DNA from: Limnobacter thiooxidans
GTDB taxonomy: Bacteria > Pseudomonadota > Gammaproteobacteria > Burkholderiales > Burkholderiaceae_B
Reading direction: 5' to 3'
DNA length: 64,000 nt
Assembly: GCF_036323495.1 (NCBI RefSeq)
Contig: NZ_AP028947.1
Coordinates: 806,001-870,000 of the forward strand
Numbering within the stretch: the first letter of the stretch is position 1; each line of letters begins with the position of its first letter. The notes below the pieces were generated by a model. That model was given only the letters and a program-made list of their open reading frames with translations, was not told where the DNA came from and ran no database searches. Shown here piece after piece: positions 1-64,000 of this stretch. The translations under genes and the position numbers were made by a program.

Positions 1-360
1 ACCTTCGAGCTTGAAGCCGGTGCGTGCCTGAATTTCCTGGAACAGGCCTGGTTTGGGCTTTCTGCAGTTGCACTTGTCGTCCGGGCCGTGGGGGCAAAAG
101 AAAATGCCTTCGATGTGCGCGCCTGCTTCATTGGCGAGTTCATGCATTTTCTTGTGCATGGCCGACAAGGTTTCCAGGTCGAACATGCCACGTGAAACGC
201 CGCTTTGGTTGGTGGCAACGACCACGCGGTAGCCGCCACGGTTCAGCCGGGCAATCGCGTCCATGCTGCCGGCAATCGGGATCCATTCATCCACTGACTT
301 GATGTATTCATCCGAGTCCTCGTTGATTACACCATCCCGATCCAGCACGATGAGTTTCAT
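1..360 (-). CDS. gmhB: D-glycero-beta-D-manno-heptose-1,7-bisphosphate 7-phosphatase (C-terminus outside window)
   Basis: HAD-superfamily phosphatase of the ADP-heptose pathway, supplying the LPS inner core. The first 120 codons are in the window. They begin MKLIVLDRDGVINED, with the DxD nucleophile pair at residues 7 and 9, followed by TNQSGVSRG (HAD motif II) and the zinc-binding loop CPHGPDDKCNCRKPKPG that distinguishes GmhB from other HAD enzymes. The ATG at 358-360 lies 27 bases downstream of the glyS stop, so it probably belongs to the same minus-strand transcript. In many Burkholderiales an acyltransferase gene follows, which here would be off the left edge. Confidence 0.93.
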   Translation of the reverse strand, partial: MKLIVLDRDGVINEDSDEYIKSVDEWIPIAGSMDAIARLNRGGYRVVVATNQSGVSRGMFDLETLSAMHKKMHELANEAGAHIEGIFFCPHGPDDKCNCRKPKPGLFQEIQARTGFKLEG

Positions 361-387
361 GTCTTGCCCTTTGCTCTGTGTCTTTGT

Positions 388-2472
388 TTAAGAGGCCAGT
401 TGGGAAATGTCGGCCACCCGGTTCATCAAACCGTGCATGTGTTTCAACAGTGCCAAGCGGTTGTTTTTCAGCGCTTCATCGTTGTCCATCACCATCACGT
501 TTTCAAAAAACGCATCCACATTGGCTTTCAATGGTGCAAGCACCAGCAGTGCCTGTTGGTAGTTGCCTTGATCAAAAGCCTGTGTGGCAAGGGGGGCGAC
601 TTCCCTGACCTGGGCAGCCAATGCTTTCTCGGCATCGACTTGCAACAGGCTTTCATTCACGTCCGAAGAAGCCACGTCGGTTTTCTTCAGGATGTTGGTG
701 ATCCGCTTGTTGGCTGCAGCCAATGCTTGCGATTCCGGCAGTTGCGAGAAAGCACGCACTGCTTCAAGTCGTTTGGGCAGGTCGGCAAACTGGCTGGGGT
801 TCTGGCTGAGTACCGATTCCACTTCTGCCGTGGAATAACCCTGGTCTTTCAGGTATCCGCGCAAGCGGTCTTGAATGAAACTGGCAATGCCTTCCACGCT
901 GGGTTTGAAATCAGGGAATGCGGTGAACAGGCTGCTGGCTTGAGTGAGTGCTTCAATCAAATCCAGCTTGAGATTTTTTTCGATGACCATTCGGATCACG
1001 CCCAGCGCATGGCGGCGCAGGGCGAAGGGGTCTTTGTCGCCTGTGGGTACCAAGCCAATGCTGTAAATACCCACCAGGGTTTCCAGCTTGTCGGCCAGTG
1101 CCGCCGCCAAACCCACGGGGTTGCGGGGCAGGTTGTCGCCCGCAAAGCGGGGGCTGTAATGATCGGCAATAGCTTGAGCTACTTCGGCAGCTTCACCATC
1201 GTGGTGGGCGTAATGCTCGCCCATATTGCCCTGCAGTTCAGGGAACTCGCCCACCATGTCAGTCAGCAGGTCGGCTTTGCACAGCAAGGCAGCACGTTTG
1301 GCTTGCTCAACGTTGGCACCACAGACTGGCGCAAGCGCTGCGGCCAGCTCAACCAGTCGACCATTGCGGTCTTTCTGGGTGCCCAGCTTGTTGTGGTACA
1401 CCACATTGGCCAGGCCAGGCAGACGGCTTTCCAGTGTTTTCTTGCGGTCTTGGTCGAAGAAGAATTTTGCATCGGCCAAACGGGCGCGCAGTACGCGTTC
1501 ATTGCCCGTGGTGATCAGCGCAGGCGTGCTGGTCAGCAGGTTCGACACCAGCAGAAAACGGTTTTTCATCTTGCCGTTCTGGTCGGTAATCGCAAAGTAT
1601 TTCTGGTTGGCTTGCATGGTCAGAATCAGGCATTCCTGGGGTACTTCCAGAAATTCTTTTTCGAAACCTGCTTCATACACCACGGGCCATTCAACCAGCG
1701 CGCACACTTCATCCACAAGGTCCGCGGGTTGGACCACCTTGTCACCAGCGGCTTGAGCGGCCAGTGCCTGTTCGATGGCGGCTTTTCGCTTCTCGAAACT
1801 TGCGATCACCTTGCCTTCGGTTTCCAGCTGCGCTTCATAGGTGTCGGCATGGGCAATGTTCACCACGCCATTGCTCAGGAAGCGATGACCCAATGTGATG
1901 CGGTCGCTTTCCAGGCCCAGTACTTGTGCGGGCACGACCTTGTCGCCATGCAAGCAGGTCAGGCGGTGCGCAGGGCGAACAAAATGCACAGTGCTGCCAT
2001 CAGGCCGCTGGTAACTCATGACTTTTGGAATTGGCAGTTTGGTGGTGGCCACCTCAAGCGCCTTGTTCAGCGATTCTTCAAGTGCCTTGCCAGCCTGGGT
2101 GCGCGAAATGTGCAGCACATCCTGTTTGCCATCGTTGATGGTTTCCAGTTGGTCCACGTTGACCAGTCCAAGGCCCAATGAATCAAGCTTCTTCTGCAAG
2201 GGCGGGGTGGGTTGGCCATTTGCATCCAGTCCGATCTTGACTGGCAGCAAACGTTCCTGAATTTTTTTCTCGGGGCTGAAGCCTGCCACCTGGGTAATGC
2301 GGCAAGCCAGGCGACGAGGGCTGGCAAAACTTTCGACCACGCTGTTTTCGGCCAAATGGCCTTCATCGCGCAATGTTTTGCTCATCAGTTCAGAAAAAGC
2401 GTTGCCCAAGGTTTGCAGGGCTTTGGGTGGGAGCTCTTCGGTAAACAGCTCAACCAGTAGTGTTGGGTTCAT
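388..2472 (-). CDS. glyS: Glycyl-tRNA synthetase beta subunit
   Basis: Beta chain of the bacterial heterotetrameric (alpha2beta2) glycyl-tRNA synthetase, 694 residues, needed for tRNA recognition and charging. The N-terminus MNPTLLVELFTEELPPKAL is the characteristic start of the family, so I take the ATG at 2470-2472. An in-frame ATG 36 bases upstream would lie inside the end of glyQ and adds a non-conserved extension. The C-terminal part carries the DALR-like anticodon-binding segment (FFENVMVMDNDEALKNNRL). It starts 5 bases after the glyQ stop, implying one transcript and balanced subunit synthesis. Confidence 0.97.
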   Translation of the reverse strand: MNPTLLVELFTEELPPKALQTLGNAFSELMSKTLRDEGHLAENSVVESFASPRRLACRITQVAGFSPEKKIQERLLPVKIGLDANGQPTPPLQKKLDSLGLGLVNVDQLETINDGKQDVLHISRTQAGKALEESLNKALEVATTKLPIPKVMSYQRPDGSTVHFVRPAHRLTCLHGDKVVPAQVLGLESDRITLGHRFLSNGVVNIAHADTYEAQLETEGKVIASFEKRKAAIEQALAAQAAGDKVVQPADLVDEVCALVEWPVVYEAGFEKEFLEVPQECLILTMQANQKYFAITDQNGKMKNRFLLVSNLLTSTPALITTGNERVLRARLADAKFFFDQDRKKTLESRLPGLANVVYHNKLGTQKDRNGRLVELAAALAPVCGANVEQAKRAALLCKADLLTDMVGEFPELQGNMGEHYAHHDGEAAEVAQAIADHYSPRFAGDNLPRNPVGLAAALADKLETLVGIYSIGLVPTGDKDPFALRRHALGVIRMVIEKNLKLDLIEALTQASSLFTAFPDFKPSVEGIASFIQDRLRGYLKDQGYSTAEVESVLSQNPSQFADLPKRLEAVRAFSQLPESQALAAANKRITNILKKTDVASSDVNESLLQVDAEKALAAQVREVAPLATQAFDQGNYQQALLVLAPLKANVDAFFENVMVMDNDEALKNNRLALLKHMHGLMNRVADISQLAS

Positions 2473-2477
2473 TGTGA

Positions 2478-3404
2478 TCAGGCAGCTTGTGTGTTGGGGG
2501 TGTTGCACATGGGGAAGCCAAGCTTTTCCCGGGACTCGAAATAGGCTTGCGCTACTGCGCGTGACAAATTGCGAATGCGGCCGATGTAGGCAGCGCGTTC
2601 GGTGACGGAAATGGCGCCGCGTGCATCCAGCAGGTTGAAGGTGTGAGCTGCTTTCAAAATCATTTCGTAAGCGGGCAGGGCCAGGCCGACTTCAATCAAA
2701 TGTTTGGCTTCAGCCTCATATTCACCAAAGTGGCGGAACAGCATGTCGGCATTGCTGTGCTCGAAGTTGTAGGTGGATTGTTCCACTTCGTTCTGGTGGA
2801 ACACATCGCCATAGGTCAGCACTTTCTTCACGCCTTTTTCTTCACGCTCGGTCCATACCAGGTCGTACACGTTTTCCTTGCCTTGCAGGTACATGGTGAG
2901 GCGTTCAATGCCGTAGGTGATTTCGCCCAAAATTGGGGCGCAATCCAGTCCGCCCACTTGTTGGAAGTAGGTGAACTGCGTCACTTCCATGCCGTTCAAC
3001 CAGACTTCCCAGCCCAGGCCCCAGGCACCCAGTGTCGGGTTTTCCCAGTTGTCTTCCACGAAACGGATGTCGTTCTGCTTGGTGTCAATGCCCAATGCTT
3101 CAAGGCTGCCCAAATACAGTTCAATGATATCTTCAGGGGAGGGCTTGAGCACCACCTGGAACTGGTAGTAATGCTGCATGCGGTTGGGGTTTTCGCCATA
3201 GCGGCCGTCTTTGGGGCGGCGTGACGGTTGCACGTAAGCAGCGTTCCAGGGCTCGGGGCCCAAGGCGCGCAAAAATGTGGCAGTGTGGCTGGTGCCCGCA
3301 CCCACTTCCATGTCAAAAGGCTGCAGCAGGGCGCAACCTTGCTGGTCCCAGTAATTCTGCAGGGTCAAAATGGCCTGTTGAAACGTCAGCGGTTTCTTTT
3401 GCAT
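2478..3404 (-). CDS. glyQ: Glycyl-tRNA synthetase alpha subunit
   Basis: Catalytic alpha subunit (308 aa) of glycyl-tRNA synthetase, which forms glycyl-adenylate. Class II signatures are intact: [18 protein letters not shown] at the N-terminus, [20 protein letters not shown], the motif-2 region [16 protein letters not shown], and [19 protein letters not shown] near the motif-3 end. Length matches the family. It lies immediately upstream of glyS on the minus strand, the usual arrangement. Confidence 0.97.
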
Positions 3405-3493
3405 GTGCGCCGGTCCTTACTTGTTCGGTGTTTTGTACGTCAATTGCCCCGTATTGTAATGGCTTGCCGGGGCTTTGGTTGTGGCTCGTGGTC

Positions 3494-4960
3494 CTAAAGC
3501 GTGCCAATGCACAGGTACTTCATTTCCAGAAACTCCTCAATTCCCCAGACGGAACCTTCACGCCCAAGGCCCGATTGTTTGACCCCGCCAAAAGGCCCCA
3601 CCTCGTTGGAAAACACGCCCACATTGATCCCGACCATGCCATATTCCAGCGCCCGGGCCACGCGGAAGGTGCGCGCGGAATTCTCGGTGTAGAAATAGGC
3701 TGCCAAACCGTAAGGGGTGTTGTTGGCATGGTTGATGGCTTGCTCTTCTGTGTCGAAAGGGAAAATTGCGGCAAGGGGCCCGAAGGTTTCTTCCTGGGCC
3801 ACCAGCATGCGGTGGTCGGCATTGTTGATCAGTGTCGGCTCAAAAAACCGGCCACCCAGAGCATGTGGTTTCCCGCCGTGGAGCAGGGTAGCTCCTTTCT
3901 CGATTGCATCATCTACGTGTTTTTGAACCTTGGCCACGGCCTGTTCGTCGATCATGGGGCCAATACTGGCCTTGGTCTTGATGCCATCGCCAACATCGAG
4001 TTTTGAAATTTTGGCCAGCAGCTTGTCTGCAAAAGCCTGCTGCACGCTGCGGTGCACATAAATGCGGTTGGTGCACACGCAGGTTTGACCGGCATTGCGG
4101 AACTTGGAGGCAATCAGGCCTTCCACGGCCTTGTCCAGGTTGGCATCTTCAAACACGATAAACGGTGCGTGTCCACCCAACTCAAGGCTGAGCTTCTTGA
4201 TGGTGGGGGCGCATTGCTGCATCAGGATTCGGCCCACTTCTGTGCTTCCCGTGAAGGTCAGTTTCCGTACCACATCGCTTTCGCAAAGTACCTTGCCAAT
4301 TTCAATGGACCGGTTTGCATCGCCTGTCAGCACGTTCAACACCCCTGCTGGAAAGCCGGCCTGGCGTGCCAGTTCAGCCAAGGCCAGTGCGCTGAGCGGA
4401 GTTTGCTCTGCAGGCTTGACGACCACAGTGCATCCAGCTGCCAGTGCTGGCGCCACTTTTCGGGTAATCATGGCAATCGGAAAGTTCCAGGGGGTAATGG
4501 CTGCGCACACGCCAATGCCTTGTTTCAACACCAGCAGTTCCCGGCCCAGTTGGGGCGATTCCAGTACGCTGCCTTCAATTCGCTTGGTCTGTTCTGCAAA
4601 CCATTCCACAAAGCTGGCGCCATAAACTACTTCGCCTTTGGCTTCAGCCAATGGTTTGCCTTGTTCCAGGGTCATAAGGAAGGCCAGGTCGTCGGCATTG
4701 TCAACAATCAGGTCAAACCACTTGCGCAGAATTTGCGCGCGGCTTTTGGCCGTGGTGTTGCGCCAGCTGGTCAGGGCTTTTTCAGCACACAGAATGGCAT
4801 CGTGTGCCAGGGCGATCGACGTGTTGCCCACTTGCGCAATGGTTTGACCCGTCGAGGGGTTGTCCACCTCAAAATCTGTTTCGCAGGCGTGGAAACTGCC
4901 ATACACAAATGGATTGGTTTGTAACAGGCTGGGGTTTTTGAATTGAAAGGTGCTGCTCAT
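3494..4960 (-). CDS. gabD: NAD(P)-dependent succinate-semialdehyde dehydrogenase-like aldehyde dehydrogenase
   Basis: Aldehyde dehydrogenase of 488 aa that would oxidise succinate semialdehyde to succinate, a late step of GABA and polyamine breakdown. Visible signatures are ITPWNFPIAMITRKVAPAL (cofactor region), TFTGSTEVGR (Rossmann turn), LELGGHAPFIVF with the general-base Glu, and GQTCVCTNR with the catalytic Cys. The family and the EQGKPLAEAKGEV segment fit GabD, but substrate assignment within this superfamily from sequence alone is tentative. It lies between rsmE and glyQ in a run of minus-strand genes; no other GABA gene is nearby. Confidence 0.82.
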   Translation of the reverse strand: MSSTFQFKNPSLLQTNPFVYGSFHACETDFEVDNPSTGQTIAQVGNTSIALAHDAILCAEKALTSWRNTTAKSRAQILRKWFDLIVDNADDLAFLMTLEQGKPLAEAKGEVVYGASFVEWFAEQTKRIEGSVLESPQLGRELLVLKQGIGVCAAITPWNFPIAMITRKVAPALAAGCTVVVKPAEQTPLSALALAELARQAGFPAGVLNVLTGDANRSIEIGKVLCESDVVRKLTFTGSTEVGRILMQQCAPTIKKLSLELGGHAPFIVFEDANLDKAVEGLIASKFRNAGQTCVCTNRIYVHRSVQQAFADKLLAKISKLDVGDGIKTKASIGPMIDEQAVAKVQKHVDDAIEKGATLLHGGKPHALGGRFFEPTLINNADHRMLVAQEETFGPLAAIFPFDTEEQAINHANNTPYGLAAYFYTENSARTFRVARALEYGMVGINVGVFSNEVGPFGGVKQSGLGREGSVWGIEEFLEMKYLCIGTL

Positions 4961-4981
4961 TTCTGTCTCGTTTTTAATTAA

Positions 4982-5758
4982 TTAATTGGGTTCCAGGCTC
5001 AGCAGGGCGGTCAATTGCGCCACGCAGGCCATGGCGAAAGTTTCAGTTCTCAACACGCGCTGCGAAAAACGCAGCGGCACGGCACCTGACTCAGTTGCAA
5101 GCAAAGTCTCTTCCGGGGTCCAGCCCCCTTCGGGGCCTACGCAAATGATCAAAGGTCCTTCTGGCCGGGTAGCTTGTGCCCATGCTGTCAACCGCATTTC
5201 AGTGTGCGGGGTGAACCAAAGCACTTGGGCATCGGGCCAGTTGCGTGAAATCTGTTCAAGTGCATCCCTCAGCGGGCGGACAGGCTCGACCATCGGCAAT
5301 GTACCCCGTTCACTTTGCAGGCTGGCTGACAAAACCACCCGTTCCCAGTGGACCTGGCGCTTGCTTGCGCGTTCGCCTTCCAGTTTAACCACGCTGCGCT
5401 GGGCCTGCACAGGGTGAAAGCCGGCCACGCCCAATTCCGTACATTTTTCAAGAATCCAGTCCATCTTGTCGCCTTCCGGCAAGGCCTGCAGCACATGCAC
5501 AGTTCTGCGCAGTTCAGTGTCGTGCACTGCGAGCCTGTCGCCAATGTGAACCTGGGCCAGTTTTTTGGACAGGTATTGAACTGTGGCCTGAAATTCCCCG
5601 CCTTGTCCATTCCAGACCCGAAGTGCTTCTCCATCGCGAATTCTCAAAACCCGTGAAGCGTAATGCATCAAGTCATCAGTCAGATCAAGCACTTGGCCTT
5701 CACTATTGCAGTGTTCTAGAAGGAAACGCGGCAAGCGCTTGCCCTTTTCTTGTTTCAT
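4982..5758 (-). CDS. rsmE: 16S rRNA (uracil-1498-N3)-methyltransferase
   Basis: SPOUT-class RNA methyltransferase (258 aa) that modifies U1498 of 16S rRNA in the 30S subunit. The N-terminal PUA-like part begins PRFLLEH. The C-terminal SPOUT knot shows ILEKCTELGV, CVGPEGGWTPEE (SAM-binding loop) and SQRVLRTETFAMACVAQL, all family hallmarks. An 8-residue lysine-rich extension precedes the usual start, so the true start is not certain. It is divergent from tkt, with about 116 bases between the start codons. Confidence 0.93.
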   Translation of the reverse strand: MKQEKGKRLPRFLLEHCNSEGQVLDLTDDLMHYASRVLRIRDGEALRVWNGQGGEFQATVQYLSKKLAQVHIGDRLAVHDTELRRTVHVLQALPEGDKMDWILEKCTELGVAGFHPVQAQRSVVKLEGERASKRQVHWERVVLSASLQSERGTLPMVEPVRPLRDALEQISRNWPDAQVLWFTPHTEMRLTAWAQATRPEGPLIICVGPEGGWTPEETLLATESGAVPLRFSQRVLRTETFAMACVAQLTALLSLEPN

Positions 5759-5874
5759 GTTTCCCTGTCTTTATTCAGTGGTTTGTCCGCATGGGGGCGC
5801 TTTATTGGGATAGCTTTGATAAAATTCATTTTTTTCCAACTTTGCCACAGGCATAACCCTCAATCCCCATACCT

Positions 5875-7896
5875 ATGTCCTCTTCGTCAAAGAACATGGC
5901 CAACGCGATTCGCGCGCTCGCCATGGATGCAGTTCAAGCCGCCAAATCCGGTCATCCCGGCATGCCCATGGGCATGGCCGAAATCGCTGTAGCCTTGTGG
6001 GCACGCCACCTGAAGCACAATCCGCAAAACCCGCTGTGGGCTGATCGCGACCGCTTCGTGTTGTCCAATGGCCACGGCTCCATGCTGATTTACGCGCTGC
6101 TGCACTTGACCGGTTACGACCTGCCAATCGAGGAATTGAAAAACTTCCGCCAGTTGCATTCTAAAACACCGGGCCACCCCGAAGTGGACATTACCCCCGG
6201 AGTTGAAACCACGACAGGCCCCTTGGGGCAGGGTATTGCGAACGCCGTGGGCTTGGCGCTGGCTGAAAAGCTCTTGGCTGCCGAGTTCAATGAAGCAGGT
6301 TTCCCGGTTGTGGATCACAACACCTACGTGTTTTTGGGCGACGGTTGCCTGATGGAAGGCATTTCCCACGAAGCCTGTTCACTGGCTGGCACCTTGGGTC
6401 TGTCCAAGTTGATCGTGATGTACGACGACAACGGCATTTCCATTGACGGTGAAGTGGAACACTGGTTTGCCGACAACACGCCCCAGCGCTTCGAGGCTTA
6501 TGGCTGGAACGTGATTCCGGATGTCAATGGCCACGATGTGGATGCCGTAGACGCTGCAATCGCGCAGGCCAAGCAGAACGCTGCGCTGGACAAGGGCCCA
6601 ACCCTGATTTGTTGCAAAACCAATATTGGTGAGGGTTCGCCCAATCTGGCTGGTACCGACAAGGTGCATGGCGCCCCACTGGGCGACGCTGAAATTGCAG
6701 CCACACGAGCAGCCATTGGTTGGGCACACGCTCCGTTTGAAATTCCTGCCGAGGTTTACAACGCCTGGGACGCTCAAGTTGAAGGGGCCGCCCGCCAGTC
6801 CGCCTGGGACAAGCTGTTCGATGCCTACAGCGCGAAATTCCCGGCCAAGGCCGCTGAATTCAAGCGTCGCATGGCTGGTGACCTGCCTGCCCAGTTTGAA
6901 CAAACTGCTGCGCGTTTGCTGGCCGAAGTGGCCGCCAAGGGCGAAACAATTGCCACCCGCAAGGCCAGCCAGAATGCAATCACCTTGTTGGCTGCGGAAT
7001 TGCCAGAACTGCTCGGTGGCTCTGCTGACCTGACAGGCTCAAACCTGACCAACTGGCCCAAGTGCGTGGCTGTTCGCCGCAATGCGGACGGTTTCACTGC
7101 CGGCAACCACATCAACTGGGGTGTTCGTGAGTTCGGTATGAGCGCAGCCTTGAATGGCGTGGCACTGCATGGTGGCTACATTCCTTTCGGCGCTACTTTC
7201 CTGACCTTCTCCGATTACAGCCGCAATGCCTTGCGCATGGCAGCACTAATGAAGAAGCGAAATATCTTCGTATTCACCCACGATTCAATCGGTCTTGGTG
7301 AAGACGGTCCAACCCACCAGCCTGTTGAGCATGCAGCAACCTTGCGCTTGCTGCCCAACATGGATGTGTGGCGCCCTGCCGATACGGTTGAGTCCATGGC
7401 AGCCTGGAATTCGGCTGTTCAGCGCAAGGATGGCCCGAGTGCACTGTTGTTCAGCCGTCAGAACCTGCCTTTCCTGGCTCGTTCTGAAAACGTGCTGGCT
7501 TCTGTCGCCAAGGGCGGCTATGTGTTGGTGGATACACCCAACGCCAAGGTCACCCTGATTGCGACCGGGTCTGAAATTGAAATTGCCATGAACACCCAAA
7601 AGGCCTTGGCTGAGAAGGGTGTGGCTGCCCGCGTGGTGTCCATGCCATCTACCAATGTATTTGACCGCCAGGACACAGCTTACAAAGCGCAAGTGCTGGG
7701 TTCAGCCCCGATTGCCGTGATTGAAGCTGGCATCACGGATGGCTGGTACAAGTACATCGCCCATGCTGGTGTCAAAGGCACCGTGTTGGGCATGAGCACA
7801 TTTGGCGAGTCTGCACCGGCAGGAGCACTGTTCAAATATTTTGGTTTGACTACAGAAAAATTCACCGAGGCTGCACTGGCTTTGGTCACGGCTTAA
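5875..7896 (+). CDS. tkt: Transketolase
   Basis: Thiamine-diphosphate enzyme (673 aa) that moves two-carbon units in the pentose phosphate pathway and, in autotrophs, the Calvin cycle. Signatures: [15 protein letters not shown] near residue 25, the ThDP motif [13 protein letters not shown], the pyrimidine-domain catalytic Glu in [18 protein letters not shown], and [20 protein letters not shown]. It heads the plus-strand cluster tkt-gap-(protease/rhomboid)-pgk-pyk-fba, a common Burkholderiales grouping of triose-phosphate and sugar-rearrangement genes. Confidence 0.97.
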
Positions 7897-7935
7897 GAGA
7901 CACGGAACACTGATTTACTTTCAAGGAGATTTGTC

Positions 7936-8946
7936 ATGACTATTCGCGTAGCGATCAACGGCTATGGCCGCATCGGCCGAAATGTACTGCGTGCCCATTA
8001 CGAAGGTGGCAAGAAACACGACATTCAAATCGTGGCCATCAATGACTTGGGCGACCCCAACACCAATGCTCACCTGACCCAGTACGACACGGCACATGGC
8101 CGTTTCCCTGGCACCGTGACGGTTGACGGCGACTACATGGTAGTTAACGGCGACAAGATCAAGGTACTGGCCAACCGCAATCCCGCTGAACTGCCTTGGG
8201 GCGAGTTGGGCGTGGACGTTGTTTTGGAATGCACTGGCTTTTTCACCTCCAAGGAAAAAGCATCTGCCCACCTGAAAGGCGGCGCCAAGAAAGTCATCAT
8301 TTCCGCACCAGGCGGTAAAGACGTGGATGCTACAGTGGTCTACGGCGTAAACCACGGTGTGTTGAAAAGCACTGACACAGTGATTTCCAATGCCTCTTGC
8401 ACCACCAACTGCCTGGCCCCGCTGGTCAAGCCACTGAATGACGCCATTGGCCTGGAAACTGGCCTGATGACCACCATTCATGCCTACACCAACGACCAGG
8501 TCTTGACCGACGTCTACCACGAAGACCTGCGCCGCGCACGTTCTGCCACAATGTCCATGATCCCCACCAAAACCGGTGCGGCTGCGGCTGTGGGCCTGGT
8601 TCTGCCAGAACTGAACGGCAAGCTGGATGGTTACGCTGTGCGCGTTCCCACCATCAACGTGTCCATGGTTGACTTGTCTTTCATCGCCAAGCGCGACACC
8701 ACGGTTGACGAAGTGAACAGCATCCTGAAGGCTGCTGCTGAAGGCCCCCTGAAAGGCGTGCTTGAATACAACGAAGCACCCCTGGTGTCGATCGACTTCA
8801 ACCACAATCCGGCTTCCAGCTCGTTTGATGCCACATTGACCAAGGTCAGCGGCAAGCTGGTCAAGGTATCCAGCTGGTACGACAACGAGTGGGGCTTCTC
8901 TAACCGCATGTTGGACACCACCGTGGCCCTGATGAACGCGAAGTAA
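7936..8946 (+). CDS. gap: Glyceraldehyde-3-phosphate dehydrogenase, type I
   Basis: NAD-dependent phosphorylating GAPDH (336 aa). The Rossmann start is [19 protein letters not shown], the active-site motif is [12 protein letters not shown] (catalytic Cys near residue 155), and the HAYTNDQ segment supplies the partner His. An AAGGAG ribosome-binding site stands 7 bases before the ATG. A strong intrinsic terminator follows within 25 bases, so tkt-gap probably forms its own transcript rather than reading into pgk. Confidence 0.97.
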
Positions 8947-8970
8947 ACCCTCGCGTTTCCCAAGGTAAAA

Positions 8971-9003
8971 AAAGCCGGGCCATGTGCCCGGCTTTTTGTT
9001 TTC
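8971..9003 (+). terminator. Rho-independent terminator after gap
   Basis: A perfect 10-base stem AAAGCCGGGC / GCCCGGCTTT with a 5-base loop (CATGT), followed by a T-rich tract. It lies 25 bases after the gap stop codon and separates tkt-gap from the protease gene downstream. Confidence 0.9.
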
Positions 9004-9101
9004 TTCCTCTGAGAAGTAGACTCCGTTCTGCTTTCTTTTCCGGCAATTGATTGTTGACCTGGCTCGGTACTCTGAACTCATTGTTATCAGTGAGTTATGC
9101 C

Positions 9102-11108
9102 ATGTTGATTTTTCCTCTGCACAAATCAAATCTGACCGTACCCCGGTTCTTGGGCATTTTCATGTTCTGCCTGGCGTGGTTACTTTTGAGCAATCCGGCT
9201 TATGCGCAATCGGACAGTCCCCAGTTCATTCTCAAGCTTAAAAACTCGGTTGAGCTGAGCAGCAGCCCCACGGTTCGCCGCCTTGAAAAGGAGGGCGAGT
9301 TTCTATCTGGTGTGTTGACCCGAAACAACCTGGATGCCACTTGGTTGCGTGCAGGGTCTGTGGGTACGCATGTGTTGCGTTGGGGCAGCAGTGTTCGTTT
9401 CTCCGACAAGCAGGCCTTGTTGAACCGATTGGCCAGTGATCCGGAAGTGGAATTTGCAATTGAAGACCGCCCCATGCGTGCCTTTGCAACACCGAATGAC
9501 CCCACCTTTGCCAATCAATGGGCACTTCGATCGACCGTGAACACGGCTGGCGCCAAATTTGACCAGGCCTGGGACGTGATTCGTGGCAGTGCAGACGTGG
9601 TTGTGGCCGTGCTGGACACAGGTGTGGTTTTTGAAACCCCCGATTTGATGGGTCGGCTGTTGAGCGGTTATGACTTTATCTCAAGTGTGTCCACTGCCAA
9701 CGATGGCAATGGCCGTGATTCCGATGCATCTGACCCCGGCAACTGGATCAGCAGTGCCGATGCGCAAACGGCCACTTTTTCAGGTTGCAGTGTCAAGAAT
9801 TCAAGCTGGCATGGCACATTCGTGGCGGGTCAAATTGCCGCCAATACCAACAGCGATTCCGATGTGGCCGGCGCCGACTGGAACGTCAAAGTGTTGCCTG
9901 TGCGCGTGCTTGGAAAATGCGGTGGACTGTTGTCGGATGTTCTGGATGCCATGTTGTGGTCCGCTGGTCTTGATGTGCCGGGCATTCCACGCAACAACAA
10001 CCCGGCCGATGTCATCAACTTGAGTTTGGGCAGTTCAACCACGTGCAGTGGATTTGAGCAAACGGTCGTGAATCGTGTGAATTCAGCAGGCACTCTGGTG
10101 GTTGCTGCAGCCGGTAACAGCGGTGGGGCTGTAGATTCCCCGGCAAACTGTGCCAGTGTGCTGTCCGTAGGGGCGCTTGATCGCGACGGAAGCCGCGCCA
10201 GTTATAGCGCGATTGGTACCGGGGTCAGCCTGATGGCTCCCGGCGGCTTCAGCAATGGTTTGGTAGGTCTGGGCAATTCCGGTACTACCACACCAACTTC
10301 TGCCAGCCTGGTGAATAAAACCGGAACCTCATTTTCCTCACCCCTGGTGGCCGCCACAGCGGGCTTGATGCGTGCCATCAACCCTGCTTTGACGCCTGCC
10401 CAACTGAGTAGTCAGATTCTTTCCACAACTTCAGCATTTTTAACCCCAAGAAGCAGCACTTGCACGGCCAATCAGGGTTCAGGTGCCTGCAACTGCACCA
10501 GCGCCGTATGTGGCACAGGCATGTTGAATGCATTTGCCGCAGTCACCGCTGCCAAGGGTACTCGCCCGGTGGCCAATGCCTCTGTGTCTGCCAATGGCTT
10601 GATCAGCAGCGGTTTCCAGGAAAATGCAACAGGCTTAAATCCGGTCCGCCTGCGTGGTTCTGCGAGCAGTGTGGCTGCAGGCCGAAGTGTGGCGTCTTAC
10701 AGTTGGTCGCAGGTATCAGGTGAGCAGGTCCTTGTGGGAACATCGACCACTGCAGATGTCGATCTGCCTGCTGCAGGTTCTACATCCGACCTGGTATTCC
10801 AGTTGACTGTGACTGATTCGGTTGGCGAAAGTCACTCCAGCTACACGGCTATCCGTGTGTTGGCCAGTGGCGCCAATGGTAGCTCACCCACTTCGGTTGC
10901 CAGTGTCAGTTCGGGCGGCACAACGGGCGGCACGTCCGGAGGTTCTTCTCCACCAGCCTCAGACAATGGTGCTGGCTCGGCAGGCAGTGTTTCCGCTGGC
11001 GGCGGCGGGGGCTCAAATACCTTGCCAGGCTTGTTGGGCTTGAGCTTGCTACTTATTGCCTTCAGGCGCAATAGCGTCGCCTTGAGAAAAATGACCAAGC
11101 AAGCATAA
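9102..11108 (+). CDS. Secreted subtilisin-like (S8) serine protease with GlyGly-CTERM-like C-terminal sorting tail
   Basis: Predicted exported protease of 668 aa. From the ATG at 9102 there is a signal peptide (hydrophobic run about residues 16-30, cleavage near AYAQS). The S8 catalytic domain has Asp172 in AVLDTGVV, His237 in SSWHGTFVAGQIA, oxyanion Asn339 in AAAGNSGG and Ser410 in GTSFSSPLVAA. A PKD-like beta domain (PVRLRGSASS...YSWSQVSG, FQLTVTDSVG) follows at about 500-600. The last 60 residues are a Gly/Ser linker, a GGGGGS turn, one hydrophobic helix (LPGLLGLSLLLIAF) and a basic tail RRNSVALRKMTKQA, the layout of GlyGly-CTERM signals. An upstream TTG at 9051 is a less likely start. The end overlaps the convergent rhomboid gene by 47 bases. 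Confidence 0.88.
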   Translation: MLIFPLHKSNLTVPRFLGIFMFCLAWLLLSNPAYAQSDSPQFILKLKNSVELSSSPTVRRLEKEGEFLSGVLTRNNLDATWLRAGSVGTHVLRWGSSVRFSDKQALLNRLASDPEVEFAIEDRPMRAFATPNDPTFANQWALRSTVNTAGAKFDQAWDVIRGSADVVVAVLDTGVVFETPDLMGRLLSGYDFISSVSTANDGNGRDSDASDPGNWISSADAQTATFSGCSVKNSSWHGTFVAGQIAANTNSDSDVAGADWNVKVLPVRVLGKCGGLLSDVLDAMLWSAGLDVPGIPRNNNPADVINLSLGSSTTCSGFEQTVVNRVNSAGTLVVAAAGNSGGAVDSPANCASVLSVGALDRDGSRASYSAIGTGVSLMAPGGFSNGLVGLGNSGTTTPTSASLVNKTGTSFSSPLVAATAGLMRAINPALTPAQLSSQILSTTSAFLTPRSSTCTANQGSGACNCTSAVCGTGMLNAFAAVTAAKGTRPVANASVSANGLISSGFQENATGLNPVRLRGSASSVAAGRSVASYSWSQVSGEQVLVGTSTTADVDLPAAGSTSDLVFQLTVTDSVGESHSSYTAIRVLASGANGSSPTSVASVSSGGTTGGTSGGSSPPASDNGAGSAGSVSAGGGGGSNTLPGLLGLSLLLIAFRRNSVALRKMTKQA

Positions 11109-11637
11109 GCAAACCCAGTAGAAATCCGCCCAATGCGCCACCCCGGTGCGCAGCGTGGGCAACAGGGCCCCCCACCAGTGCATCGGTGCTTGGGCCCGAA
11201 TGCCATTCCAGCAGCAGTTTCGCACACAAGCCTGCCAGCAGTACCCACAATGGCCAGCTAGTTCGAAGGCCATGCGCGCTTCGACTGAAGGCCAAAAGCA
11301 GGCAGCACGCAAACTGGAAATGCAAGGCCCCGCTAAGCCCACAGTACCAGTCCAGCCTTTCAACGCCACTCAGGTAAAAAGCGACCCACAACAGCGAGGC
11401 CAATTGAATGGCCGCCCATTCGCGGGTGGTGCACTGTCCCGTAAACCCCCAGTTCACAATCGCGAGGCCCAGCAGGTTCAGGACAAGGTGTGCCCAACCG
11501 AGGTGCGTGAATTGTGCCAACAGGGCATAAATAAAAAATGAGTCAATTAAATCAAGCCCTTGCTGAGGGAATTCAGGCGCCAGAAATTGGCCCGCAATTG
11601 CCAATATTCCGATCACAAAGGACGAGGCATACCCCAT
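11062..11637 (-). CDS. rrtA: Rhombosortase-like rhomboid intramembrane serine protease
   Basis: Small polytopic membrane protein (191 aa from the ATG at 11635-11637) with five or six hydrophobic segments. It has the rhomboid signatures: FTHLGWAHLVLNLLGL (His45, His50, Asn54), the nucleophile motif GLSGALH (Ser102) and a helix with AHAAHRGGALGG (catalytic His164 candidate). Size, the HLGWAHLVLN form and linkage to a GlyGly-CTERM protein match rhombosortases, which cleave such tails and release or lipid-anchor the substrate at the outer surface. The start is uncertain; an ATG at 11705 would add 23 residues but run through the pgk leader. It is convergent with the protease gene and divergent from pgk. 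Confidence 0.83.
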   Translation of the reverse strand: MGYASSFVIGILAIAGQFLAPEFPQQGLDLIDSFFIYALLAQFTHLGWAHLVLNLLGLAIVNWGFTGQCTTREWAAIQLASLLWVAFYLSGVERLDWYCGLSGALHFQFACCLLLAFSRSAHGLRTSWPLWVLLAGLCAKLLLEWHSGPSTDALVGGPVAHAAHRGGALGGFLLGLLMLAWSFFSRRRYCA

Positions 11638-11704
11638 GAAAAGTCTTCTGGTGGCGTTATAATCGCGGATTGTTTCCAATAACCTTCCTTGAGAGTTGAA
11701 AAGC

Positions 11705-12886
11705 ATGTTGCGTTTCCTGCGCCTGACCGACCAAGACGTATCCAACCAACGCGTGCTCATTCGCGTCGATTTTAACGTGCCTGTGGACGCAAGTGGCAAC
11801 ATCACGGAAGACACCCGAATTCGTGCATCCCTGCCCGGTATTGAATATTGCTTGAACAACAATGCTGCGCTCATGCTGACCAGCCATTTTGGTCGCCCTA
11901 CCGAGGGTGAATACGATGAGAAGCTGAGCCTTGCTCCCGTGGCCGCCCGATTGGGCGAGCTGTTGGGCCGTCCGGTTCGCCTGGTCAAAGATTGGGTGGG
12001 CGGCGTGGATGTGAAAGCGGGCGAAGTCCTGCTGCTTGAAAACTGCCGGTTCAACAAGGGCGAAAAAAAGAACAACCCGGAACTGGCTCAGAAAATTGCA
12101 GCGCTTTGTGACATCTACGTCAACGACGCATTTGGCACAGCGCATCGCGCTGAAGCCACAACCCACGGTGCAGCCCAGTTTGCCCCCATTGCCTGCGCTG
12201 GCCCACTGTTGGCCGCGGAGCTGGATGCCCTGGGTGCCGCCTTGTCAGCACCCAAGCGCCCTATGGTGGCCATTGTGGCGGGTTCCAAGGTGTCGACCAA
12301 GCTCACTATTCTCAACAGCCTCGCTGACAAAGTGGACCAGCTGATTGTGGGTGGAGGCATTGCCAATACCTTTATGGCAGCACTGGGCTTGCCAATCGGC
12401 AAATCGCTGGCAGAACATGAATTGCTCGGCGAGGCCAAAACCATCATTGACAACATGAAAGCACGCGGTGCAGCCGTGCCCATTCCAACAGACGTGGTCG
12501 TGGGCAAGGAGTTTTCCCCAACCGCACAAGCCACGGTCAAGCAAGTGGCGGATGTGGCCGCAGACGACATGATTTTCGACATTGGTCCAAACACCGCTGA
12601 GGAACTGGCGGCTATTCTGGACAAGGCTGGCACCATCGTGTGGAATGGCCCAGTGGGCGTGTTCGAATTCGATCAGTTCGGCAAAGGCACCGAGCGCCTG
12701 GCCATGGCGATTGCCAAGTCCAAGGCGTTTTCAATTGCTGGTGGTGGCGACACCCTGGCGGCCATTTCAAAATACAACATCGGTGAACAGGTCAGTTACA
12801 TTTCAACTGGTGGTGGAGCATTCCTCGAATTTCTTGAAGGCAAGACACTTCCAGCCGTTGAAATTCTTCAGCAGAGAGCCGCTTGA
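11705..12886 (+). CDS. pgk: Phosphoglycerate kinase
   Basis: Glycolytic kinase (393 aa) that interconverts 1,3-bisphosphoglycerate and 3-phosphoglycerate. Signatures: [13 protein letters not shown] near the N-terminus, [24 protein letters not shown], the nucleotide site [10 protein letters not shown], and [10 protein letters not shown] with a final GGGDTLAA loop. I chose the ATG at 11705 because GAGAG lies 9 bases upstream; an in-frame TTG at 11696 would directly follow that site. A TATAAT box at 11658-11663 could be its -10, although I see no good -35. The stop overlaps the pyk start by one base (TGATG). Confidence 0.96.
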
Positions 12887-14340
12887 TGTCCAACGTATTC
12901 GTGCCCCGTCAAACCAAAATTGTCGCCACGCTCGGCCCAGCGTCTACCGAGCCAGCCGTGCTGGAGCGCATGATTGCCGCGGGCATGAATGTGGTGCGGG
13001 TCAATTTCTCGCATGGTACAGCCCAGGAACACATTGACCGGGTCAAAACGGTGCGTGAAATTGCTGCACGCCTGTGTCGAGATATCGCGGTCATGGCCGA
13101 TCTGCAGGGTCCGAAAATTCGAATCGGCGTGTTCGCAAACGGTTCAACCACTCTGGTGAATGGTCAGCCCTTTGTGCTGGAAACCAAATGCGATCTGGGT
13201 GACGACGAGCGTGTGGGCCTGGATTATCCAGAACTTGTGAACGACGTAAAAACTGGCGACACACTCTTGCTTGACGACGGCAAAATCGTCTTGAAAGTCA
13301 AGAAAGTTGGCCCCAGCCAGATTCATTGCGAAACCGAAGTGGGCGGCGTGTTGAAAAACCGCAAGGGTATCAACAAGCTGGGTGGCGGTTTGTCCGCGCC
13401 GGCGCTCACTTCCAAAGACATGGAAGACATTCGTACTGCCGTGGCGTTTGAAGCCGATTACATCGCAGTCAGCTTCCCCAAAAGCGGAGCCGACATGTAC
13501 ATGGCCCGCGAGTTGACTCGCGCAGCAGGCGGCCATGCTTTCATGATTGCCAAGATTGAGCGCTGCGAAGCCCTTGAAAATCTGGATGACCTGATCCGTT
13601 CCTGCGACGGCCTGATGGTGGCCCGTGGCGACCTGGCCGTGGAAATTGGTGACGCTGCCGTGCCCGCAGCCCAGAAGCGTCTCATTCGCGCAGCGCGCGA
13701 AGCCAACAAGTTGACCATCACCGCCACACAGATGATGGAAAGCATGATTGAAAGCCCCGTGCCCACCCGTGCTGAGGTGTCGGACGTGGCCAACGCCGTG
13801 CTGGATGGCACAGATGCAGTCATGTTGTCCGCAGAAACAGCCGCCGGCAAGTTTCCGGTGGAAACCATTCAAGCCATGGCCCGGGTTTGTGTTGAAGCCG
13901 AAAAATCAGCCACTATCAGCCTGGATACTGATTTTCTGAACCGCAAGTTCAAGCGTGTGGATCAGTCCATCGCGATGGCTGCACTGTTCACTGCACACCA
14001 CCTGGAAGTAAAAGCGATTGCTGCCTTGACCCAGTCGGGGTCAACGGCCTTGTGGATGTCGCGTTTGAACAGCGGCGTGCCAATTTTTGCGCTGACCCCC
14101 GAAGAAAAAACCCGCCGCCGCCTGTCGATGTATCGCGACGTGCGCACGGTGATGATGCAGTACGAAACAGAAGACCGCGAGCTCTTGCTGGCCAAGTCAG
14201 AGAAAGCCTTGCTCGATGCCAAAGTGGTGGAACTTGGTGACCTGATCGTGATCACCATTGGTGAACCGATTGGAAAGTCTGGCGGTACCAACACCATGAA
14301 AATTGTTCGCGTTGGCGAACACATTGGCCTGCTTAACTAA
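12886..14340 (+). CDS. pyk: Pyruvate kinase
   Basis: Converts phosphoenolpyruvate and ADP to pyruvate and ATP; 484 aa. Signatures: [13 protein letters not shown] at the N-terminus, [20 protein letters not shown], the catalytic segment [30 protein letters not shown], and [20 protein letters not shown]. The ATG at 12886 overlaps the pgk stop, so the two are translationally coupled. Fructose-bisphosphate aldolase follows 35 bases downstream. Confidence 0.96.
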
Positions 14341-14375
14341 TTGATTATCTAATTTTATTTTTTGGAGACCTTGAA

Positions 14376-15440
14376 ATGCCTCTCGTATCCATGCGCCAAT
14401 TGCTGGACCATGCCGCTGAAAATGGTTATGGTATTCCTGCCTTCAACGTCAACAATCTGGAACAGGTCCAAGCTGTGATGGCGGCGGCCGATGAAGTGGG
14501 TGCTCCCGTCATTTTGCAAGCCAGTGCGGGTGCCCGCAAGTATGCAGGTGAGCCCTTCATCAAGCACCTGATCCAGGCTGCGGTAGAAGCGTTCCCGCAC
14601 ATTCCATTGGTGATGCACCAGGATCACGGCACCAGCCCGAAAATTTGTCAGGGCGCAATTGACCTTGGTTTTGGCTCAGTGATGATGGATGGTTCTTTGA
14701 TGGAAGACGGCAAAACCCCTGCGTCTTTCGATTACAACCTGGAAGTGACTCGCAAAGTCGTGGACATGGCGCACAAGGTTGGTGTGACCGTGGAAGGCGA
14801 ACTGGGTTGCCTGGGTAATTTGGAAACTGGTGAGGCTGGTGAAGAAGACGGCATTGGCGCCGATGTGAAGCTGGATCACAGCCAAATGCTGACTGACCCC
14901 GAAGAAGCCGCTGTGTTTGTAAAAGCCACCCAATTGGACGCGTTGGCCATCGCCATTGGTACCAGCCACGGTGCCTACAAGTTCAGCCGCAAGCCCACAG
15001 GCGACATTCTGGCGATTTCCCGAGTCAAGGAAATTCACGCCCGCATTCCCAATACGCACCTGGTGATGCACGGTTCCTCATCGGTACCTGCCGATTTGTT
15101 GGCCATCATCAACCAATACGGTGGCAAGATGAAAGAAACCTACGGCGTGCCTGTGGAAGAAATCCAGGAAGCGATCAAGTACGGTGTTCGCAAAATCAAC
15201 ATTGACACAGATATTCGTCTGGCCATGACAGGTGCCGTGCGCAAATTCATGTTTGAAAATCCGGACAAGTTCGATGCGCGCGAATGGCTCAAGCCAGCCC
15301 GTGAAGCAGCCAAGCAGATTTGCAAGCAGCGTTACATGGAATTCGGTTGTGAAGGCCAGGGTGCCAAGATCAAGCCAATCGCGTTGAGCGAAATCGCTCA
15401 AAAATACGCCAAGGGCGAATTGGCCCAGATCGTGCAGTAA
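14376..15440 (+). CDS. fba: Fructose-bisphosphate aldolase, class II (Calvin-type subfamily)
   Basis: Zinc-dependent aldolase (354 aa). Metal and substrate motifs are visible: [46 protein letters not shown] and VMHGSSSVP. Its length and the start [19 protein letters not shown] are typical of the longer class II form also found in CBB operons; RuBisCO or phosphoribulokinase genes are absent here, so this subtype does not show autotrophy. A GGAGA site precedes the ATG. An intrinsic terminator follows. Confidence 0.96.
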
Positions 15441-15467
15441 CAGCGGTTCGATCCGCAAGTAGAAGCT

Positions 15468-15500
15468 CACGCGGGCTGCGCCCCGCGTGTTTTGTTTTTT
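15468..15500 (+). terminator. Rho-independent terminator after fba
   Basis: Stem CACGCGGG / CCCGCGTG around a short CTGCGC loop, followed by TTTTGTTTTTT. It ends the pgk-pyk-fba transcript before purC. Confidence 0.88.
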
Positions 15501-15529
15501 AAAGCCTGAATCCGCAAGAGGCCTGTTGA

Positions 15530-16426
15530 ATGAGTACTGTGTTTGAAACCAAGCTGACATCCCTGCCGTTGTTGCATCGAGGAAAGGTGAGGGAAAACTT
15601 CTCGGTCGGCGATGACAAAATGCTCATCGTGGCCAGCGACCGCCTGTCTGCATTCGATGTCATCCTGGACCAGCCCATTCCCGAGAAAGGCATGGTGCTG
15701 ACTCAAATGGCCCAGTTCTGGTTCGATATTCTGGCCGATGTGGTGCCCAATCACTTGACCGGCATTGACCCAGAAACCGTGGTGTCCGCTGCCGAGGCGC
15801 CGCAAATCAAGGGCCGCTCGATGGTGGTCAAAAAGCTGAAAGCCCTGCCGATTGAGGCTGTTGTGCGCGGCTACCTGATTGGCTCTGGCTGGAAAGACTA
15901 CCAATCGACAGGTGCAGTGTGCGGCATCAAGTTGCCTTCCGGCATGCAAATGGCTGCCAAGCTTGAAGAACCCATTTTCACGCCTGCCACCAAGGCCGCC
16001 ATGGGCGAACACGATGAAAACATTGATTTCGACACCATGAGCGACGTGGTCGGCCGTGATTTGGCCAAGCAGATTCGCGAGGTGTCCATCGCGCTGTACA
16101 CCAAGGCCAGCGACTACGCGTCCCGCCAGGGCATCATTATTGCCGACACCAAGTTCGAGTTTGGCCTGGATGAAAATGGCACCCTGACTTTGATGGACGA
16201 AGTGCTGACCGCGGATTCGTCCCGTTTCTGGCCTGCAGACCAATACCAGGTGGGTATTTCCCCCCCATCGTACGACAAGCAGTTTGTACGCGATTACCTG
16301 GAAAGCGTGCCTGGCTGGAACAAGAAAGCACCAGCCCCTGTACTGCCCCAGGACATCATCGACAAAACAGCAGCCAAATACCGTCAGGCCTATGAAATTC
16401 TGACTGGCCGCCTCTGGATTGGATAA
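15530..16426 (+). CDS. purC: Phosphoribosylaminoimidazole-succinocarboxamide synthase (SAICAR synthase)
   Basis: Joins CAIR and aspartate in purine synthesis; 298 aa, the longer form common in betaproteobacteria. Signatures: [54 protein letters not shown] and [17 protein letters not shown]. It sits directly before purE and purK, which make its substrate, so the three steps from AIR to SAICAR are encoded together. Confidence 0.96.
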
Positions 16427-16430
16427 AGAA

Positions 16431-16952
16431 ATGACTGACGCCACACACCTGCACACTTCCGACCAGCCCAAAGTGGGCGTGGTCATGGGCTCGTCCTCGG
16501 ATTGGGACGTGATGAAAAATGCTGTTCAAGTGCTGCGCGATTTTGGCGTGGACTATGAAGCGCGCGTGGTTTCAGCCCACAGAATGCCCGACGAAATGTT
16601 TGCTTACGCAGAAACTGCGAGCACCCGTGGCATTCAGGTGATTATTGCCGGAGCGGGTGGTGCAGCCCACTTGCCAGGCATGCTGGCTGCCAAAACCATT
16701 GTGCCGGTGATGGGGGTGCCTGTGCCTTCCAAGTACCTGCGGGGCGAAGATTCGCTGCTGTCGATTGTGCAAATGCCCAAGGGCATTCCGGTACATACCT
16801 TTGCCATTGGCGAAGCAGGTGCGGCCAACGCTGCACTGGGCGCGGTGGCCATTCTCGCCTTGACCAATGCCGACTTGAACCAGAAACTGCAGGAATTTCG
16901 CGTTGCCCAATCCAATGTGGCGCGCGAAATGACTTTGCCCCCAACGCCTTGA
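16431..16952 (+). CDS. purE: N5-carboxyaminoimidazole ribonucleotide mutase
   Basis: Class I PurE (173 aa), converting N5-CAIR to CAIR. Signatures: [27 protein letters not shown] and [18 protein letters not shown]. Presence of purK next door confirms the class I (mutase) role. I use the ATG at 16431, four bases after the purC stop; an in-frame TTG at 16419 lies inside purC and adds four residues with no support. Confidence 0.96.
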
Positions 16953-16969
16953 TTTTTTAAGCCACACAC

Positions 16970-18145
16970 ATGAGCAAGATCGAATTCAAAACAGTGAAGC
17001 CCGGCCAGTGGTTGGGCCTTCTGGGTGGAGGCCAATTGGGGCGCATGTTCTGCATGGCCGCACAAAGCATGGGTTACCGCGTGCTTGTACTTGACCCGGT
17101 GGCCAATGGCCCTGCAGGCTCCGTGGCCGATGACCAGATTCTCGCTGATTACATGGACGATCAAGGTTTGGCTCGGCTTGCGCAGCGTTGTGTGGGTGTC
17201 ACCACCGAGTTTGAAAACGTACCTGCATTGGCATTGGACAACCTGTCCAAAAGCATTCCCGTCAGCCCATCAGCATTTTCCGTTGGCGTGGCACAAAACC
17301 GGTTGGAAGAAAAAGCGTATATCAGTGCTTGTGGTGTTCCAGTCGCACCCCATGCGGCCATTCGCAAGTCGGCTGACATTGACGATTCGCTCGCCTATTT
17401 GCTGCCTGGCATCGTGAAAACAGCCCGTTTGGGTTACGACGGCAAGGGCCAGGTTCGTGTCAAAACCCTGGACGAGGTACGCAAAGCCTTTTCAGACCTG
17501 AATGAAGTGGAATGCGTGCTGGAAAAGCGCCTCACCCTGCAAAAGGAAATGTCCGTGATTGTGGCCCGTGACCACAAGGGTGAATGTGCAACTTTTCCCG
17601 TGGCCGAAAACCACCACCGCAAAGGCATTTTGGCCACCACCATTGTGCCCGCACGCATTGATGACGCCATGGCTGCACAAGCCCGCGCCAATGCCATCTC
17701 CATTGCTGGAGCACTGGATTACGTGGGTGTGTTGTGTGTCGAGTTTTTCGTAGTCGATGAACTGGGCCTGGTGGTCAATGAAATTGCACCTAGACCCCAC
17801 AACAGCGGTCATTATTCAATCGATGCCTGTGTCACTTGCCAGTTTGAACAGCAGGCCCGCATTCTGGCCGGTTTGCCTTTGGGCGATACCCGCCAGCACA
17901 GCCCAGCCGTGATGGTGAACTTGCTGGGCGACCTGTGGTACGGCGAGGATGGCAGCGAAAATGAACCGGCTTGGGAAAAGGTCTTGGCCATTCCTGAAGT
18001 GAAGTTGCACCTGTACGGCAAAGAGCAAGCCCGCGTGGGTCGCAAAATGGGTCACATCACCGTGATTGCAGAAACCATGGAGCGGGCGTTGATTGTGGCC
18101 CAAACAGTACGAGACATTCTGGGCATTGGTGATGACGACGACTGA
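16970..18145 (+). CDS. purK: N5-carboxyaminoimidazole ribonucleotide synthase
   Basis: ATP-grasp enzyme (391 aa) that carboxylates AIR with bicarbonate and ATP. Visible motifs: WLGLLGGGQLGRMFCMAA (N-terminal binding fold), TTEFENVPA, QNRLEEKAYI, VKTARLGYDGKGQ (ATP-grasp) and VNEIAPRPHNSGHYSIDAC. The final 14 bases overlap the start of the tsaC/Sua5 gene. Confidence 0.96.
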   Translation: MSKIEFKTVKPGQWLGLLGGGQLGRMFCMAAQSMGYRVLVLDPVANGPAGSVADDQILADYMDDQGLARLAQRCVGVTTEFENVPALALDNLSKSIPVSPSAFSVGVAQNRLEEKAYISACGVPVAPHAAIRKSADIDDSLAYLLPGIVKTARLGYDGKGQVRVKTLDEVRKAFSDLNEVECVLEKRLTLQKEMSVIVARDHKGECATFPVAENHHRKGILATTIVPARIDDAMAAQARANAISIAGALDYVGVLCVEFFVVDELGLVVNEIAPRPHNSGHYSIDACVTCQFEQQARILAGLPLGDTRQHSPAVMVNLLGDLWYGEDGSENEPAWEKVLAIPEVKLHLYGKEQARVGRKMGHITVIAETMERALIVAQTVRDILGIGDDDD

Positions 18146-19181
18146 TCAGCCTGGGTCACCCCAGCAAGCTGAATTGCTTGAACCCAGTTCCGGCAACATT
18201 CAGCGCTGCGCAGATGCCTTGCTGAGCGGTCACCTGGTAGCATTCCCCACCGAAACCGTGTTTGGTTTGGGTGCAGCGGTAACCGATCTAAAGGCTGTTC
18301 AATCCATTTTCAAGGCCAAAGGTCGTCCCTCTGAACACCCCTTGATTGCCCATGTGGCGCCGGGTGCAGACCTGAATGGCTGGGTGGCTGAAATTACCCC
18401 GGTCATGCAACAACTGATGAATGCCTTTTGGCCTGGTCCCTTGACATTGGTTGTACCCAAGGGTGAACGCATGCCCCTTGAGGTCACCGGTGGTCAACAG
18501 TCTGTGGGTGTCCGTTGCCCGTCGCACCCCGTGGCAATTGAGTTGTTGAAAGCTGTTGGTGTGCCTGTGGCTGCTCCTTCGGCCAACCGTTTTGGGAAAG
18601 TCAGCCCCACTCGGGCAATCCATGTATTGGCCGAGCTTGGTGATCGAATTCCATTTGTGCTGGATGGTGAAGTGCCCGAAGTGGGCATTGAATCGACCAT
18701 TGTTTCCCTGTTGAATGCGCAGCCGGCGATACTTCGCCCAGGCGCAATCACTGCAGCTCAAATCGAGGCAGAGTTGGGTGTATCAGTGATACCCCACGCC
18801 GAGGTATCGAGAACCCCTCTAGGCAATCCTCGAGTTTCCGGTGCGCTGGAGAAACATTACAGCCCGGACGCCAAAGTGAGCGTTGTCGCTGCAAGTCAGT
18901 TGCGGAACTGGCTCGCATCTTCATCCAGCGGCCACTCAGCAACGCTGCTTTGCGTGGGCTGGACCGATGCCTATTTGCAGCAGGCCCGTGCGCTGCGAGA
19001 AAGCAACCCTGGTGTGTTGGTTGAAGTTCTTGGCAATCACCCTTCAGCCGTGGCCCAAGCTCTGTATGCGACACTTCGGCAAGCCGATGAATTGGGTTGT
19101 CAGCAAGTGTTGTTTGAATGTCCCGCAGCAGAAGTTGCCTGGGAAGCGGTTGCAGACCGCCTAAAAAGAGCCTCCGCCTGA
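18132..19181 (+). CDS. tsaC: Threonylcarbamoyl-AMP synthase, Sua5 type
   Basis: Makes threonylcarbamoyl-AMP from Thr, bicarbonate and ATP for the t6A37 tRNA modification. At 349 aa it is the two-domain Sua5 (TsaC2) form: an N-terminal YrdC domain (VAFPTETVFGLGAAV, FKAKGRPSEHPLIAHV, RCPSHPVAIELL, APSANRFGKVSPT) and a C-terminal Sua5 domain after the linker LRPGAITAAQIE and SGALEKHYSPDAKV. The start ATG at 18132 overlaps purK. The partner tsaE lies at 30.4 kb. Confidence 0.92.
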   Translation: MTTTDQPGSPQQAELLEPSSGNIQRCADALLSGHLVAFPTETVFGLGAAVTDLKAVQSIFKAKGRPSEHPLIAHVAPGADLNGWVAEITPVMQQLMNAFWPGPLTLVVPKGERMPLEVTGGQQSVGVRCPSHPVAIELLKAVGVPVAAPSANRFGKVSPTRAIHVLAELGDRIPFVLDGEVPEVGIESTIVSLLNAQPAILRPGAITAAQIEAELGVSVIPHAEVSRTPLGNPRVSGALEKHYSPDAKVSVVAASQLRNWLASSSSGHSATLLCVGWTDAYLQQARALRESNPGVLVEVLGNHPSAVAQALYATLRQADELGCQQVLFECPAAEVAWEAVADRLKRASA

Positions 19182-19339
19182 TCTGCTTTGCAAGAATTCG
19201 CCTACACGCATTTCGTATTATTCCCACATACCCAGCTTTGGCTGCCAGCTACGATCAGTTCATGATTTTCACTTTGCCCAACGCTTGAGCCACAGCGGCT
19301 TCCATGCGTGGCTTGTGCTTCGAACCGAAAGGAGTTTGC

Positions 19340-20125
19340 ATGCTTCCCAACAACCCAACAGCTGGGTCTTCCCGTCGAGTTTCATCGACATCGCCAGTCC
19401 CCAAGTTGCCACTGCGTGGCGGAAATCGATCCTGTGGGCGTTCAGATCAATATGAAACGCTGGCCGAGCAATTTTTGAGCTTTATCGATGACGATTCTTT
19501 TCCCTGTGTGGGGGCCAAGGCAGCACTGGCCAGGGGTGAGATGTTTGTTCATGAGTTTGGCATGCTGAATGACGCCGCTCATGACGCAGAATTGCTGAAT
19601 TCACTTGAACTGTTTGTCAAAACCATGGAGTCGGCCGATGAAGACCCCTTGAAAGTGCATTCCTTCGTGGCGGTGTTCAAAGGACCTTTCATCACCAGTG
19701 AATTGCAGTTTGAAAACCTGTTGTGGACGCAGTTGTACAATCTTCATACTCTTGATGTCAGTCGTGGCTTTTCGGCTGCGTCCGACATCAGCAGCAATCC
19801 TGAAAGTCCCCATTTCAGTTTAAGCCTGGCGGGTCACCCATTCTTTGTGATCGGTTTGCATCCCGGTGCTTCCAGGCTGGCCAGAACCTTTCGCAGCCCG
19901 GTGTTGGTCTTTAACTCCCACCGGCAATTTGAAGCCTTGCGCGCCGATGGGCGTTATCCAAAGATGCAAAAAGCAATTCGCAAGCGTGAAATTGCCCTCC
20001 AGGGTTCCATCAACCCCAACCTGGCCGACTTTGGGTCCAACAGCGAAGCCCGTCAATACAGTGGCCGCAAGGTGGATGCAAACTGGAAATGTCCATTTGA
20101 TTTCGAGAAGGCACGCAAATCATGA
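19340..20125 (+). CDS. YqcI/YcgG family protein, GntA-like (putative haem-dependent guanidino N-hydroxylase)
   Basis: 261 aa. The family signature is strong: SFPCVGAKAALARGE, HFSLSLAGHPFFVIGLHPGAS, FNSHRQFEALRADGRY and SEARQYSGRKV followed by WKCPF. The founding characterised member is GntA, a haem-dependent enzyme that N-hydroxylates a guanidino amino acid in guanitoxin biosynthesis; substrates of most homologues are unknown, so activity here is inference. I start at the ATG at 19340 because a textbook AAAGGAG lies 5 bases upstream; another ATG at 19304 has none. The first 45 residues are low-complexity Ser/Pro/Arg. The stop overlaps the next gene (ATGA), so the two are coupled. Confidence 0.82.
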   Translation: MLPNNPTAGSSRRVSSTSPVPKLPLRGGNRSCGRSDQYETLAEQFLSFIDDDSFPCVGAKAALARGEMFVHEFGMLNDAAHDAELLNSLELFVKTMESADEDPLKVHSFVAVFKGPFITSELQFENLLWTQLYNLHTLDVSRGFSAASDISSNPESPHFSLSLAGHPFFVIGLHPGASRLARTFRSPVLVFNSHRQFEALRADGRYPKMQKAIRKREIALQGSINPNLADFGSNSEARQYSGRKVDANWKCPFDFEKARKS

Positions 20126-20739
20126 ACGATCTCTTGGTGGAATTCAAAGTCAACACCCGTATTCGTCCCTGTTCTGCCCATGCCTTCGAATTGAACGCGG
20201 GTGATGAATTGGTTGTGGTTGATCCACAAGGTCAGCAGGTCAGCGATCTGGTTGCGTTTGCCAAGTCGGATGTTCGGGAATACCTCTCTTCAGGGCGCAC
20301 CTTGGACTATGCGTCCAAGCTGTGGCTAAGCACCGGCGATTTGTTGTACTCAAACCGCAGCGCACCCATGTTCACCATTCTGGAAGACACCTGTGGCCGC
20401 CATGATTTCACCTTGGCACCCTGTTCCCGGGAAATGTTCGAAACCATCTATGGCGAGAAAGAAGAACGCCCCGGCTGTGAGGGAAATCTGGAAAAGGTGC
20501 TGGAAAAATATGGCATCGATCGCGACTGCATTCCTACCGCATTCAATGTATTCATGAATGTCGGTATAGATCCATCTACCGGCGCGATCGCAGTGCTCCC
20601 ACCGTTGAGTAAACCCGGGGACTTTATTCGATTCAAGGCGGAGATGGATTTGGTGGTTGGCCTTACTGCTTGTTCGGCGGGGCAGTCCAACAATTTCAGC
20701 TACAAGCCGATCGACTTCAGGATAGAGTCGCCGGCCTGA
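20122..20739 (+). CDS. DUF1989 family protein (urea-carboxylase-associated / carboxyguanidine deiminase-related)
   Basis: 205 aa protein of the DUF1989 family, whose best-known members (formerly UCA1/UCA2) are the two subunits of carboxyguanidine deiminase beside guanidine carboxylase. Visible: the beta-rich start with GDELVVVDPQGQQVSDLVAF, the FTILEDTCGRHDFTLAPCS block, CIPTAFNVFMNVGID and the C-terminal GDFIRFKAEMDLVVGLTACSAGQSNN. The Cys and His in TCGRHD and the TACSAGQSN ending suggest a metal or catalytic site. It begins inside the stop of the GntA-like gene. No guanidine carboxylase or urea amidolyase gene is nearby, so it probably acts on a product of its neighbour; this is inference. 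Confidence 0.82.
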   Translation: MNDLLVEFKVNTRIRPCSAHAFELNAGDELVVVDPQGQQVSDLVAFAKSDVREYLSSGRTLDYASKLWLSTGDLLYSNRSAPMFTILEDTCGRHDFTLAPCSREMFETIYGEKEERPGCEGNLEKVLEKYGIDRDCIPTAFNVFMNVGIDPSTGAIAVLPPLSKPGDFIRFKAEMDLVVGLTACSAGQSNNFSYKPIDFRIESPA

Positions 20740-20749
20740 AGGCTGCTGC

Positions 20750-21129
20750 TTACATTTGCTGGGTTGGGATGTGGCCGCGTTGCTCGGCCATCACATTGTT
20801 GTCATCAACGAAAACCAGTTTGGGCTGGAATGTTTTGCATTCCGCATCATCTAGCGTGCCATAGGCCGCAATAATGACCAAGTCGCCTTTTTGCGCACGG
20901 CGGGCCGCTGCGCCATTCAGGGAAATCATGCCGCTTCCGCGTTCACCCTTGATGGCGTAAGTTGAAAAACGCTCGCCGTTGTCAATGACATAAATATCAA
21001 TGCGTTGAAACTCGATAATGCCTGACGCTTCCAGCAAGTTTTCGTCAATCGCGCAGGAACCTTCGTAATGAAGTTCACAGTGGGTTACTTTGGCTCGGTG
21101 AATTTTTCCAAGCAACATCTCACGATGCA

Positions 21130-21130
<1 letters not shown>
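20750..21130 (-). CDS. panD: Aspartate 1-decarboxylase (pro-enzyme)
   Basis: Makes beta-alanine for pantothenate. 126 aa. The self-cleavage site is visible as YEGSCAID, with Gly24-Ser25 giving the pyruvoyl group; the N-terminus [17 protein letters not shown] aligns in register with known PanD. Its start codon overlaps the panC stop by one base. It is the last gene of the minus-strand hda-to-panD series and abuts the convergent DUF1989 gene with only 10 bases between stops. Confidence 0.96.
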
Positions 21131-22819
<1,689 letters not shown>

Positions 22820-22854
22820 CGTGCTTCTCTCAGTGCTGTCTTTGCTCGGGGATC

Positions 22855-23496
22855 TTATTCAGACCAATTGAAAAATTCTCGCCGGCCTTTCATGCCGTCG
22901 ATCTGGTTCAGCAACAGGTCAAAGTCCTCTGCGTGATCAATCGGGTTCAAATGTTCTGTATTCACAATCAAAAGCGGCGCGTCGTCATAGTGATAAAAAA
23001 AGCGGCTGTAGGCATCGCTCAGCTGTGACAAATACGCTTCGGTGATGTTGGCTTCATAGGGCGTGGCGCGCTTTTGAACCCGTTCGATCAATGCCTGTGG
23101 CGATGCCTGCAGGTAAATCACCAGGTCCGGCGTGCTGGTCTGCGGGCTTTGGTGCTGATAAATCTGCTGATACAGCTTCAGCTCTTCCTCATCCAGCGTC
23201 AGGCTGGCAAACATGCGGTCTTTTTCAAGCAGAAAATCGCTGATGACCATGTTCTCGAAAAAATCACGTTGAGTCAGGTCACGCAACTGCCCGATTCGTT
23301 GAAACAGAAAGAACAGCTGGGTAGGCAAGGCGTAGCGGGCTGGCTCTTGGTAAAACTTCTCAAGAAAGGGATTGTCGTCCGGCTTTTCAAGCAGCACTTC
23401 GGCCTGGAATCGCTGGGCAATCAAGCGGGCCAGCGAGGTTTTACCCACGCCAATGGGCCCTTCAATCACGATGTGGCGATATTTCTCTGACAACAA
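22855..23496 (-). CDS. Deoxynucleoside kinase family protein (deoxyadenosine/deoxyguanosine kinase-like)
   Basis: 213 aa P-loop kinase. [19 protein letters not shown] is the Walker [15 protein letters not shown] the DR[SYF]-type substrate motif, [18 protein letters not shown] the LID arginine region. The family phosphorylates deoxyadenosine or deoxyguanosine for salvage. In Burkholderiales a gene of this type typically lies between folK and panB, as here. Exact substrate cannot be read from the sequence. Confidence 0.87.
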
Positions 23497-23569
23497 CTTG
23501 GCTCTCCAGTGAATGGCTGCGTGCGGCCTCAGTGTAGCGCACGGGTAAAATTGGAATTGGAAAAACAGT

Positions 23570-24052
23570 TCAAATCAGGTTGACTTCCTGATTCAGCGTG
23601 GCAGGCAGATGAACACTTGCCAGACCAAGCCCGGGAATTTCAACCGCAGGGTTCAATGCCAGGAGCGGCTCAAGAACAAACCGGCGCAAGTGCATTCGGG
23701 GGTGGGGCACCGTCAGTTGCTCAGTGTCTCGGGTTTCATTGCCAACCAGGAGCACGTCAACATCAATCGGGCGGGGCGCATTGCGGGTGGTTCGCACCCG
23801 GCCCAGGGTGTTTTCCAAGGCCAGGCAGGCCTGAAGCAATGATTCGGCGTTGCCCAGCCACTGGATTTCCAGGACCGAATTCACGTAGTCTGGTCCTGTG
23901 GCGTCCACCGGCGCACTTCGATAGCGCGGCGATTCCCGTGTGCCAGCGGCAAGCGGATGTGCCGCAAAGTGTTGTACCACCTCGTCAAACAAAGCCAGCG
24001 GATGACCCAGATTTCCACCCAAGCCCAAATAGCAAAGCGTGCTGTTGCTCAC
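23570..24052 (-). CDS. folK: 2-amino-4-hydroxy-6-hydroxymethyldihydropteridine pyrophosphokinase
   Basis: HPPK of folate synthesis, 160 aa. Family marks: CYLGLGGNLGHP at the N-terminus, TRESPRYRSAPV, LLQACLALENTLGRVR and PRPIDVDVLLVGNE (the DxD Mg/ATP site), then VPHPRMHLRRFVLEPLLAL. It starts with GTG at 24050-24052, overlapping the pcnB stop as GTGA. This coupling supports the GTG start. Confidence 0.94.
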   Translation of the reverse strand: MSNSTLCYLGLGGNLGHPLALFDEVVQHFAAHPLAAGTRESPRYRSAPVDATGPDYVNSVLEIQWLGNAESLLQACLALENTLGRVRTTRNAPRPIDVDVLLVGNETRDTEQLTVPHPRMHLRRFVLEPLLALNPAVEIPGLGLASVHLPATLNQEVNLI

Positions 24053-25506
24053 TCGCCAGACGATCCCTGCTCAGTTGACCCGCCACCTTGGCCTGTGGGT
24101 CTACTCTTCGGCTTTCTGCGGCGTTTTTTCTTGCGTGCGGCACCTTCCTGGCCCGCGGGTGTGCCCCGCAAGCCATCAAGCATGCTCTGGCGGTTGTTGG
24201 CGTCACCGTCACTGAATTCACGCCACCATTCGGCCAGTTCAGTGTCCGCATCTACATCACCCACTTTGGCGCGCAATTCATAAAAATCAAGCGATGCGCG
24301 GAATTTCTGCTGTTCAAGCATGCGGAAGGGCGCTTTGCCCGCCCGCTTTTCAAAACGGGGCTGGAACGCCCAGATTTCCCGCATGTCGCCAGTCAGGCGG
24401 CGGGGAATGGCTGTGCGCTCGGCCTGCTCAGCCAGCACTTCATCCATGGCGGCAAACAGGGCAGGGAATTTGAGTTCACCTTGCTCCAGCTTGGTTTCCC
24501 AGCTTTCCAGCACCAGGTGCCACAGCAGGCAGGCAAACAAAAATCCGGGGCTCAAGGGCTTTCCGTCTTTCACACGCTGATCGGTTCGTGCCAGCGCTTC
24601 GGTCAGGAAGGGTTCACCTCGCTCGTGTTCCAGGATCGCATCCAGCAATGGAAACACGCCGTGGTGCAAACCCGCTTTGCGCAGGCCTTTCAGGCAAGCC
24701 AGGGCGGACCCACTCATCAAGAGCTTGAGCATTTCATCAAACAGCCGGGATGCAGGCACGTTGCGCAACAAATCAGCCATTTCAGCGATTGGCGCGTAAG
24801 TAGCCGGCTCAATGTTGAAATCCAGTTTGGCTGCAAAACGCACCACGCGCAGCATGCGCACCGGGTCTTCGCGGTAGCGCAAGCTGGGTTCACCGATCAT
24901 GCGCAGCAACCGGGCGCGCAGGTCTTCCATGCCATGGTGGTAATCCCACACGGTTTCCGTGCTGGGGTCGTAGTACATGGCATTGACGGTAAAGTCCCTG
25001 CGGGATGCATCTTCATCCTGGCGACCAAATTCGTTGTCGCGCAGCACACGGCCATGTTCATCTTTTTCATTGCTGGCGCTGGCCAGTGCACGAAATGTGG
25101 AGGTTTCAATCGTTTCCGGGCCAAACATCACATGGACAATCTGGAAACGTCGGCCAATCACACGGGCCCGGCGGAACAAACGTTGGGTTTGTTCCGGGCT
25201 GGCGTCGGTGGCCACGTCAAAGTCTTTGGGGCGCATGCCCAACAGCAGGTCACGCACCGCACCCCCCACCACGAAGGCCTTGTAGCCCTTGCTTTGCAGG
25301 GTCTCGCAAACACGAATGGCATTGTGACTGACCAATCGCTTGTCTATTTTGTGTTCGGCTACACTCCATACTTTTGGTTTGTGGACACCATAGCTCGCCT
25401 TGACTTTTTTGGGTGTACCCAGGTTCAAGTGCGCAGCAGGTCCAGGAGCCTCACGCCCCAGCGTGACCGGTTTTGAAAACATGCGTTTGAATAGTTTTTT
25501 GATCAT
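24049..25506 (-). CDS. pcnB: Poly(A) polymerase I
   Basis: Class II nucleotidyltransferase (485 aa) that adds 3' poly(A) tails to RNA and promotes decay. The catalytic region AFVVGGAVRDLLLGMRPKDFDVATDA (in two parts: GG..R and DFDVA) sits near residue 90-110, then RRARVIGRRFQIVHVMF and the RRDFTVNAMYYDP motif. The basic C-terminal tail (ARKKKRRRKPKSRP) is typical of PcnB and absent from CCA-adding enzymes. I take the ATG at 25506, which overlaps the HAD gene stop (ATGA); a longer frame would run 90 bases into that gene. Confidence 0.92.
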   Translation of the reverse strand: MIKKLFKRMFSKPVTLGREAPGPAAHLNLGTPKKVKASYGVHKPKVWSVAEHKIDKRLVSHNAIRVCETLQSKGYKAFVVGGAVRDLLLGMRPKDFDVATDASPEQTQRLFRRARVIGRRFQIVHVMFGPETIETSTFRALASASNEKDEHGRVLRDNEFGRQDEDASRRDFTVNAMYYDPSTETVWDYHHGMEDLRARLLRMIGEPSLRYREDPVRMLRVVRFAAKLDFNIEPATYAPIAEMADLLRNVPASRLFDEMLKLLMSGSALACLKGLRKAGLHHGVFPLLDAILEHERGEPFLTEALARTDQRVKDGKPLSPGFLFACLLWHLVLESWETKLEQGELKFPALFAAMDEVLAEQAERTAIPRRLTGDMREIWAFQPRFEKRAGKAPFRMLEQQKFRASLDFYELRAKVGDVDADTELAEWWREFSDGDANNRQSMLDGLRGTPAGQEGAARKKKRRRKPKSRPTGQGGGSTEQGSSGE

Positions 25507-26168
25507 TTGAACAGCTCTAATACGGGCCAGCCTTGCGACTTCGCGATGTCGGCCAGTTTCTCGTCGGGGTTCGCTGCCACGGGGTGGCTGACGCATTCCA
25601 GCAGCGGCAGGTCATTGATTGAATCGCTGTAAAAGTGGCTGGTCTCGAAACTTTCCATCGTCCACCCCTTTTCGGCCAGCCACTCGTTCAGGCGGGTCAC
25701 CTTGCCTTCCCGGAAGCTGGGTAGCCCGCTGACTTTGCCCGTGTACTCGCCATCAATCAGTTCAGGTTCCGTGGCAATCAAGGCTTCAATGCCAAAGGCC
25801 TGAGCAATCGGTTGAGTGATGAAGCTGTTGGTCGCAGTGATGATGACGCACACGGCGTTTTCATTTTGATGCTTCTTGACCAGCTCGATCGCAGAGGGCT
25901 TGATGTTCGGGCGAATCACGTCAGCCATGAACTCGTTGTGCCATACGGCCAACTGCGCGCGCGTGTTGTTGCGCAGGGGGCGCAATTGAAAGTCGAGAAA
26001 TTCGTCAATATTCAGCGTGCCGGCTTTGTAGTCAGCATAGAACTGGTCGTTCCGGGCTTCAAATTCGGCGCGGTCCAGCACCCCTTTGTTGATCAGGAAT
26101 TGCGACCAGCCGTGATCAGAATCAATCGGCAACAGGGTGTTGTCAAGGTCAAACAGTGCGAGTTTCAT
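25503..26168 (-). CDS. HAD-IB family phosphatase (SerB-like)
   Basis: 221 aa haloacid-dehalogenase superfamily hydrolase. Catalytic motif I is ALFDLDNTLLP (Asp7 and Asp9), motif II VIITATNSF, motif III Lys in REGKVTRLN, motif IV FYSDSINDLPLL. It fits subfamily IB, which includes phosphoserine phosphatase and histidinol-phosphatase-like enzymes; the substrate cannot be settled from sequence. It overlaps hda by 20 bases and pcnB by 4. Confidence 0.88.
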   Translation of the reverse strand: MKLALFDLDNTLLPIDSDHGWSQFLINKGVLDRAEFEARNDQFYADYKAGTLNIDEFLDFQLRPLRNNTRAQLAVWHNEFMADVIRPNIKPSAIELVKKHQNENAVCVIITATNSFITQPIAQAFGIEALIATEPELIDGEYTGKVSGLPSFREGKVTRLNEWLAEKGWTMESFETSHFYSDSINDLPLLECVSHPVAANPDEKLADIAKSQGWPVLELFK

Positions 26169-26850
26169 ATTCCCGAATTACCAGACTTTCTCGTCGTTTC
26201 ATCCAGTGTCGCAGCAAATTCACGCTCACTGGTTTTTGTTGTTCAAGGGAGAAGCGATCCAATCCATCCATGACGGCCATGAGCGAACCCATGTCGCGCT
26301 GAAAATAGCGCAGTGCATATTCAATCACTTCTTCGCTCAACTGCAGCCCGCGAGATTTCGCCATGGATTGCAGGGCCTCGTGTTTTTCATGGTCGCTCAA
26401 GGGTTGAACCCGAAGGCACAAGCCCGCTTCGATTCGTGTACGCAAGTCATCCCGCAGCTTGAGCTCGGCCGGTGGAAATTCACTGGCCAAGATGATTTTA
26501 CCGGGTTTGTTCTCTGCAAGGCTTGAATTGAATGCATTAAACAGCTGAACCTGGGAGTAAGGCGTTAGTTGATCGATGTTGTCGATCACCAAGGCCTGTT
26601 CACTAGGTTTGAAGACAAACCTGTTGCCGCCAGCCACCACATTGACGCCCATTTCGGCGGCCACGCCACGCAACAAGTGGCTTTTTCCGCAACCCGCAGG
26701 CCCGTAGACATACATGAAAGGACTAAGGCTTTCGAGTTTGATCAGTTGCTGAAGTTCATGCACGAGCTGACCATTCTGACCCACCAGGAAGTTGGTCAGT
26801 GTGGGCCGGGGCGGCGTGAAGACATCAAGAAGCAACTGTTGCATGGGCAT
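26149..26850 (-). CDS. hda: DnaA regulatory inactivator Hda
   Basis: AAA+ protein of 233 aa that, bound to the DNA-loaded sliding clamp, stimulates hydrolysis of DnaA-ATP and limits re-initiation. The N-terminal MQQLLLDVF carries the clamp-binding QLxLxV-type motif. Walker A is YGPAGCGKSHLL, Walker B ALVIDNID, and a sensor II/lid region follows. No DNA-binding DnaA domain IV is present, which separates it from DnaA. First gene of the minus-strand run that ends with panD; purM is divergent, 225 bases away. Confidence 0.93.
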   Translation of the reverse strand: MPMQQLLLDVFTPPRPTLTNFLVGQNGQLVHELQQLIKLESLSPFMYVYGPAGCGKSHLLRGVAAEMGVNVVAGGNRFVFKPSEQALVIDNIDQLTPYSQVQLFNAFNSSLAENKPGKIILASEFPPAELKLRDDLRTRIEAGLCLRVQPLSDHEKHEALQSMAKSRGLQLSEEVIEYALRYFQRDMGSLMAVMDGLDRFSLEQQKPVSVNLLRHWMKRRESLVIREYETRTV

Positions 26851-27075
26851 TGCTGAGCTGGGCTTTTGTGGAAATTAATTGAACTTTCAAGGGCGCTTTT
26901 GGGCGACGGTTCAGGCAGGCGGTCCACTCGGGGGCCGGGCGTATCAAGCAACCCCCAATAATACCCTTGAATGACACTTTTTAAGTCTTGTCTCGGTTAA
27001 AATATCGACTCTCGCGCTTGTGGCCTGAAACCTGATGCAAGCTACCCGACCCCCATTTTTTCGGATTGAATTTCA

Positions 27076-28116
27076 ATGAATTCTCCCTTGACCTACAAAG
27101 ACGCTGGCGTGGACATGCAAGCCGGTGATGACCTGGTAGATGCCATCAAACCCCTCGCCAAACGCACAATGCGCCCAGGTGTGTTGGCAGGCATTGGCGG
27201 CTTCGGCGCCATGTTTGAAGTGCCCAAGGGTTATCGTGAGCCTGTGCTTGTTTCTGGCACTGACGGTGTGGGTACCAAGCTGCGCCTCGCTTTTGAGTGG
27301 AATATTCACAACACGGTGGGCATCGATCTCGTCGCCATGAGCGCCAACGACATTCTGGTTCAAGGCGCCGAACCTTTGTATTTTCTGGACTACTTTGCCT
27401 GTGGCAAGCTCGATGTCAAAACCGCGGCCAGTGTGGTCGGCGGTATTGCCTACGGTTGCGAGCAGGCAGGTTGCGCCCTGATTGGTGGTGAAACCGCTGA
27501 AATGCCTGGCATGTATCCCGATGGCGAATACGATCTGGCTGGTTTTGCTGTGGGTATTGTTGAAAAATCCGAGATTCTGGACGCCAGCAAGGTCAAGGCC
27601 GGCGACGTGATACTGGGTCTGGCGTCTAACGGCATTCATTCGAATGGCTTCTCGCTGGTTCGCAAAATTCTGGAGCGCGCCCAGCCCGACCTGAATCAGT
27701 TGTGCGATGGCATGCCCTTGCGCGAAGCCATCATGGCGCCCACCCGCATGTACGTGAAACCTGTACTTGAATTGATCAAGAAAGTGCCTGTACATGCCTT
27801 GGCGCACATTACAGGCGGCGGCTTGGTTGAAAACATTCCGCGTGTATTGCCCGAGAACCTGGTCGCCGAACTGGACCGTGGGTCGTGGCCTGAAACAGAA
27901 CTGTTCAAATGGCTTCAGGAAAATGGCCAGGTGCCATTTGATGAAATGAACCGTGTATTCAATTGTGGCATTGGCATGGTCATCGTGTTGCCGGCAGAAC
28001 AAGCGAAGCCTGCCATGGACTTGCTGGTTGCCGCTGGTGAAAAGGTGTACCAGGTGGGTGTTGTGCGCCCGCGTGTTGAGGGTGAAGCACACACCATTGT
28101 TACGCCCGCTCACTAA
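27076..28116 (+). CDS. purM: Phosphoribosylformylglycinamidine cyclo-ligase (AIR synthetase)
   Basis: Makes AIR, the substrate for PurK/PurE/PurC encoded at 15-18 kb. 346 aa with [79 protein letters not shown] and [16 protein letters not shown]. It faces away from hda, an arrangement seen in many proteobacteria. The 225-base spacer contains AT-rich promoter-like sequence (TAAAAT at 26998-27003) without a convincing -35. Confidence 0.96.
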
Positions 28117-28135
28117 CTAGCGCGATATTTCCCAG

Positions 28136-28172
28136 GCCCTACTCCAGTCAATTCACTTGAATGGCGTAGGGC
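28136..28172 (+). terminator. Possible terminator hairpin after purM
   Basis: Seven-base arms GCCCTAC / GTAGGGC flank a 23-base loop, 19 bases after the purM stop. No proper T-run follows, so this may be a Rho-dependent stop or a 3' stabilising hairpin rather than a true intrinsic terminator. Confidence 0.4.
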
Positions 28173-28215
28173 TTGACTGACTAAGGCTCAAGGCACTATA
28201 CAAAGTTGCTGAAAT

Positions 28216-28710
28216 TCAGTTGGGAAGCCTGGTCTCTTCGATGCCGTCTTGGGTCACTTTCAGCTTCACACGAAAAAATTTTCTGGCCAGTTTGTTGTTT
28301 GTGCGGGTGGCTGATCGCGAGTATTCGCGAAAGGTAAGTGTCAACTCAGCTTGGTCCGGGCCTGCCAAATCGCTATTTTGGTTAATCCATTTGGCCTTCA
28401 CGAATTCACCTTTTGCCCGAAGTGAATGTGCCTGTGTTTCAGGCATTTCATCGAAGGTTGAGCTGGTAAGAAGATACTGGTTTTTACAAACTCCACTTGT
28501 TTCCAGTCCACATTCCTCATTCTGATCGCGTGTACTGAATAGACGCAGCAACAAACCCTTTTCTTGCCCCGGACCGTATTGGTTCAGTTCAATCACTGTC
28601 CCATAAGCAAGATTATTTTGGAGCGTTTGTTTGTCAAGTTCATTTGCCAAACAGAAACCGTTTACATACAGTAAAAAGCTTCCAAGTAAAAACTGATTAA
28701 TCAATTTCAT
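28216..28710 (-). CDS. Exported protein of unknown function, partner of the peptidase-like gene
   Basis: 164 aa from the ATG at 28710. It opens with a clear signal peptide (MKLINQFLLGSFLLYVNGFCLA then NELDKQ) and continues as a small, probably beta-rich domain with three Cys (two in CGLETSGVC, one in the signal). I recognise no family. The start lies two bases after the stop of the upstream peptidase-like gene, so the two are almost certainly cotranscribed and coupled. A periplasmic partner beside a small murein-peptidase-like protein without a signal peptide resembles an immunity/effector pair; this is inference. The stretch is visibly more AT-rich than its neighbours. Confidence 0.65.
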   Translation of the reverse strand: MKLINQFLLGSFLLYVNGFCLANELDKQTLQNNLAYGTVIELNQYGPGQEKGLLLRLFSTRDQNEECGLETSGVCKNQYLLTSSTFDEMPETQAHSLRAKGEFVKAKWINQNSDLAGPDQAELTLTFREYSRSATRTNNKLARKFFRVKLKVTQDGIEETRLPN

Positions 28711-28712
28711 CT

Positions 28713-29129
28713 TCAATCCACGGAGAAATGTATGTGATCGTTGTGCCCGCCAACCGGATGATTTTTGCCATGTTTTCTTTTGAACAAGGGTCCGAAGTTT
28801 TCTCGTCTCCCTTCCCAATTCTCGAAGGCGCGTTGTAATGCTTCGGTAACTTGGGCAACAGTGGGGTCGCTCGGGTAGTGAGTTGACATTCGCATGCCAT
28901 TGATTCTCGAAATATCGATGGCCTTGCCTGAACCTTGCATGTGTCGACTGGGTAGATTGTGCTGATCTTTCAATGATGAAATATAAATTGAAGTCAGGGT
29001 TGGTCCGTTAACTATGTTTGGTCTGATGGTGTGTTGTAAAAAGCCCAGCAATTTTGGGTCAACGCTGTTGTGAACATTCAAGCCAAAATGAATGCTTACA
29101 TCATTGATCTGACCCGGAATGATTGCCAT
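28713..29129 (-). CDS. Small LAS/M15-type metallopeptidase-like protein (putative peptidoglycan peptidase)
   Basis: 138 aa from the ATG at 29129 (a longer frame starts at 29192 without support). It carries the zinc signature of the D-Ala-D-Ala carboxypeptidase/hedgehog fold: LPSRHMQGSGKAIDISR (S61, H63, D72) and, at the very C-terminus, HNDHIHFSVD (H132, H134). These match the SxHxxGxAxD...HxH pattern of enzymes that cut peptidoglycan stem peptides. There is no signal peptide or membrane segment, so export would need a dedicated route (lysis or a contact-dependent secretion system). Only the motif supports the call; the N-terminal 50 residues are unlike anything I know. It is coupled to the exported-protein gene downstream. 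Confidence 0.68.
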   Translation of the reverse strand: MAIIPGQINDVSIHFGLNVHNSVDPKLLGFLQHTIRPNIVNGPTLTSIYISSLKDQHNLPSRHMQGSGKAIDISRINGMRMSTHYPSDPTVAQVTEALQRAFENWEGRRENFGPLFKRKHGKNHPVGGHNDHIHFSVD

Positions 29130-29311
29130 GTGGAAACCTCTTGCACGAATATTTAAGGGGATGAGCTTAAATAGGAGGCGGTAAGTTGACAAATCAGGCA
29201 GTGACGGTCGCTCGACTTGATTACACCCGGGAGTATGTTTAACTGTGTTGTTGCAAGTTGGAGAGAAGATGAAAGATGCTTGCGTACGTAAACATCTTTA
29301 AGTAAACACTC

Positions 29312-30400
29312 TCAACAACGTAGTTGCTCAAGTGCCCAATCAATGTGTTCGCTCAAAAACGCATCTGCACTTCCCCGCATTTCGCGCAATGCACTTTCAA
29401 TGCCCGCAACACCCTGGCTGTTTCCCGCAGCCACGGCCAAATTTCTTCTGAAACGTCGGTAACCAATGCGTCGTATTGCACTGCCTTCGGTCAACTTCAA
29501 AAACTCGTCTTCGGTCCATTTCATCATTGCAAACCAATCTGGCTCATCGAACTCCTTGCGTGGGTTGAAGTCAGCGAACTGTGCTGGCTTGGCAAACTTG
29601 TTCCACGGGCAGGCCAGCTGACAGTCGTCACATCCATAAATGCGGGTGCCAATCAAGGGTCGCAATTCAAGCGGAATTTCGCTGTCGTGTTCAATCGTCA
29701 AGTAGGAAATACAAAGGCGGGCATCTACCTCATAAGGTTTTACGATCGCCTTGGTGGGGCAGGCGGTCATGCAGCTGTGGCAACTGCCGCAGTGGTTTTT
29801 GGCAAATTCGTCGCTCACCGGCAGGGGCAGGTTGGTGAACACTTCGCCGAGAAAGAAAAGCGAACCTTCGTCGGGGTGAATCAGCAGGGTGTGCTTCCCT
29901 CGCCAACCCAGGCCCGCTTTGCGGGCAATTTCAACTTCGGGTGTCGGTGCGCTGTCCACAGTTACGCGAAACCCAAAACCTGCGAGTTCGGCATTCACCG
30001 CTTCTGCAAATCGTTTCAGTCGTTGCCGAATGACCTTGTGATAGTCCCGTCCCCGGGCGTACAAACTGACATAGGGGTTCTTCAGCTCCCCCAGTTCAGT
30101 CAGGGTTTTTTCGGTGTATGTCGCCGCATCGGGCTGGTTCAGCGTTTCTACAGGCACATAAGGTATTCGCAATGATACGATTCGAATCGCACCGGGAAAC
30201 ACAATGTCCGCATTCAGGCGGTTCATGCCGTGGCGTTCCATGTAAGCCATTTCGCCATGCATGCCCCGGTCCAGCCAGGCTTGCAAATGGGGTTCGCAGG
30301 CCTGCAGGTTGGTGTCGCTCACGCCCAGGCAGCCAAGCCCCTGCGCTTGTGCGACGCGTTGCAACAATGCCCAGTTTTCTTGTTCTTGATGAGCCTGCAT
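29312..30400 (-). CDS. queG: Epoxyqueuosine reductase
   Basis: Cobalamin-dependent iron-sulphur enzyme (362 aa) for the last step of queuosine synthesis in tRNA wobble position 34. Two 4Fe-4S motifs are visible: CGSCHSCMTACPTKAI and GCDDCQLACPWNKFA. The N-terminal half contains the DUF1730-type block (YARGRDYHKVIRQRLKRF) and VDSAPTPEVEIARKAGLGWRGKH. It is divergent from tsaE; their ATG codons share two bases in a CATG. Confidence 0.95.
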   Translation of the reverse strand: MQAHQEQENWALLQRVAQAQGLGCLGVSDTNLQACEPHLQAWLDRGMHGEMAYMERHGMNRLNADIVFPGAIRIVSLRIPYVPVETLNQPDAATYTEKTLTELGELKNPYVSLYARGRDYHKVIRQRLKRFAEAVNAELAGFGFRVTVDSAPTPEVEIARKAGLGWRGKHTLLIHPDEGSLFFLGEVFTNLPLPVSDEFAKNHCGSCHSCMTACPTKAIVKPYEVDARLCISYLTIEHDSEIPLELRPLIGTRIYGCDDCQLACPWNKFAKPAQFADFNPRKEFDEPDWFAMMKWTEDEFLKLTEGSAIRRIGYRRFRRNLAVAAGNSQGVAGIESALREMRGSADAFLSEHIDWALEQLRC

Positions 30401-30908
30401 GAAAATGTATATCCGTTATTTGCCCGATGACAACGCAACCGACAGTGTAGGGGAAAAGCTGGCCCAGCTTGTTGTGGCACCGCTTCGCGTCTACCTTTCC
30501 GGGCCTCTGGGTGCCGGGAAAACCGCCTTGGTGCGGGCTTTTCTGCGTGCCATGGGTGTACGGGGCGCCATCAAAAGCCCAAGCTATGCGTTGGTAGAAC
30601 CTTACAATTTATCGAATTATTCGGTGTATCATTTTGATTTTTATCGATTCTTCGATCAGAATGAATGGGAAGAGTCTGGTTTCAGGGACTATTTTAAAGA
30701 ACATGCCGTTTGCTTGGTGGAATGGCCTGAAAAGGCGGGTGGCTTGTTGCCCACAGCCGATCTGGAAATCGAGCTTGCTTATCATTTTGAAACTGGCCCA
30801 GACGGGGTCACTTCAAATGGTGCTGAAACCGCAGGTCGGCGTGTAGAAATTCGCGCCCTTTCTGACAAAGGGCAAATGTTGGTAGATCAATTGAACGAAC
30901 AACAATAG
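30399..30908 (+). CDS. tsaE: tRNA threonylcarbamoyladenosine biosynthesis ATPase TsaE
   Basis: ATPase that drives the TsaBD complex in t6A37 tRNA modification; 169 aa. Walker A is LSGPLGAGKTALVRAFL, followed by IKSPSYALVEPY and FDFYRFFDQNEWEESGFRDYF, then VCLVEWPEKAG, all hallmarks. Translation could begin at the ATG at 30399 or at 30405. It opens the tsaE-amiC-mutL-miaA series, the same order as in E. coli (yjeE-amiB-mutL-miaA). Confidence 0.94.
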   Translation: MKMYIRYLPDDNATDSVGEKLAQLVVAPLRVYLSGPLGAGKTALVRAFLRAMGVRGAIKSPSYALVEPYNLSNYSVYHFDFYRFFDQNEWEESGFRDYFKEHAVCLVEWPEKAGGLLPTADLEIELAYHFETGPDGVTSNGAETAGRRVEIRALSDKGQMLVDQLNEQQ

Positions 30909-30911
30909 CTT

Positions 30912-32264
30912 ATGAAGTCACGTCGCGATTTGTTGAAAACCGTTGGGGCAGGAATGCTCCTGAAACTGATTCCCGTCGGTGCTTACGCAGCCGACCTGGT
31001 CAAGTTCGTCGACGTGCGCCTGTGGCCTGCCGATGAATACACCCGGGTTACGCTTGAGCACGCCGGGGCCATCAAATACAAGCACTTCCTGATAGAAAAT
31101 CCGTGGCGCATGGTCATTGATTTGCTCGATCTGCGCCTGGACAGCACGCTGAAAGAACTGACCAGTCGCCTTCATCCAGATGACCCATATGTACAACAAA
31201 TTCGGGTCGCCCAATACGATGCCAATACCGTACGCCTGGTGTTCGACCTTAAAGCAGAAGTGAAGCCTGAAATTTTCACGATTGATCCGATTGCTGAATA
31301 CAAGAACCGTTTTGTTGTCGATTTTTATCCCAAGAAAAGCGTGGATCCACTGCTGTCACTCTTGGATAAATCGGAAGATCCGGCAATGCGGGAAGATGAA
31401 ATTTCACGGGCACTGCGTTTGGCGGAATCTGAGACCAAGGGAACCGACAAATCCGATAAACCCGAGAAACCAGCGGTCGACAAATCCTCAAAAACTGAAG
31501 TGGCCAAAGCGCAACCCAACGCGCCAGTCGAGAAAAAGCCAAGCATTGAGATGAAACGCATGGTGACCGTTGCGATTGACCCAGGGCACGGTGGTGAAGA
31601 CCCCGGCGCAGTGGGCAAGGGCGGAACCTACGAGAAAAACGTCGTATTGGCCATCAGCAAGCGCTTGAAAGCCGAAATCGACAAAATACCGGGCATGCGC
31701 GCCATGCTGACCCGCAATGGCGATTTCTTCGTACCACTTAATACACGCGTTCAAAAAGCACGAAGTGTCAATGCAGACCTGTTTGTGTCAGTTCATGCCG
31801 ATGCATTTATTCGCCCCACGGCGGGTGGTTCATCGGTTTACGTGCTCTCCGAGCGCGGTGCGTCTAGCACGGCGGCCAAATGGATTGCCAACAAGGAAAA
31901 TGCGTCTGATCTGATCGGTGGCGTCAATATCAAGGGCACCGATTCTCAATTGGCCAAGGTGCTTCTTGATCTTTCTACCACAGCCCAAATTAACGACAGC
32001 CTGAAATTGGGGGATGCCGTATTGGGCAACCTGGGTAAAGTCAATCGCCTGCACAAACCCAAGGTAGAGCAGGCTGGTTTCGCTGTGTTGAAGGCGCCAG
32101 ACATTCCTTCCATCCTGATCGAAACCGCGTTCATCAGCAATCCGGAAGAAGAGAAAAAACTGGCTAACCCGGCCCACCAGCAGGAATTGGCGGAGGCCAT
32201 TGCCCAAGGCATAGCCAAGTACTTTGCGAAGAACCCGCCCGTGGCTCGCACGCCTCTGACTTAA
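30912..32264 (+). CDS. amiC: N-acetylmuramoyl-L-alanine amidase with AMIN domain
   Basis: Cell-wall amidase (450 aa) that splits septal peptidoglycan during daughter-cell separation. The N-terminus MKSRRDLLKTVGAGMLLK is a twin-arginine (SRRDLLK) signal, as in E. coli AmiC, ending near AYAADLV. An AMIN domain (about residues 30-130) targets the septum. A Lys/Pro/Ser linker (about 170-210) follows, then Amidase_3: VAIDPGHGGEDPGAVG with His and nearby TYEKNVVLAI (Glu), LFVSVHADAF (His) and SILIETAFISNPEEEKKL (catalytic Glu). Only 3 bases separate it from tsaE. Confidence 0.93.
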   Translation: MKSRRDLLKTVGAGMLLKLIPVGAYAADLVKFVDVRLWPADEYTRVTLEHAGAIKYKHFLIENPWRMVIDLLDLRLDSTLKELTSRLHPDDPYVQQIRVAQYDANTVRLVFDLKAEVKPEIFTIDPIAEYKNRFVVDFYPKKSVDPLLSLLDKSEDPAMREDEISRALRLAESETKGTDKSDKPEKPAVDKSSKTEVAKAQPNAPVEKKPSIEMKRMVTVAIDPGHGGEDPGAVGKGGTYEKNVVLAISKRLKAEIDKIPGMRAMLTRNGDFFVPLNTRVQKARSVNADLFVSVHADAFIRPTAGGSSVYVLSERGASSTAAKWIANKENASDLIGGVNIKGTDSQLAKVLLDLSTTAQINDSLKLGDAVLGNLGKVNRLHKPKVEQAGFAVLKAPDIPSILIETAFISNPEEEKKLANPAHQQELAEAIAQGIAKYFAKNPPVARTPLT

Positions 32265-32294
32265 ACAGCACTTGTAGCCACTTATAATGGGGTA

Positions 32295-34205
32295 ATGACA
32301 CACCGCCCCATTTCCCTGTTGCCCGATGTCCTCATCAGCCAGATCGCCGCAGGCGAGGTGGTTGACCGCCCAGCTTCTGTAGTCAAAGAACTGCTTGAAA
32401 ATGCCTTAGACGCTGGTGCCACAGAAATCACCATTCGGATTGATGGCGGTGGCATTCAGCGGATCTGTATCCAAGACAATGGCAAGGGCATTCCCAAAGA
32501 CGAACTGGAATTGGCGGTCACTCGCCACGCCACCTCCAAAATTCAATCGTTGAATGAACTGGAAAGCGTGCTGAGTCTTGGGTTTCGTGGTGAGGCCCTG
32601 GCTTCTATCGCCTCCGTCAGCCAGTTCAGTTTGAGCAGCTACCCGGCGGGGCAGGCCAGCGCCTACTGCATCAGCAATCAAAGTGGGCAATGGCAAATAG
32701 AACCATCCCCGGCCAGCCCAGGTACAACTGTCGACGTTCAGTCTCTCTATTTCAGCACCCCGGCGCGCCGTAAATTCCTGAAAACCGAGCAAACCGAGTT
32801 TTTCAATTGCCTGGATGTGGTGAAACGCATGGCTTTGGCCAACCCCAGTGTCACCTGGCTTGTGTACCGCGACGGAAAACTGCAAAGTCGCTTTCAGGAA
32901 AGCAGTTGGAGTGCACGCGTATTCAGCATCCTGGAGCCCATGGCCAACGGTGCGTCCAAACCCATTGAGGTACAGGCAGCAGACATGCAATTGCATGGCG
33001 CGGTTGGTTTGCCCGATGCGGCACGCGGTAAAGGCGACATGCAGTTTTTTTACGTCAATGGGCGTTTCGTTAAAGACAAGTTGATTGCCCACGCTGTGCG
33101 TTCGGCTTATGAGGATGTTCTGCACGGTGACAAATACCCGTCGTTTGTGTTGTTTTTGAACCTGCCACCTACCGAAGTGGATGTGAATGTTCACCCCGCC
33201 AAAACAGAGGTACGTTTTCGAAACGCGCGGGCAGTGCACCAGTGGGTGCGTCAGTCCATACAAGCCTGCCTGGCACCCTCCCGCGCCGTGGTGCCAGTCA
33301 GCGGGGTAGGGGCAGATCCAGCCCAAGTTGATGCTGAATATTCCGCTGTTCCTTCTTCAACCGGCAGCAGCCACGCCTGGCGTTCTTCATCCAGCCCCCC
33401 TGGGGCGTTTGGTGCCATGCCCGCACAAGCCAAAAGTGCTGCGTTGCCATTTCTGCGGGAGGAGTTGGCCGATTACATTCAGGCTTACCGGCCGTTGGAG
33501 CCATCTCATTCGCCCGTTTCCCGGCCAGCGCAAATTACTGTCCAGCCGAAGGTGGTTGTTGGCCAACCCAATAGCGAGCCCTTTCCGAATTCTGCTCAAG
33601 AAGCGGTCGCGACAGATACGGAGTACCTGGGGCAAGCCATTGCGCAGGTGCATGGTATTTACATTCTCGCCTTGCGTCCCGATGGCATGGTCGTTGTCGA
33701 CATGCACGCCGCCCATGAACGGGTGCTGTATGAACAGTTCAAAAATGCACTGGATTCCCAGAAAACAATTTCATCTCAGGAACTGTTGGTGCCACTTCTG
33801 GTTCAGATCGACCCTCGATTGGCCAGTGAAGTGGACAACGGGCAACACCTTTGGGAAAAGCTTGGCTTTCGGCTCAGCCTGATATCAACTCAGGAAATTG
33901 CCGTGCGTGCAGTGCCTACCATGCTGGCTGGGCAAGACTTCTCGGCCCTGTTGCAACAGTGGCTTGAAGATTTGCATCAGTACGGCGTTGCCCATGTATT
34001 GGAGCGCCAGCGCAACGAATGGTTGGCTGGCTTGGCCTGCCACACGGCTGTGCGCGCCAACCGGAAATTGACCCTGCCGGAAATGAATGCCTTGTTGCGG
34101 TCCATGGAGAGCACCGAGCGGTCCGACCAATGTAATCACGGCCGACCCACTTGGCGTCACTTCAGTTTGTCTGAAATGGACAAATGGTTTTTGCGTGGCC
34201 AATGA
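32295..34205 (+). CDS. mutL: DNA mismatch repair protein MutL (endonuclease-type)
   Basis: 636 aa. The GHKL ATPase domain shows ENALDAGATEITIRIDGGG, DNGKGIPKDEL and GFRGEALASI; the transducer contains FYVNGRFVKDK and VDVNVHPAKTEVRF. A variable linker (about 345-430) leads to the dimerisation domain with DMHAAHERVLYE, which fits the DQHA(X)2E(X)4E metal site of MutL nicking endonucleases, and a late CNHGRPTWRHFS (CPHGRP-like motif). This implies a MutH-independent mismatch repair pathway, as expected in betaproteobacteria. Located between amiC and miaA. Confidence 0.95.
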   Translation: MTHRPISLLPDVLISQIAAGEVVDRPASVVKELLENALDAGATEITIRIDGGGIQRICIQDNGKGIPKDELELAVTRHATSKIQSLNELESVLSLGFRGEALASIASVSQFSLSSYPAGQASAYCISNQSGQWQIEPSPASPGTTVDVQSLYFSTPARRKFLKTEQTEFFNCLDVVKRMALANPSVTWLVYRDGKLQSRFQESSWSARVFSILEPMANGASKPIEVQAADMQLHGAVGLPDAARGKGDMQFFYVNGRFVKDKLIAHAVRSAYEDVLHGDKYPSFVLFLNLPPTEVDVNVHPAKTEVRFRNARAVHQWVRQSIQACLAPSRAVVPVSGVGADPAQVDAEYSAVPSSTGSSHAWRSSSSPPGAFGAMPAQAKSAALPFLREELADYIQAYRPLEPSHSPVSRPAQITVQPKVVVGQPNSEPFPNSAQEAVATDTEYLGQAIAQVHGIYILALRPDGMVVVDMHAAHERVLYEQFKNALDSQKTISSQELLVPLLVQIDPRLASEVDNGQHLWEKLGFRLSLISTQEIAVRAVPTMLAGQDFSALLQQWLEDLHQYGVAHVLERQRNEWLAGLACHTAVRANRKLTLPEMNALLRSMESTERSDQCNHGRPTWRHFSLSEMDKWFLRGQ

Positions 34206-34221
34206 AAGGCAAATTCCCTGA

Positions 34222-35181
34222 ATGAACCCTGTTCCTGTCCCAACTATTCCTGCGTTGGCCATTCTCGGCCCAACCGCTTCCGGCAAATCGGCCTTGGCCC
34301 TGTGGCTGGCTGATCTCGGCTTTCCCATCGAAATTATCAGCCTGGATTCTGCGCTGGTGTTTCGTGACATGGACATCGGCACTGCAAAGCCCAACCCACA
34401 GGAACTTGCCGCAGTGCCCCACCACTTGATCGATATCATCTTGCCCACCGACACATTCAGTGCGGCTGATTTTGTGGGCGCGTGCAACGCGTTGATTACG
34501 GACATTCGAGCTCGCGGCAAAATTCCGCTTATCGTGGGTGGAACCATGATGTACTACAAGACGCTGGTCAGTGGCCTGGACGACTTGCCACCAGCTAACC
34601 CCGACATTCGCGCAGCCATTGAATCACAGGCCGCTCTTGAAGGTTGGCCCGCCTTGCACGCCCAGCTCGCTGAAATTGATCCAGTTACTGCTGAGCGCTT
34701 AAAGCCCAATGACTCCCAGCGCTTGCAGCGTGCTTTGGAGGTGTTTCAAATCACGGGCAAACCGTTGTCCAGTTTTCACCAGCGCAATCAAAATGCCGAC
34801 GCCTTGATTCCCACCTTGGCCATAGAGCCCTCGGACCGTGCAGTGCTGCACAAGCGGATCGAATCCCGTTTTCATGACATGTTGACGCAAGGACTGGTCG
34901 AAGAGGTGGCAGATCTGCGCCGCAGGTATGTGCTCGATGCTGAAATGCCCTCCATGCGTTGCGTGGGTTACCGGCAAGTGTGGGAGTTTCTTGATGGGCA
35001 CAGCACACGGCGACAGATGATCGACAGGGGTATTGCTGCAACCCGGCAACTCGCCAAACGGCAGATCACCTGGTTGCGTTCTACACCCAACAAGCACGTT
35101 ATCGATCCGCTGCAAGCAGATTGGCTGCAAAATGTGAAGCCATGGTTAGAGCAGCAAATGGACTCCTTACTGCCCAAGTGA
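34222..35181 (+). CDS. miaA: tRNA dimethylallyltransferase
   Basis: Adds the isopentenyl group to A37 of UNN-reading tRNAs; 319 aa. P-loop [16 protein letters not shown], the substrate motif [38 protein letters not shown] and [16 protein letters not shown] are conserved. MiaB, encoded at 42.2 kb, acts next on the same base. In E. coli hfq follows miaA; here a 704-base noncoding repeat region follows instead. Confidence 0.96.
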
Positions 35182-35201
35182 TCAGTCATGGCTGTACCTC
35201 G

Positions 35202-35294
35202 GCATGCTTTGCTGGTTCAGCTCTCTATCGATGTTTGCCCAGCATGCTTTGCTGATTCTGCCTTCTTTCCACGTCTGCCCAGCATGCCTTGCTC
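35202..35294. repeat. Three tandem copies of a 40-bp direct repeat
   Basis: The core GCATGCYTTGCT recurs at 35202, 35242 and 35282, exactly 40 bases apart, with partly conserved spacers ending TTTGCCCA or TCTGCCCA. The third copy runs into the left arm of the first long inverted repeat. No coding sense in any frame. Confidence 0.8.
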
Positions 35295-35468
35295 ATCCCA
35301 CACAGAAAACCGCTTATCCCTTCTTGAACCAAGGCTTTGAATTCACCCAAGCCCGACAAAAAATACGGTCGGGTTTGGGTGTCGCGCCGTGCGCGAACAT
35401 TCAAGCCTTTTTCAATCAGGGCGGTTTTCTCTAAAGTGTGGGATGAGCAAGTGCATCGCAGGGCAGAC
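35273..35468. repeat. Long imperfect inverted repeat A (about 196 bp)
   Basis: Nested complementary blocks: GTCTGCCC (35273-35280) with GGGCAGAC (35461-35468); TTGCTCATCCCACAC (35289-35303) with its perfect complement at 35436-35450; AGAAAACCGC (35304-35313) with 35421-35430; 35324-35342 with 35399-35415; and an inner stem ACCCAAGCCCGAC (35345-35357) with 35368-35380 around a 10-base loop. The whole could form one long hairpin in RNA or cruciform DNA. It lies between convergent genes (miaA and an AEC permease). Confidence 0.85.
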
Positions 35469-35552
35469 TCTCGTTAGTCGGCTTATCCACCGCGGGGGAC
35501 GGTCGAGTGTTATCACCTCTCGGTGCATGCCATAGTGCAGTAATCTCCGGCA

Positions 35553-35645
35553 GGTTCAAGTCCAGTCCGCAGTGGTGTCTCGGTTCGGTTTAAGCCCAGT
35601 CGGCAGAGATGCCTCGGTCAGGTTTAAGCCTAGTCGGCAGTGATG
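35553..35645. repeat. Three tandem copies of a 34-bp direct repeat
   Basis: Copies begin GGTTCAAGTCCAGTC (35553), GGTTTAAGCCCAGTC (35587) and GGTTTAAGCCTAGTC (35621), exactly 34 bases apart; each continues GGCAG.GATGCC-like. The third copy leads straight into the left arm of the second long inverted repeat. Confidence 0.8.
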
Positions 35646-35805
35646 CCCCAAATTGCTTCGTCTTCAAGAAAACCTGCCCGTTTGCCCAGGGTGCGGCGTG
35701 TGCCCGAAGGGCAATAACGAGCTCGTCCATCTTTTTTGACGAGCTCGCTGAGCCGCATGATGGGGCAAAAAGGGATGTACAGGTTTTCTGGCGAAGCAAA
35801 TGGGG
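35646..35805. repeat. Long imperfect inverted repeat B (about 160 bp)
   Basis: Outer arms CCCCAAATTGCTTCG (35646-35660) and CGAAGCAAATGGGG (35792-35805); AGAAAACCTG (35667-35676) with CAGGTTTTCT (35780-35789); centre ACGAGCTCGTC (35717-35727) with GACGAGCTCG (35738-35747) around CATCTTTTTT. It shares the AGAAAACC block and overall plan with inverted repeat A, which suggests two diverged copies of one element. Confidence 0.82.
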
Positions 35806-35811
35806 TTCACG

Positions 35812-35885
35812 CTGACTCGGCCTGAATCTGACCACAGCTGAATCTGACTCGGCCCAAACCTGCCCACAGCTGAAGCTGACTGGGC
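35812..35885. repeat. Three tandem copies of a 32-bp direct repeat, inverted relative to the 34-bp set
   Basis: CTGACTCGGCC, CTGACTCGGCC and CTGACTGGGCC begin at 35812, 35844 and 35876, exactly 32 bases apart, with CACAGCTGAA also repeated at that period. The unit resembles the reverse complement of the 34-bp repeat (GACTAGGCTTAAACCTGACC against GACTCGGCCTGAATCTGACC), so the tandem sets extend the palindrome of inverted repeat B. Confidence 0.75.
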
Positions 35886-36791
35886 CTAGAACCAGTGGTT
35901 AAACTGTTGATGCATAGCAAACACCATTGGTAGCGTGAACGCCGCCCCCACCGTTGACATGGAAATCAGGCAAGCCACCAAGGGGGCATTTCCTCCCATG
36001 CGCGCTGCCAGAATGTACGCACTCGATGCGGATGGAATGGCTGAAAACACCAAAAGAACCATGGTTTGGGCGTCGTTCAGATTCGTGAAATGGGCATACA
36101 TGACTGCCACCAAAGGCGAAACTAGCAACTTGATTGCGAGCCACCAAATCGACACCGCCCAGTTACCCCGAAGTCCTGAGAATACCAACCCCGCGCCCAC
36201 AGCCAGCAGACCCAGCGACACTGCTGCCTGGGCGAGTCGCTCCAAAGTCAGCATCACAGGTTCTGGCATCTGAACCCCTGTCAGTTTGACCACAGCGCCT
36301 AACGTTGTGCCCACTATCAGAGGGTTTTTCAAAATATCGAGCAAGGCGCCCACGCGGCCGCCTTTGCTCATGGTGCTCACAGCCAACACATTGCAAAGCG
36401 GCACACAAATAGCCAACAAAATGGCCAGGTTGGCCACTGCACTTTGGCCGCCCAAGCGGCTGACCAAGGCCAGGCCAATGTAGGAATTAAAACGGTAGGC
36501 TGTTTGTAGTCCCGACGCAAAATCCACCCGGCCCATGGTGCTGACCAGCAAACCAAGCCAGCCCAACAGGAAAGCGGAAAAGATCACCGCCGGACCACCC
36601 AGGGCAAATGCGCCCAATGTGTTCACATCCAGGTTGCTGGACACCACCGAAAAAAACAGCAGGCAGGGAAACAGCACGAAGTACACCAGCTTTTCAATCG
36701 TCGCCCATGCAGCGGGTGCCATCCAGAAACGCCGAAGCAGGTAGCCCAGAGCGATGATGGCGAAATCAGGAAATAGAAGAAGTGGTGACAA
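35886..36791 (-). CDS. AEC-family (auxin efflux carrier type) transporter
   Basis: 301 aa membrane protein with about ten hydrophobic segments and the AEC layout: an N-terminal half ending near MSKGGRVGALLDILKNPLIVGTTLG (the KNPL motif is typical), then a second half with VSPLVAVMYAH and SAIPSASSAYILAARMGGN. The family exports or imports small organic anions such as malate or malonate in bacteria; substrate here is unknown. It stands alone between the repeat region and the erpA terminator. Confidence 0.85.
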   Translation of the reverse strand: MSPLLLFPDFAIIALGYLLRRFWMAPAAWATIEKLVYFVLFPCLLFFSVVSSNLDVNTLGAFALGGPAVIFSAFLLGWLGLLVSTMGRVDFASGLQTAYRFNSYIGLALVSRLGGQSAVANLAILLAICVPLCNVLAVSTMSKGGRVGALLDILKNPLIVGTTLGAVVKLTGVQMPEPVMLTLERLAQAAVSLGLLAVGAGLVFSGLRGNWAVSIWWLAIKLLVSPLVAVMYAHFTNLNDAQTMVLLVFSAIPSASSAYILAARMGGNAPLVACLISMSTVGAAFTLPMVFAMHQQFNHWF

Positions 36792-36811
36792 TGGCTTTCA
36801 TCATTCAGGCA

Positions 36812-36840
36812 ATAAAAAACCCACCCGAAGGTGGGTTTTC
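36812..36840 (-). terminator. Rho-independent terminator of erpA
   Basis: Ten-base perfect stem AAAACCCACC / GGTGGGTTTT with CGAA loop (stem 36816-36839). Read on the minus strand it ends in a T-run, so it terminates the erpA-side transcript 37 bases after the erpA stop. Confidence 0.88.
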
Positions 36841-36876
36841 AAGATCAATCTTGATCAAGTTGTTTCGTTCGCCAAC

Positions 36877-37230
36877 TTAAACAGAGAAAGATGAACCGCA
36901 ACCGCAAGTGGTCGTGGCGTTCGGGTTCTTGATCACGAACTGTGCACCGTTGATGTCCTCTTTGTAATCAATTTCCGCACCGGTCAGGTATTGGTAGCTC
37001 ATTGAGTCGATCAACAATGTCACACCCGCCTTGTCCAGCGCCGTGTCGTCGTCGTTCACATCTTCGTCAAAAGTGAAGCCATACTGGAAACCGGAGCAAC
37101 CACCACCCTGCACGAAAACGCGCAGCTTCAGGTTGGGGTTGCCTTCTTCATTGATCAGATCGCGCACTTTGGCGGCCGCTGCGTCAGTGAAAACCAGTAC
37201 GCTGGGTTGTTCTGTAGTTACGTCCATCAT
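36877..37230 (-). CDS. erpA: Iron-sulphur cluster insertion protein ErpA
   Basis: A-type Fe-S carrier (117 aa) that delivers clusters to apoproteins such as those of isoprenoid synthesis and respiration. The three conserved Cys are present: [13 protein letters not shown] and the C-terminal [11 protein letters not shown]. Either of two consecutive Met codons may start it. Next to a bactofilin gene and argC in the common betaproteobacterial order. Confidence 0.94.
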
Positions 37231-37251
37231 GTCCTGCCTTTTTGCTGAGTT

Positions 37252-37653
37252 TTAATTGCTTGATGCCAAAGCCAGCTTACCCGGCATCACTTCTTCACCT
37301 TCATGATGCAAGGTGCCGTGAACCACGGCGCCTGGATGCATCTCCAATGCCCTATATCTTACGTCACCTGACACATTTGCGGAAGGGTGCAGTTCCAGCA
37401 ACTGATTAACCTGGATGGGGCCTTCAATCAATCCGCTGACCACCACGTGCCCAACGCGAACACTGCCGCGTACTTTACCGGTCTCCGAGATTACCAGCAG
37501 CGATTGTGCATTTTCATCTGCAGTGACATTGCCGATGACCTCTCCATCAATGCGCAAGCCACCTTGAAAGCTTAAGTCGCCTTTCAGGACCATGTCAGCG
37601 CCCACCAAGCTCTGGATAGGTAACAGCCGTTTTGTGTTTTTCTTGGAAAACAT
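37252..37653 (-). CDS. Bactofilin family cytoskeletal protein
   Basis: 133 aa with a central beta-helical DUF583 domain: LVGADMVLKGDLSFQGGLRIDGEVIGNV and repeats of the form G.V.G.V.....V.V.G.I.G.I (GKVRGSVRVGHVVVSGLIEG). Flanking tails are short, as in bactofilins, which self-assemble into membrane-associated filaments and organise cell-shape or wall enzymes. It lies 12 bases after the DUF6776 membrane-protein gene, suggesting the two proteins act together. Confidence 0.9.
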   Translation of the reverse strand: MFSKKNTKRLLPIQSLVGADMVLKGDLSFQGGLRIDGEVIGNVTADENAQSLLVISETGKVRGSVRVGHVVVSGLIEGPIQVNQLLELHPSANVSGDVRYRALEMHPGAVVHGTLHHEGEEVMPGKLALASSN

Positions 37654-37665
37654 CTCAATATCCCT

Positions 37666-38406
37666 TCAAAATTTGATTGTAGATTGGGCGCGGATGGCTC
37701 CTGCTTCAAGAATTCTCATTTCGACACTCTGAAGTTTGCCGTCTTCCGGCAAGGTAAACATGCCGGAGATTCTGGAAAAGCGCGTCAATTTGATCTTGAA
37801 CTGTGGGTCGTCCATGTCTCCTGAACTGGGTAAAACTATGACACTGGATTGCCCTTTGCTCAACACTTTAATCAAAACCTGCACATCCAGGCTGATCTCG
37901 GGGCGCTGGCTACCTTGAATAACCAGTGCCTTGTATCGATATTGATCTGGAACGGTGTCTTTTGTCACTTGCAAGCGCTTTAGCGAAATACCGCCTTGCA
38001 AGCTTCCCGGTATGAAGCCCTCAAAAAATGCCAGGTCTTCTTTCAGTTTTGCATTTTCAGATTCAAGGTTGGTAATCAGCAGGTTCAGGGTGCTCCGCGC
38101 TTCCTTGTCCAGTTTGATCAGTTCGTTGCTGCGGGACACTTCATCCTGAAGGTCGGCTGTTTTTGCGCGCAATTCGGTGACCTGTTCATTCAGTAGTGCG
38201 ATTTCCTGCGTTGAGAACAGGCCTTGAATGTAATTTCCTTGAGGGCCCCACACAGCAAACGCCGCACAAACTATCAGAACGGAGAGGCCAAGCAACAATC
38301 CGTAAACGAATGCGAGCCGGGAGGATCTTCGAACTCCCGGCAACAAGGTGCGGCGTGAATGATGCGTTTTCTTTGGATTCAAGGCCCTGGTGTCCTTGTG
38401 TTTCAA
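37666..38406 (-). CDS. DUF6776 family membrane protein with coiled coil
   Basis: 246 aa. A basic cytoplasmic N-terminus (to about residue 30) leads to a single transmembrane helix ([21 protein letters not shown]), then a coiled coil of about 75 residues ([22 protein letters not shown] and on) and a C-terminal beta-rich domain. I recognise it as the uncharacterised family found beside argC and bactofilin in Burkholderiales. The frame opens with TTG at 38404-38406, overlapping the argC stop; no good ribosome site is visible, so the start relies on coupling and is uncertain. Confidence 0.8.
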
Positions 38407-39446
38407 GGAGACAGAGGCAGTTGTTCCAGCCCTGTGTGCTCAGGCAGGTCGAACATCGCATTCATGGCTTGAACGGCCTGACCCGCCGCGCCTTTCACCA
38501 GATTGTCGATTACGGAAACAATAACCAGAGTGTCCCTGCCTTGTGGTCGATGCAACGCAATGCGCACAAAGTTTGACCCGCGAACCGATTTCGTATCAGG
38601 CAGCGAACCCTTCGGCATCACGTCAACAAAGTACTCATTGGCATAGTGCTGTTCATACAGGCTTTGAATGTCGGTGTTCAAACCATGCTCATTCAGCTTC
38701 ACATAGGTGGTGGCCAAAATGCCGCGCACCATGGGTACCAAATGGGGTGTGAACGTGATTTGCGCCTTGCGTCCTGAAATCAGCTCAAGCCCCTGCTCGA
38801 TTTCAGGCAAGTGGCGGTGACCACTGACACCATAGGCTTTGAAACTTTCGCTGGCCTCGGAAAACAGGGATCCAACTGCAGCCTTGCGGCCCGCGCCGGA
38901 CACTCCGGATTTGCAATCCGCCACAATGCTGCTTTCGTCTATCAAAGGGGTCGCGTGGCTGATCAGGGGTTTCAGTGCCAATTGCACGGCGGTGGGGTAG
39001 CAGCCTGCCAGGCCCACCAGCTTTGCTTTTTTGATTTCTTCGCGCGCGGATTCAACCAGTCCGTAGCAGGCTTGGCCCAGCAGTTCGGGCTCGGAATGGG
39101 GCATGCCGTACCATTTTTCGAACTCGGTCGTGTTTTTCAGGCGAAAGTCTGCCCCCAGGTCAATCACGCGAATGCCGGCGTTCACCAGTTCAGCCGATTG
39201 GGCCATTGCCACGCCGTGGGGAGTCGCGAAAAAAACAACATCGCAATCTTTTAGCGATTCAAAGGTAGGCTCGGAAAAAGCAATATTCACGCGCTTGCGC
39301 AGGGCCGGGAACATGTCCGCCACGGGTTGACCGACTTCGCCACGCGATGTAATGGCTTTCAGTTCGGCCTGTGGGTGCAATGCCAACAGGCGAAGAAGTT
39401 CAGAGCCTGTGTAACCGGTTCCGCCGACAATGCCTACCTTGATCAT
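38403..39446 (-). CDS. argC: N-acetyl-gamma-glutamyl-phosphate reductase
   Basis: Third step of arginine synthesis, 347 aa, long (type 1) form. The start [21 protein letters not shown] is the NADPH-binding fold, giving ATG at 39446; upstream in-frame sequence runs through the rpsI terminator and is not coding. The active-site Cys lies in [15 protein letters not shown] and the conserved SGAGRK and [10 protein letters not shown] segments are present. Confidence 0.95.
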
Positions 39447-39468
39447 GAGAAATCCTTGTGCTGAAAAG

Positions 39469-39497
39469 AAAAAAAGCCGCACATTTGTGCGGCTTTC
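39469..39497 (-). terminator. Rho-independent terminator of rplM-rpsI
   Basis: Perfect stem AAAGCCGCAC / GTGCGGCTTT with ATTT loop (39473-39496), followed on the minus strand by a run of seven or more T. It separates rpsI from argC. Confidence 0.9.
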
Positions 39498-39546
39498 GAT
39501 TGTAACCCAGCTGGGAGGGCTGCCGGGTGTAAGCGTACTTTGAAAA

Positions 39547-39939
39547 TTAACGCTTGGAGAACTGCTTGCGACGACGCGCGCCACGCAGACCCACTTTCTT
39601 CCGTTCAACTTCACGTGCATCACGAGTAACCAGGCCTGCTTTGGACAGGGTTGGCTTCAGTTCTGCATCGAAGTCGATCAAAGCACGTGTCAAGCCGTGA
39701 CGAACTGCGCCAGCCTGGCCAGTTTCGCCACCGCCGCGCACGTTCACTTTGATGTCAAAAGTTTCAACGTTCTCGGTCAGTACCAAAGGTTGACGAGCAA
39801 CCATCTGGCCAGTTTCGCGAGCGAAGTATTCAGTCAAAGGCTTGCCGTTCACGATGAACTGACCAGTACCTTTCTTGATAAAAACACGGGCCACTGAGCT
39901 TTTGCGGCGACCGGTTCCGTAATTGTATTCACCAATCAT
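39547..39939 (-). CDS. rpsI: 30S ribosomal protein S9
   Basis: 130 aa; starts [20 protein letters not shown] and ends in the basic tail [14 protein letters not shown], which reaches the P-site tRNA. Full signature [19 protein letters not shown] present. Follows rplM by 8 bases, the universal L13-S9 pair. Confidence 0.98.
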
Positions 39940-39947
39940 GGTTCACC

Positions 39948-40376
39948 TCAGATTTCAAGTGGCTTGGGTTGTTGTGCGGAATGCGGGTGCTCGGCTTCAG
40001 CATAGATCTTCAATTTCTTGATCATCGCGTAACCCAGAGGACCTTTTGGCAACATGCCTTTCACAGCTTTCTCCAGCGCGCGGCCAGGGAAGCGTTCCTG
40101 CATCTTGTCAAAGTTCGTTTCGTAGATACCGCCTGGGTAACCAGAGTGGCGGAAATACTTCTTGTTCAGGCCTTTGGTACCTGTAACGCGCAATTTACCG
40201 GCATTTACAACAACAATGAAGTCGCCTGTGTCGATGTGCGGTGTGAATTCAGGTTTGTGCTTACCACGGAGGCGGCGTGCAACTTCACTGGCTACACGTC
40301 CCAACACCTTGTCGGTGCCGTCGATCACAAACCACTCTTGTTTAACCTCACCGGGTTTCGCTGAGTAGGTTTTCAT
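39948..40376 (-). CDS. rplM: 50S ribosomal protein L13
   Basis: 142 aa; [27 protein letters not shown] at the N-terminus and [20 protein letters not shown] in the signature region. An AAGGAA site precedes the ATG. The leader is about 100 bases if the promoter at 40490-40519 is right and contains small GC hairpins that might serve autogenous control; that is inference. Confidence 0.98.
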
Positions 40377-40489
40377 GATTTTTCCTTAAAGATAAAAAAG
40401 TGCTTTTACCTGTCTCCCCACTTGTACATGCAGCCCGCAATCAAAATGCAGGTCGGCAGCCGAAGGGCTCTCCCAACAGGTAACCCGCG

Positions 40490-40519
40490 ATTTTAGCAAA
40501 GTTTTAAGCTTTCGGTTAA
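40490..40519 (-). promoter_or_regulatory. Candidate promoter of rplM-rpsI
   Basis: On the minus strand a -10-like TAAAAT (40490-40495) and a weak -35 TTAACC (40514-40519) are spaced by 18 bases. It lies between the terminator of the upstream small RNA candidate and rplM, where a promoter is expected. Confidence 0.4.
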
Positions 40520-40537
40520 ACTTTTTCAGCTTCGGGA

Positions 40538-40573
40538 TAAAAAAAACCCAAGCGCGGTAAGGCGCTTGGGTTT
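40538..40573 (-). terminator. Rho-independent terminator of the small RNA candidate
   Basis: Perfect 12-base stem AAACCCAAGCGC / GCGCTTGGGTTT (40544-40555 with 40562-40573), 6-base loop, followed on the minus strand by eight T. The plus-strand side has only three T, so it acts on the minus strand. Confidence 0.88.
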
Positions 40574-40664
40574 AATCCACCAAAGGAGGAGGGTGGAGGA
40601 GACAATCTTGCACCAGAGAAGAATCTCTTCAAAGCTTGCTTTGTGGTTCATCTCGGTGACAACA
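40538..40664 (-). ncRNA. Candidate CU-rich small RNA with anti-Shine-Dalgarno loop
   Basis: About 127 nt between a well-formed promoter and a strong intrinsic terminator, with no plausible protein. In RNA sense there is a 5-bp hairpin AGAGA/TCTCT (40615-40628), then a 6-bp stem TCCACC / GGTGGA (40576-40581 with 40592-40597 on the plus strand) that displays CTCCTCCTTT in a 10-base loop, and a second CTCCTCC just 5' of it, then the terminator. Exposed CCUCC motifs are the hallmark of trans-acting sRNAs that mask ribosome-binding sites (for example the CcsR RNAs of Rhodobacter). Similarity is by motif only. Confidence 0.68.
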
Positions 40665-40670
40665 ATTAAA

Positions 40671-40699
40671 ATTCTAGTGAGTTTTCTGTTGCAGCGCAA
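40671..40699 (-). promoter_or_regulatory. Promoter of the small RNA candidate
   Basis: Minus-strand -35 TTGCGC (40694-40699) and -10 TAGAAT (40671-40676) with an ideal 17-base spacer; transcription would begin near 40664. The surrounding 40700-40860 stretch is AT-rich and holds no gene. Confidence 0.6.
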
Positions 40700-40866
40700 G
40701 AGTAAAACTTCGTTGTCCGAAAAAAGCAACTTATTCCACAATTTCAAAGTGGTTAAAATAAAACCAATAAAAACAAACACTTGTTTTTAGTACAAATGAC
40801 TGACGAGTTATTTGTTAAGTTGTTTAACTAAAAATAGAGCATCTTTTCAGTTTCAGTTTAGAGTTT

Positions 40867-40883
40867 ATTGTGCGTGGCACAAT
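40867..40883. promoter_or_regulatory. Operator-like palindrome upstream of the OsmC-family gene
   Basis: ATTGTGC-GTG-GCACAAT is a perfect 7-3-7 inverted repeat, 28 bases before the OsmC-family start codon, well placed for a dimeric repressor. The regulator is not identifiable from the window. Confidence 0.45.
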
Positions 40884-40911
40884 GAGTGATTAATCATAAA
40901 GAAGGAGTGTT

Positions 40912-41334
40912 ATGGAAGCGGAAGTTAGCTGGTCCGGGTTACCCGGGATGTCCTTTGTGGCCACCACGGGGAGCGGTCACATGGTCTGTATGGACGGCGC
41001 ACCCGATGGCGGTGGAAATAACCTGGCACCTCGCCCAATGGAAGTGGTGCTTGCTGGCACAGGTGCATGCACCGCGTATGACGTGGTGCTGATTTTGCGT
41101 AAAAGTGGGCAAGACGTCCGCAATTGCAAAGTAAAGATGAGTGCTGAGCGGGCCGATGAGGCGCCCAAGGTGTTCACTCGCATCAATTTTCACTTTCAGG
41201 TGATAGGGCGCGGTTTAAAACCCAACCTGGTAGATCGTGCGATCAAGCTGTCGCATGAGAAATACTGCTCTGCGTCTGCCATGTTGGGCAAAACCGCCGA
41301 GCTGGTTTTCACGCACGAAATTATTGAAGATTAA
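40912..41334 (+). CDS. OsmC family protein (predicted thiol peroxidase or related)
   Basis: 140 aa. The two conserved Cys of the OsmC/Ohr fold are present in GTGACTAYDVVLILRK and HEKYCSASAMLGKT, with PMEVVLAGTG before the first. The YhfA-like short form fits best. Members reduce organic hydroperoxides or bind thiols. GAAGGAG lies four bases before the ATG. The stop overlaps that of convergent coq7. A palindrome upstream suggests regulated expression. Confidence 0.88.
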   Translation: MEAEVSWSGLPGMSFVATTGSGHMVCMDGAPDGGGNNLAPRPMEVVLAGTGACTAYDVVLILRKSGQDVRNCKVKMSAERADEAPKVFTRINFHFQVIGRGLKPNLVDRAIKLSHEKYCSASAMLGKTAELVFTHEIIED

Positions 41335-42008
41335 ATTTTCTGTGCAAGCGTGGTCATGACTTTCGACATGGCGGTCATGGCCAGCTTCACCGGCAGAGGC
41401 AGTTGATGGGCACCCTCATCAATCGCACTTTGTCCGTGCTCAATTTCATCCTGCCGCATTTGTTCCAGAATGGCCCGCGACTGTTGGTCCCCGGCAGGCA
41501 GGCGACCCAAGTGGTCGTTCAGGTGTTTCTCCACCTGTTTTTCAGTTTCCGCCATGAATCCAAGGCTTACCTTGTCACCCAATGTGCCCGCGACAAAGCC
41601 CAGTGCAAATGCGCCGCCGTACCAAAGTGGGTTCAGCAGGCTTGGCCGTGCGCCCAGTTGATCCAGTCTTTCCTGTGTCCACGCCAGGTGATCAGCCTCT
41701 TCCTTGGCGGCGTGGTCGAAAAGGGCTTTTTTATCTGGATTCTTGCTGGCCAGCGATTGCGCCTGGTAAAGGGCCTGCGCACAAATCTCGCCGACGTGAT
41801 TTACGCGCATCAAACCAATGACCTGTTGTTTCTCGGATTCGCTTAATTGGTCCGTTGGCAAATTGCGACCAGCCGGGTTAGGGCGTTGTGCAACTGGTGT
41901 CGCCGCAAGGGTTTTCAGTGCTTTGTCCACTTCGCCAAGTACAGCGTCGATGGAAGGAAGCTTGGGCAAGGCGGGTAACTTCGGAAAACGGGGGGGCTGA
42001 TTTGGCAT
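41331..42008 (-). CDS. coq7: 2-polyprenyl-3-methyl-6-methoxy-1,4-benzoquinone monooxygenase (demethoxyubiquinone hydroxylase)
   Basis: Di-iron hydroxylase of ubiquinone synthesis, 225 aa, membrane-bound. Iron ligands are seen in [33 protein letters not shown] and [15 protein letters not shown] Pro-rich N-terminal 60 residues precede the ferritin-like fold, as in other betaproteobacterial Coq7. Confidence 0.94.
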
Positions 42009-42170
42009 TACTACGCACCAATCCTGTGTTTTTTCAACGAGGTCTTCATTTTAGCAAGGGATGCAAGTAAAATCCGCCCCAACGCGCAACGATTTACAAC
42101 GTCCCCGTGTTTGCTCTGGTTTCCGTTCGGAAATCGGTCTGCTTCATGGTGGCAATTTTTCAGGCAAACC

Positions 42171-43511
42171 ATGACTTCCAAGAAAAAGCTCTTCATCAAA
42201 ACCTTTGGCTGCCAGATGAACGAGTACGATTCCGACAAAATGGCCGATGTGCTTGGCGACTCTGAGGGGCTAGAGCGCACAGACACACCGGAAGATGCGG
42301 ACGTTATCCTGTTCAACACATGTTCCGTGCGTGAAAAGGCGCAGGAAAAAGTGTTCAGTGACCTTGGCCGAGTCAAGCACCTGAAAAAGCTCAACCCCAA
42401 CCTGATTATCGGTGTGGGCGGCTGCGTGGCCAGCCAGGAAGGCAAGGCAATTGTCGAGCGGGCGCCCTATGTAGACGTGGTGTTTGGTCCGCAAACCTTG
42501 CACCGTTTGCCGCATCTCATCCAGAAACGCCGGGACACCCATCGCCCGCAGGTGGACATTTCTTTTCCTGAAATTGAAAAGTTCGACAATTTGCCTTTGG
42601 CCAAAAACACAGGTGCCACGGCGTTCGTGTCGATCATGGAAGGTTGCAGCAAGTACTGCAGCTTCTGCGTGGTGCCTTATACAAGGGGTGAGGAAATATC
42701 TCGTCCTTTCGATGATGTGCTCACCGAAATTGCGGATTTGGCAGATCAAGGTGTCAAGGAAATCAACCTGCTTGGGCAAAACGTGAATGCCTACCGGGGC
42801 AAGATGGGCGACACAGCTGAAATTGCTGACTTCGCCTTGCTGCTTGAATACGTCTCGGAGGTGCCTGGCATAGAACGTATTCGCTTCACCACGTCGCACC
42901 CGAAAGAGTTTGGTCCCCGGCTTATTGAGGCCTATGCCAAGTTGCCCAAATTGGTAGATCACCTTCATCTGCCTGTACAAGCAGGTTCTGACCGTATTCT
43001 GGCCGCCATGAAGCGTGGATACACAGCCTTGGAGTACAAGTCGATTGTGCGAAAGCTACGTGACATTCGCCCCAACATCTCGATGTCATCAGACTTTATC
43101 GTTGGCTTTCCCGGCGAAACCGAGGTGGATTTTGAAAAAACCATGGATTTGATTGAGTCTGTAGGTTTTGATACCTCATTTTCGTTTGTGTATAGCCCGC
43201 GCCCGGGCACCCCGGCGGCTGACCTGGAAGATGGCGTCGATCAGGTCACAAAACTGAAACGGCTGGCCCGGTTACAAAAGACCATTCAGGACCATGCCAC
43301 CAGCATTAGTCACTCGATGTTGGGTACCCGTCAAAAGGTATTGGTGGAAGGGCCTTCCAAAAAGGACCCCGCCGAATTGGCGGGGCGTACTGAGAACAAC
43401 CGGGTCGTGAATTTTCAGGGCAATCCCAGAATGCTAGGGCAAATTGTCGTGCTTGACATTGTCGAGGCCTATCCCAATTCCTTGCGTGGGCGCGTTCCAC
43501 TTGCGCAGTAA
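42171..43511 (+). CDS. miaB: tRNA-2-methylthio-N6-dimethylallyladenosine synthase
   Basis: Radical-SAM methylthiotransferase (446 aa) that completes ms2i6A37. The N-terminal cluster domain begins [18 protein letters not shown] with [11 protein letters not shown]; the radical-SAM motif is [27 protein letters not shown] and a C-terminal TRAM domain ([12 protein letters not shown]) follow. The family-typical start [14 protein letters not shown] gives ATG 42171 rather than an in-frame codon 60 bases upstream. Confidence 0.96.
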
Positions 43512-43601
43512 GCTTGCCAAGCGCCTTTCGATGCGGTGATATTTGTCATTTTTTTCGGTTATTCTTAGGGCGTTATCTTTTACAGAGGTTCATCCTCCCG
43601 T

Positions 43602-44519
43602 ATGTCAGAATCGAGTCCTTTGCAGGCCCCCGGCAAAAAAGAAAGGGGCCTGCTAGAACGCCTTTCCTCCCTGTTGTTACGCGAACCCGAGGACAGGGAA
43701 CAACTGTTAGAGGTTTTGCAGCAGGCCCATGAGCGAAACCTGCTGGACGCAGACGCACTCTCCATGATTGAAGGTGTCATGCAGGTCAGTGATTTGGCCG
43801 CAGGCGACATCATGGTGCCCCGGGCCCAAATGGATGCCATCAACGCAGAAGACTCCATTGATGAAATCGTGGCGTTTGCCGTTGAAAAAGCCCATTCCCG
43901 TTTTCCAGTGTATGAAGGCGAGCGCGACAACGTTATCGGTGTCTTATTGGCCAAAGATTTGTTACGCATTCACGCCAACGCCGAGGTCAATCTTCGGGAC
44001 ATGTTGCGCCCAGCGGTATTTATTCCGGAAAGCAAGCGTTTGAATGTGTTGCTCCATGATTTCCGGCTCAACCGCAACCACATTGCGCTGGTAGTTGATG
44101 AATATGGCGGTGTGGCTGGCTTGGTGACCATCGAGGATGTGCTTGAGCAAATCGTGGGCGATATTGAAGACGAATACGATTTTGATGAGGAAGCCGACAA
44201 CATCATCAGCCTGGGTGGTGACCAGTTGGGTCGCTACCGAGTGAAAGCGTTGACCACCATTGACCAGTTCAATGAAACCTTTGGCACCTTCTATTCGAAT
44301 GAGCATGCAGATACCTTGGGTGGCTTGTTGACTGATCACTTGGCTCGCCTGCCTGTTCGCGGCGATGTCGTAGACCTGCCGCCATTCCGTTTTGCAGTTT
44401 TACGGGCCGATGCCCGTCAGGTTCATTTGCTGAAAGTGGAACGCATTGAAGAACCTTCCGATCACCCCGTAGATTCCTTGGTGGCCGCGCAGTCGCTTCC
44501 GCCCGACAGGCTATCCTGA
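43602..44519 (+). CDS. corC: CorC/YbeX-family CBS-domain protein
   Basis: 305 aa. Two CBS domains (about 65-190; DIMVPRAQMDAI, HSRFPVYEGERDNVIGVLLAKDLL, HIALVVDEYGGVAGLVTIEDVLEQIVGDIEDEYD) and a C-terminal CorC_HlyC domain. There is no transmembrane DUF21 domain, so it is the short soluble form, linked to Mg/Co efflux and ribosome maturation in E. coli. It follows miaB directly; the usual intervening ybeZ (phoH-like) and ybeY are absent. Its stop overlaps the lnt start (TGATG). Confidence 0.92.
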   Translation: MSESSPLQAPGKKERGLLERLSSLLLREPEDREQLLEVLQQAHERNLLDADALSMIEGVMQVSDLAAGDIMVPRAQMDAINAEDSIDEIVAFAVEKAHSRFPVYEGERDNVIGVLLAKDLLRIHANAEVNLRDMLRPAVFIPESKRLNVLLHDFRLNRNHIALVVDEYGGVAGLVTIEDVLEQIVGDIEDEYDFDEEADNIISLGGDQLGRYRVKALTTIDQFNETFGTFYSNEHADTLGGLLTDHLARLPVRGDVVDLPPFRFAVLRADARQVHLLKVERIEEPSDHPVDSLVAAQSLPPDRLS

Positions 44520-46051
44520 TGCTGGCTTTCTTCGTGGGGGCCGCACTGGGTGCGCCGTGGGTGCTGTCATTTGCGCCCATGTCACTTTGGTGGCTGGGCC
44601 TGCTGCTGGTGTCGGTGCTGCCCTTTGTGACGCTTCGAACAAGCAGGCCAATCTTGGCTGGCTTGGCCTTCGGTTGGTCGGCTTACGGGGTGGGGGTGTC
44701 CTGGCTGCACATCAGTTTGCACACCTATGGTGGCCTGCCTTCAATTCTGGCTTGGGCGGCCATTGCCGCGTTCACTTTTTACCTGGCTATTTTCCCGGCG
44801 CTTGCATTGTGGGCTTACGCCCGGTTTTCTGCGCCTGCTCAATCGGCAAATGGCGCCGTGTTCAATGCCTTGTTGTGGGCTGCACTGTGGACATTTTTTG
44901 AGTGGGCTCGTGGCACTTTCATGACCGGTTTTGCCTGGTTGGGTTTGGGTGATTCCTTAGTGGATTCGCCGTTCGCTGGCCTTTTGCCCTGGGCAGGCAG
45001 CCATGGCAGCTTGTTTATTCTGATGGTGTTGGGGCATCTGGGTGTGTCGTTGTTGCTGCAGCGCAAAGCGCGCATTGCGATGGCCCTTGCCAGCGGTTCT
45101 CTTTGTGTATTTCTGCTGATTCAATTGCCTGTTCACACTCAAAGCGCGGGCCAACTGCCCGTGGTCGGCGTTCAAACAAATGTTGACCAAAGCATCAAAT
45201 TTGATCCCGACCTGATTGTGTCCAACATGCAAAAAGCCTTTGCCTTGGGCGATTTAGCCAAACAGCGCCTGGCGGATACGGGTGGATTGCTGGTGTTTCC
45301 GGAAACCGTCAACCCTTTGGTGTGGACTGACACGCCCGTGGAATGGCAAACTCGCTTTCGCGATTTCGCAGTGCCAGGGCACACCACGGTCATCATGGGC
45401 TCTGCCATTCAAGAAGATACGCGGTATTTCAATTCCATCGTCATGTTCAATGGCGATGAAGCCCTCGAAGACCTGGCTGTTCCCAGCGTACGCCACGACA
45501 AACGTCACCTGGTGCCTTTTGGCGAGTTCATTCCCTTGGGGTTCAAGTGGTTTGTGGCCATGTTGAACATGCCCATGGGGGAATTCACATCGGGTTCCGG
45601 GCCACTGCAGCCTTTCGTGGTGAAAGGCAATGCACTGGCGTCCACGGTGTGTTACGAAGACATTTTCAGTGGTGAGTTTGCAGGTTTGGTTGCCAAATCT
45701 ACCCAAGAACCAACAGCATTTGTCAACCTGAGCAATCTTGCCTGGTTTGGCCAATCCTGGGCCTTGGATCAACATGCACAGATGGGCCGAACCCGTTCGG
45801 CCGAGCACAGAAAACCTGGGTTGCGTGTCACCAACACCGGTTTGTCTGGTCTAGTGGACGAATACGGGCAATGGACGACACGGGTAGAATCTGGCCAGTC
45901 CAAGGTCTGGGCTGGGCAAATTGAAGGCCGCCTGGGGCAAACCTTCTTTGCAAAGTGGGGCGATCGGTTGTGGTTTTCAATTTGGGGAGCAGTCCTTCTA
46001 CTGCTGTGCGTGCGTGAATGGCGCTTGAAGGCTTACAATAGAGCCCATTAA
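44519..46051 (+). CDS. lnt: Apolipoprotein N-acyltransferase
   Basis: Inner-membrane enzyme (510 aa) that N-acylates the lipoprotein N-terminal Cys. Six or more N-terminal hydrophobic helices precede a nitrilase-like periplasmic domain with the catalytic triad: Glu in [12 protein letters not shown], Lys in [17 protein letters not shown] and Cys in [13 protein letters not shown] final transmembrane helix ([14 protein letters not shown]) is present. Translationally coupled to corC. Confidence 0.94.
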
Positions 46052-46075
46052 ATAAATCTGAAAAGCCGCACAGCC

Positions 46076-47200
46076 ATGTCAATTAGTCCAATCAACGAAA
46101 TTGTTGAAGAAATGCGCGCGGGTCGCATGGTCATTCTGGTCGACGAAGAAGACCGTGAAAACGAGGGCGACCTTGTGCTCGCAGCCGATTTCGTGACCCC
46201 CGAAGCCATCAATTTCATGGCCAAGTACGGCCGTGGACTGATTTGCCTCACCCTGACCGAAGCACGCTGCCGTGAATTGGGTTTGCGCCCGATGGTGGCT
46301 GCCAACGGTTCGTCTCACGGTACCAACTTCACAGTGTCCATCGAGGCGGCTGAAGGCGTGTCAACCGGCATCTCCGCTGCCGATCGTTCCCACACCATCC
46401 GTGTGGCAGTCAACAAGAATTCAAAAGCCGAAGACCTGGTGCAGCCTGGCCACGTGTTTCCGCTGACCGCCGTCAATGGTGGCGTGCTGATGCGGGCCGG
46501 TCACACCGAGGCCGGTTGCGACCTGTCTGCCATGGCTGGTTTGAGCCCAGCTTCCGTGATTTGCGAAATCATGAAAGACGACGGCACAATGGCCCGCTTG
46601 CCCGACCTGGTCGAGTTTGCCCGCGAACACAATTTGAAAATCGGCACCATTGCTGACCTGATTCAATACAGAAGCACCAAGGAATCGCTGATTGAGCGCA
46701 TGCATGAGCGTGTCATCGACACTGTGCAGGGCCAGTTCAAATGTATTTCGTATCGCGACAAACCAACAGGCAGCGCCCATTTCGCGCTGGTGTATGGTCA
46801 GTTGAATCCTGATACAGAAGCCCTGGTGCGTGTGCATGAACCCACCTCGTTGATTGATTTCCTGGAAGTGAACCTGTCGGAACATTCATTCTCGATTCCC
46901 GCCGCGATGAAACGAATCGTCGAAGAAGGTTCAGGTGTCATCGTGCTGCTGAATTGCGACGTGTCGTCCGACCGCTTGTTGGGCCAGTTCGCCTCGCTGG
47001 ATGAAATCGAACAGCGTGGTACCACGGCGCGCAAGGGCGCGGGTTCCAGCCCAGACCTGCGCACCTATGGAATCGGCGCGCAGATCTTGCGTGAACTGGG
47101 CGTGAACAAAATGAAATTGCTGTCCCGACCACGGAAAATGCCGAGCATGACCGGGTTTGATTTGGAAGTATCAGGTTATGTCAACGGAGAAACGAAATGA
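46076..47200 (+). CDS. ribB: 3,4-dihydroxy-2-butanone 4-phosphate synthase with degenerate GTP cyclohydrolase II domain
   Basis: 374 aa. The N-terminal DHBPS domain (1-205) is complete: [65 protein letters not shown]. The C-terminal RibA-like domain lacks the zinc-binding pattern (C..GDxxxSxxCDCG): the corresponding place reads [22 protein letters not shown]. It is therefore probably not a working cyclohydrolase, and a separate ribA is expected elsewhere. It overlaps ribH by 4 bases (ATGA). Confidence 0.92.
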
Positions 47201-47703
47201 GCAACAGTCCAGGAAGTGTGCCTGCTAATTTGAATGGCGATGGCATTCGTGTGGGTGTGGTTCAGGCCCGCTTCAACGAAGAAATTACCAATGGCCTGTG
47301 GGCAGCGTGTTGCAGCGAGTTGCTGCGTTTGGGAGTGCTCAACGAGGACATCCTCCACATTACTGTGCCCGGCGCGATGGAAATTCCAATTGCCTTGCAA
47401 CGCTTGGCCTTTTCCGGTGAATTTGACGCCTTGGTAGCCTTGGGTGCAGTGGTCAAGGGCGACACCTATCACTTTGAAATCGTGTGCGCAGAAAGCGCGC
47501 GTGGTATTTCCAGCGTTGCCTTGGCGCACGACGTGCCCGTGGTGAACATGGTTCTGACTACCTACACCGAAGACCAGGCCATCGAGCGCATTGAAGACAA
47601 AGGCGTTGATGCTGCCCGGGCAGCAGTTGAAATGGGCAATCTCATGATGACGCTCGATGACAACTTGCCTGGTGCAGACGATGAGGTCGAAGACGATGAG
47701 TGA
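47197..47703 (+). CDS. ribH: 6,7-dimethyl-8-ribityllumazine synthase
   Basis: Penultimate riboflavin step, 168 aa. VGVVQARFNEEITNGL, VPGAMEIPIALQRLA and ALGAVVKGDTYHFEIV (catalytic His in the last) are conserved. The acidic C-terminal tail (ADDEVEDDE) is unusual but short. Its last 8 bases overlap nusB. Confidence 0.95.
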   Translation: MSNSPGSVPANLNGDGIRVGVVQARFNEEITNGLWAACCSELLRLGVLNEDILHITVPGAMEIPIALQRLAFSGEFDALVALGAVVKGDTYHFEIVCAESARGISSVALAHDVPVVNMVLTTYTEDQAIERIEDKGVDAARAAVEMGNLMMTLDDNLPGADDEVEDDE

Positions 47704-48184
47704 AGTGGGTAAGCCTGATTCAGGAAAAAGACAGGGACACACTCGTAACGCGCGCCGCCGTTCGCGAGAATTGGCTGTACAGGGCTTGTACCAGTGGTTT
47801 CTCAATCCTAGTGAAGTGGGTGAAATTGATGCACACATTCGCGATGCGCCTGGTTTCGACAAGGCTGACCGTGAACACTACGAGTCGCTCTTGCATGGCT
47901 CCGTGCATCACCTTGAAAGTTTGATGCAACAAATTCAGCCTTTTGTTGACCGTCCATGGATCGATCTCAGCCCTGTTGAAAAAGCAGTGTTGGTGTTGGC
48001 CAGTCACGAAATGAACACCCATCCCGAGATTCCTTACCGGGTGGTAATCAACGAAGCTGTCGAACTCACCAAAACCTTTGGTGGTACCGACGCATTCAAG
48101 TTCGTCAACGGTGTATTGGACAAGGTGGCGGCACAAGCGCGCGACACGGAAATCAAGGCACAGTCCAACGTTCAGCCAGACTGA
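47696..48184 (+). CDS. nusB: Transcription antitermination protein NusB
   Basis: 162 aa all-helical protein that with NusE binds boxA RNA in rRNA operons. RNARRRSRELAVQGLYQWFLN and the C-terminal IPYRVVINEAVELTKTFGGTDAFKFVNGVLDKVA are diagnostic. The ATG at 47696 overlaps ribH by 8 bases; a longer frame would sit wholly inside ribH. Confidence 0.95.
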   Translation: MSEVGKPDSGKRQGHTRNARRRSRELAVQGLYQWFLNPSEVGEIDAHIRDAPGFDKADREHYESLLHGSVHHLESLMQQIQPFVDRPWIDLSPVEKAVLVLASHEMNTHPEIPYRVVINEAVELTKTFGGTDAFKFVNGVLDKVAAQARDTEIKAQSNVQPD

Positions 48185-48203
48185 GCACAATACAGGGAGA
48201 GGC

Positions 48204-49283
48204 GTGGAGTTCGACCTCATTCACCGACACTTTGCTACACCGTTTTCCGCCCTTGCCCAAGCAAACGGCGGAACGGTGATCGCGGGTATCGGTGACGACT
48301 GTGCCGCTTTGCGGCCCGCCGCCAATCATGTGTTGTACGTGTCTACTGACACCCTGGTTGAGTCAGTCCATTTCTTCACGACCGATGTTCCAGCGGTGGT
48401 TGGCTGGAAGTCCCTGGTGTCCAATTTGTCCGACCTTGCAGCCTGTGGTGCAAACCCCTTGGGGTTTACCTTGAACCTCAGCTTGCCTCATGTCGAGGAG
48501 GCTTGGTTGGCGAGCTTTTCAAGTGGACTTCTTGAAGCGGCCGCTCAGTACAACTGTCCATTGGTCGGCGGTGACACGACCTCGGCCGGTACTAATCTTC
48601 TCAAAACCATTTCCATTACAGTATTTGGCCAAGCCGTTGGTACTCACACGGGTTTTCACAGGTCGCTTGCACGCGCGGATGATGAGGTCTGGGTCAGTGG
48701 TACACCAGGCCTTGCCCGACTTGGACTTCTGCTGGAATACCAGTGCCGCGGACAGCTTGACCGGTGTTGCGAACCTTCCAGTCTGCAGCGCGTTGAAGCT
48801 TTGCTGGGCGTTTTGCCAGAGGCTTTGAAAAATTCCGCATGTCAGGCTCTGCAACGTCCATTGCCCCGACTTGAACTGGGGCAGCGACTCCACGGTGTGG
48901 CGCGTGCCTGCCTGGATTTGTCTGATGGCTTGAGTGGTGACTTGCTCCACATCACCAAAGCCAGCAACTTGCGTGCTGTTTTGTCACTGACTGCTTTGCA
49001 AGCCTTGTGGCTGAGGAAATGGCCTGAACTGTCGGAACATATCGATGCCGACAGTTTGTTGGAAACTCTGGTGTTCACTACCCTTGAGGGCGGCGATGAC
49101 TTTGAACTGTGCTGGACCTGCCCGTCAGGGCAACGCGCGGCAAAAGTCGCTGCGGGTGTAGCGCAAAGTTGCGTGGGCAAGCTGGAAGCTGGGGAGGGCG
49201 TCTGGCTGATGCAGCATCAAGACAGTGAACCCATCCGTTTGGAATCCCGATCGTATGTTCATTTCTCTCAAGGGCTGACGTGA
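48204..49283 (+). CDS. thiL: Thiamine-monophosphate kinase
   Basis: Makes thiamine diphosphate, the transketolase cofactor; 359 aa. EFDLIHRHFA at the start, IAGIGDDCAALRP, STDTLVESVHFF, SNLSDLAACGANPLGF, VGGDTTSAG and ACLDLSDGLSGDLLHI are family motifs. The GTG at 48204 is chosen because AGGGAGAGG precedes it and EFDLI is the conserved beginning; no ATG fits. Confidence 0.94.
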   Translation: MEFDLIHRHFATPFSALAQANGGTVIAGIGDDCAALRPAANHVLYVSTDTLVESVHFFTTDVPAVVGWKSLVSNLSDLAACGANPLGFTLNLSLPHVEEAWLASFSSGLLEAAAQYNCPLVGGDTTSAGTNLLKTISITVFGQAVGTHTGFHRSLARADDEVWVSGTPGLARLGLLLEYQCRGQLDRCCEPSSLQRVEALLGVLPEALKNSACQALQRPLPRLELGQRLHGVARACLDLSDGLSGDLLHITKASNLRAVLSLTALQALWLRKWPELSEHIDADSLLETLVFTTLEGGDDFELCWTCPSGQRAAKVAAGVAQSCVGKLEAGEGVWLMQHQDSEPIRLESRSYVHFSQGLT

Positions 49284-49786
49284 ATCCAGTCTTTCCCAAA
49301 CGCCCTACCTGGCGCTTTATGATGTCTCACCCTGCGCACCTGTTCGCGCTGGGCTTTGGCAGTGGCTTGGCCTGGTTCTTACCCGGTACATTCGGCACCC
49401 TGTTGGGTTGGTTGTTGTATGTGTGGATGGATCCCCATCTGCAGGATGCGCAATGGGCCTTGGTTATTCTTGGTGCCTTTGCTCTGGGTGCAGTGTGTTG
49501 CCAGATGACTGGCAAAGCGTTGGGGGTAATCGATCATGGTGGTATTGTCTGGGATGAAATTGTTGCAATCTGGGTGGTGTTGCTCGTCGCTTCGGCGCAG
49601 TTTCAAAGTCCGCTTGCCCAGTTGGGTTGTGTTCTCCTTTTCAGGTTTTTTGACATGGTCAAACCGCCGCCCATACGTTGGTTTGACCGTCACTGGAAAA
49701 ATGGGTTTGGTGTCATGTTTGATGACATCGTTGCAGCCTTCATGACGCTGTTAACTCTCGCCGTTTATACGCACTTCGTTCACTGA
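49280..49786 (+). CDS. pgpA: Phosphatidylglycerophosphatase A
   Basis: Inner-membrane phosphatase (168 aa) that forms phosphatidylglycerol. Motifs: GSGLAWFLPGTFGTLLGW, DHGGIVWDEIVAIWV, FRFFDMVKPPPIRWFD and GFGVMFDDIVAAFMT. Starts with GTG overlapping the thiL stop (GTGA). Adjacent to thiL and pncC as in other proteobacteria. Confidence 0.94.
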   Translation: MNPVFPKRPTWRFMMSHPAHLFALGFGSGLAWFLPGTFGTLLGWLLYVWMDPHLQDAQWALVILGAFALGAVCCQMTGKALGVIDHGGIVWDEIVAIWVVLLVASAQFQSPLAQLGCVLLFRFFDMVKPPPIRWFDRHWKNGFGVMFDDIVAAFMTLLTLAVYTHFVH

Positions 49787-49803
49787 TTTGACGGAGATCC
49801 TTT

Positions 49804-50301
49804 GTGAGTCATTCTATTAACCCCTTACTGATTCAAATCGCCGGCAGTTTTAATGCGGCTGGCGCGAAACTCGGCGTTGTGGAGTCCTGCACTGGTGGTG
49901 CCATCGGTGCGGCGCTAACCAGCATCGCCGGCTCCAGCGACTGGTTTGAGGGTGGCTTGATTACTTACTCGAACAGGGTCAAGAGCAAATCGGTTTATGT
50001 ACGTGAGTCCACACTGGATCAGCACGGCGCGGTCAGCGAAGAGTGTGTGAAGGAAATGGCCAATGGTGGCATGATCGCCCTGGGCGTTGATTGCTGCCTG
50101 TCCGTGTCCGGGATTGCCGGGCCCGGCGGTGGCTCGGTGGACAAGCCTGTGGGCACTGTGTGGTTTGGCTTGGCCGTCCGGCACCAGTCGATCGAGGCTT
50201 ATCACTTTGTATTTGCAGGCGACCGGGAATCCGTGCGCGCTCAGGCGGTACAAGAAGGGTTAACCATTCTATCGAATGTGTCACTCAAAAAGGCTGTATA
50301 G
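49804..50301 (+). CDS. pncC: Nicotinamide-nucleotide amidohydrolase (CinA C-terminal domain)
   Basis: Deamidates NMN to NaMN in pyridine-nucleotide recycling; 165 aa, the stand-alone CinA C-terminal domain. Motifs: LGVVESCTGGAIGAALTSIAG (catalytic Ser), EGGLITYSNRVK and SVSGIAGPGGGSVDKPVGTVWFG. GTG start. Its stop codon lies inside the LexA box of recA. Confidence 0.92.
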   Translation: MSHSINPLLIQIAGSFNAAGAKLGVVESCTGGAIGAALTSIAGSSDWFEGGLITYSNRVKSKSVYVRESTLDQHGAVSEECVKEMANGGMIALGVDCCLSVSGIAGPGGGSVDKPVGTVWFGLAVRHQSIEAYHFVFAGDRESVRAQAVQEGLTILSNVSLKKAV

Positions 50302-50309
50302 ATTTACAG
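50294..50309. promoter_or_regulatory. LexA (SOS) box of recA
   Basis: CTGTATAGATTTACAG fits the CTGT-N8-ACAG LexA consensus and stands 53 bases before the recA start codon, overlapping the pncC stop. A -35-like TTTACA at 50303-50308 falls within the box, so LexA binding would block the promoter. Confidence 0.88.
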
Positions 50310-50362
50310 TAAAAGTTGTGCAATAATCCGAACATCGAAACCCAATTTAGTTGAAGGCAACC

Positions 50363-51442
50363 ATGGAAGATCTCAGAACCAAGAACCAGTCCTCGGAAAA
50401 AGTGAAGGCATTGGCCGCCGCGCTTAGCCAGATTGAAAAGCAGTTTGGCAAAGGCAGCATCATGCGGTTCGGCGAAAACGAGGTTATCGATGACATTCAG
50501 TCTGTTTCAACTGGTTCCTTGGGGCTTGATGTAGCGCTTGGTATCGGCGGTTTACCCCGCGGCCGGGTTGTTGAGATTTATGGTCCTGAATCATCAGGCA
50601 AAACTACCCTCACTTTGCAGGTCATTGCGGAAATGCAGAAGCTGGGCGGTACCTGTGCCTTCATCGATGCCGAACATGCGCTTGACGTGCAATACGCTGC
50701 CAAGTTGGGCGTCAATCTGCCTGACCTGCTGATTTCCCAGCCCGATACGGGAGAGCAAGCACTAGAAATCGTGGACGCGCTGGTGCGTTCTGGATCTGTT
50801 GATCTGGTTGTCATCGACTCTGTTGCCGCATTGACACCCAAAGCGGAAATTGAAGGCGATATGGGCGATTCCTTGCCCGGTTTGCAGGCCCGCCTGATGA
50901 GCCAGGCACTGCGCAAATTGACGGCCAACATCAAGCGTACCAATTGCCTTGTGGTCTTTATTAACCAGATCCGCATGAAAATTGGCGTCATGTTTGGTAG
51001 TCCTGAAACCACCACAGGTGGTAACGCCCTGAAGTTTTACGCCTCAGTTCGTCTGGATATTCGACGGGTTGGTTCCATCAAAAAAGGGGACGAAGTCATT
51101 GGCAGTGAAACGCGGGTGAAGGTGGTCAAGAACAAGGTCAGTCCGCCATTCAAACAGGCCGAATTCGATATTCTGTATGGTCAGGGCACTTCCCGCGAGG
51201 GTGAGGTGGTGGATCTGGGTGTATTGCACGGTTTTGTCGACAAGGCGGGTGCCTGGTATTCCTACAACGGCGAGAAAATCGGGCAGGGTAAAGACAATGC
51301 TCGCGACTTCCTGAAGGCGAATCCGGCTATGTCTGCTGAAATCGAGAACAAGATTCGTGAAAAGCTTGGTGTTCGTCTCCTCGATGCAGCAGCTCAAGCG
51401 CCGGTGGCAAAAAAGAAGAATGAAGTCGAAGACAGCGAGTAA
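50363..51442 (+). CDS. recA: Recombinase RecA
   Basis: 359 aa. Walker [32 protein letters not shown] (Walker B), loop L1 [19 protein letters not shown] and loop L2 [20 protein letters not shown] use the ATG at 50363 ([10 protein letters not shown]), as family members start there; an upstream in-frame TTG adds four residues. SOS-controlled through the box upstream. recX overlaps the last 23 bases. Confidence 0.98.
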
Positions 51443-51980
51443 TTCAAGTTCCTCCGCAACCAAGGGCCCTAAAAAGCCTTTGGGTTCGGCCAAGTCAAAA
51501 GCGGTGTCATTGCTTGCCCGGCGCGAACACAGCCAATCTGAATTGCGAGCCAAGTTGTTGCAACGAGGCTATTCCACGGATGAAGTGGAGCAGGCCATTC
51601 AGTGGGCTAACTCCCACCAGTTTCAATCGGATGAACGTTTCAAGCTTAGTTTGTTCAGGCGGCGCGCGCCCACCTTCGGTGATCGTGCAATTTCCGCTGA
51701 ATTGGGGCAGCATGGTTTGGGTGATCTCAAATCAATGGAGCCGGCGCAAGAGAATGACATTCCTCTCGAATCTGAAGAAGACCGCGCTTACGACTGGATC
51801 AAGCGCCGACAACACGCGGGTTTGCAGCAACTTTTCGGTGAAGAGACCTGTTCCACCCCTCAAGATGAAATGGCACTGAAAGCGAAAGTATTTCGGGGTC
51901 TGTCGTCGCGTGGGTTTGAATTTGGCAACATCGATCGTGCGTGGCGTCGTATTTTAGCTGAGTTCAAATCCAATGCGTGA
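51420..51980 (+). CDS. recX: Regulatory protein RecX
   Basis: 186 aa all-helical modulator that caps RecA filaments. A Ser/Lys-rich N-terminus of about 30 residues precedes [41 protein letters not shown] and the C-terminal [22 protein letters not shown]. The ATG at 51420 overlaps recA, so it is coupled and likely shares the SOS promoter. Confidence 0.9.
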
Positions 51981-52029
51981 TATTATCCTCCCCGGCTTAT
52001 GTGTTTCCATAGAAGTGATAGTCTAGTTT

Positions 52030-52046
52030 AATAACGAAGCGTTATT
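52030..52046. promoter_or_regulatory. Palindrome in the recX-sucC spacer
   Basis: AATAACG-AAG-CGTTATT, a perfect 7-3-7 inverted repeat about 50 bases after recX and 200 before sucC. It may be an operator for sucCD or a weak terminator hairpin for recX; no T-run follows. The rest of the 268-base spacer shows only AT/GC-mixed noncoding sequence. Confidence 0.35.
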
Positions 52047-52248
52047 CAACGACACAAGAAGCAAAGAAAGAGATGGATAAAACCCTTCACAGCATGCCCG
52101 TCATGCCTTGTCCTTGCCTCGGCTCTACGTCCGAGAACCCGCTTGCGCTGTCACGCGAAAAAAACACTCTCCACTTTACGATGTTGTCAGTTCAGCCGCC
52201 TTGTCGCGTCTAGCCGATTTGCATTAACTTTCCCAGCAAGGAATTCAA

Positions 52249-53415
52249 ATGAAGATTCACGAGTATCAAGGCAAGGAAATTCTGAAGAAATACGGCGTGG
52301 CTGTGCCCACCGGTTATCCCTGTTTTTCAGTCGATGAGGCTCTTGCAGCCGCTGAAAAACTGGGCGGACCGGTGTGGGTTGTGAAAGCCCAGATTCACGC
52401 GGGTGGCCGCGGCAAGGGCGGTGGCGTGAAAGTCGCCAAGAGCATGGACGATGTGAAAACTTATGCAGGCCAAATTCTGGGCATGCAGTTGATCACCCAC
52501 CAAACTTCAGCGGAAGGTCAGAAGGTAAGCCGTTTGCTGGTTGAGGAAGGTGCAGACATCAAGAAAGAATATTACCTGGGCATGGTTGTTGACCGCGTTA
52601 CGCAGCGTGTGTGTGTCATGGCCTCCAGCGAAGGTGGCATGGACATTGAAGAAGTGGCCGAGCACACCCCGGAATTGATTCACAAGGTGTACGTCGATCC
52701 GGTTGCCGGTCTGACTGATGCTGAAGCTGATGATCTGTCCACAAAAATTGGAATTCCTGCGGCTTCTGTTGCCAAAGCACGTGTGGCTTTGCAGGGGCTG
52801 TACAAGGCATTCTGGGAGACAGACGCCAGCCTGGCCGAAATCAACCCCCTTATTCTGACGGGTTCAGGCGACATCATTGCGCTGGACGCCAAGCTGAACT
52901 TTGATTCCAACGCACTGCACCGCCACCCCGAAATCGTGGCGCTGCGTGACCTCGATGAAGAAGACCCAGCAGAAATCGAAGCCAGCAAGTTTGATTTGAG
53001 CTACATCAGCCTGGACGGCAACATTGGTTGCCTGGTCAACGGTGCTGGCTTGGCCATGGCCACCATGGACACGATCAAGTTGTTTGGTGGCGAGCCTGCA
53101 AACTTCCTGGATGTTGGCGGTGGTGCAACCACCGAGAAAGTGACAGAAGCTTTCAAGATCATGTTGAAAAACCCCAACCTGAAAGCCATTCTGGTCAATA
53201 TCTTTGGCGGCATCATGCGTTGCGATGTGATCGCTGACGGTGTTGTGGCGGCGTCAAAGGCAGTGGGCTTGACTGTGCCGCTGGTTGTGCGCATGAAGGG
53301 CACCAACGAAGATTTGGGCAAGAAAATTCTTGCTGAATCCGGCTTGCCTATTATTGCTGCCAACACCATGGGTGAGGCCGCACAAAAAGTGGTGGCTGCG
53401 ACCCAGGGCGCTTAA
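52249..53415 (+). CDS. sucC: Succinyl-CoA ligase (ADP-forming) beta subunit
   Basis: TCA-cycle enzyme, 388 aa. [17 protein letters not shown] at the N-terminus, the ATP-grasp [24 protein letters not shown], and [18 protein letters not shown] / [16 protein letters not shown] in the CoA-ligase domain. AAGGAA precedes the ATG. Paired with sucD. Confidence 0.97.
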
Positions 53416-53503
53416 GCCTTCGGTGCAGTGTATTTGACAGCCATCCAACACGATTGAAAGCAACCCCTGTTGAATGGGGTTGCCACTAAAAAGGATTTTG
53501 ACA

Positions 53504-54391
53504 ATGTCTATTCTGATTAACAAAGACACCAAGGTAATCACGCAGGGTATTACCGGGAAAACAGGCCAGTTTCACACACGCATGTGCCGTGAATACGCCA
53601 ACGGAAAAAACTGTTTCGTAGCGGGTGTGAACCCCAAGAAAGCTGGTGAGGACTTTGAAGGTGTGCCAATTTACGGCACCGTGGCCGACGCGAAAAAGCA
53701 GACAGGTGCCAACGCATCCGTTATTTATGTTCCACCTCCCTTCGCTGCTGCTGCAATCTGGGAAGCTGTGGAAGCAGACCTGGACCTCGTGATTTGTATC
53801 ACTGAAGGTATTCCAGTGCGCGACATGATGGAAGTGCGTGAGCGCATGCGTCGTGAAGGTCGTAAAACCATTCTGGTTGGCCCAAACTGCCCTGGTGTGA
53901 TCACTCCTGATGAAATCAAGATCGGCATCATGCCCGGTCACATTCACAAGAAAGGCCGCATCGGTGTGGTGTCCCGTTCAGGAACGCTGACCTATGAAGC
54001 CGTTGGTCAATTGACTGAATTGGGCCTGGGTCAGTCCACCGCTGTGGGCATTGGTGGTGACCCTGTGAATGGCTTGAAGCACATCGAAGTGATGCGCCTG
54101 TTCAACGAAGATCCTGACACGGACGCAGTGGTCATGATCGGCGAAATCGGTGGCAGCGACGAAGAAGAAGCCGCGTTGTGGGTCAAGGACAACATGAAGA
54201 AGCCGGTTGTGGGCTTCATCGCTGGTGTAACCGCACCTCCCGGAAAACGCATGGGCCATGCTGGTGCGATTATTTCTGGCGGCAAGGGCACTGCCCAGGA
54301 AAAACTGGCCATCATGGAAGAGTGCGGTATCACCGTCACCAAAGACCCATCCGTGATGGGTCAGTTGCTGAAGAAAGCCATCGGCGCCTGA
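53504..54391 (+). CDS. sucD: Succinyl-CoA ligase alpha subunit
   Basis: 295 aa. [25 protein letters not shown] is the CoA-binding start, then [13 protein letters not shown] block, [31 protein letters not shown] and the phospho-histidine motif [13 protein letters not shown] use the ATG at 53504 after AAAAGGA; the upstream in-frame extension lacks support. A strong terminator follows. Confidence 0.97.
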
Positions 54392-54441
54392 TTTTCATTC
54401 GGTAGTTTACCCAGCCTGCTTCTGTAGGTCGGGCTAAAGAC

Positions 54442-54484
54442 AAACACCCCATTATTCACTCTGAATGGTGGGGTGTTTGTTTTT
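54442..54484 (+). terminator. Rho-independent terminator of sucCD
   Basis: Long stem AAACACCCCA..ATTC / GAAT..TGGGGTGTTT (one internal mismatch block) followed by GTTTTT. It separates sucD from the pilin gene. Confidence 0.88.
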
Positions 54485-54564
54485 AACTCCTGTGGGGGTT
54501 TTTCCTGCCCACCGAACATCGAAGAATGGGCATTCAACACCACTCCGATGTGAGGAATGCTCAA

Positions 54565-55098
54565 ATGAATACTCTGATGACGTTTAAACGGCCTAAAAAT
54601 GCCAAAGGTTTTACCTTGATTGAATTGATGATTGCCATTGCAATTGTGGGTGTGCTGGCGGCTATTGCTGTACCGGCATTTTCAAACTACTTGGCGCGCG
54701 CCCGAATTGCGGAAGCCATCAATTATGCACAAAGCTGCAAGACCGGTTACATGGAATACTATGCAACCAGTGGTACTTTGCCCACCAGCAACGACGAGGC
54801 CAACTGCCCCACCATCACCACTGACAATGTTCAAGCGGTTACCATCACCTCGGGCACAGGCGCGGCAGGTGCGCCGGCCATTCGGGTTCAATTGGTCAAC
54901 GCGGCCCCCTTGCCCAATGATGTTCGAAACCATGTGATCGTGATTCAACCGTTGGATCCGAGCAATGGCTTGGTGGACATCGGCGAGAGAATAGAAAACT
55001 GGCGCTGTTCGTTGACCACAACTGGCGGGGCCGCCGCAGCAGCCAATGTACGGGAATTCGTCCCCGCCATTTGCCGCAATTCTGTGGCAACAAGCTAA
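54565..55098 (+). CDS. Type IV pilin (major pilin-like)
   Basis: 177 aa prepilin. The leader MNTLMTFKRPKNAKG ends at the Gly of the PilD site, followed by FTLIELMIAIAIVGVLAAIA with Glu5 and the N-methylated Phe1, and a 30-residue hydrophobic helix. The globular part has four Cys; the last pair (WRC and ICR, about 25 residues apart) would form the C-terminal disulphide loop. GAGGA stands 8 bases before the ATG. No other pilus gene is adjacent, so assembly must use a machine encoded elsewhere. In related genomes a pilin gene lies at this site. Confidence 0.9.
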   Translation: MNTLMTFKRPKNAKGFTLIELMIAIAIVGVLAAIAVPAFSNYLARARIAEAINYAQSCKTGYMEYYATSGTLPTSNDEANCPTITTDNVQAVTITSGTGAAGAPAIRVQLVNAAPLPNDVRNHVIVIQPLDPSNGLVDIGERIENWRCSLTTTGGAAAAANVREFVPAICRNSVATS

Positions 55099-55572
55099 TT
55101 ACAGCGCATCAAAATCGCTTTTGCCACCGCGCTTCTCCAGCAAGCGCGTGTCACGCATCACCATGCCTTTGTCAATCGCTTTGAGCATGTCGTAAATGGT
55201 GAGAAGCCCTACCTGAACACCGGTCAGGGCTTCCATTTCCACCCCTGTTTTTCCAACTGTTTGCGCCGTGCAGGTGCAGCGCACTTCACAGGCCTCGTCA
55301 TCCAGCTCAAAATCAACTGCCAGTCGGGTCAAGGGCAGGGGGTGACACAATGGAATCAAATCAGAAGTGCGCTTCGCGCCTTGAATGGCCGCAATTCGAG
55401 CTACACCCAACACATCACCTTTCTTGCTGCTTCCTGCTTTCAAGACCGCGTAGGCTTGAGCACCCAGTTGAATCGTGCCGATGGCTACGGCCTTGCGTTC
55501 TGTTTCATTTTTGCCGCCCACATCCACCATGTGTGCATTGCCTTCCTGATCAAAATGTGTCAAACCGGTCAT
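55099..55572 (-). CDS. moaC: Cyclic pyranopterin monophosphate synthase
   Basis: Molybdenum cofactor step 1b; 157 aa. [25 protein letters not shown] in the start, [24 protein letters not shown], and [36 protein letters not shown] seven bases before the ATG at 55572 decides the start over an ATG seven codons upstream. Its stop abuts that of the pilin gene. Confidence 0.95.
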
Positions 55573-55616
55573 ACTTTTACTCCATCCATGCATTCTTGTT
55601 AAGCTTATCGGTGGGA

Positions 55617-55658
55617 GTCACTTACCGAACGTCACTTACCGAACGTCATTTACCCAAC
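55617..55658. repeat. Three 14-bp direct repeats upstream of the M48 protease gene
   Basis: GTCACTTACCGAAC twice and GTCATTTACCCAAC once, head to tail, in the moaC/M48-protease divergent spacer. Spacing of 14 bases is unusual for an operator array but suits cooperative binding; function unknown. Confidence 0.75.
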
Positions 55659-55751
55659 TTTACTCAAGAATGCACCTGTGGTTCTTGAAGTTGGTTGAAC
55701 TTGTTTTTCATCGCGCTATCATACCTACACTACCACCGCAAAAAGCCCGAC

Positions 55752-57344
55752 ATGCGTTTTGATTTTCGTAAAAGTGTTGCAAGTACCCTGTGCAGTGTCT
55801 TGATGCTGTCTTCATCGCTTTCGCCTGCAGTGTACGCGGATGGGTTAAGCAACTTGCCCAGTTTGGGCGATGCAGGTGGTGCTGAACTCTCTGTTCAGGA
55901 TGAACGGCGTTTGGGCGCACTGATCATGAAAGATTACCGCACCTTTGGCGCGGTGAATACGGATCCAGAGGTGACGGGCTACATCAGCAGACTGGGTAAC
56001 AAGATTATTCAAGCTGCCTCGGAATCACCTTCCAACTTCGAGTTTTTCCTGGTCACCGACAAATCAGTCAATGCTTTTGCCATGCCGGGTGGTTACATCG
56101 GTGTGCACACCGGGCTGATTGCTGCATCTCAAACCGAGTCTGAATTGGCTTCTGTGTTGGCCCACGAAGTAGGGCACGTCACCCAACGGCATATTGCCCG
56201 CCGGTTTGGACAGCAAAGGCAAAGCAGCCTGGTGGCGACAGCGGCCATGATTGCGGCCTTGCTGGTCGCAGGTTCCAACCCGCAAGCTGCGACTGGCCTG
56301 ATGGCTGCGGGCGCAGGTTACTCGATTGATCAGCAATTGTCCTTTTCACGGGATGCGGAGCGGGAAGCAGACCGGGTCGGTTTCCTGACGCTTCAGCAAG
56401 CAGGTTTTGATACTCAAGGGATGGTCGACTTTTTTGGACGTTTGCAATCGGCTTCCCGACTGTATGAAAACAACGCGCCATCGTATCTGCGTACCCACCC
56501 ACTCACCACCGAACGAATTGCGGACATTCGAAATAGGGCCGGGCTTGAAAGCAAGCCTGCGCGCAACCTGAAGCAGGAAAGCCTGGGGTTTGAGCTGATC
56601 AGGGTCAAGGCGCTTGTATTTGCTGAAAGAAGCAACCAGCAATTGGCAGATCGGTTGCGAACCTTTGAATCGGCCAATGAGCAGGACGGCATCAAGGACC
56701 CAGCAGCATTGATGTATGGCCGCTCCTTGGTATTGAACGCCATGGGCAAGAAACAGGACGCTTTGGTTGCTGGTGAAAAGGCGATTGAATTGTACAAGGC
56801 CGGCCAGCCAGTCATCAAAAAATCAGAAGTGCCCTTGTTGTTGCAAAGTCAGCGCATGCGCATGGCCATGGATTTAAGTTTGCCTTTGGCGATGGCGCCG
56901 CTTGATCAACGGCCGGTTCGCGACCGGTCTGCCTTGAATGCCAAGGAAACGGTACTGTTGGGGCAATTGACTGAGCTGCGCAACGAATTCAGAAATGAGA
57001 TGTCGGTGCGTTTGATGTATGCAGAGGGTTTGCAGCGCTTGGGCCTGTTTGCTGAATCGGATGTGTACTTGAAAGATTTGTCGCAAGCCTATCGATCAGT
57101 ACCCGAAGTTTTTGACTTGCTGGCACAAAGCGCACTGGCGTTGCGCAGGCCAGCTGACCATCACATGGCGCTGGCACAATCGTACAACATTCGCGGGGCT
57201 TACCTTCCCGCCATTGAGCAGGCAGAAATTGCCAAGCGTTTCGCGAGTGACAATTATTACCTGCTTGCAGAGATTGACGCCAAACAACGTGAATACAAGC
57301 GCAAGGCAGATGCCGAGCGCGAGTTTACGAAGTTTGGCAATTGA
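55752..57344 (+). CDS. M48-family periplasmic metalloprotease with TPR region (BepA-like)
   Basis: 530 aa. Signal peptide MRFDFRKSVASTLCSVLMLS...AVYAD; zinc motif LAHEVGHVTQRH (138-142) with the third ligand in READRVGF; a helical TPR-like C-terminus from about residue 280. BepA-type proteases degrade misassembled outer-membrane proteins and help LptD maturation. The start at 55752 is favoured by the signal peptide. Confidence 0.9.
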   Translation: MRFDFRKSVASTLCSVLMLSSSLSPAVYADGLSNLPSLGDAGGAELSVQDERRLGALIMKDYRTFGAVNTDPEVTGYISRLGNKIIQAASESPSNFEFFLVTDKSVNAFAMPGGYIGVHTGLIAASQTESELASVLAHEVGHVTQRHIARRFGQQRQSSLVATAAMIAALLVAGSNPQAATGLMAAGAGYSIDQQLSFSRDAEREADRVGFLTLQQAGFDTQGMVDFFGRLQSASRLYENNAPSYLRTHPLTTERIADIRNRAGLESKPARNLKQESLGFELIRVKALVFAERSNQQLADRLRTFESANEQDGIKDPAALMYGRSLVLNAMGKKQDALVAGEKAIELYKAGQPVIKKSEVPLLLQSQRMRMAMDLSLPLAMAPLDQRPVRDRSALNAKETVLLGQLTELRNEFRNEMSVRLMYAEGLQRLGLFAESDVYLKDLSQAYRSVPEVFDLLAQSALALRRPADHHMALAQSYNIRGAYLPAIEQAEIAKRFASDNYYLLAEIDAKQREYKRKADAEREFTKFGN

Positions 57345-57350
57345 TTGATC

Positions 57351-57364
57351 CCGGCGGTCGCCGG
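57351..57364. repeat. Small perfect hairpin between convergent genes
   Basis: CCGGCG-GT-CGCCGG between the M48 protease and fbp stops, without a T-run. Possibly a 3'-end hairpin for either transcript. Confidence 0.4.
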
Positions 57365-57367
57365 AAA

Positions 57368-58342
57368 TCAGTTGTGGTGACGGTCGCTGACCCGCTGAAC
57401 TTCATTGGCTGAGCCCAGCATCACCGCGCACCGCTGGTGCAGGTCGGTGGGTTGAATGTCCAGTATGCGTTGCGTGGCATCAAAGCTTTTGCCGCCCGCC
57501 TGTTCCACCAAAAGGCTCATCGGGTTGGCTTCGTACATCAAGCGCAGCTTGCCCGGTTTGTTCGGGTCGCGCAGGTCTTTGGGATACATGAAAATACCGC
57601 CACGTGTCAGCACGCGGTGCACATCGGCCACCATGGATGCAATCCAGCGCATGTTGAAGTCTTTGCCCCGCACACCGGTTTTTCCTTCCAGCAATTCCGC
57701 AATATAGCCTTGCACAGGCGCATACCAGTGGCGCTGGTTCGACATGTTGATTGCAAATTCCTTGGTGTCTTCCGGAATGTCCATGCTTTCGCTGGTCTGG
57801 ATGTATTCGCCGGCTTCCCGATCCAGGGTAAACGCCACAACGCCTTTGCCAAACGTCAGCACCAGCGATGTTTGGGGACCGTACACTACGTAACCTGCAG
57901 CCAGTTGCTCGGTACCCGGTTGCAGAAAACTCTCATTGGTAATCTCGCCCACATCAGGATTAGGCAAAACGGAAAAAATCGTGCCGATCGACACGTTAAC
58001 ATCAATGTTGCTGGATCCGTCCAGTGGATCGAACAAGACCAGAAAGGGCCTGTCCGAATGACCTGGCACTGGCGAGCAATCGTCCAGTTCCTCGGAGGCC
58101 ATGCCAGCCACTACACCGGTGGCTGATAGGGCATCCAGAATCATGTCATTGGCGATGATGTCCAGTTTCTTCTGGGTTTCACCTTGCACGTTCTCAGAAC
58201 CCGCACTTCCCAACACACCGCCCAAAGCACCTTTGTGCACTGCAGCCGAAATGGCTTGCGACACTTCTGCGATTGCAGAGATCAGCACATTCATGTGTGC
58301 ATCCGTGTTGTGTTCCAGGTACTGCGCCAAATTCATGCTCAT
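57368..58342 (-). CDS. fbp: Fructose-1,6-bisphosphatase class I
   Basis: Gluconeogenic phosphatase, 324 aa. EETQKKLD-type region ([17 protein letters not shown]), [22 protein letters not shown] metal site, and [37 protein letters not shown]. The ATG at 58342 follows AGGACAAGA; longer in-frame sequence overlaps pepN's end and is unlikely. With fba, tkt, gap and pgk this completes a gluconeogenic/pentose set in the window. Confidence 0.95.
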
Positions 58343-58367
58343 TCTTGTCCTCAGTTCAAATTCAAAA

Positions 58368-61082
58368 TTAATGGGTGGCTGCGTCCAGCGCCTTGCCAAT
58401 CACTTCGCGCACATCGGGCGAGAGTTTATCGGTGTTGAAAATACGCTCCAGTTGCACGCGTGCCTTGTCTTGGAGCAACGGTACCAGTTTGGTCCAGCGA
58501 TCCAGCCCACGTGCCATGCGTGCCGCCACCTGCGGGTTGATGGTGTTCAGCTCGATGACCAGGTCGGCCCACAGTGCGTAGCCTTCACCCCCGTGATTGT
58601 GAAACACGCTGGGGTTCTGCATGGCGAAAGCAGCCAGTACTGAACGTGCACGATTTGGGTTCTTCAACGTGAACGCCGGGTGTTTTAGCAAATCGCGAAT
58701 GATTTGAAGCGTGTCCGCATTCTCATTGCTGGCAGGTATTGTCGCCTGCAGCATGAACCACTTGTCAACTACCAATGGTTCCAGCTTGAAGCGCTCGAAA
58801 AAATCAGCCAGTTCTGCCGGTTTTTCAGCGCTGGTGTGGACCAGGTTGCTGAGTGCCGCCATGCGATCAGTCATGTTGTTCGCTTGGGCATACTGGGCCT
58901 GGGCAATTGCAAGTTCTTCTTCACTGCCCGCGGCCAGCAGATAGCTCAGGGCTACATTTTTCAAAGCCCGCTGGCTTGCAGCAATGGCGTTGTATTCGTA
59001 GGGCTGGCCATTCAGATTGCGTTCTGCATACAGTGCATTGAATTCGGCTGCATAGGTACAGGCCAGCAGGTCACGCAGTGTGGTGCGTGCAAAATGCATG
59101 GCAACCGGGTCAACCAGGCCTTCAAAAGCTTCCAGCAAGGTGCCTTCACCTGGCAGTTGCAACGCCAGGGCCAAAAATCCGTCTGACAACTGCGCATCCT
59201 GCAACAAGCTGCCAACGACTTGTACAGCCGCCTGTGTGTTTGCGCTGCCGGTGTCACCCGCAGACTTGTAAATGTCGACAATTGCTTTGCCGTAAACTTT
59301 CTGACAGGCATCCCAGCGATTGAATGGATCGTTGTCATGACCTGCCAGAAAAATCAGGTCTTCCGTGTTGTGCGCGGTGTGCAGAATCACCGGTGCAGAA
59401 AATCCGCGCAACAGCGAGGGCACAACCGGCTTGCTCAAACCCGTGAACACAAACGTTTCGCTGGCCTGCGTGAAGTCAAGGACATCTCCGTGCAAAGCAG
59501 CGGCGTTACTTTCAAGCACCAATGGCATGTCATTGCCACTGGCCACATCCACAAAGCCAAGTTTCACCGGGATGTGAAACGCGGGTTTTGTCGCCTGCCC
59601 AGGCGTGGGTCGGCAGCTTTGTTTCAGTGTCAGTTCAAGGCGGTCATCAGCCTGTTTCCAGCTTGCGAACACTTCGGGAGTACCTGCCTGCGCATACCAG
59701 TGCCTGAACTGTTTCAAATCCAGTTCTGGATGGGATTCCTGCAGTGCAGTTTCCATGGCAGCGACAAAGTCTTCACATGTCACAGCCTGTCCGTCGTGGC
59801 GGTCAAAATAAATCTTCATTCCGCGCTGAAACAGTGTTTCACCCAGCAGCGTATGCTGCATGCGAATGACTTCAGCACCTTTTTCGTACACGGTCACCGT
59901 GTAAAAGTTGTTGATTTCCTGGTAGCTGTCAGGCCGAATGGGGTGTGCCATGGGGCCTGCATCTTCTGGAAACTGGGCGGCCCTCAGTACCTTCACATCG
60001 TCAATTCGTTTTGCAGCGCGTGCTGATTCTGCCTGTTTTACATCCAATCCCTCGGCCATCATGTCCGCAGAAAATTCCTGGTCCCGAAACACGGTCAGGC
60101 CTTCTTTCAATGACAGTTGAAACCAGTCCCGGCAAGTGACCCGGTTGCCCGTCCAGTTGTGGAAGTATTCATGTCCCACTACGCTTTCTACATTCTCGAA
60201 GTCGACATCGGTTGCCAATTCGGGATTTGCGAATACAAACCGGGTATTGAAAATATTCAAGCCCTTGTTTTCCATCGCGCCCATGTTGAAGTCGGCGGTG
60301 GCCACAATCATGAAGCGGTCCAAGTCCAGGTCCAGCCCAAAACGTGAGCGATCCCAGTCGATGGATTTTTTCAGGCTTTGCATGGCGAAGTCTGTTTTGT
60401 CCAGGTTCCCTGGCTCTACCCATACTTGAAGAAGGGCAGGCTTCCCGTCGCCTTTTTGAATGGTTTCTTCCTGGCAAACAAAGCGCCCGGCCACCAAGGC
60501 AAACAGGTAAGCTGGTTTCGGAAACGGATCTTCCCAGCGGGTTTGGTGCAAACCATCGTCCAGCGACTTTTCCTCGATCAAGTTGCCATTGGACAGGCTA
60601 ACCGGGTGCGTGGTTTTGTCGGCAATCAGGGTGACTGTGAATTGGCTCAGTACATCTGGGCGGTCGGGGAAATAGGTGATCCGTCGAAACCCCTGCGCCT
60701 CGCACTGCGTGAAAAAATTGCCGTTTGATACATACAAGCCTTCAAGGCGCGTGTTCTTGTCCGGTTGTATGTAAACCGTCAACTCAAGCAGACCTTCTCG
60801 TCCCGGGTTGTGAATGGTCAGGCCGGATGCGGTTTGCGTGTAGCTTTCGCTTGTGAGCTGTTTGCCATTCAGCAACACCTTTTCCAGTTCCAAGTCTTCG
60901 CCATCAAGTTCCAGCGGCAGGTTATCCGGGTTGGTTTCGCCCCAACTTTCGAACTGCAGGCGACTTTCCACCTTGGTACGCGAAGGGTTTAGCGTGAAGA
61001 TCAAATCGGTACTTTTGATTCGATGGTTCGGCGCCGTGTAATCTTTGCGATAGAAGGTAATCGGTGCTTGTGCGTCTCTCAT
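58368..61082 (-). CDS. pepN: Aminopeptidase N
   Basis: M1 zinc aminopeptidase of 904 aa, the alanyl-aminopeptidase form of proteobacteria. Substrate motif [12 protein letters not shown], zinc motif [32 protein letters not shown] (in which HEYFH and the later Glu bind zinc), [16 protein letters not shown], and the C-terminal helical domain end ([15 protein letters not shown]). It probably cotranscribes with fbp, 25 bases downstream. Confidence 0.96.
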
Positions 61083-61115
61083 GCCGGAAAATCCTTGTTG
61101 CTGCGTGGTTTTGGC

Positions 61116-61730
61116 TTAGTGGTCGTGGCCGCAATCGGGCCCGTGCACGTGTTCATTCGAATGGTCGTGTGCGTGGCTGTGGTCATGATCGTGGTCACAA
61201 CAATCATGGTGTTTGATCTCCGGCACGCTGATTTCCTGCATCGCTGCTGTAACGGTATCGAACTTCAGTTCAAAGTGTTCCAGCATGTGCATGCACTCGT
61301 GGCTCGCTACAACCCGCAGACCGTTTTCAGTTAACTGCACTGGCCAAAAGGCGAGGCCTGCCACATGCAGAAACTCCTCAAAGCCTTTTTGTCCTCTGCT
61401 CACCTCAAACAACTCTTCTGCAGCAGCGGCCACAATTGCCCATTCGTTGGTGTTGGACACCAGTTTGTCACCCACTTCCACCGTGTCGTGGAGGTGGCAA
61501 ATCAGTGTGCTGCCATCAGTCGCCTTCACATCGTGAGGTACTTCCTGGCGTTCATCGAATGTCAGCTCAATGGTTTTTGCATTGCGAAGCAGTACGGAAG
61601 CCACTTTGTGCTCCGCTTTCACAACCTTGTTGTAAACCACGGCATGGTTGTGGCCGCAATCCGGGCCATGTTCATGTGGGTGGTCATGATCGTGATCGTG
61701 GTTGTGATCGTGCGAGTGCTCTGCGCTCAT
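61116..61730 (-). CDS. UreE-like His-rich metal-binding protein
   Basis: 204 aa. Both ends are extremely His-rich (residues 2-29 and 173-204), each containing HGPDCGH. The middle follows UreE: ELTFDERQEVPHDV, a small beta domain with CHLHDTVEVGDKLV, then a ferredoxin-like part with LAFWPVQLTENGLRVVASHECMHML that corresponds to the metal-binding UreE C-domain. UreE delivers nickel to urease, but no urease gene is present here. It may be a nickel, cobalt or zinc chaperone or store. The short His-rich ends and stand-alone location make the exact role uncertain. Confidence 0.75.
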   Translation of the reverse strand: MSAEHSHDHNHDHDHDHPHEHGPDCGHNHAVVYNKVVKAEHKVASVLLRNAKTIELTFDERQEVPHDVKATDGSTLICHLHDTVEVGDKLVSNTNEWAIVAAAAEELFEVSRGQKGFEEFLHVAGLAFWPVQLTENGLRVVASHECMHMLEHFELKFDTVTAAMQEISVPEIKHHDCCDHDHDHSHAHDHSNEHVHGPDCGHDH

Positions 61731-61772
61731 GGCTAATCCTTGGGTGTGTTGTGTATTTCTCAGTTGCTGAAG

Positions 61773-62258
61773 TTAGTCGCGGAAGTTTTCGAAACCCAGC
61801 GGTGTTTCAGTCACTTTCTGTTTCAGCAGCGCGATTGCACCTTGCAGGTCGTCACGTTTGGCACCTTGAATGCGAACCGTGTCGCCCTGGATGCTGGCCT
61901 GCACTTTCATCTTGCTGTCCTTGATTTCCTTGACCACTTGTTTGGCCAAGTCTTTGTCCAGACCGTTTTTGACCGTCACGGTTTGTTTGATCTTATCGCC
62001 CGACATTTTTTCTTTTTTGTCGAACACCAGGAACCGAACATCCACATTGCGTTTGGCGCACTTGTTGCGAATGATTTCAGCAACCTGCTCAAGTTTGAAG
62101 TCATCGTCGGCGAACACCAGAATGGTGTTTTCATTCAATTCGACCTTGGAATCGGAGCCCTTAAAGTCAAAGCGCGTACCAATTTCCTTGTTCACCTGAT
62201 CCACTGCATTGCGCAATTCGATCAAGTCCGGTTTGCAGACCACATCAAAAGACGGCAT
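61773..62258 (-). CDS. yajQ: YajQ family cyclic-di-GMP-binding protein
   Basis: 161 aa with the two-RRM-like YajQ fold: [35 protein letters not shown], and the second repeat with [32 protein letters not shown]. Some homologues bind c-di-GMP and affect transcription or phage infection; function here is unproven. Divergent from murB. Confidence 0.93.
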
Positions 62259-62309
62259 AGTTTATTCCTTCAAGCATAATGCCCCATTGTAATCGCTAGA
62301 CCCTCCTCT

Positions 62310-63329
62310 ATGTCAGCCCTCACTGCCACCCACCGCGTCGATCTGCAACCCCTGCACACCTTTGGCCTGCCAGCCACAGCCAGTGACTTGCGTTTGCTGT
62401 CGTCAGCCGAAGACCTCCAGGCTCTAGCACAAGCCAGGCAAGCAGGGCAGCCTTGGCTTTTACTGGGAGAAGGCAGCAATACAGTCTTTGTCAACCCGCA
62501 GCTCAATGCAACGGTGTGGAAAGTGGCCTTGAAGGGTCGGCAGTACCTTGGATGTGACGGTGTGCATCACCACCTGCGCGTTCAGGCGGGTGAAAACTGG
62601 CATCAAACTGTTGAATGGACCGTTGCCAAAGGTTGGGGGGGGCTGGAAAACCTCGCCTTGATTCCCGGTTGCGTGGGCGCAAGCCCCGTGCAAAACATCG
62701 GTGCGTATGGTGTAGAGCTGAAAGACCGGGTCTCTGCGGTTCATGTGTTTGATCTGGATGCCGCTGAAACAGGCGTTTTTTCCCGCGATGATTGTGAATT
62801 TGGATACCGCGACAGCATTTTCAAGCGGTCTGGCCAAGGGCGTTATGTCATTACTGCTGTGGACTTCGCTTTGCCTGTGAAATGGCAGGCTGTTCTGGGT
62901 TACGGCGACGTGGCAAAATGTGTGGAGCAACTGGGTGCGATTACACCAATGAACGTGATGAAAGCAGTGTGCTCAATCCGCGCCCAAAAGCTGCCTGACC
63001 CAGTTGTTCTGGGTAACAGCGGCAGTTTTTTTAAAAACCCGGTCGTTCCCAGCGGACAAGCGCAGGAATTGTCTGCGCTTTTTCCGGCCCTGGTGCATTA
63101 CCCGGCTGGCCACGGCTTGGAAAAGCTTGCCGCAGGCTGGCTCATCGACCAATGCGGACTTCGAGGTTTTGAGAGGGCAGGGGTTGGGGTGTATCAAAAC
63201 CAGGCATTGATTCTGGTCAACCTGGGTGAGGGTTCAGGCCCAGCACTGAAGGGATTGATTGAGCATGTAAGGGCGACTGTAATGGCCAGGTTTGGTGTCG
63301 AGTTGGAGCCAGAACCCAATTTGATTTAA
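62310..63329 (+). CDS. murB: UDP-N-acetylenolpyruvoylglucosamine reductase
   Basis: FAD enzyme of peptidoglycan precursor synthesis, 339 aa, type I. LHTFGLPATASDLRLL, FAD-binding LLGEGSNTVFVN, IPGCVGASPVQNIGAYGVEL, GYRDSIFK and LGNSGSFFKNPVV (Ser catalytic) and the final AAGWLIDQCGLRG are present. Convergent with the partial gene at the window end. Confidence 0.96.
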   Translation: MSALTATHRVDLQPLHTFGLPATASDLRLLSSAEDLQALAQARQAGQPWLLLGEGSNTVFVNPQLNATVWKVALKGRQYLGCDGVHHHLRVQAGENWHQTVEWTVAKGWGGLENLALIPGCVGASPVQNIGAYGVELKDRVSAVHVFDLDAAETGVFSRDDCEFGYRDSIFKRSGQGRYVITAVDFALPVKWQAVLGYGDVAKCVEQLGAITPMNVMKAVCSIRAQKLPDPVVLGNSGSFFKNPVVPSGQAQELSALFPALVHYPAGHGLEKLAAGWLIDQCGLRGFERAGVGVYQNQALILVNLGEGSGPALKGLIEHVRATVMARFGVELEPEPNLI

Positions 63330-63339
63330 GTTTTTACTT

Positions 63340-64000
63340 TTATTGGGCTTTCGACACCTGCAATTCCTTGGTTGTTTTTCGCTCGGTTTCGTTCGTTTTT
63401 GATTTTTTGCTTTTCACGATCCGGTGGTCATTGTTGAAAAATCCGTTCAACTTTGGGCTGTAGGGCAGTTGTACATCCAGCTTCTTGATGGGTGACACCG
63501 CACTGGCTGCCTTTACCGCAGCTTTGCCATTCACCCAAATTTCAAAGTTTCCACTTCGTTGCGGCTCGGTGTTGTCGCCCATTTTGCTGACAAGTCCACG
63601 AATGATCACATTGTCATCGCCAAGCTTCAGTTTCAGATTGTTGAAATAACGAGTTTCGCGAAGCGGGATGTACCGACCGCCTCTTTCTTCACCAAACTTC
63701 TCGATTGAATACTTTCCAGACAAAATCGTGGCGACCACACCAGTTTGCGGGTTTTCAATTCGAGTGCCTGAGGTCCATTGGTACTCGTCCAGGCTTCGCT
63801 GATTGAATTCACCGACATAGGTGGTGTGAATGGTTTGAATCAACTTGCCGTCCAGTCGAATGTCAAAGTCAATTGTTGATCTGTCTGGGGTGCTGTTCGT
63901 GAAGGGAAACCGCAAGCTCAGATTTTTGGCAAACAGTTCTGTTTGCAAGGTTTCAGCATTAAGCAAGGTCGTTTTTTTCGCTGAATGGATGTATGTACCG
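63340..64000 (-). CDS. Unknown protein, N-terminus outside window
   Basis: The open frame runs to the right edge without a start that must be used (a TTG at 63966 is possible but the frame is open upstream), so it is probably truncated. About 220 residues remain: a beta-rich part with FDIRLDGKLIQTIHTTYVGEF, TGVVATILSGKYSIEKFGEERGGRYIPL and KLKLGDDNVIIRGLVSKMGDN, then a Lys/Thr/Glu-rich tail (KSKKSKTNETERKTTKELQ). I recognise no family; no signal or membrane segment is visible in the part seen. Confidence 0.6.
   Translation of the reverse strand, partial: GTYIHSAKKTTLLNAETLQTELFAKNLSLRFPFTNSTPDRSTIDFDIRLDGKLIQTIHTTYVGEFNQRSLDEYQWTSGTRIENPQTGVVATILSGKYSIEKFGEERGGRYIPLRETRYFNNLKLKLGDDNVIIRGLVSKMGDNTEPQRSGNFEIWVNGKAAVKAASAVSPIKKLDVQLPYSPKLNGFFNNDHRIVKSKKSKTNETERKTTKELQVSKAQ

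Follow-up and report, generated by a model that had tools for sequence, protein, structure and literature searches.

A small RNA gene, its −35 box embedded in a predicted operator for PhaR, occupies the minus strand of Limnobacter in the interval from rplM to a divergent OsmC gene. The RNA is a new member of family RF02278 (Betaproteobacteria_toxic_sRNA) at an already known genomic place; the new part is the predicted PhaR link of its promoter. Our preferred model, which we think probable, is that the RNA is the Limnobacter ortholog of the double-hairpin RNAs NcS27 of Burkholderia cenocepacia and S17 of Bordetella pertussis, and that it would serve as a translational brake on carbon use, with repression by PhaR as the predicted mode of control.

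Architecture and family membership of the RNA

Within the window (the whole 64-kb stretch of DNA analyzed here), a −35 box TTGCGC (40699–40694, minus strand) and a −10 box TAGAAT (40676–40671) are separated by a 17-nt spacer, as the preliminary description of this DNA had read them. This promoter is absent from the output of a generic promoter scan because TTGCGC has three of six consensus bases and the scan threshold is four; the scan listed a site further downstream instead (40519–40490, minus strand), which precedes rplM, lies downstream of the small RNA terminator and is a consensus match only (1 found, 1.2 expected). If transcription begins ∼7 nt past the −10 box, as in S17, the primary transcript would be ∼125 nt long, a length that the earlier estimate of ∼127 nt fits, and would comprise a 5′ part (40605–40664) probably removed by processing and a core (40538–40604). 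Judged from its homolog S17, the stable RNA probably measures ∼62–67 nt.

In the predicted fold, the core opens with single-stranded UGUCUCC and continues into a six-pair hairpin (hairpin 1, 40576–40597, in which 40597–40592 pair with 40581–40576) that presents the loop CUCCUCCUUU at 40591–40582, here called site 2. The intrinsic terminator (40538–40573) consists of a 12-pair stem (40573–40544, seven G-C pairs) and a U tract; three residues of the eight-U run (40546–40539) lie inside the stem and five beyond it; the strong terminator proposed earlier is present. Site 1, UGUCUCCUCC (40595–40604), contributes seven single-stranded bases and places its final three within the 5′ arm of hairpin 1. 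Two CTCCTCC motifs had been noted, one of them in a hairpin loop. They are located at 40601–40595 and 40591–40585, the first running from the single-stranded 5′ end (40604–40598) into the 5′ arm of hairpin 1 and the second occupying its loop. By itself CTCCTCC is common in the window (3 found against 4.3 expected); the unusual feature is the pair of copies 10 nt apart within a folded structure. Folding gives a z-score of −5.0 over 132 nt; for the 67-nt core alone it is −6.9, and in neither case was any of 200 shuffles as good.

The core scores 63.9 bits against RF02278 across model positions 1–64 of 64, above the cut-off of 50 (E = 1.5e-10 for the window as a whole), and is the sole gathering-level Rfam match within the 64 kb; for ar14 (RF02344) the score is 27.5 bits, short of the gathering score of 58.8. 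The single-stranded CU-rich 5′ end, the CU-loop hairpin and the terminator hairpin of the family architecture are all found. We are highly confident that this RNA is an RF02278 member and a trans-acting repressor. The trans-acting, anti-Shine-Dalgarno character suggested in the preliminary description is thereby upheld, since the relatives NcS27 and S17 act on mRNAs or growth in the work of others.

Family matches occur in 33 of the 40 genomes searched, the Limnobacter genome included, and exceed the cut-off in 28. The core (except for the loop in the ortholog L026) and the promoter boxes are conserved among 16 Limnobacter orthologs, whereas the 5′ part of the transcript varies in length and sequence; a variable 5′ part beside a conserved 3′ part is the pattern expected of a processed precursor. 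Among 23 aligned relatives (23 of the 30 loci found with Rfam, seven near-identical congeners being left out), the 5′ site GTCTCCTCCA is invariant (23/23). At the DNA level, the conservation on which the preliminary description had staked its loop motif is thus found at the 5′ site, and the loop motif itself is more variable. Double changes affect 4 of 10 predicted pairs in these 23 relatives, with a small covariation term (−0.21).

The 3.54-Mb single-contig genome carries four copies of the family, scoring 63.9, 42.1, 40.6 and 38.7 bits, of which the first alone is above the cut-off. One of the others lies behind a phasin gene and is described below. Two more are diverged (L003:1501–1563 and L004:1501–1556): the L003-type copy has a first loop without the CU motif, the L004-type copy apparently retains the terminator hairpin alone after UGUCUCUGUCUCCUC, and each type is present in the ten congener stretches read for it. 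Another genome of the same order, G029, has nine RF02278 matches.

A predicted PhaR operator over the −35 box

The sequence TGTTGCAGCGCAA on the plus strand (40687–40699; TTGCGCTGCAACA on the minus strand) holds the −35 box and agrees at every defined position with the consensus of PhbF/PhaR operators, TG[N]TGC[N]3GCAA, a motif that lies inside the PhbF footprint in Herbaspirillum seropedicae (PMC3206438). Of 112 small RNA loci among the matches listed that have enough upstream sequence, 81 carry the core pattern TTGC[AG]N[CT]GCA in the 260 nt before the RNA, compared with 12 of 2016 random stretches from the same loci; we note that these and the following motif counts come from related genomes that share ancestry and are not independent. 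The motif precedes 26 of the 30 Rfam-found loci, with the −10 box at exactly 17 nt in 25 of them, the same spacing as in Limnobacter.

The same motif marks genes of PHB metabolism. It precedes phaC, phaZ and a phasin gene in the Limnobacter genome, which also encodes phaR (TIGR01848 equivalog), and of 60 phasin genes sampled from 90 matches, 38 have it in the 400 nt before the gene, versus 2 of 117 control stretches; 38 is an undercount, because the first pattern missed the Burkholderia-type form of the phasin operator, TTGTGCNNNGCACAA. In Sinorhizobium meliloti, PhaR sites, including that of the small RNA gene mmgR, are mostly of the form TGC-N3-GCA, and PhaR binds the mmgR promoter in gel shifts (PMC12542648). 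Binding of PhaR over the −35 box would be expected to repress, and the sequence evidence leads us to favor, with moderate confidence, PhaR control of the small RNA promoter.

The distribution of phaR discriminates little, this gene being near universal (49/50): in the Rfam-found set, a motif-bearing copy is present in 27 of 28 genomes with phaR and in neither of the 2 without it. One metagenome-assembled genome (MAG; G085, locus L082) keeps the motif and lacks a PF07879 match. The motif alone is not specific, since 14 of 24 further TTGCRNYGCA sites that were read (20 from the first 100 entries in a list of 154 places, plus 4) lie within ORFs, the other 10 being between genes. PhaR-type motifs between genes are also seen near genes for a patatin-like lipase, citrate synthase, an aldehyde dehydrogenase and an acyl-CoA dehydrogenase (L295, L297, L284 and L285).

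For several further sites a role of PhaR was considered and set aside. Upstream of phaR itself, the motif occurs in 18 of 30 cases (30 of 34 matches sampled; control 0/60), of which 13 read TTGCACTGCACG, in this genome part of a terminator-like inverted repeat. As these 13 are probably terminator sequence, they lend no support to phaR autoregulation. The repeat itself (L184:1720–1900) consists of GCACTGCACG and CGTGCAGTGC followed by a T-rich stretch; it mimics the PhaR motif and looks like a terminator. The TTGCN3GCA sites at the diverged copies L003 and L004 are not conserved (1 of 11 each, the Limnobacter genome counted) and were likewise rejected. In G029, TTGCN3GCA is found upstream of two of the eight cores read. 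For the extra copies (7 cores; the stretch L355 was dropped as it has no core match), it lies within 200 nt in 2, one of which, L351, has a −10 box at 17 nt; copy L030 lacks the motif.

The same trans-acting RNA might be controlled otherwise, with TTGCRNYGCA as an extended −35 element or as a binding site for some other regulator, and with growth arrest governing the RNA by a different route. This would suit the 31 of 116 loci among the matches listed from which the motif is absent, 27 of them in Burkholderia, Cupriavidus, Ralstonia and Trinickia, as phaR is kept in the genomes of all 31. In most of the inspected loci of these four genera, a different sequence, TTTCG[CT][AG]NNGCA, takes the place of the PhaR-type motif upstream of the −35 box (for example in L040, L046, L066, L083 and L113, among others); of the 29 loci inspected, 26 of them without the PhaR-type motif, 24 have this sequence within 260 nt upstream of the RNA. 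Such a reading leaves aside, however, that the motif of the other loci is the one that marks phasin, phaC and phaZ promoters, that it contains the sequence footprinted with PhbF (PMC3206438), and that it resembles the S. meliloti PhaR sites, that of mmgR included (PMC12542648). We consider it possible, if rather unlikely, and prefer PhaR as the candidate regulator. The parts of the published literature drawn on here contain no link between PhaR and RF02278; Sass 2019, Figure S3 of PMC5688073 (on a common upstream motif) and supplements could carry one.

A second RNA copy of the genome, RF02278-like with 42.1 bits, begins ∼22 nt past the stop codon of a phasin gene (L002:1501–1565; G000:C1:1840301–1840365, plus strand). 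The sequence GTCTCCTC is found within 220 nt after the stop of 22 of 60 phasin genes, compared with 4 of 998 control stretches; 14 of the 22 belong to Limnobacter and 8 to Cupriavidus, Ralstonia, Pandoraea, Aquabacterium and Methylibium. By the combined pattern, an operator accompanies 21 of these 22 phasin genes and 21 of the 38 others, and the remaining phasin locus, L225, shows TGCTGCAACGCAGCAA by eye. An Rfam scan of 20 phasin loci returned five weak RF02278 matches, which score 33 to 42 bits and fall short of the cut-off.

Neighborhood, candidate targets and proposed mode of action

Downstream of the RNA, and outside it, lies rplM (39948–40376, minus strand; ribosomal protein L13, TIGR01066, 189.9 bits); the divergent neighbor encodes an OsmC family protein (40912–41334, plus strand; NF008009, 142 bits). 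We surveyed the neighborhoods of at least 120 loci selected by core sequence. Among the 120 listed, the RNA is located between rplM and OsmC in 56, adjoins rplM in 8 and OsmC in 6 at stretch ends, adjoins coq7 in 39, as S17 does, and is near OsmC without rplM in 5; the last 6 are other arrangements or lie at an edge. The gene rplM is downstream in 10 of 10 Burkholderia loci among the matches listed, at a distance of 262–748 nt, and this rplM-side place fits the listed position of NcS27 between BCAL3348a and BCAL3349. Hence the remark that no betaproteobacterial small RNA was known here does not hold. Four of four Bordetella isolates among the matches listed (L044, L053, L131 and L137) carry the RNA beside coq7, the neighbor of S17 in B. 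pertussis. The conserved rplM-OsmC-coq7 neighborhood is seen in the related loci and fits the published NcS27 and S17 positions, and the Limnobacter RNA is, by position, very probably the ortholog of both. NcS27 is probably also the bdhR1 of the S17 preprint.

An RNA on the same strand as rplM, ∼160 nt upstream of it and kept beside it in many genera could in principle act in cis on the rplM-rpsI operon, as its leader or attenuator, the short RNA then being a by-product. Synteny leads us to reject this as very improbable: 39 of the 120 loci listed adjoin coq7, and rplM was not found there (in 4 of the 39, the stretch stops less than 900 nt downstream), while the distance between RNA and rplM ranges from ∼150 to 750 nt. 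In addition, a strong terminator is followed by a separate promoter-like site, and predicted pairing with the rplM start region is weak (−8.1 kcal/mol, versus −19.8 kcal/mol for the best candidate with a long ORF). A dual function, in which the RNA would also be translated into a small protein across its CU-rich region, is less probable still and was rejected, for although an ATG-started 41-codon frame spans the core and S17L has a putative 32-residue ORF, that frame is common to only 7 of 16 Limnobacter orthologs, a different frame crosses in 3, upstream ATG frames end before the core in 4, and only a core-adjacent ATG crosses in 2.

Potential targets of the trans-acting RNA were sought as AGGAGAC-N(2–12)-ATG sites, of which the genome has 53, versus 24 for the reversed pattern; these target sites resemble ordinary Shine-Dalgarno sequences. 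An ORF of at least 90 amino acids follows 22 of 29 distinct candidate sites (30 of the 53 places read). By Pfam, the candidates include a FadL-type porin, an acyl-CoA ligase, an enoyl-CoA hydratase, a fatty-acid-desaturase family protein, Fe- and Zn-alcohol dehydrogenases, an FGGY kinase, which we read as a glycerol kinase, two solute-binding proteins, and a GAF/sigma-54 activator, a class directly repressed by S17. The best predicted pairing among the long-ORF candidates is that with a LuxR-type response regulator (the −19.8 kcal/mol given above).

On the precedent of its relatives, sigma-70 RNA polymerase would make a ∼125-nt transcript ending at its own terminator, which RNase E would trim to ∼62–67 nt. 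With Hfq, the 5′ end UGUCUCCUCC (site 1) and the CU-rich loop (site 2) may then base-pair to GGAGGAGAC-like ribosome-binding sites and thereby prevent genes for the uptake and breakdown of carbon compounds from being translated. To this we add, as a new inference, that PhaR over the −35 box would repress transcription of the RNA. Formation of PHB granules would titrate PhaR onto the granules and allow the RNA to be made together with phasin mRNA, whose 3′ end would supply a second RNA copy. Titration of PhaR would in this way pass on the stored-carbon status as a translational brake on further carbon use. We extend this reading, with moderate confidence, to much of the Burkholderiales: the RF02278 RNA would be an arm of the PHB regulon, held off by PhaR when no polymer is stored; granules would free both the small RNA and the phasin promoters; and the small RNA, joined in several genera by a CUCCUC RNA at the phasin 3′ end, would shut down translation of carbon-uptake and catabolic genes.

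Relation to known systems

As an RNA, this is a further addition to a family with studied members in both Burkholderia and Bordetella. Its promoter carries more weight, as a PhaR operator is a simple candidate answer to what controls RF02278 RNAs, a matter for which published work postulates a regulator or names none. The literature drawn on here comprises PMC11722255, PMC5688073, PMC4603805, PMC7011215, PMC3206438, PMC12542648, PMC9049629, PMC8401924, PMC10987360 and PMC5760752, with Sass 2019 (on NcS27) and Kimelman 2012 represented through citing papers. If the link is true, PhaR becomes a named candidate for the unknown repressor postulated by the S17 authors, and the arrangement parallels the PhaR-MmgR circuit of alphaproteobacteria. 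An RNA at the phasin 3′ end of Cupriavidus and Ralstonia would bear directly on PHB production; for C. necator, a review describes the riboregulation of this process as undeciphered (PMC8401924).

NcS27 levels rise in biofilm, in stationary phase, under starvation and in glucose medium; its overexpression slows growth and its antisense speeds growth (PMC5688073), and it affects carbon-use genes. The Limnobacter RNA resembles NcS27 and RF02278 in its whole-length covariance match, its two hairpins with a CU-rich 5′ site and loop, its place between rplM and the OsmC gene in related Burkholderia, and the presence of several copies per genome. It differs in that the PhaR-type motif at the −35 box in Limnobacter is absent in 9 of 9 testable Burkholderia loci (for a tenth, the upstream sequence is only 74 nt long) and in that the three other Limnobacter copies score below the Rfam cut-off. 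The conditions that induce NcS27 (glucose medium, stationary phase, starvation) would be in keeping with PhaR control, yet the motif is absent in the Burkholderia loci examined. The “toxic” of the family name derives from growth inhibition on expression in E. coli; for S17, the effect is described as modest only.

S17, expressed in the Bvg+ mode, has a sigma-A promoter (TTGCAT-17-TACTAT), is Hfq-dependent, yields a 67-nt form when RNase E cuts its 190-nt precursor, and prevents translation by base-pairing with ribosome-binding sites; direct repression of a sigma-54 activator through site 1 pairing is documented with compensatory mutations. The Limnobacter RNA shares with it the TTGC-type −35 box, the 17-nt spacing and the conserved 5′ site, and a sigma-54 activator is among the Limnobacter candidate targets. 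Processing of a longer form is demonstrated for S17 and inferred for Limnobacter. Unlike the Limnobacter RNA, S17 has coq7 in place of rplM as its neighbor, and its precursor is the longer one.

Outside the family, MmgR of S. meliloti offers a precedent for the proposed control, as a small RNA whose promoter is bound and repressed by PhaR (AniA) in the context of PHB control (PMC12542648); it is alphaproteobacterial, is described as acting on phasin expression, and is likened here by its mode of control. NmsRb (RcoF1) of Neisseria (RF02877) likewise has two CU-rich unpaired stretches complementary to ribosome-binding sites (PMC5688073), but the Limnobacter RNA scores 30.6 bits against that family, below its gathering cut-off of 52, and its closest counterparts are NcS27 and S17.
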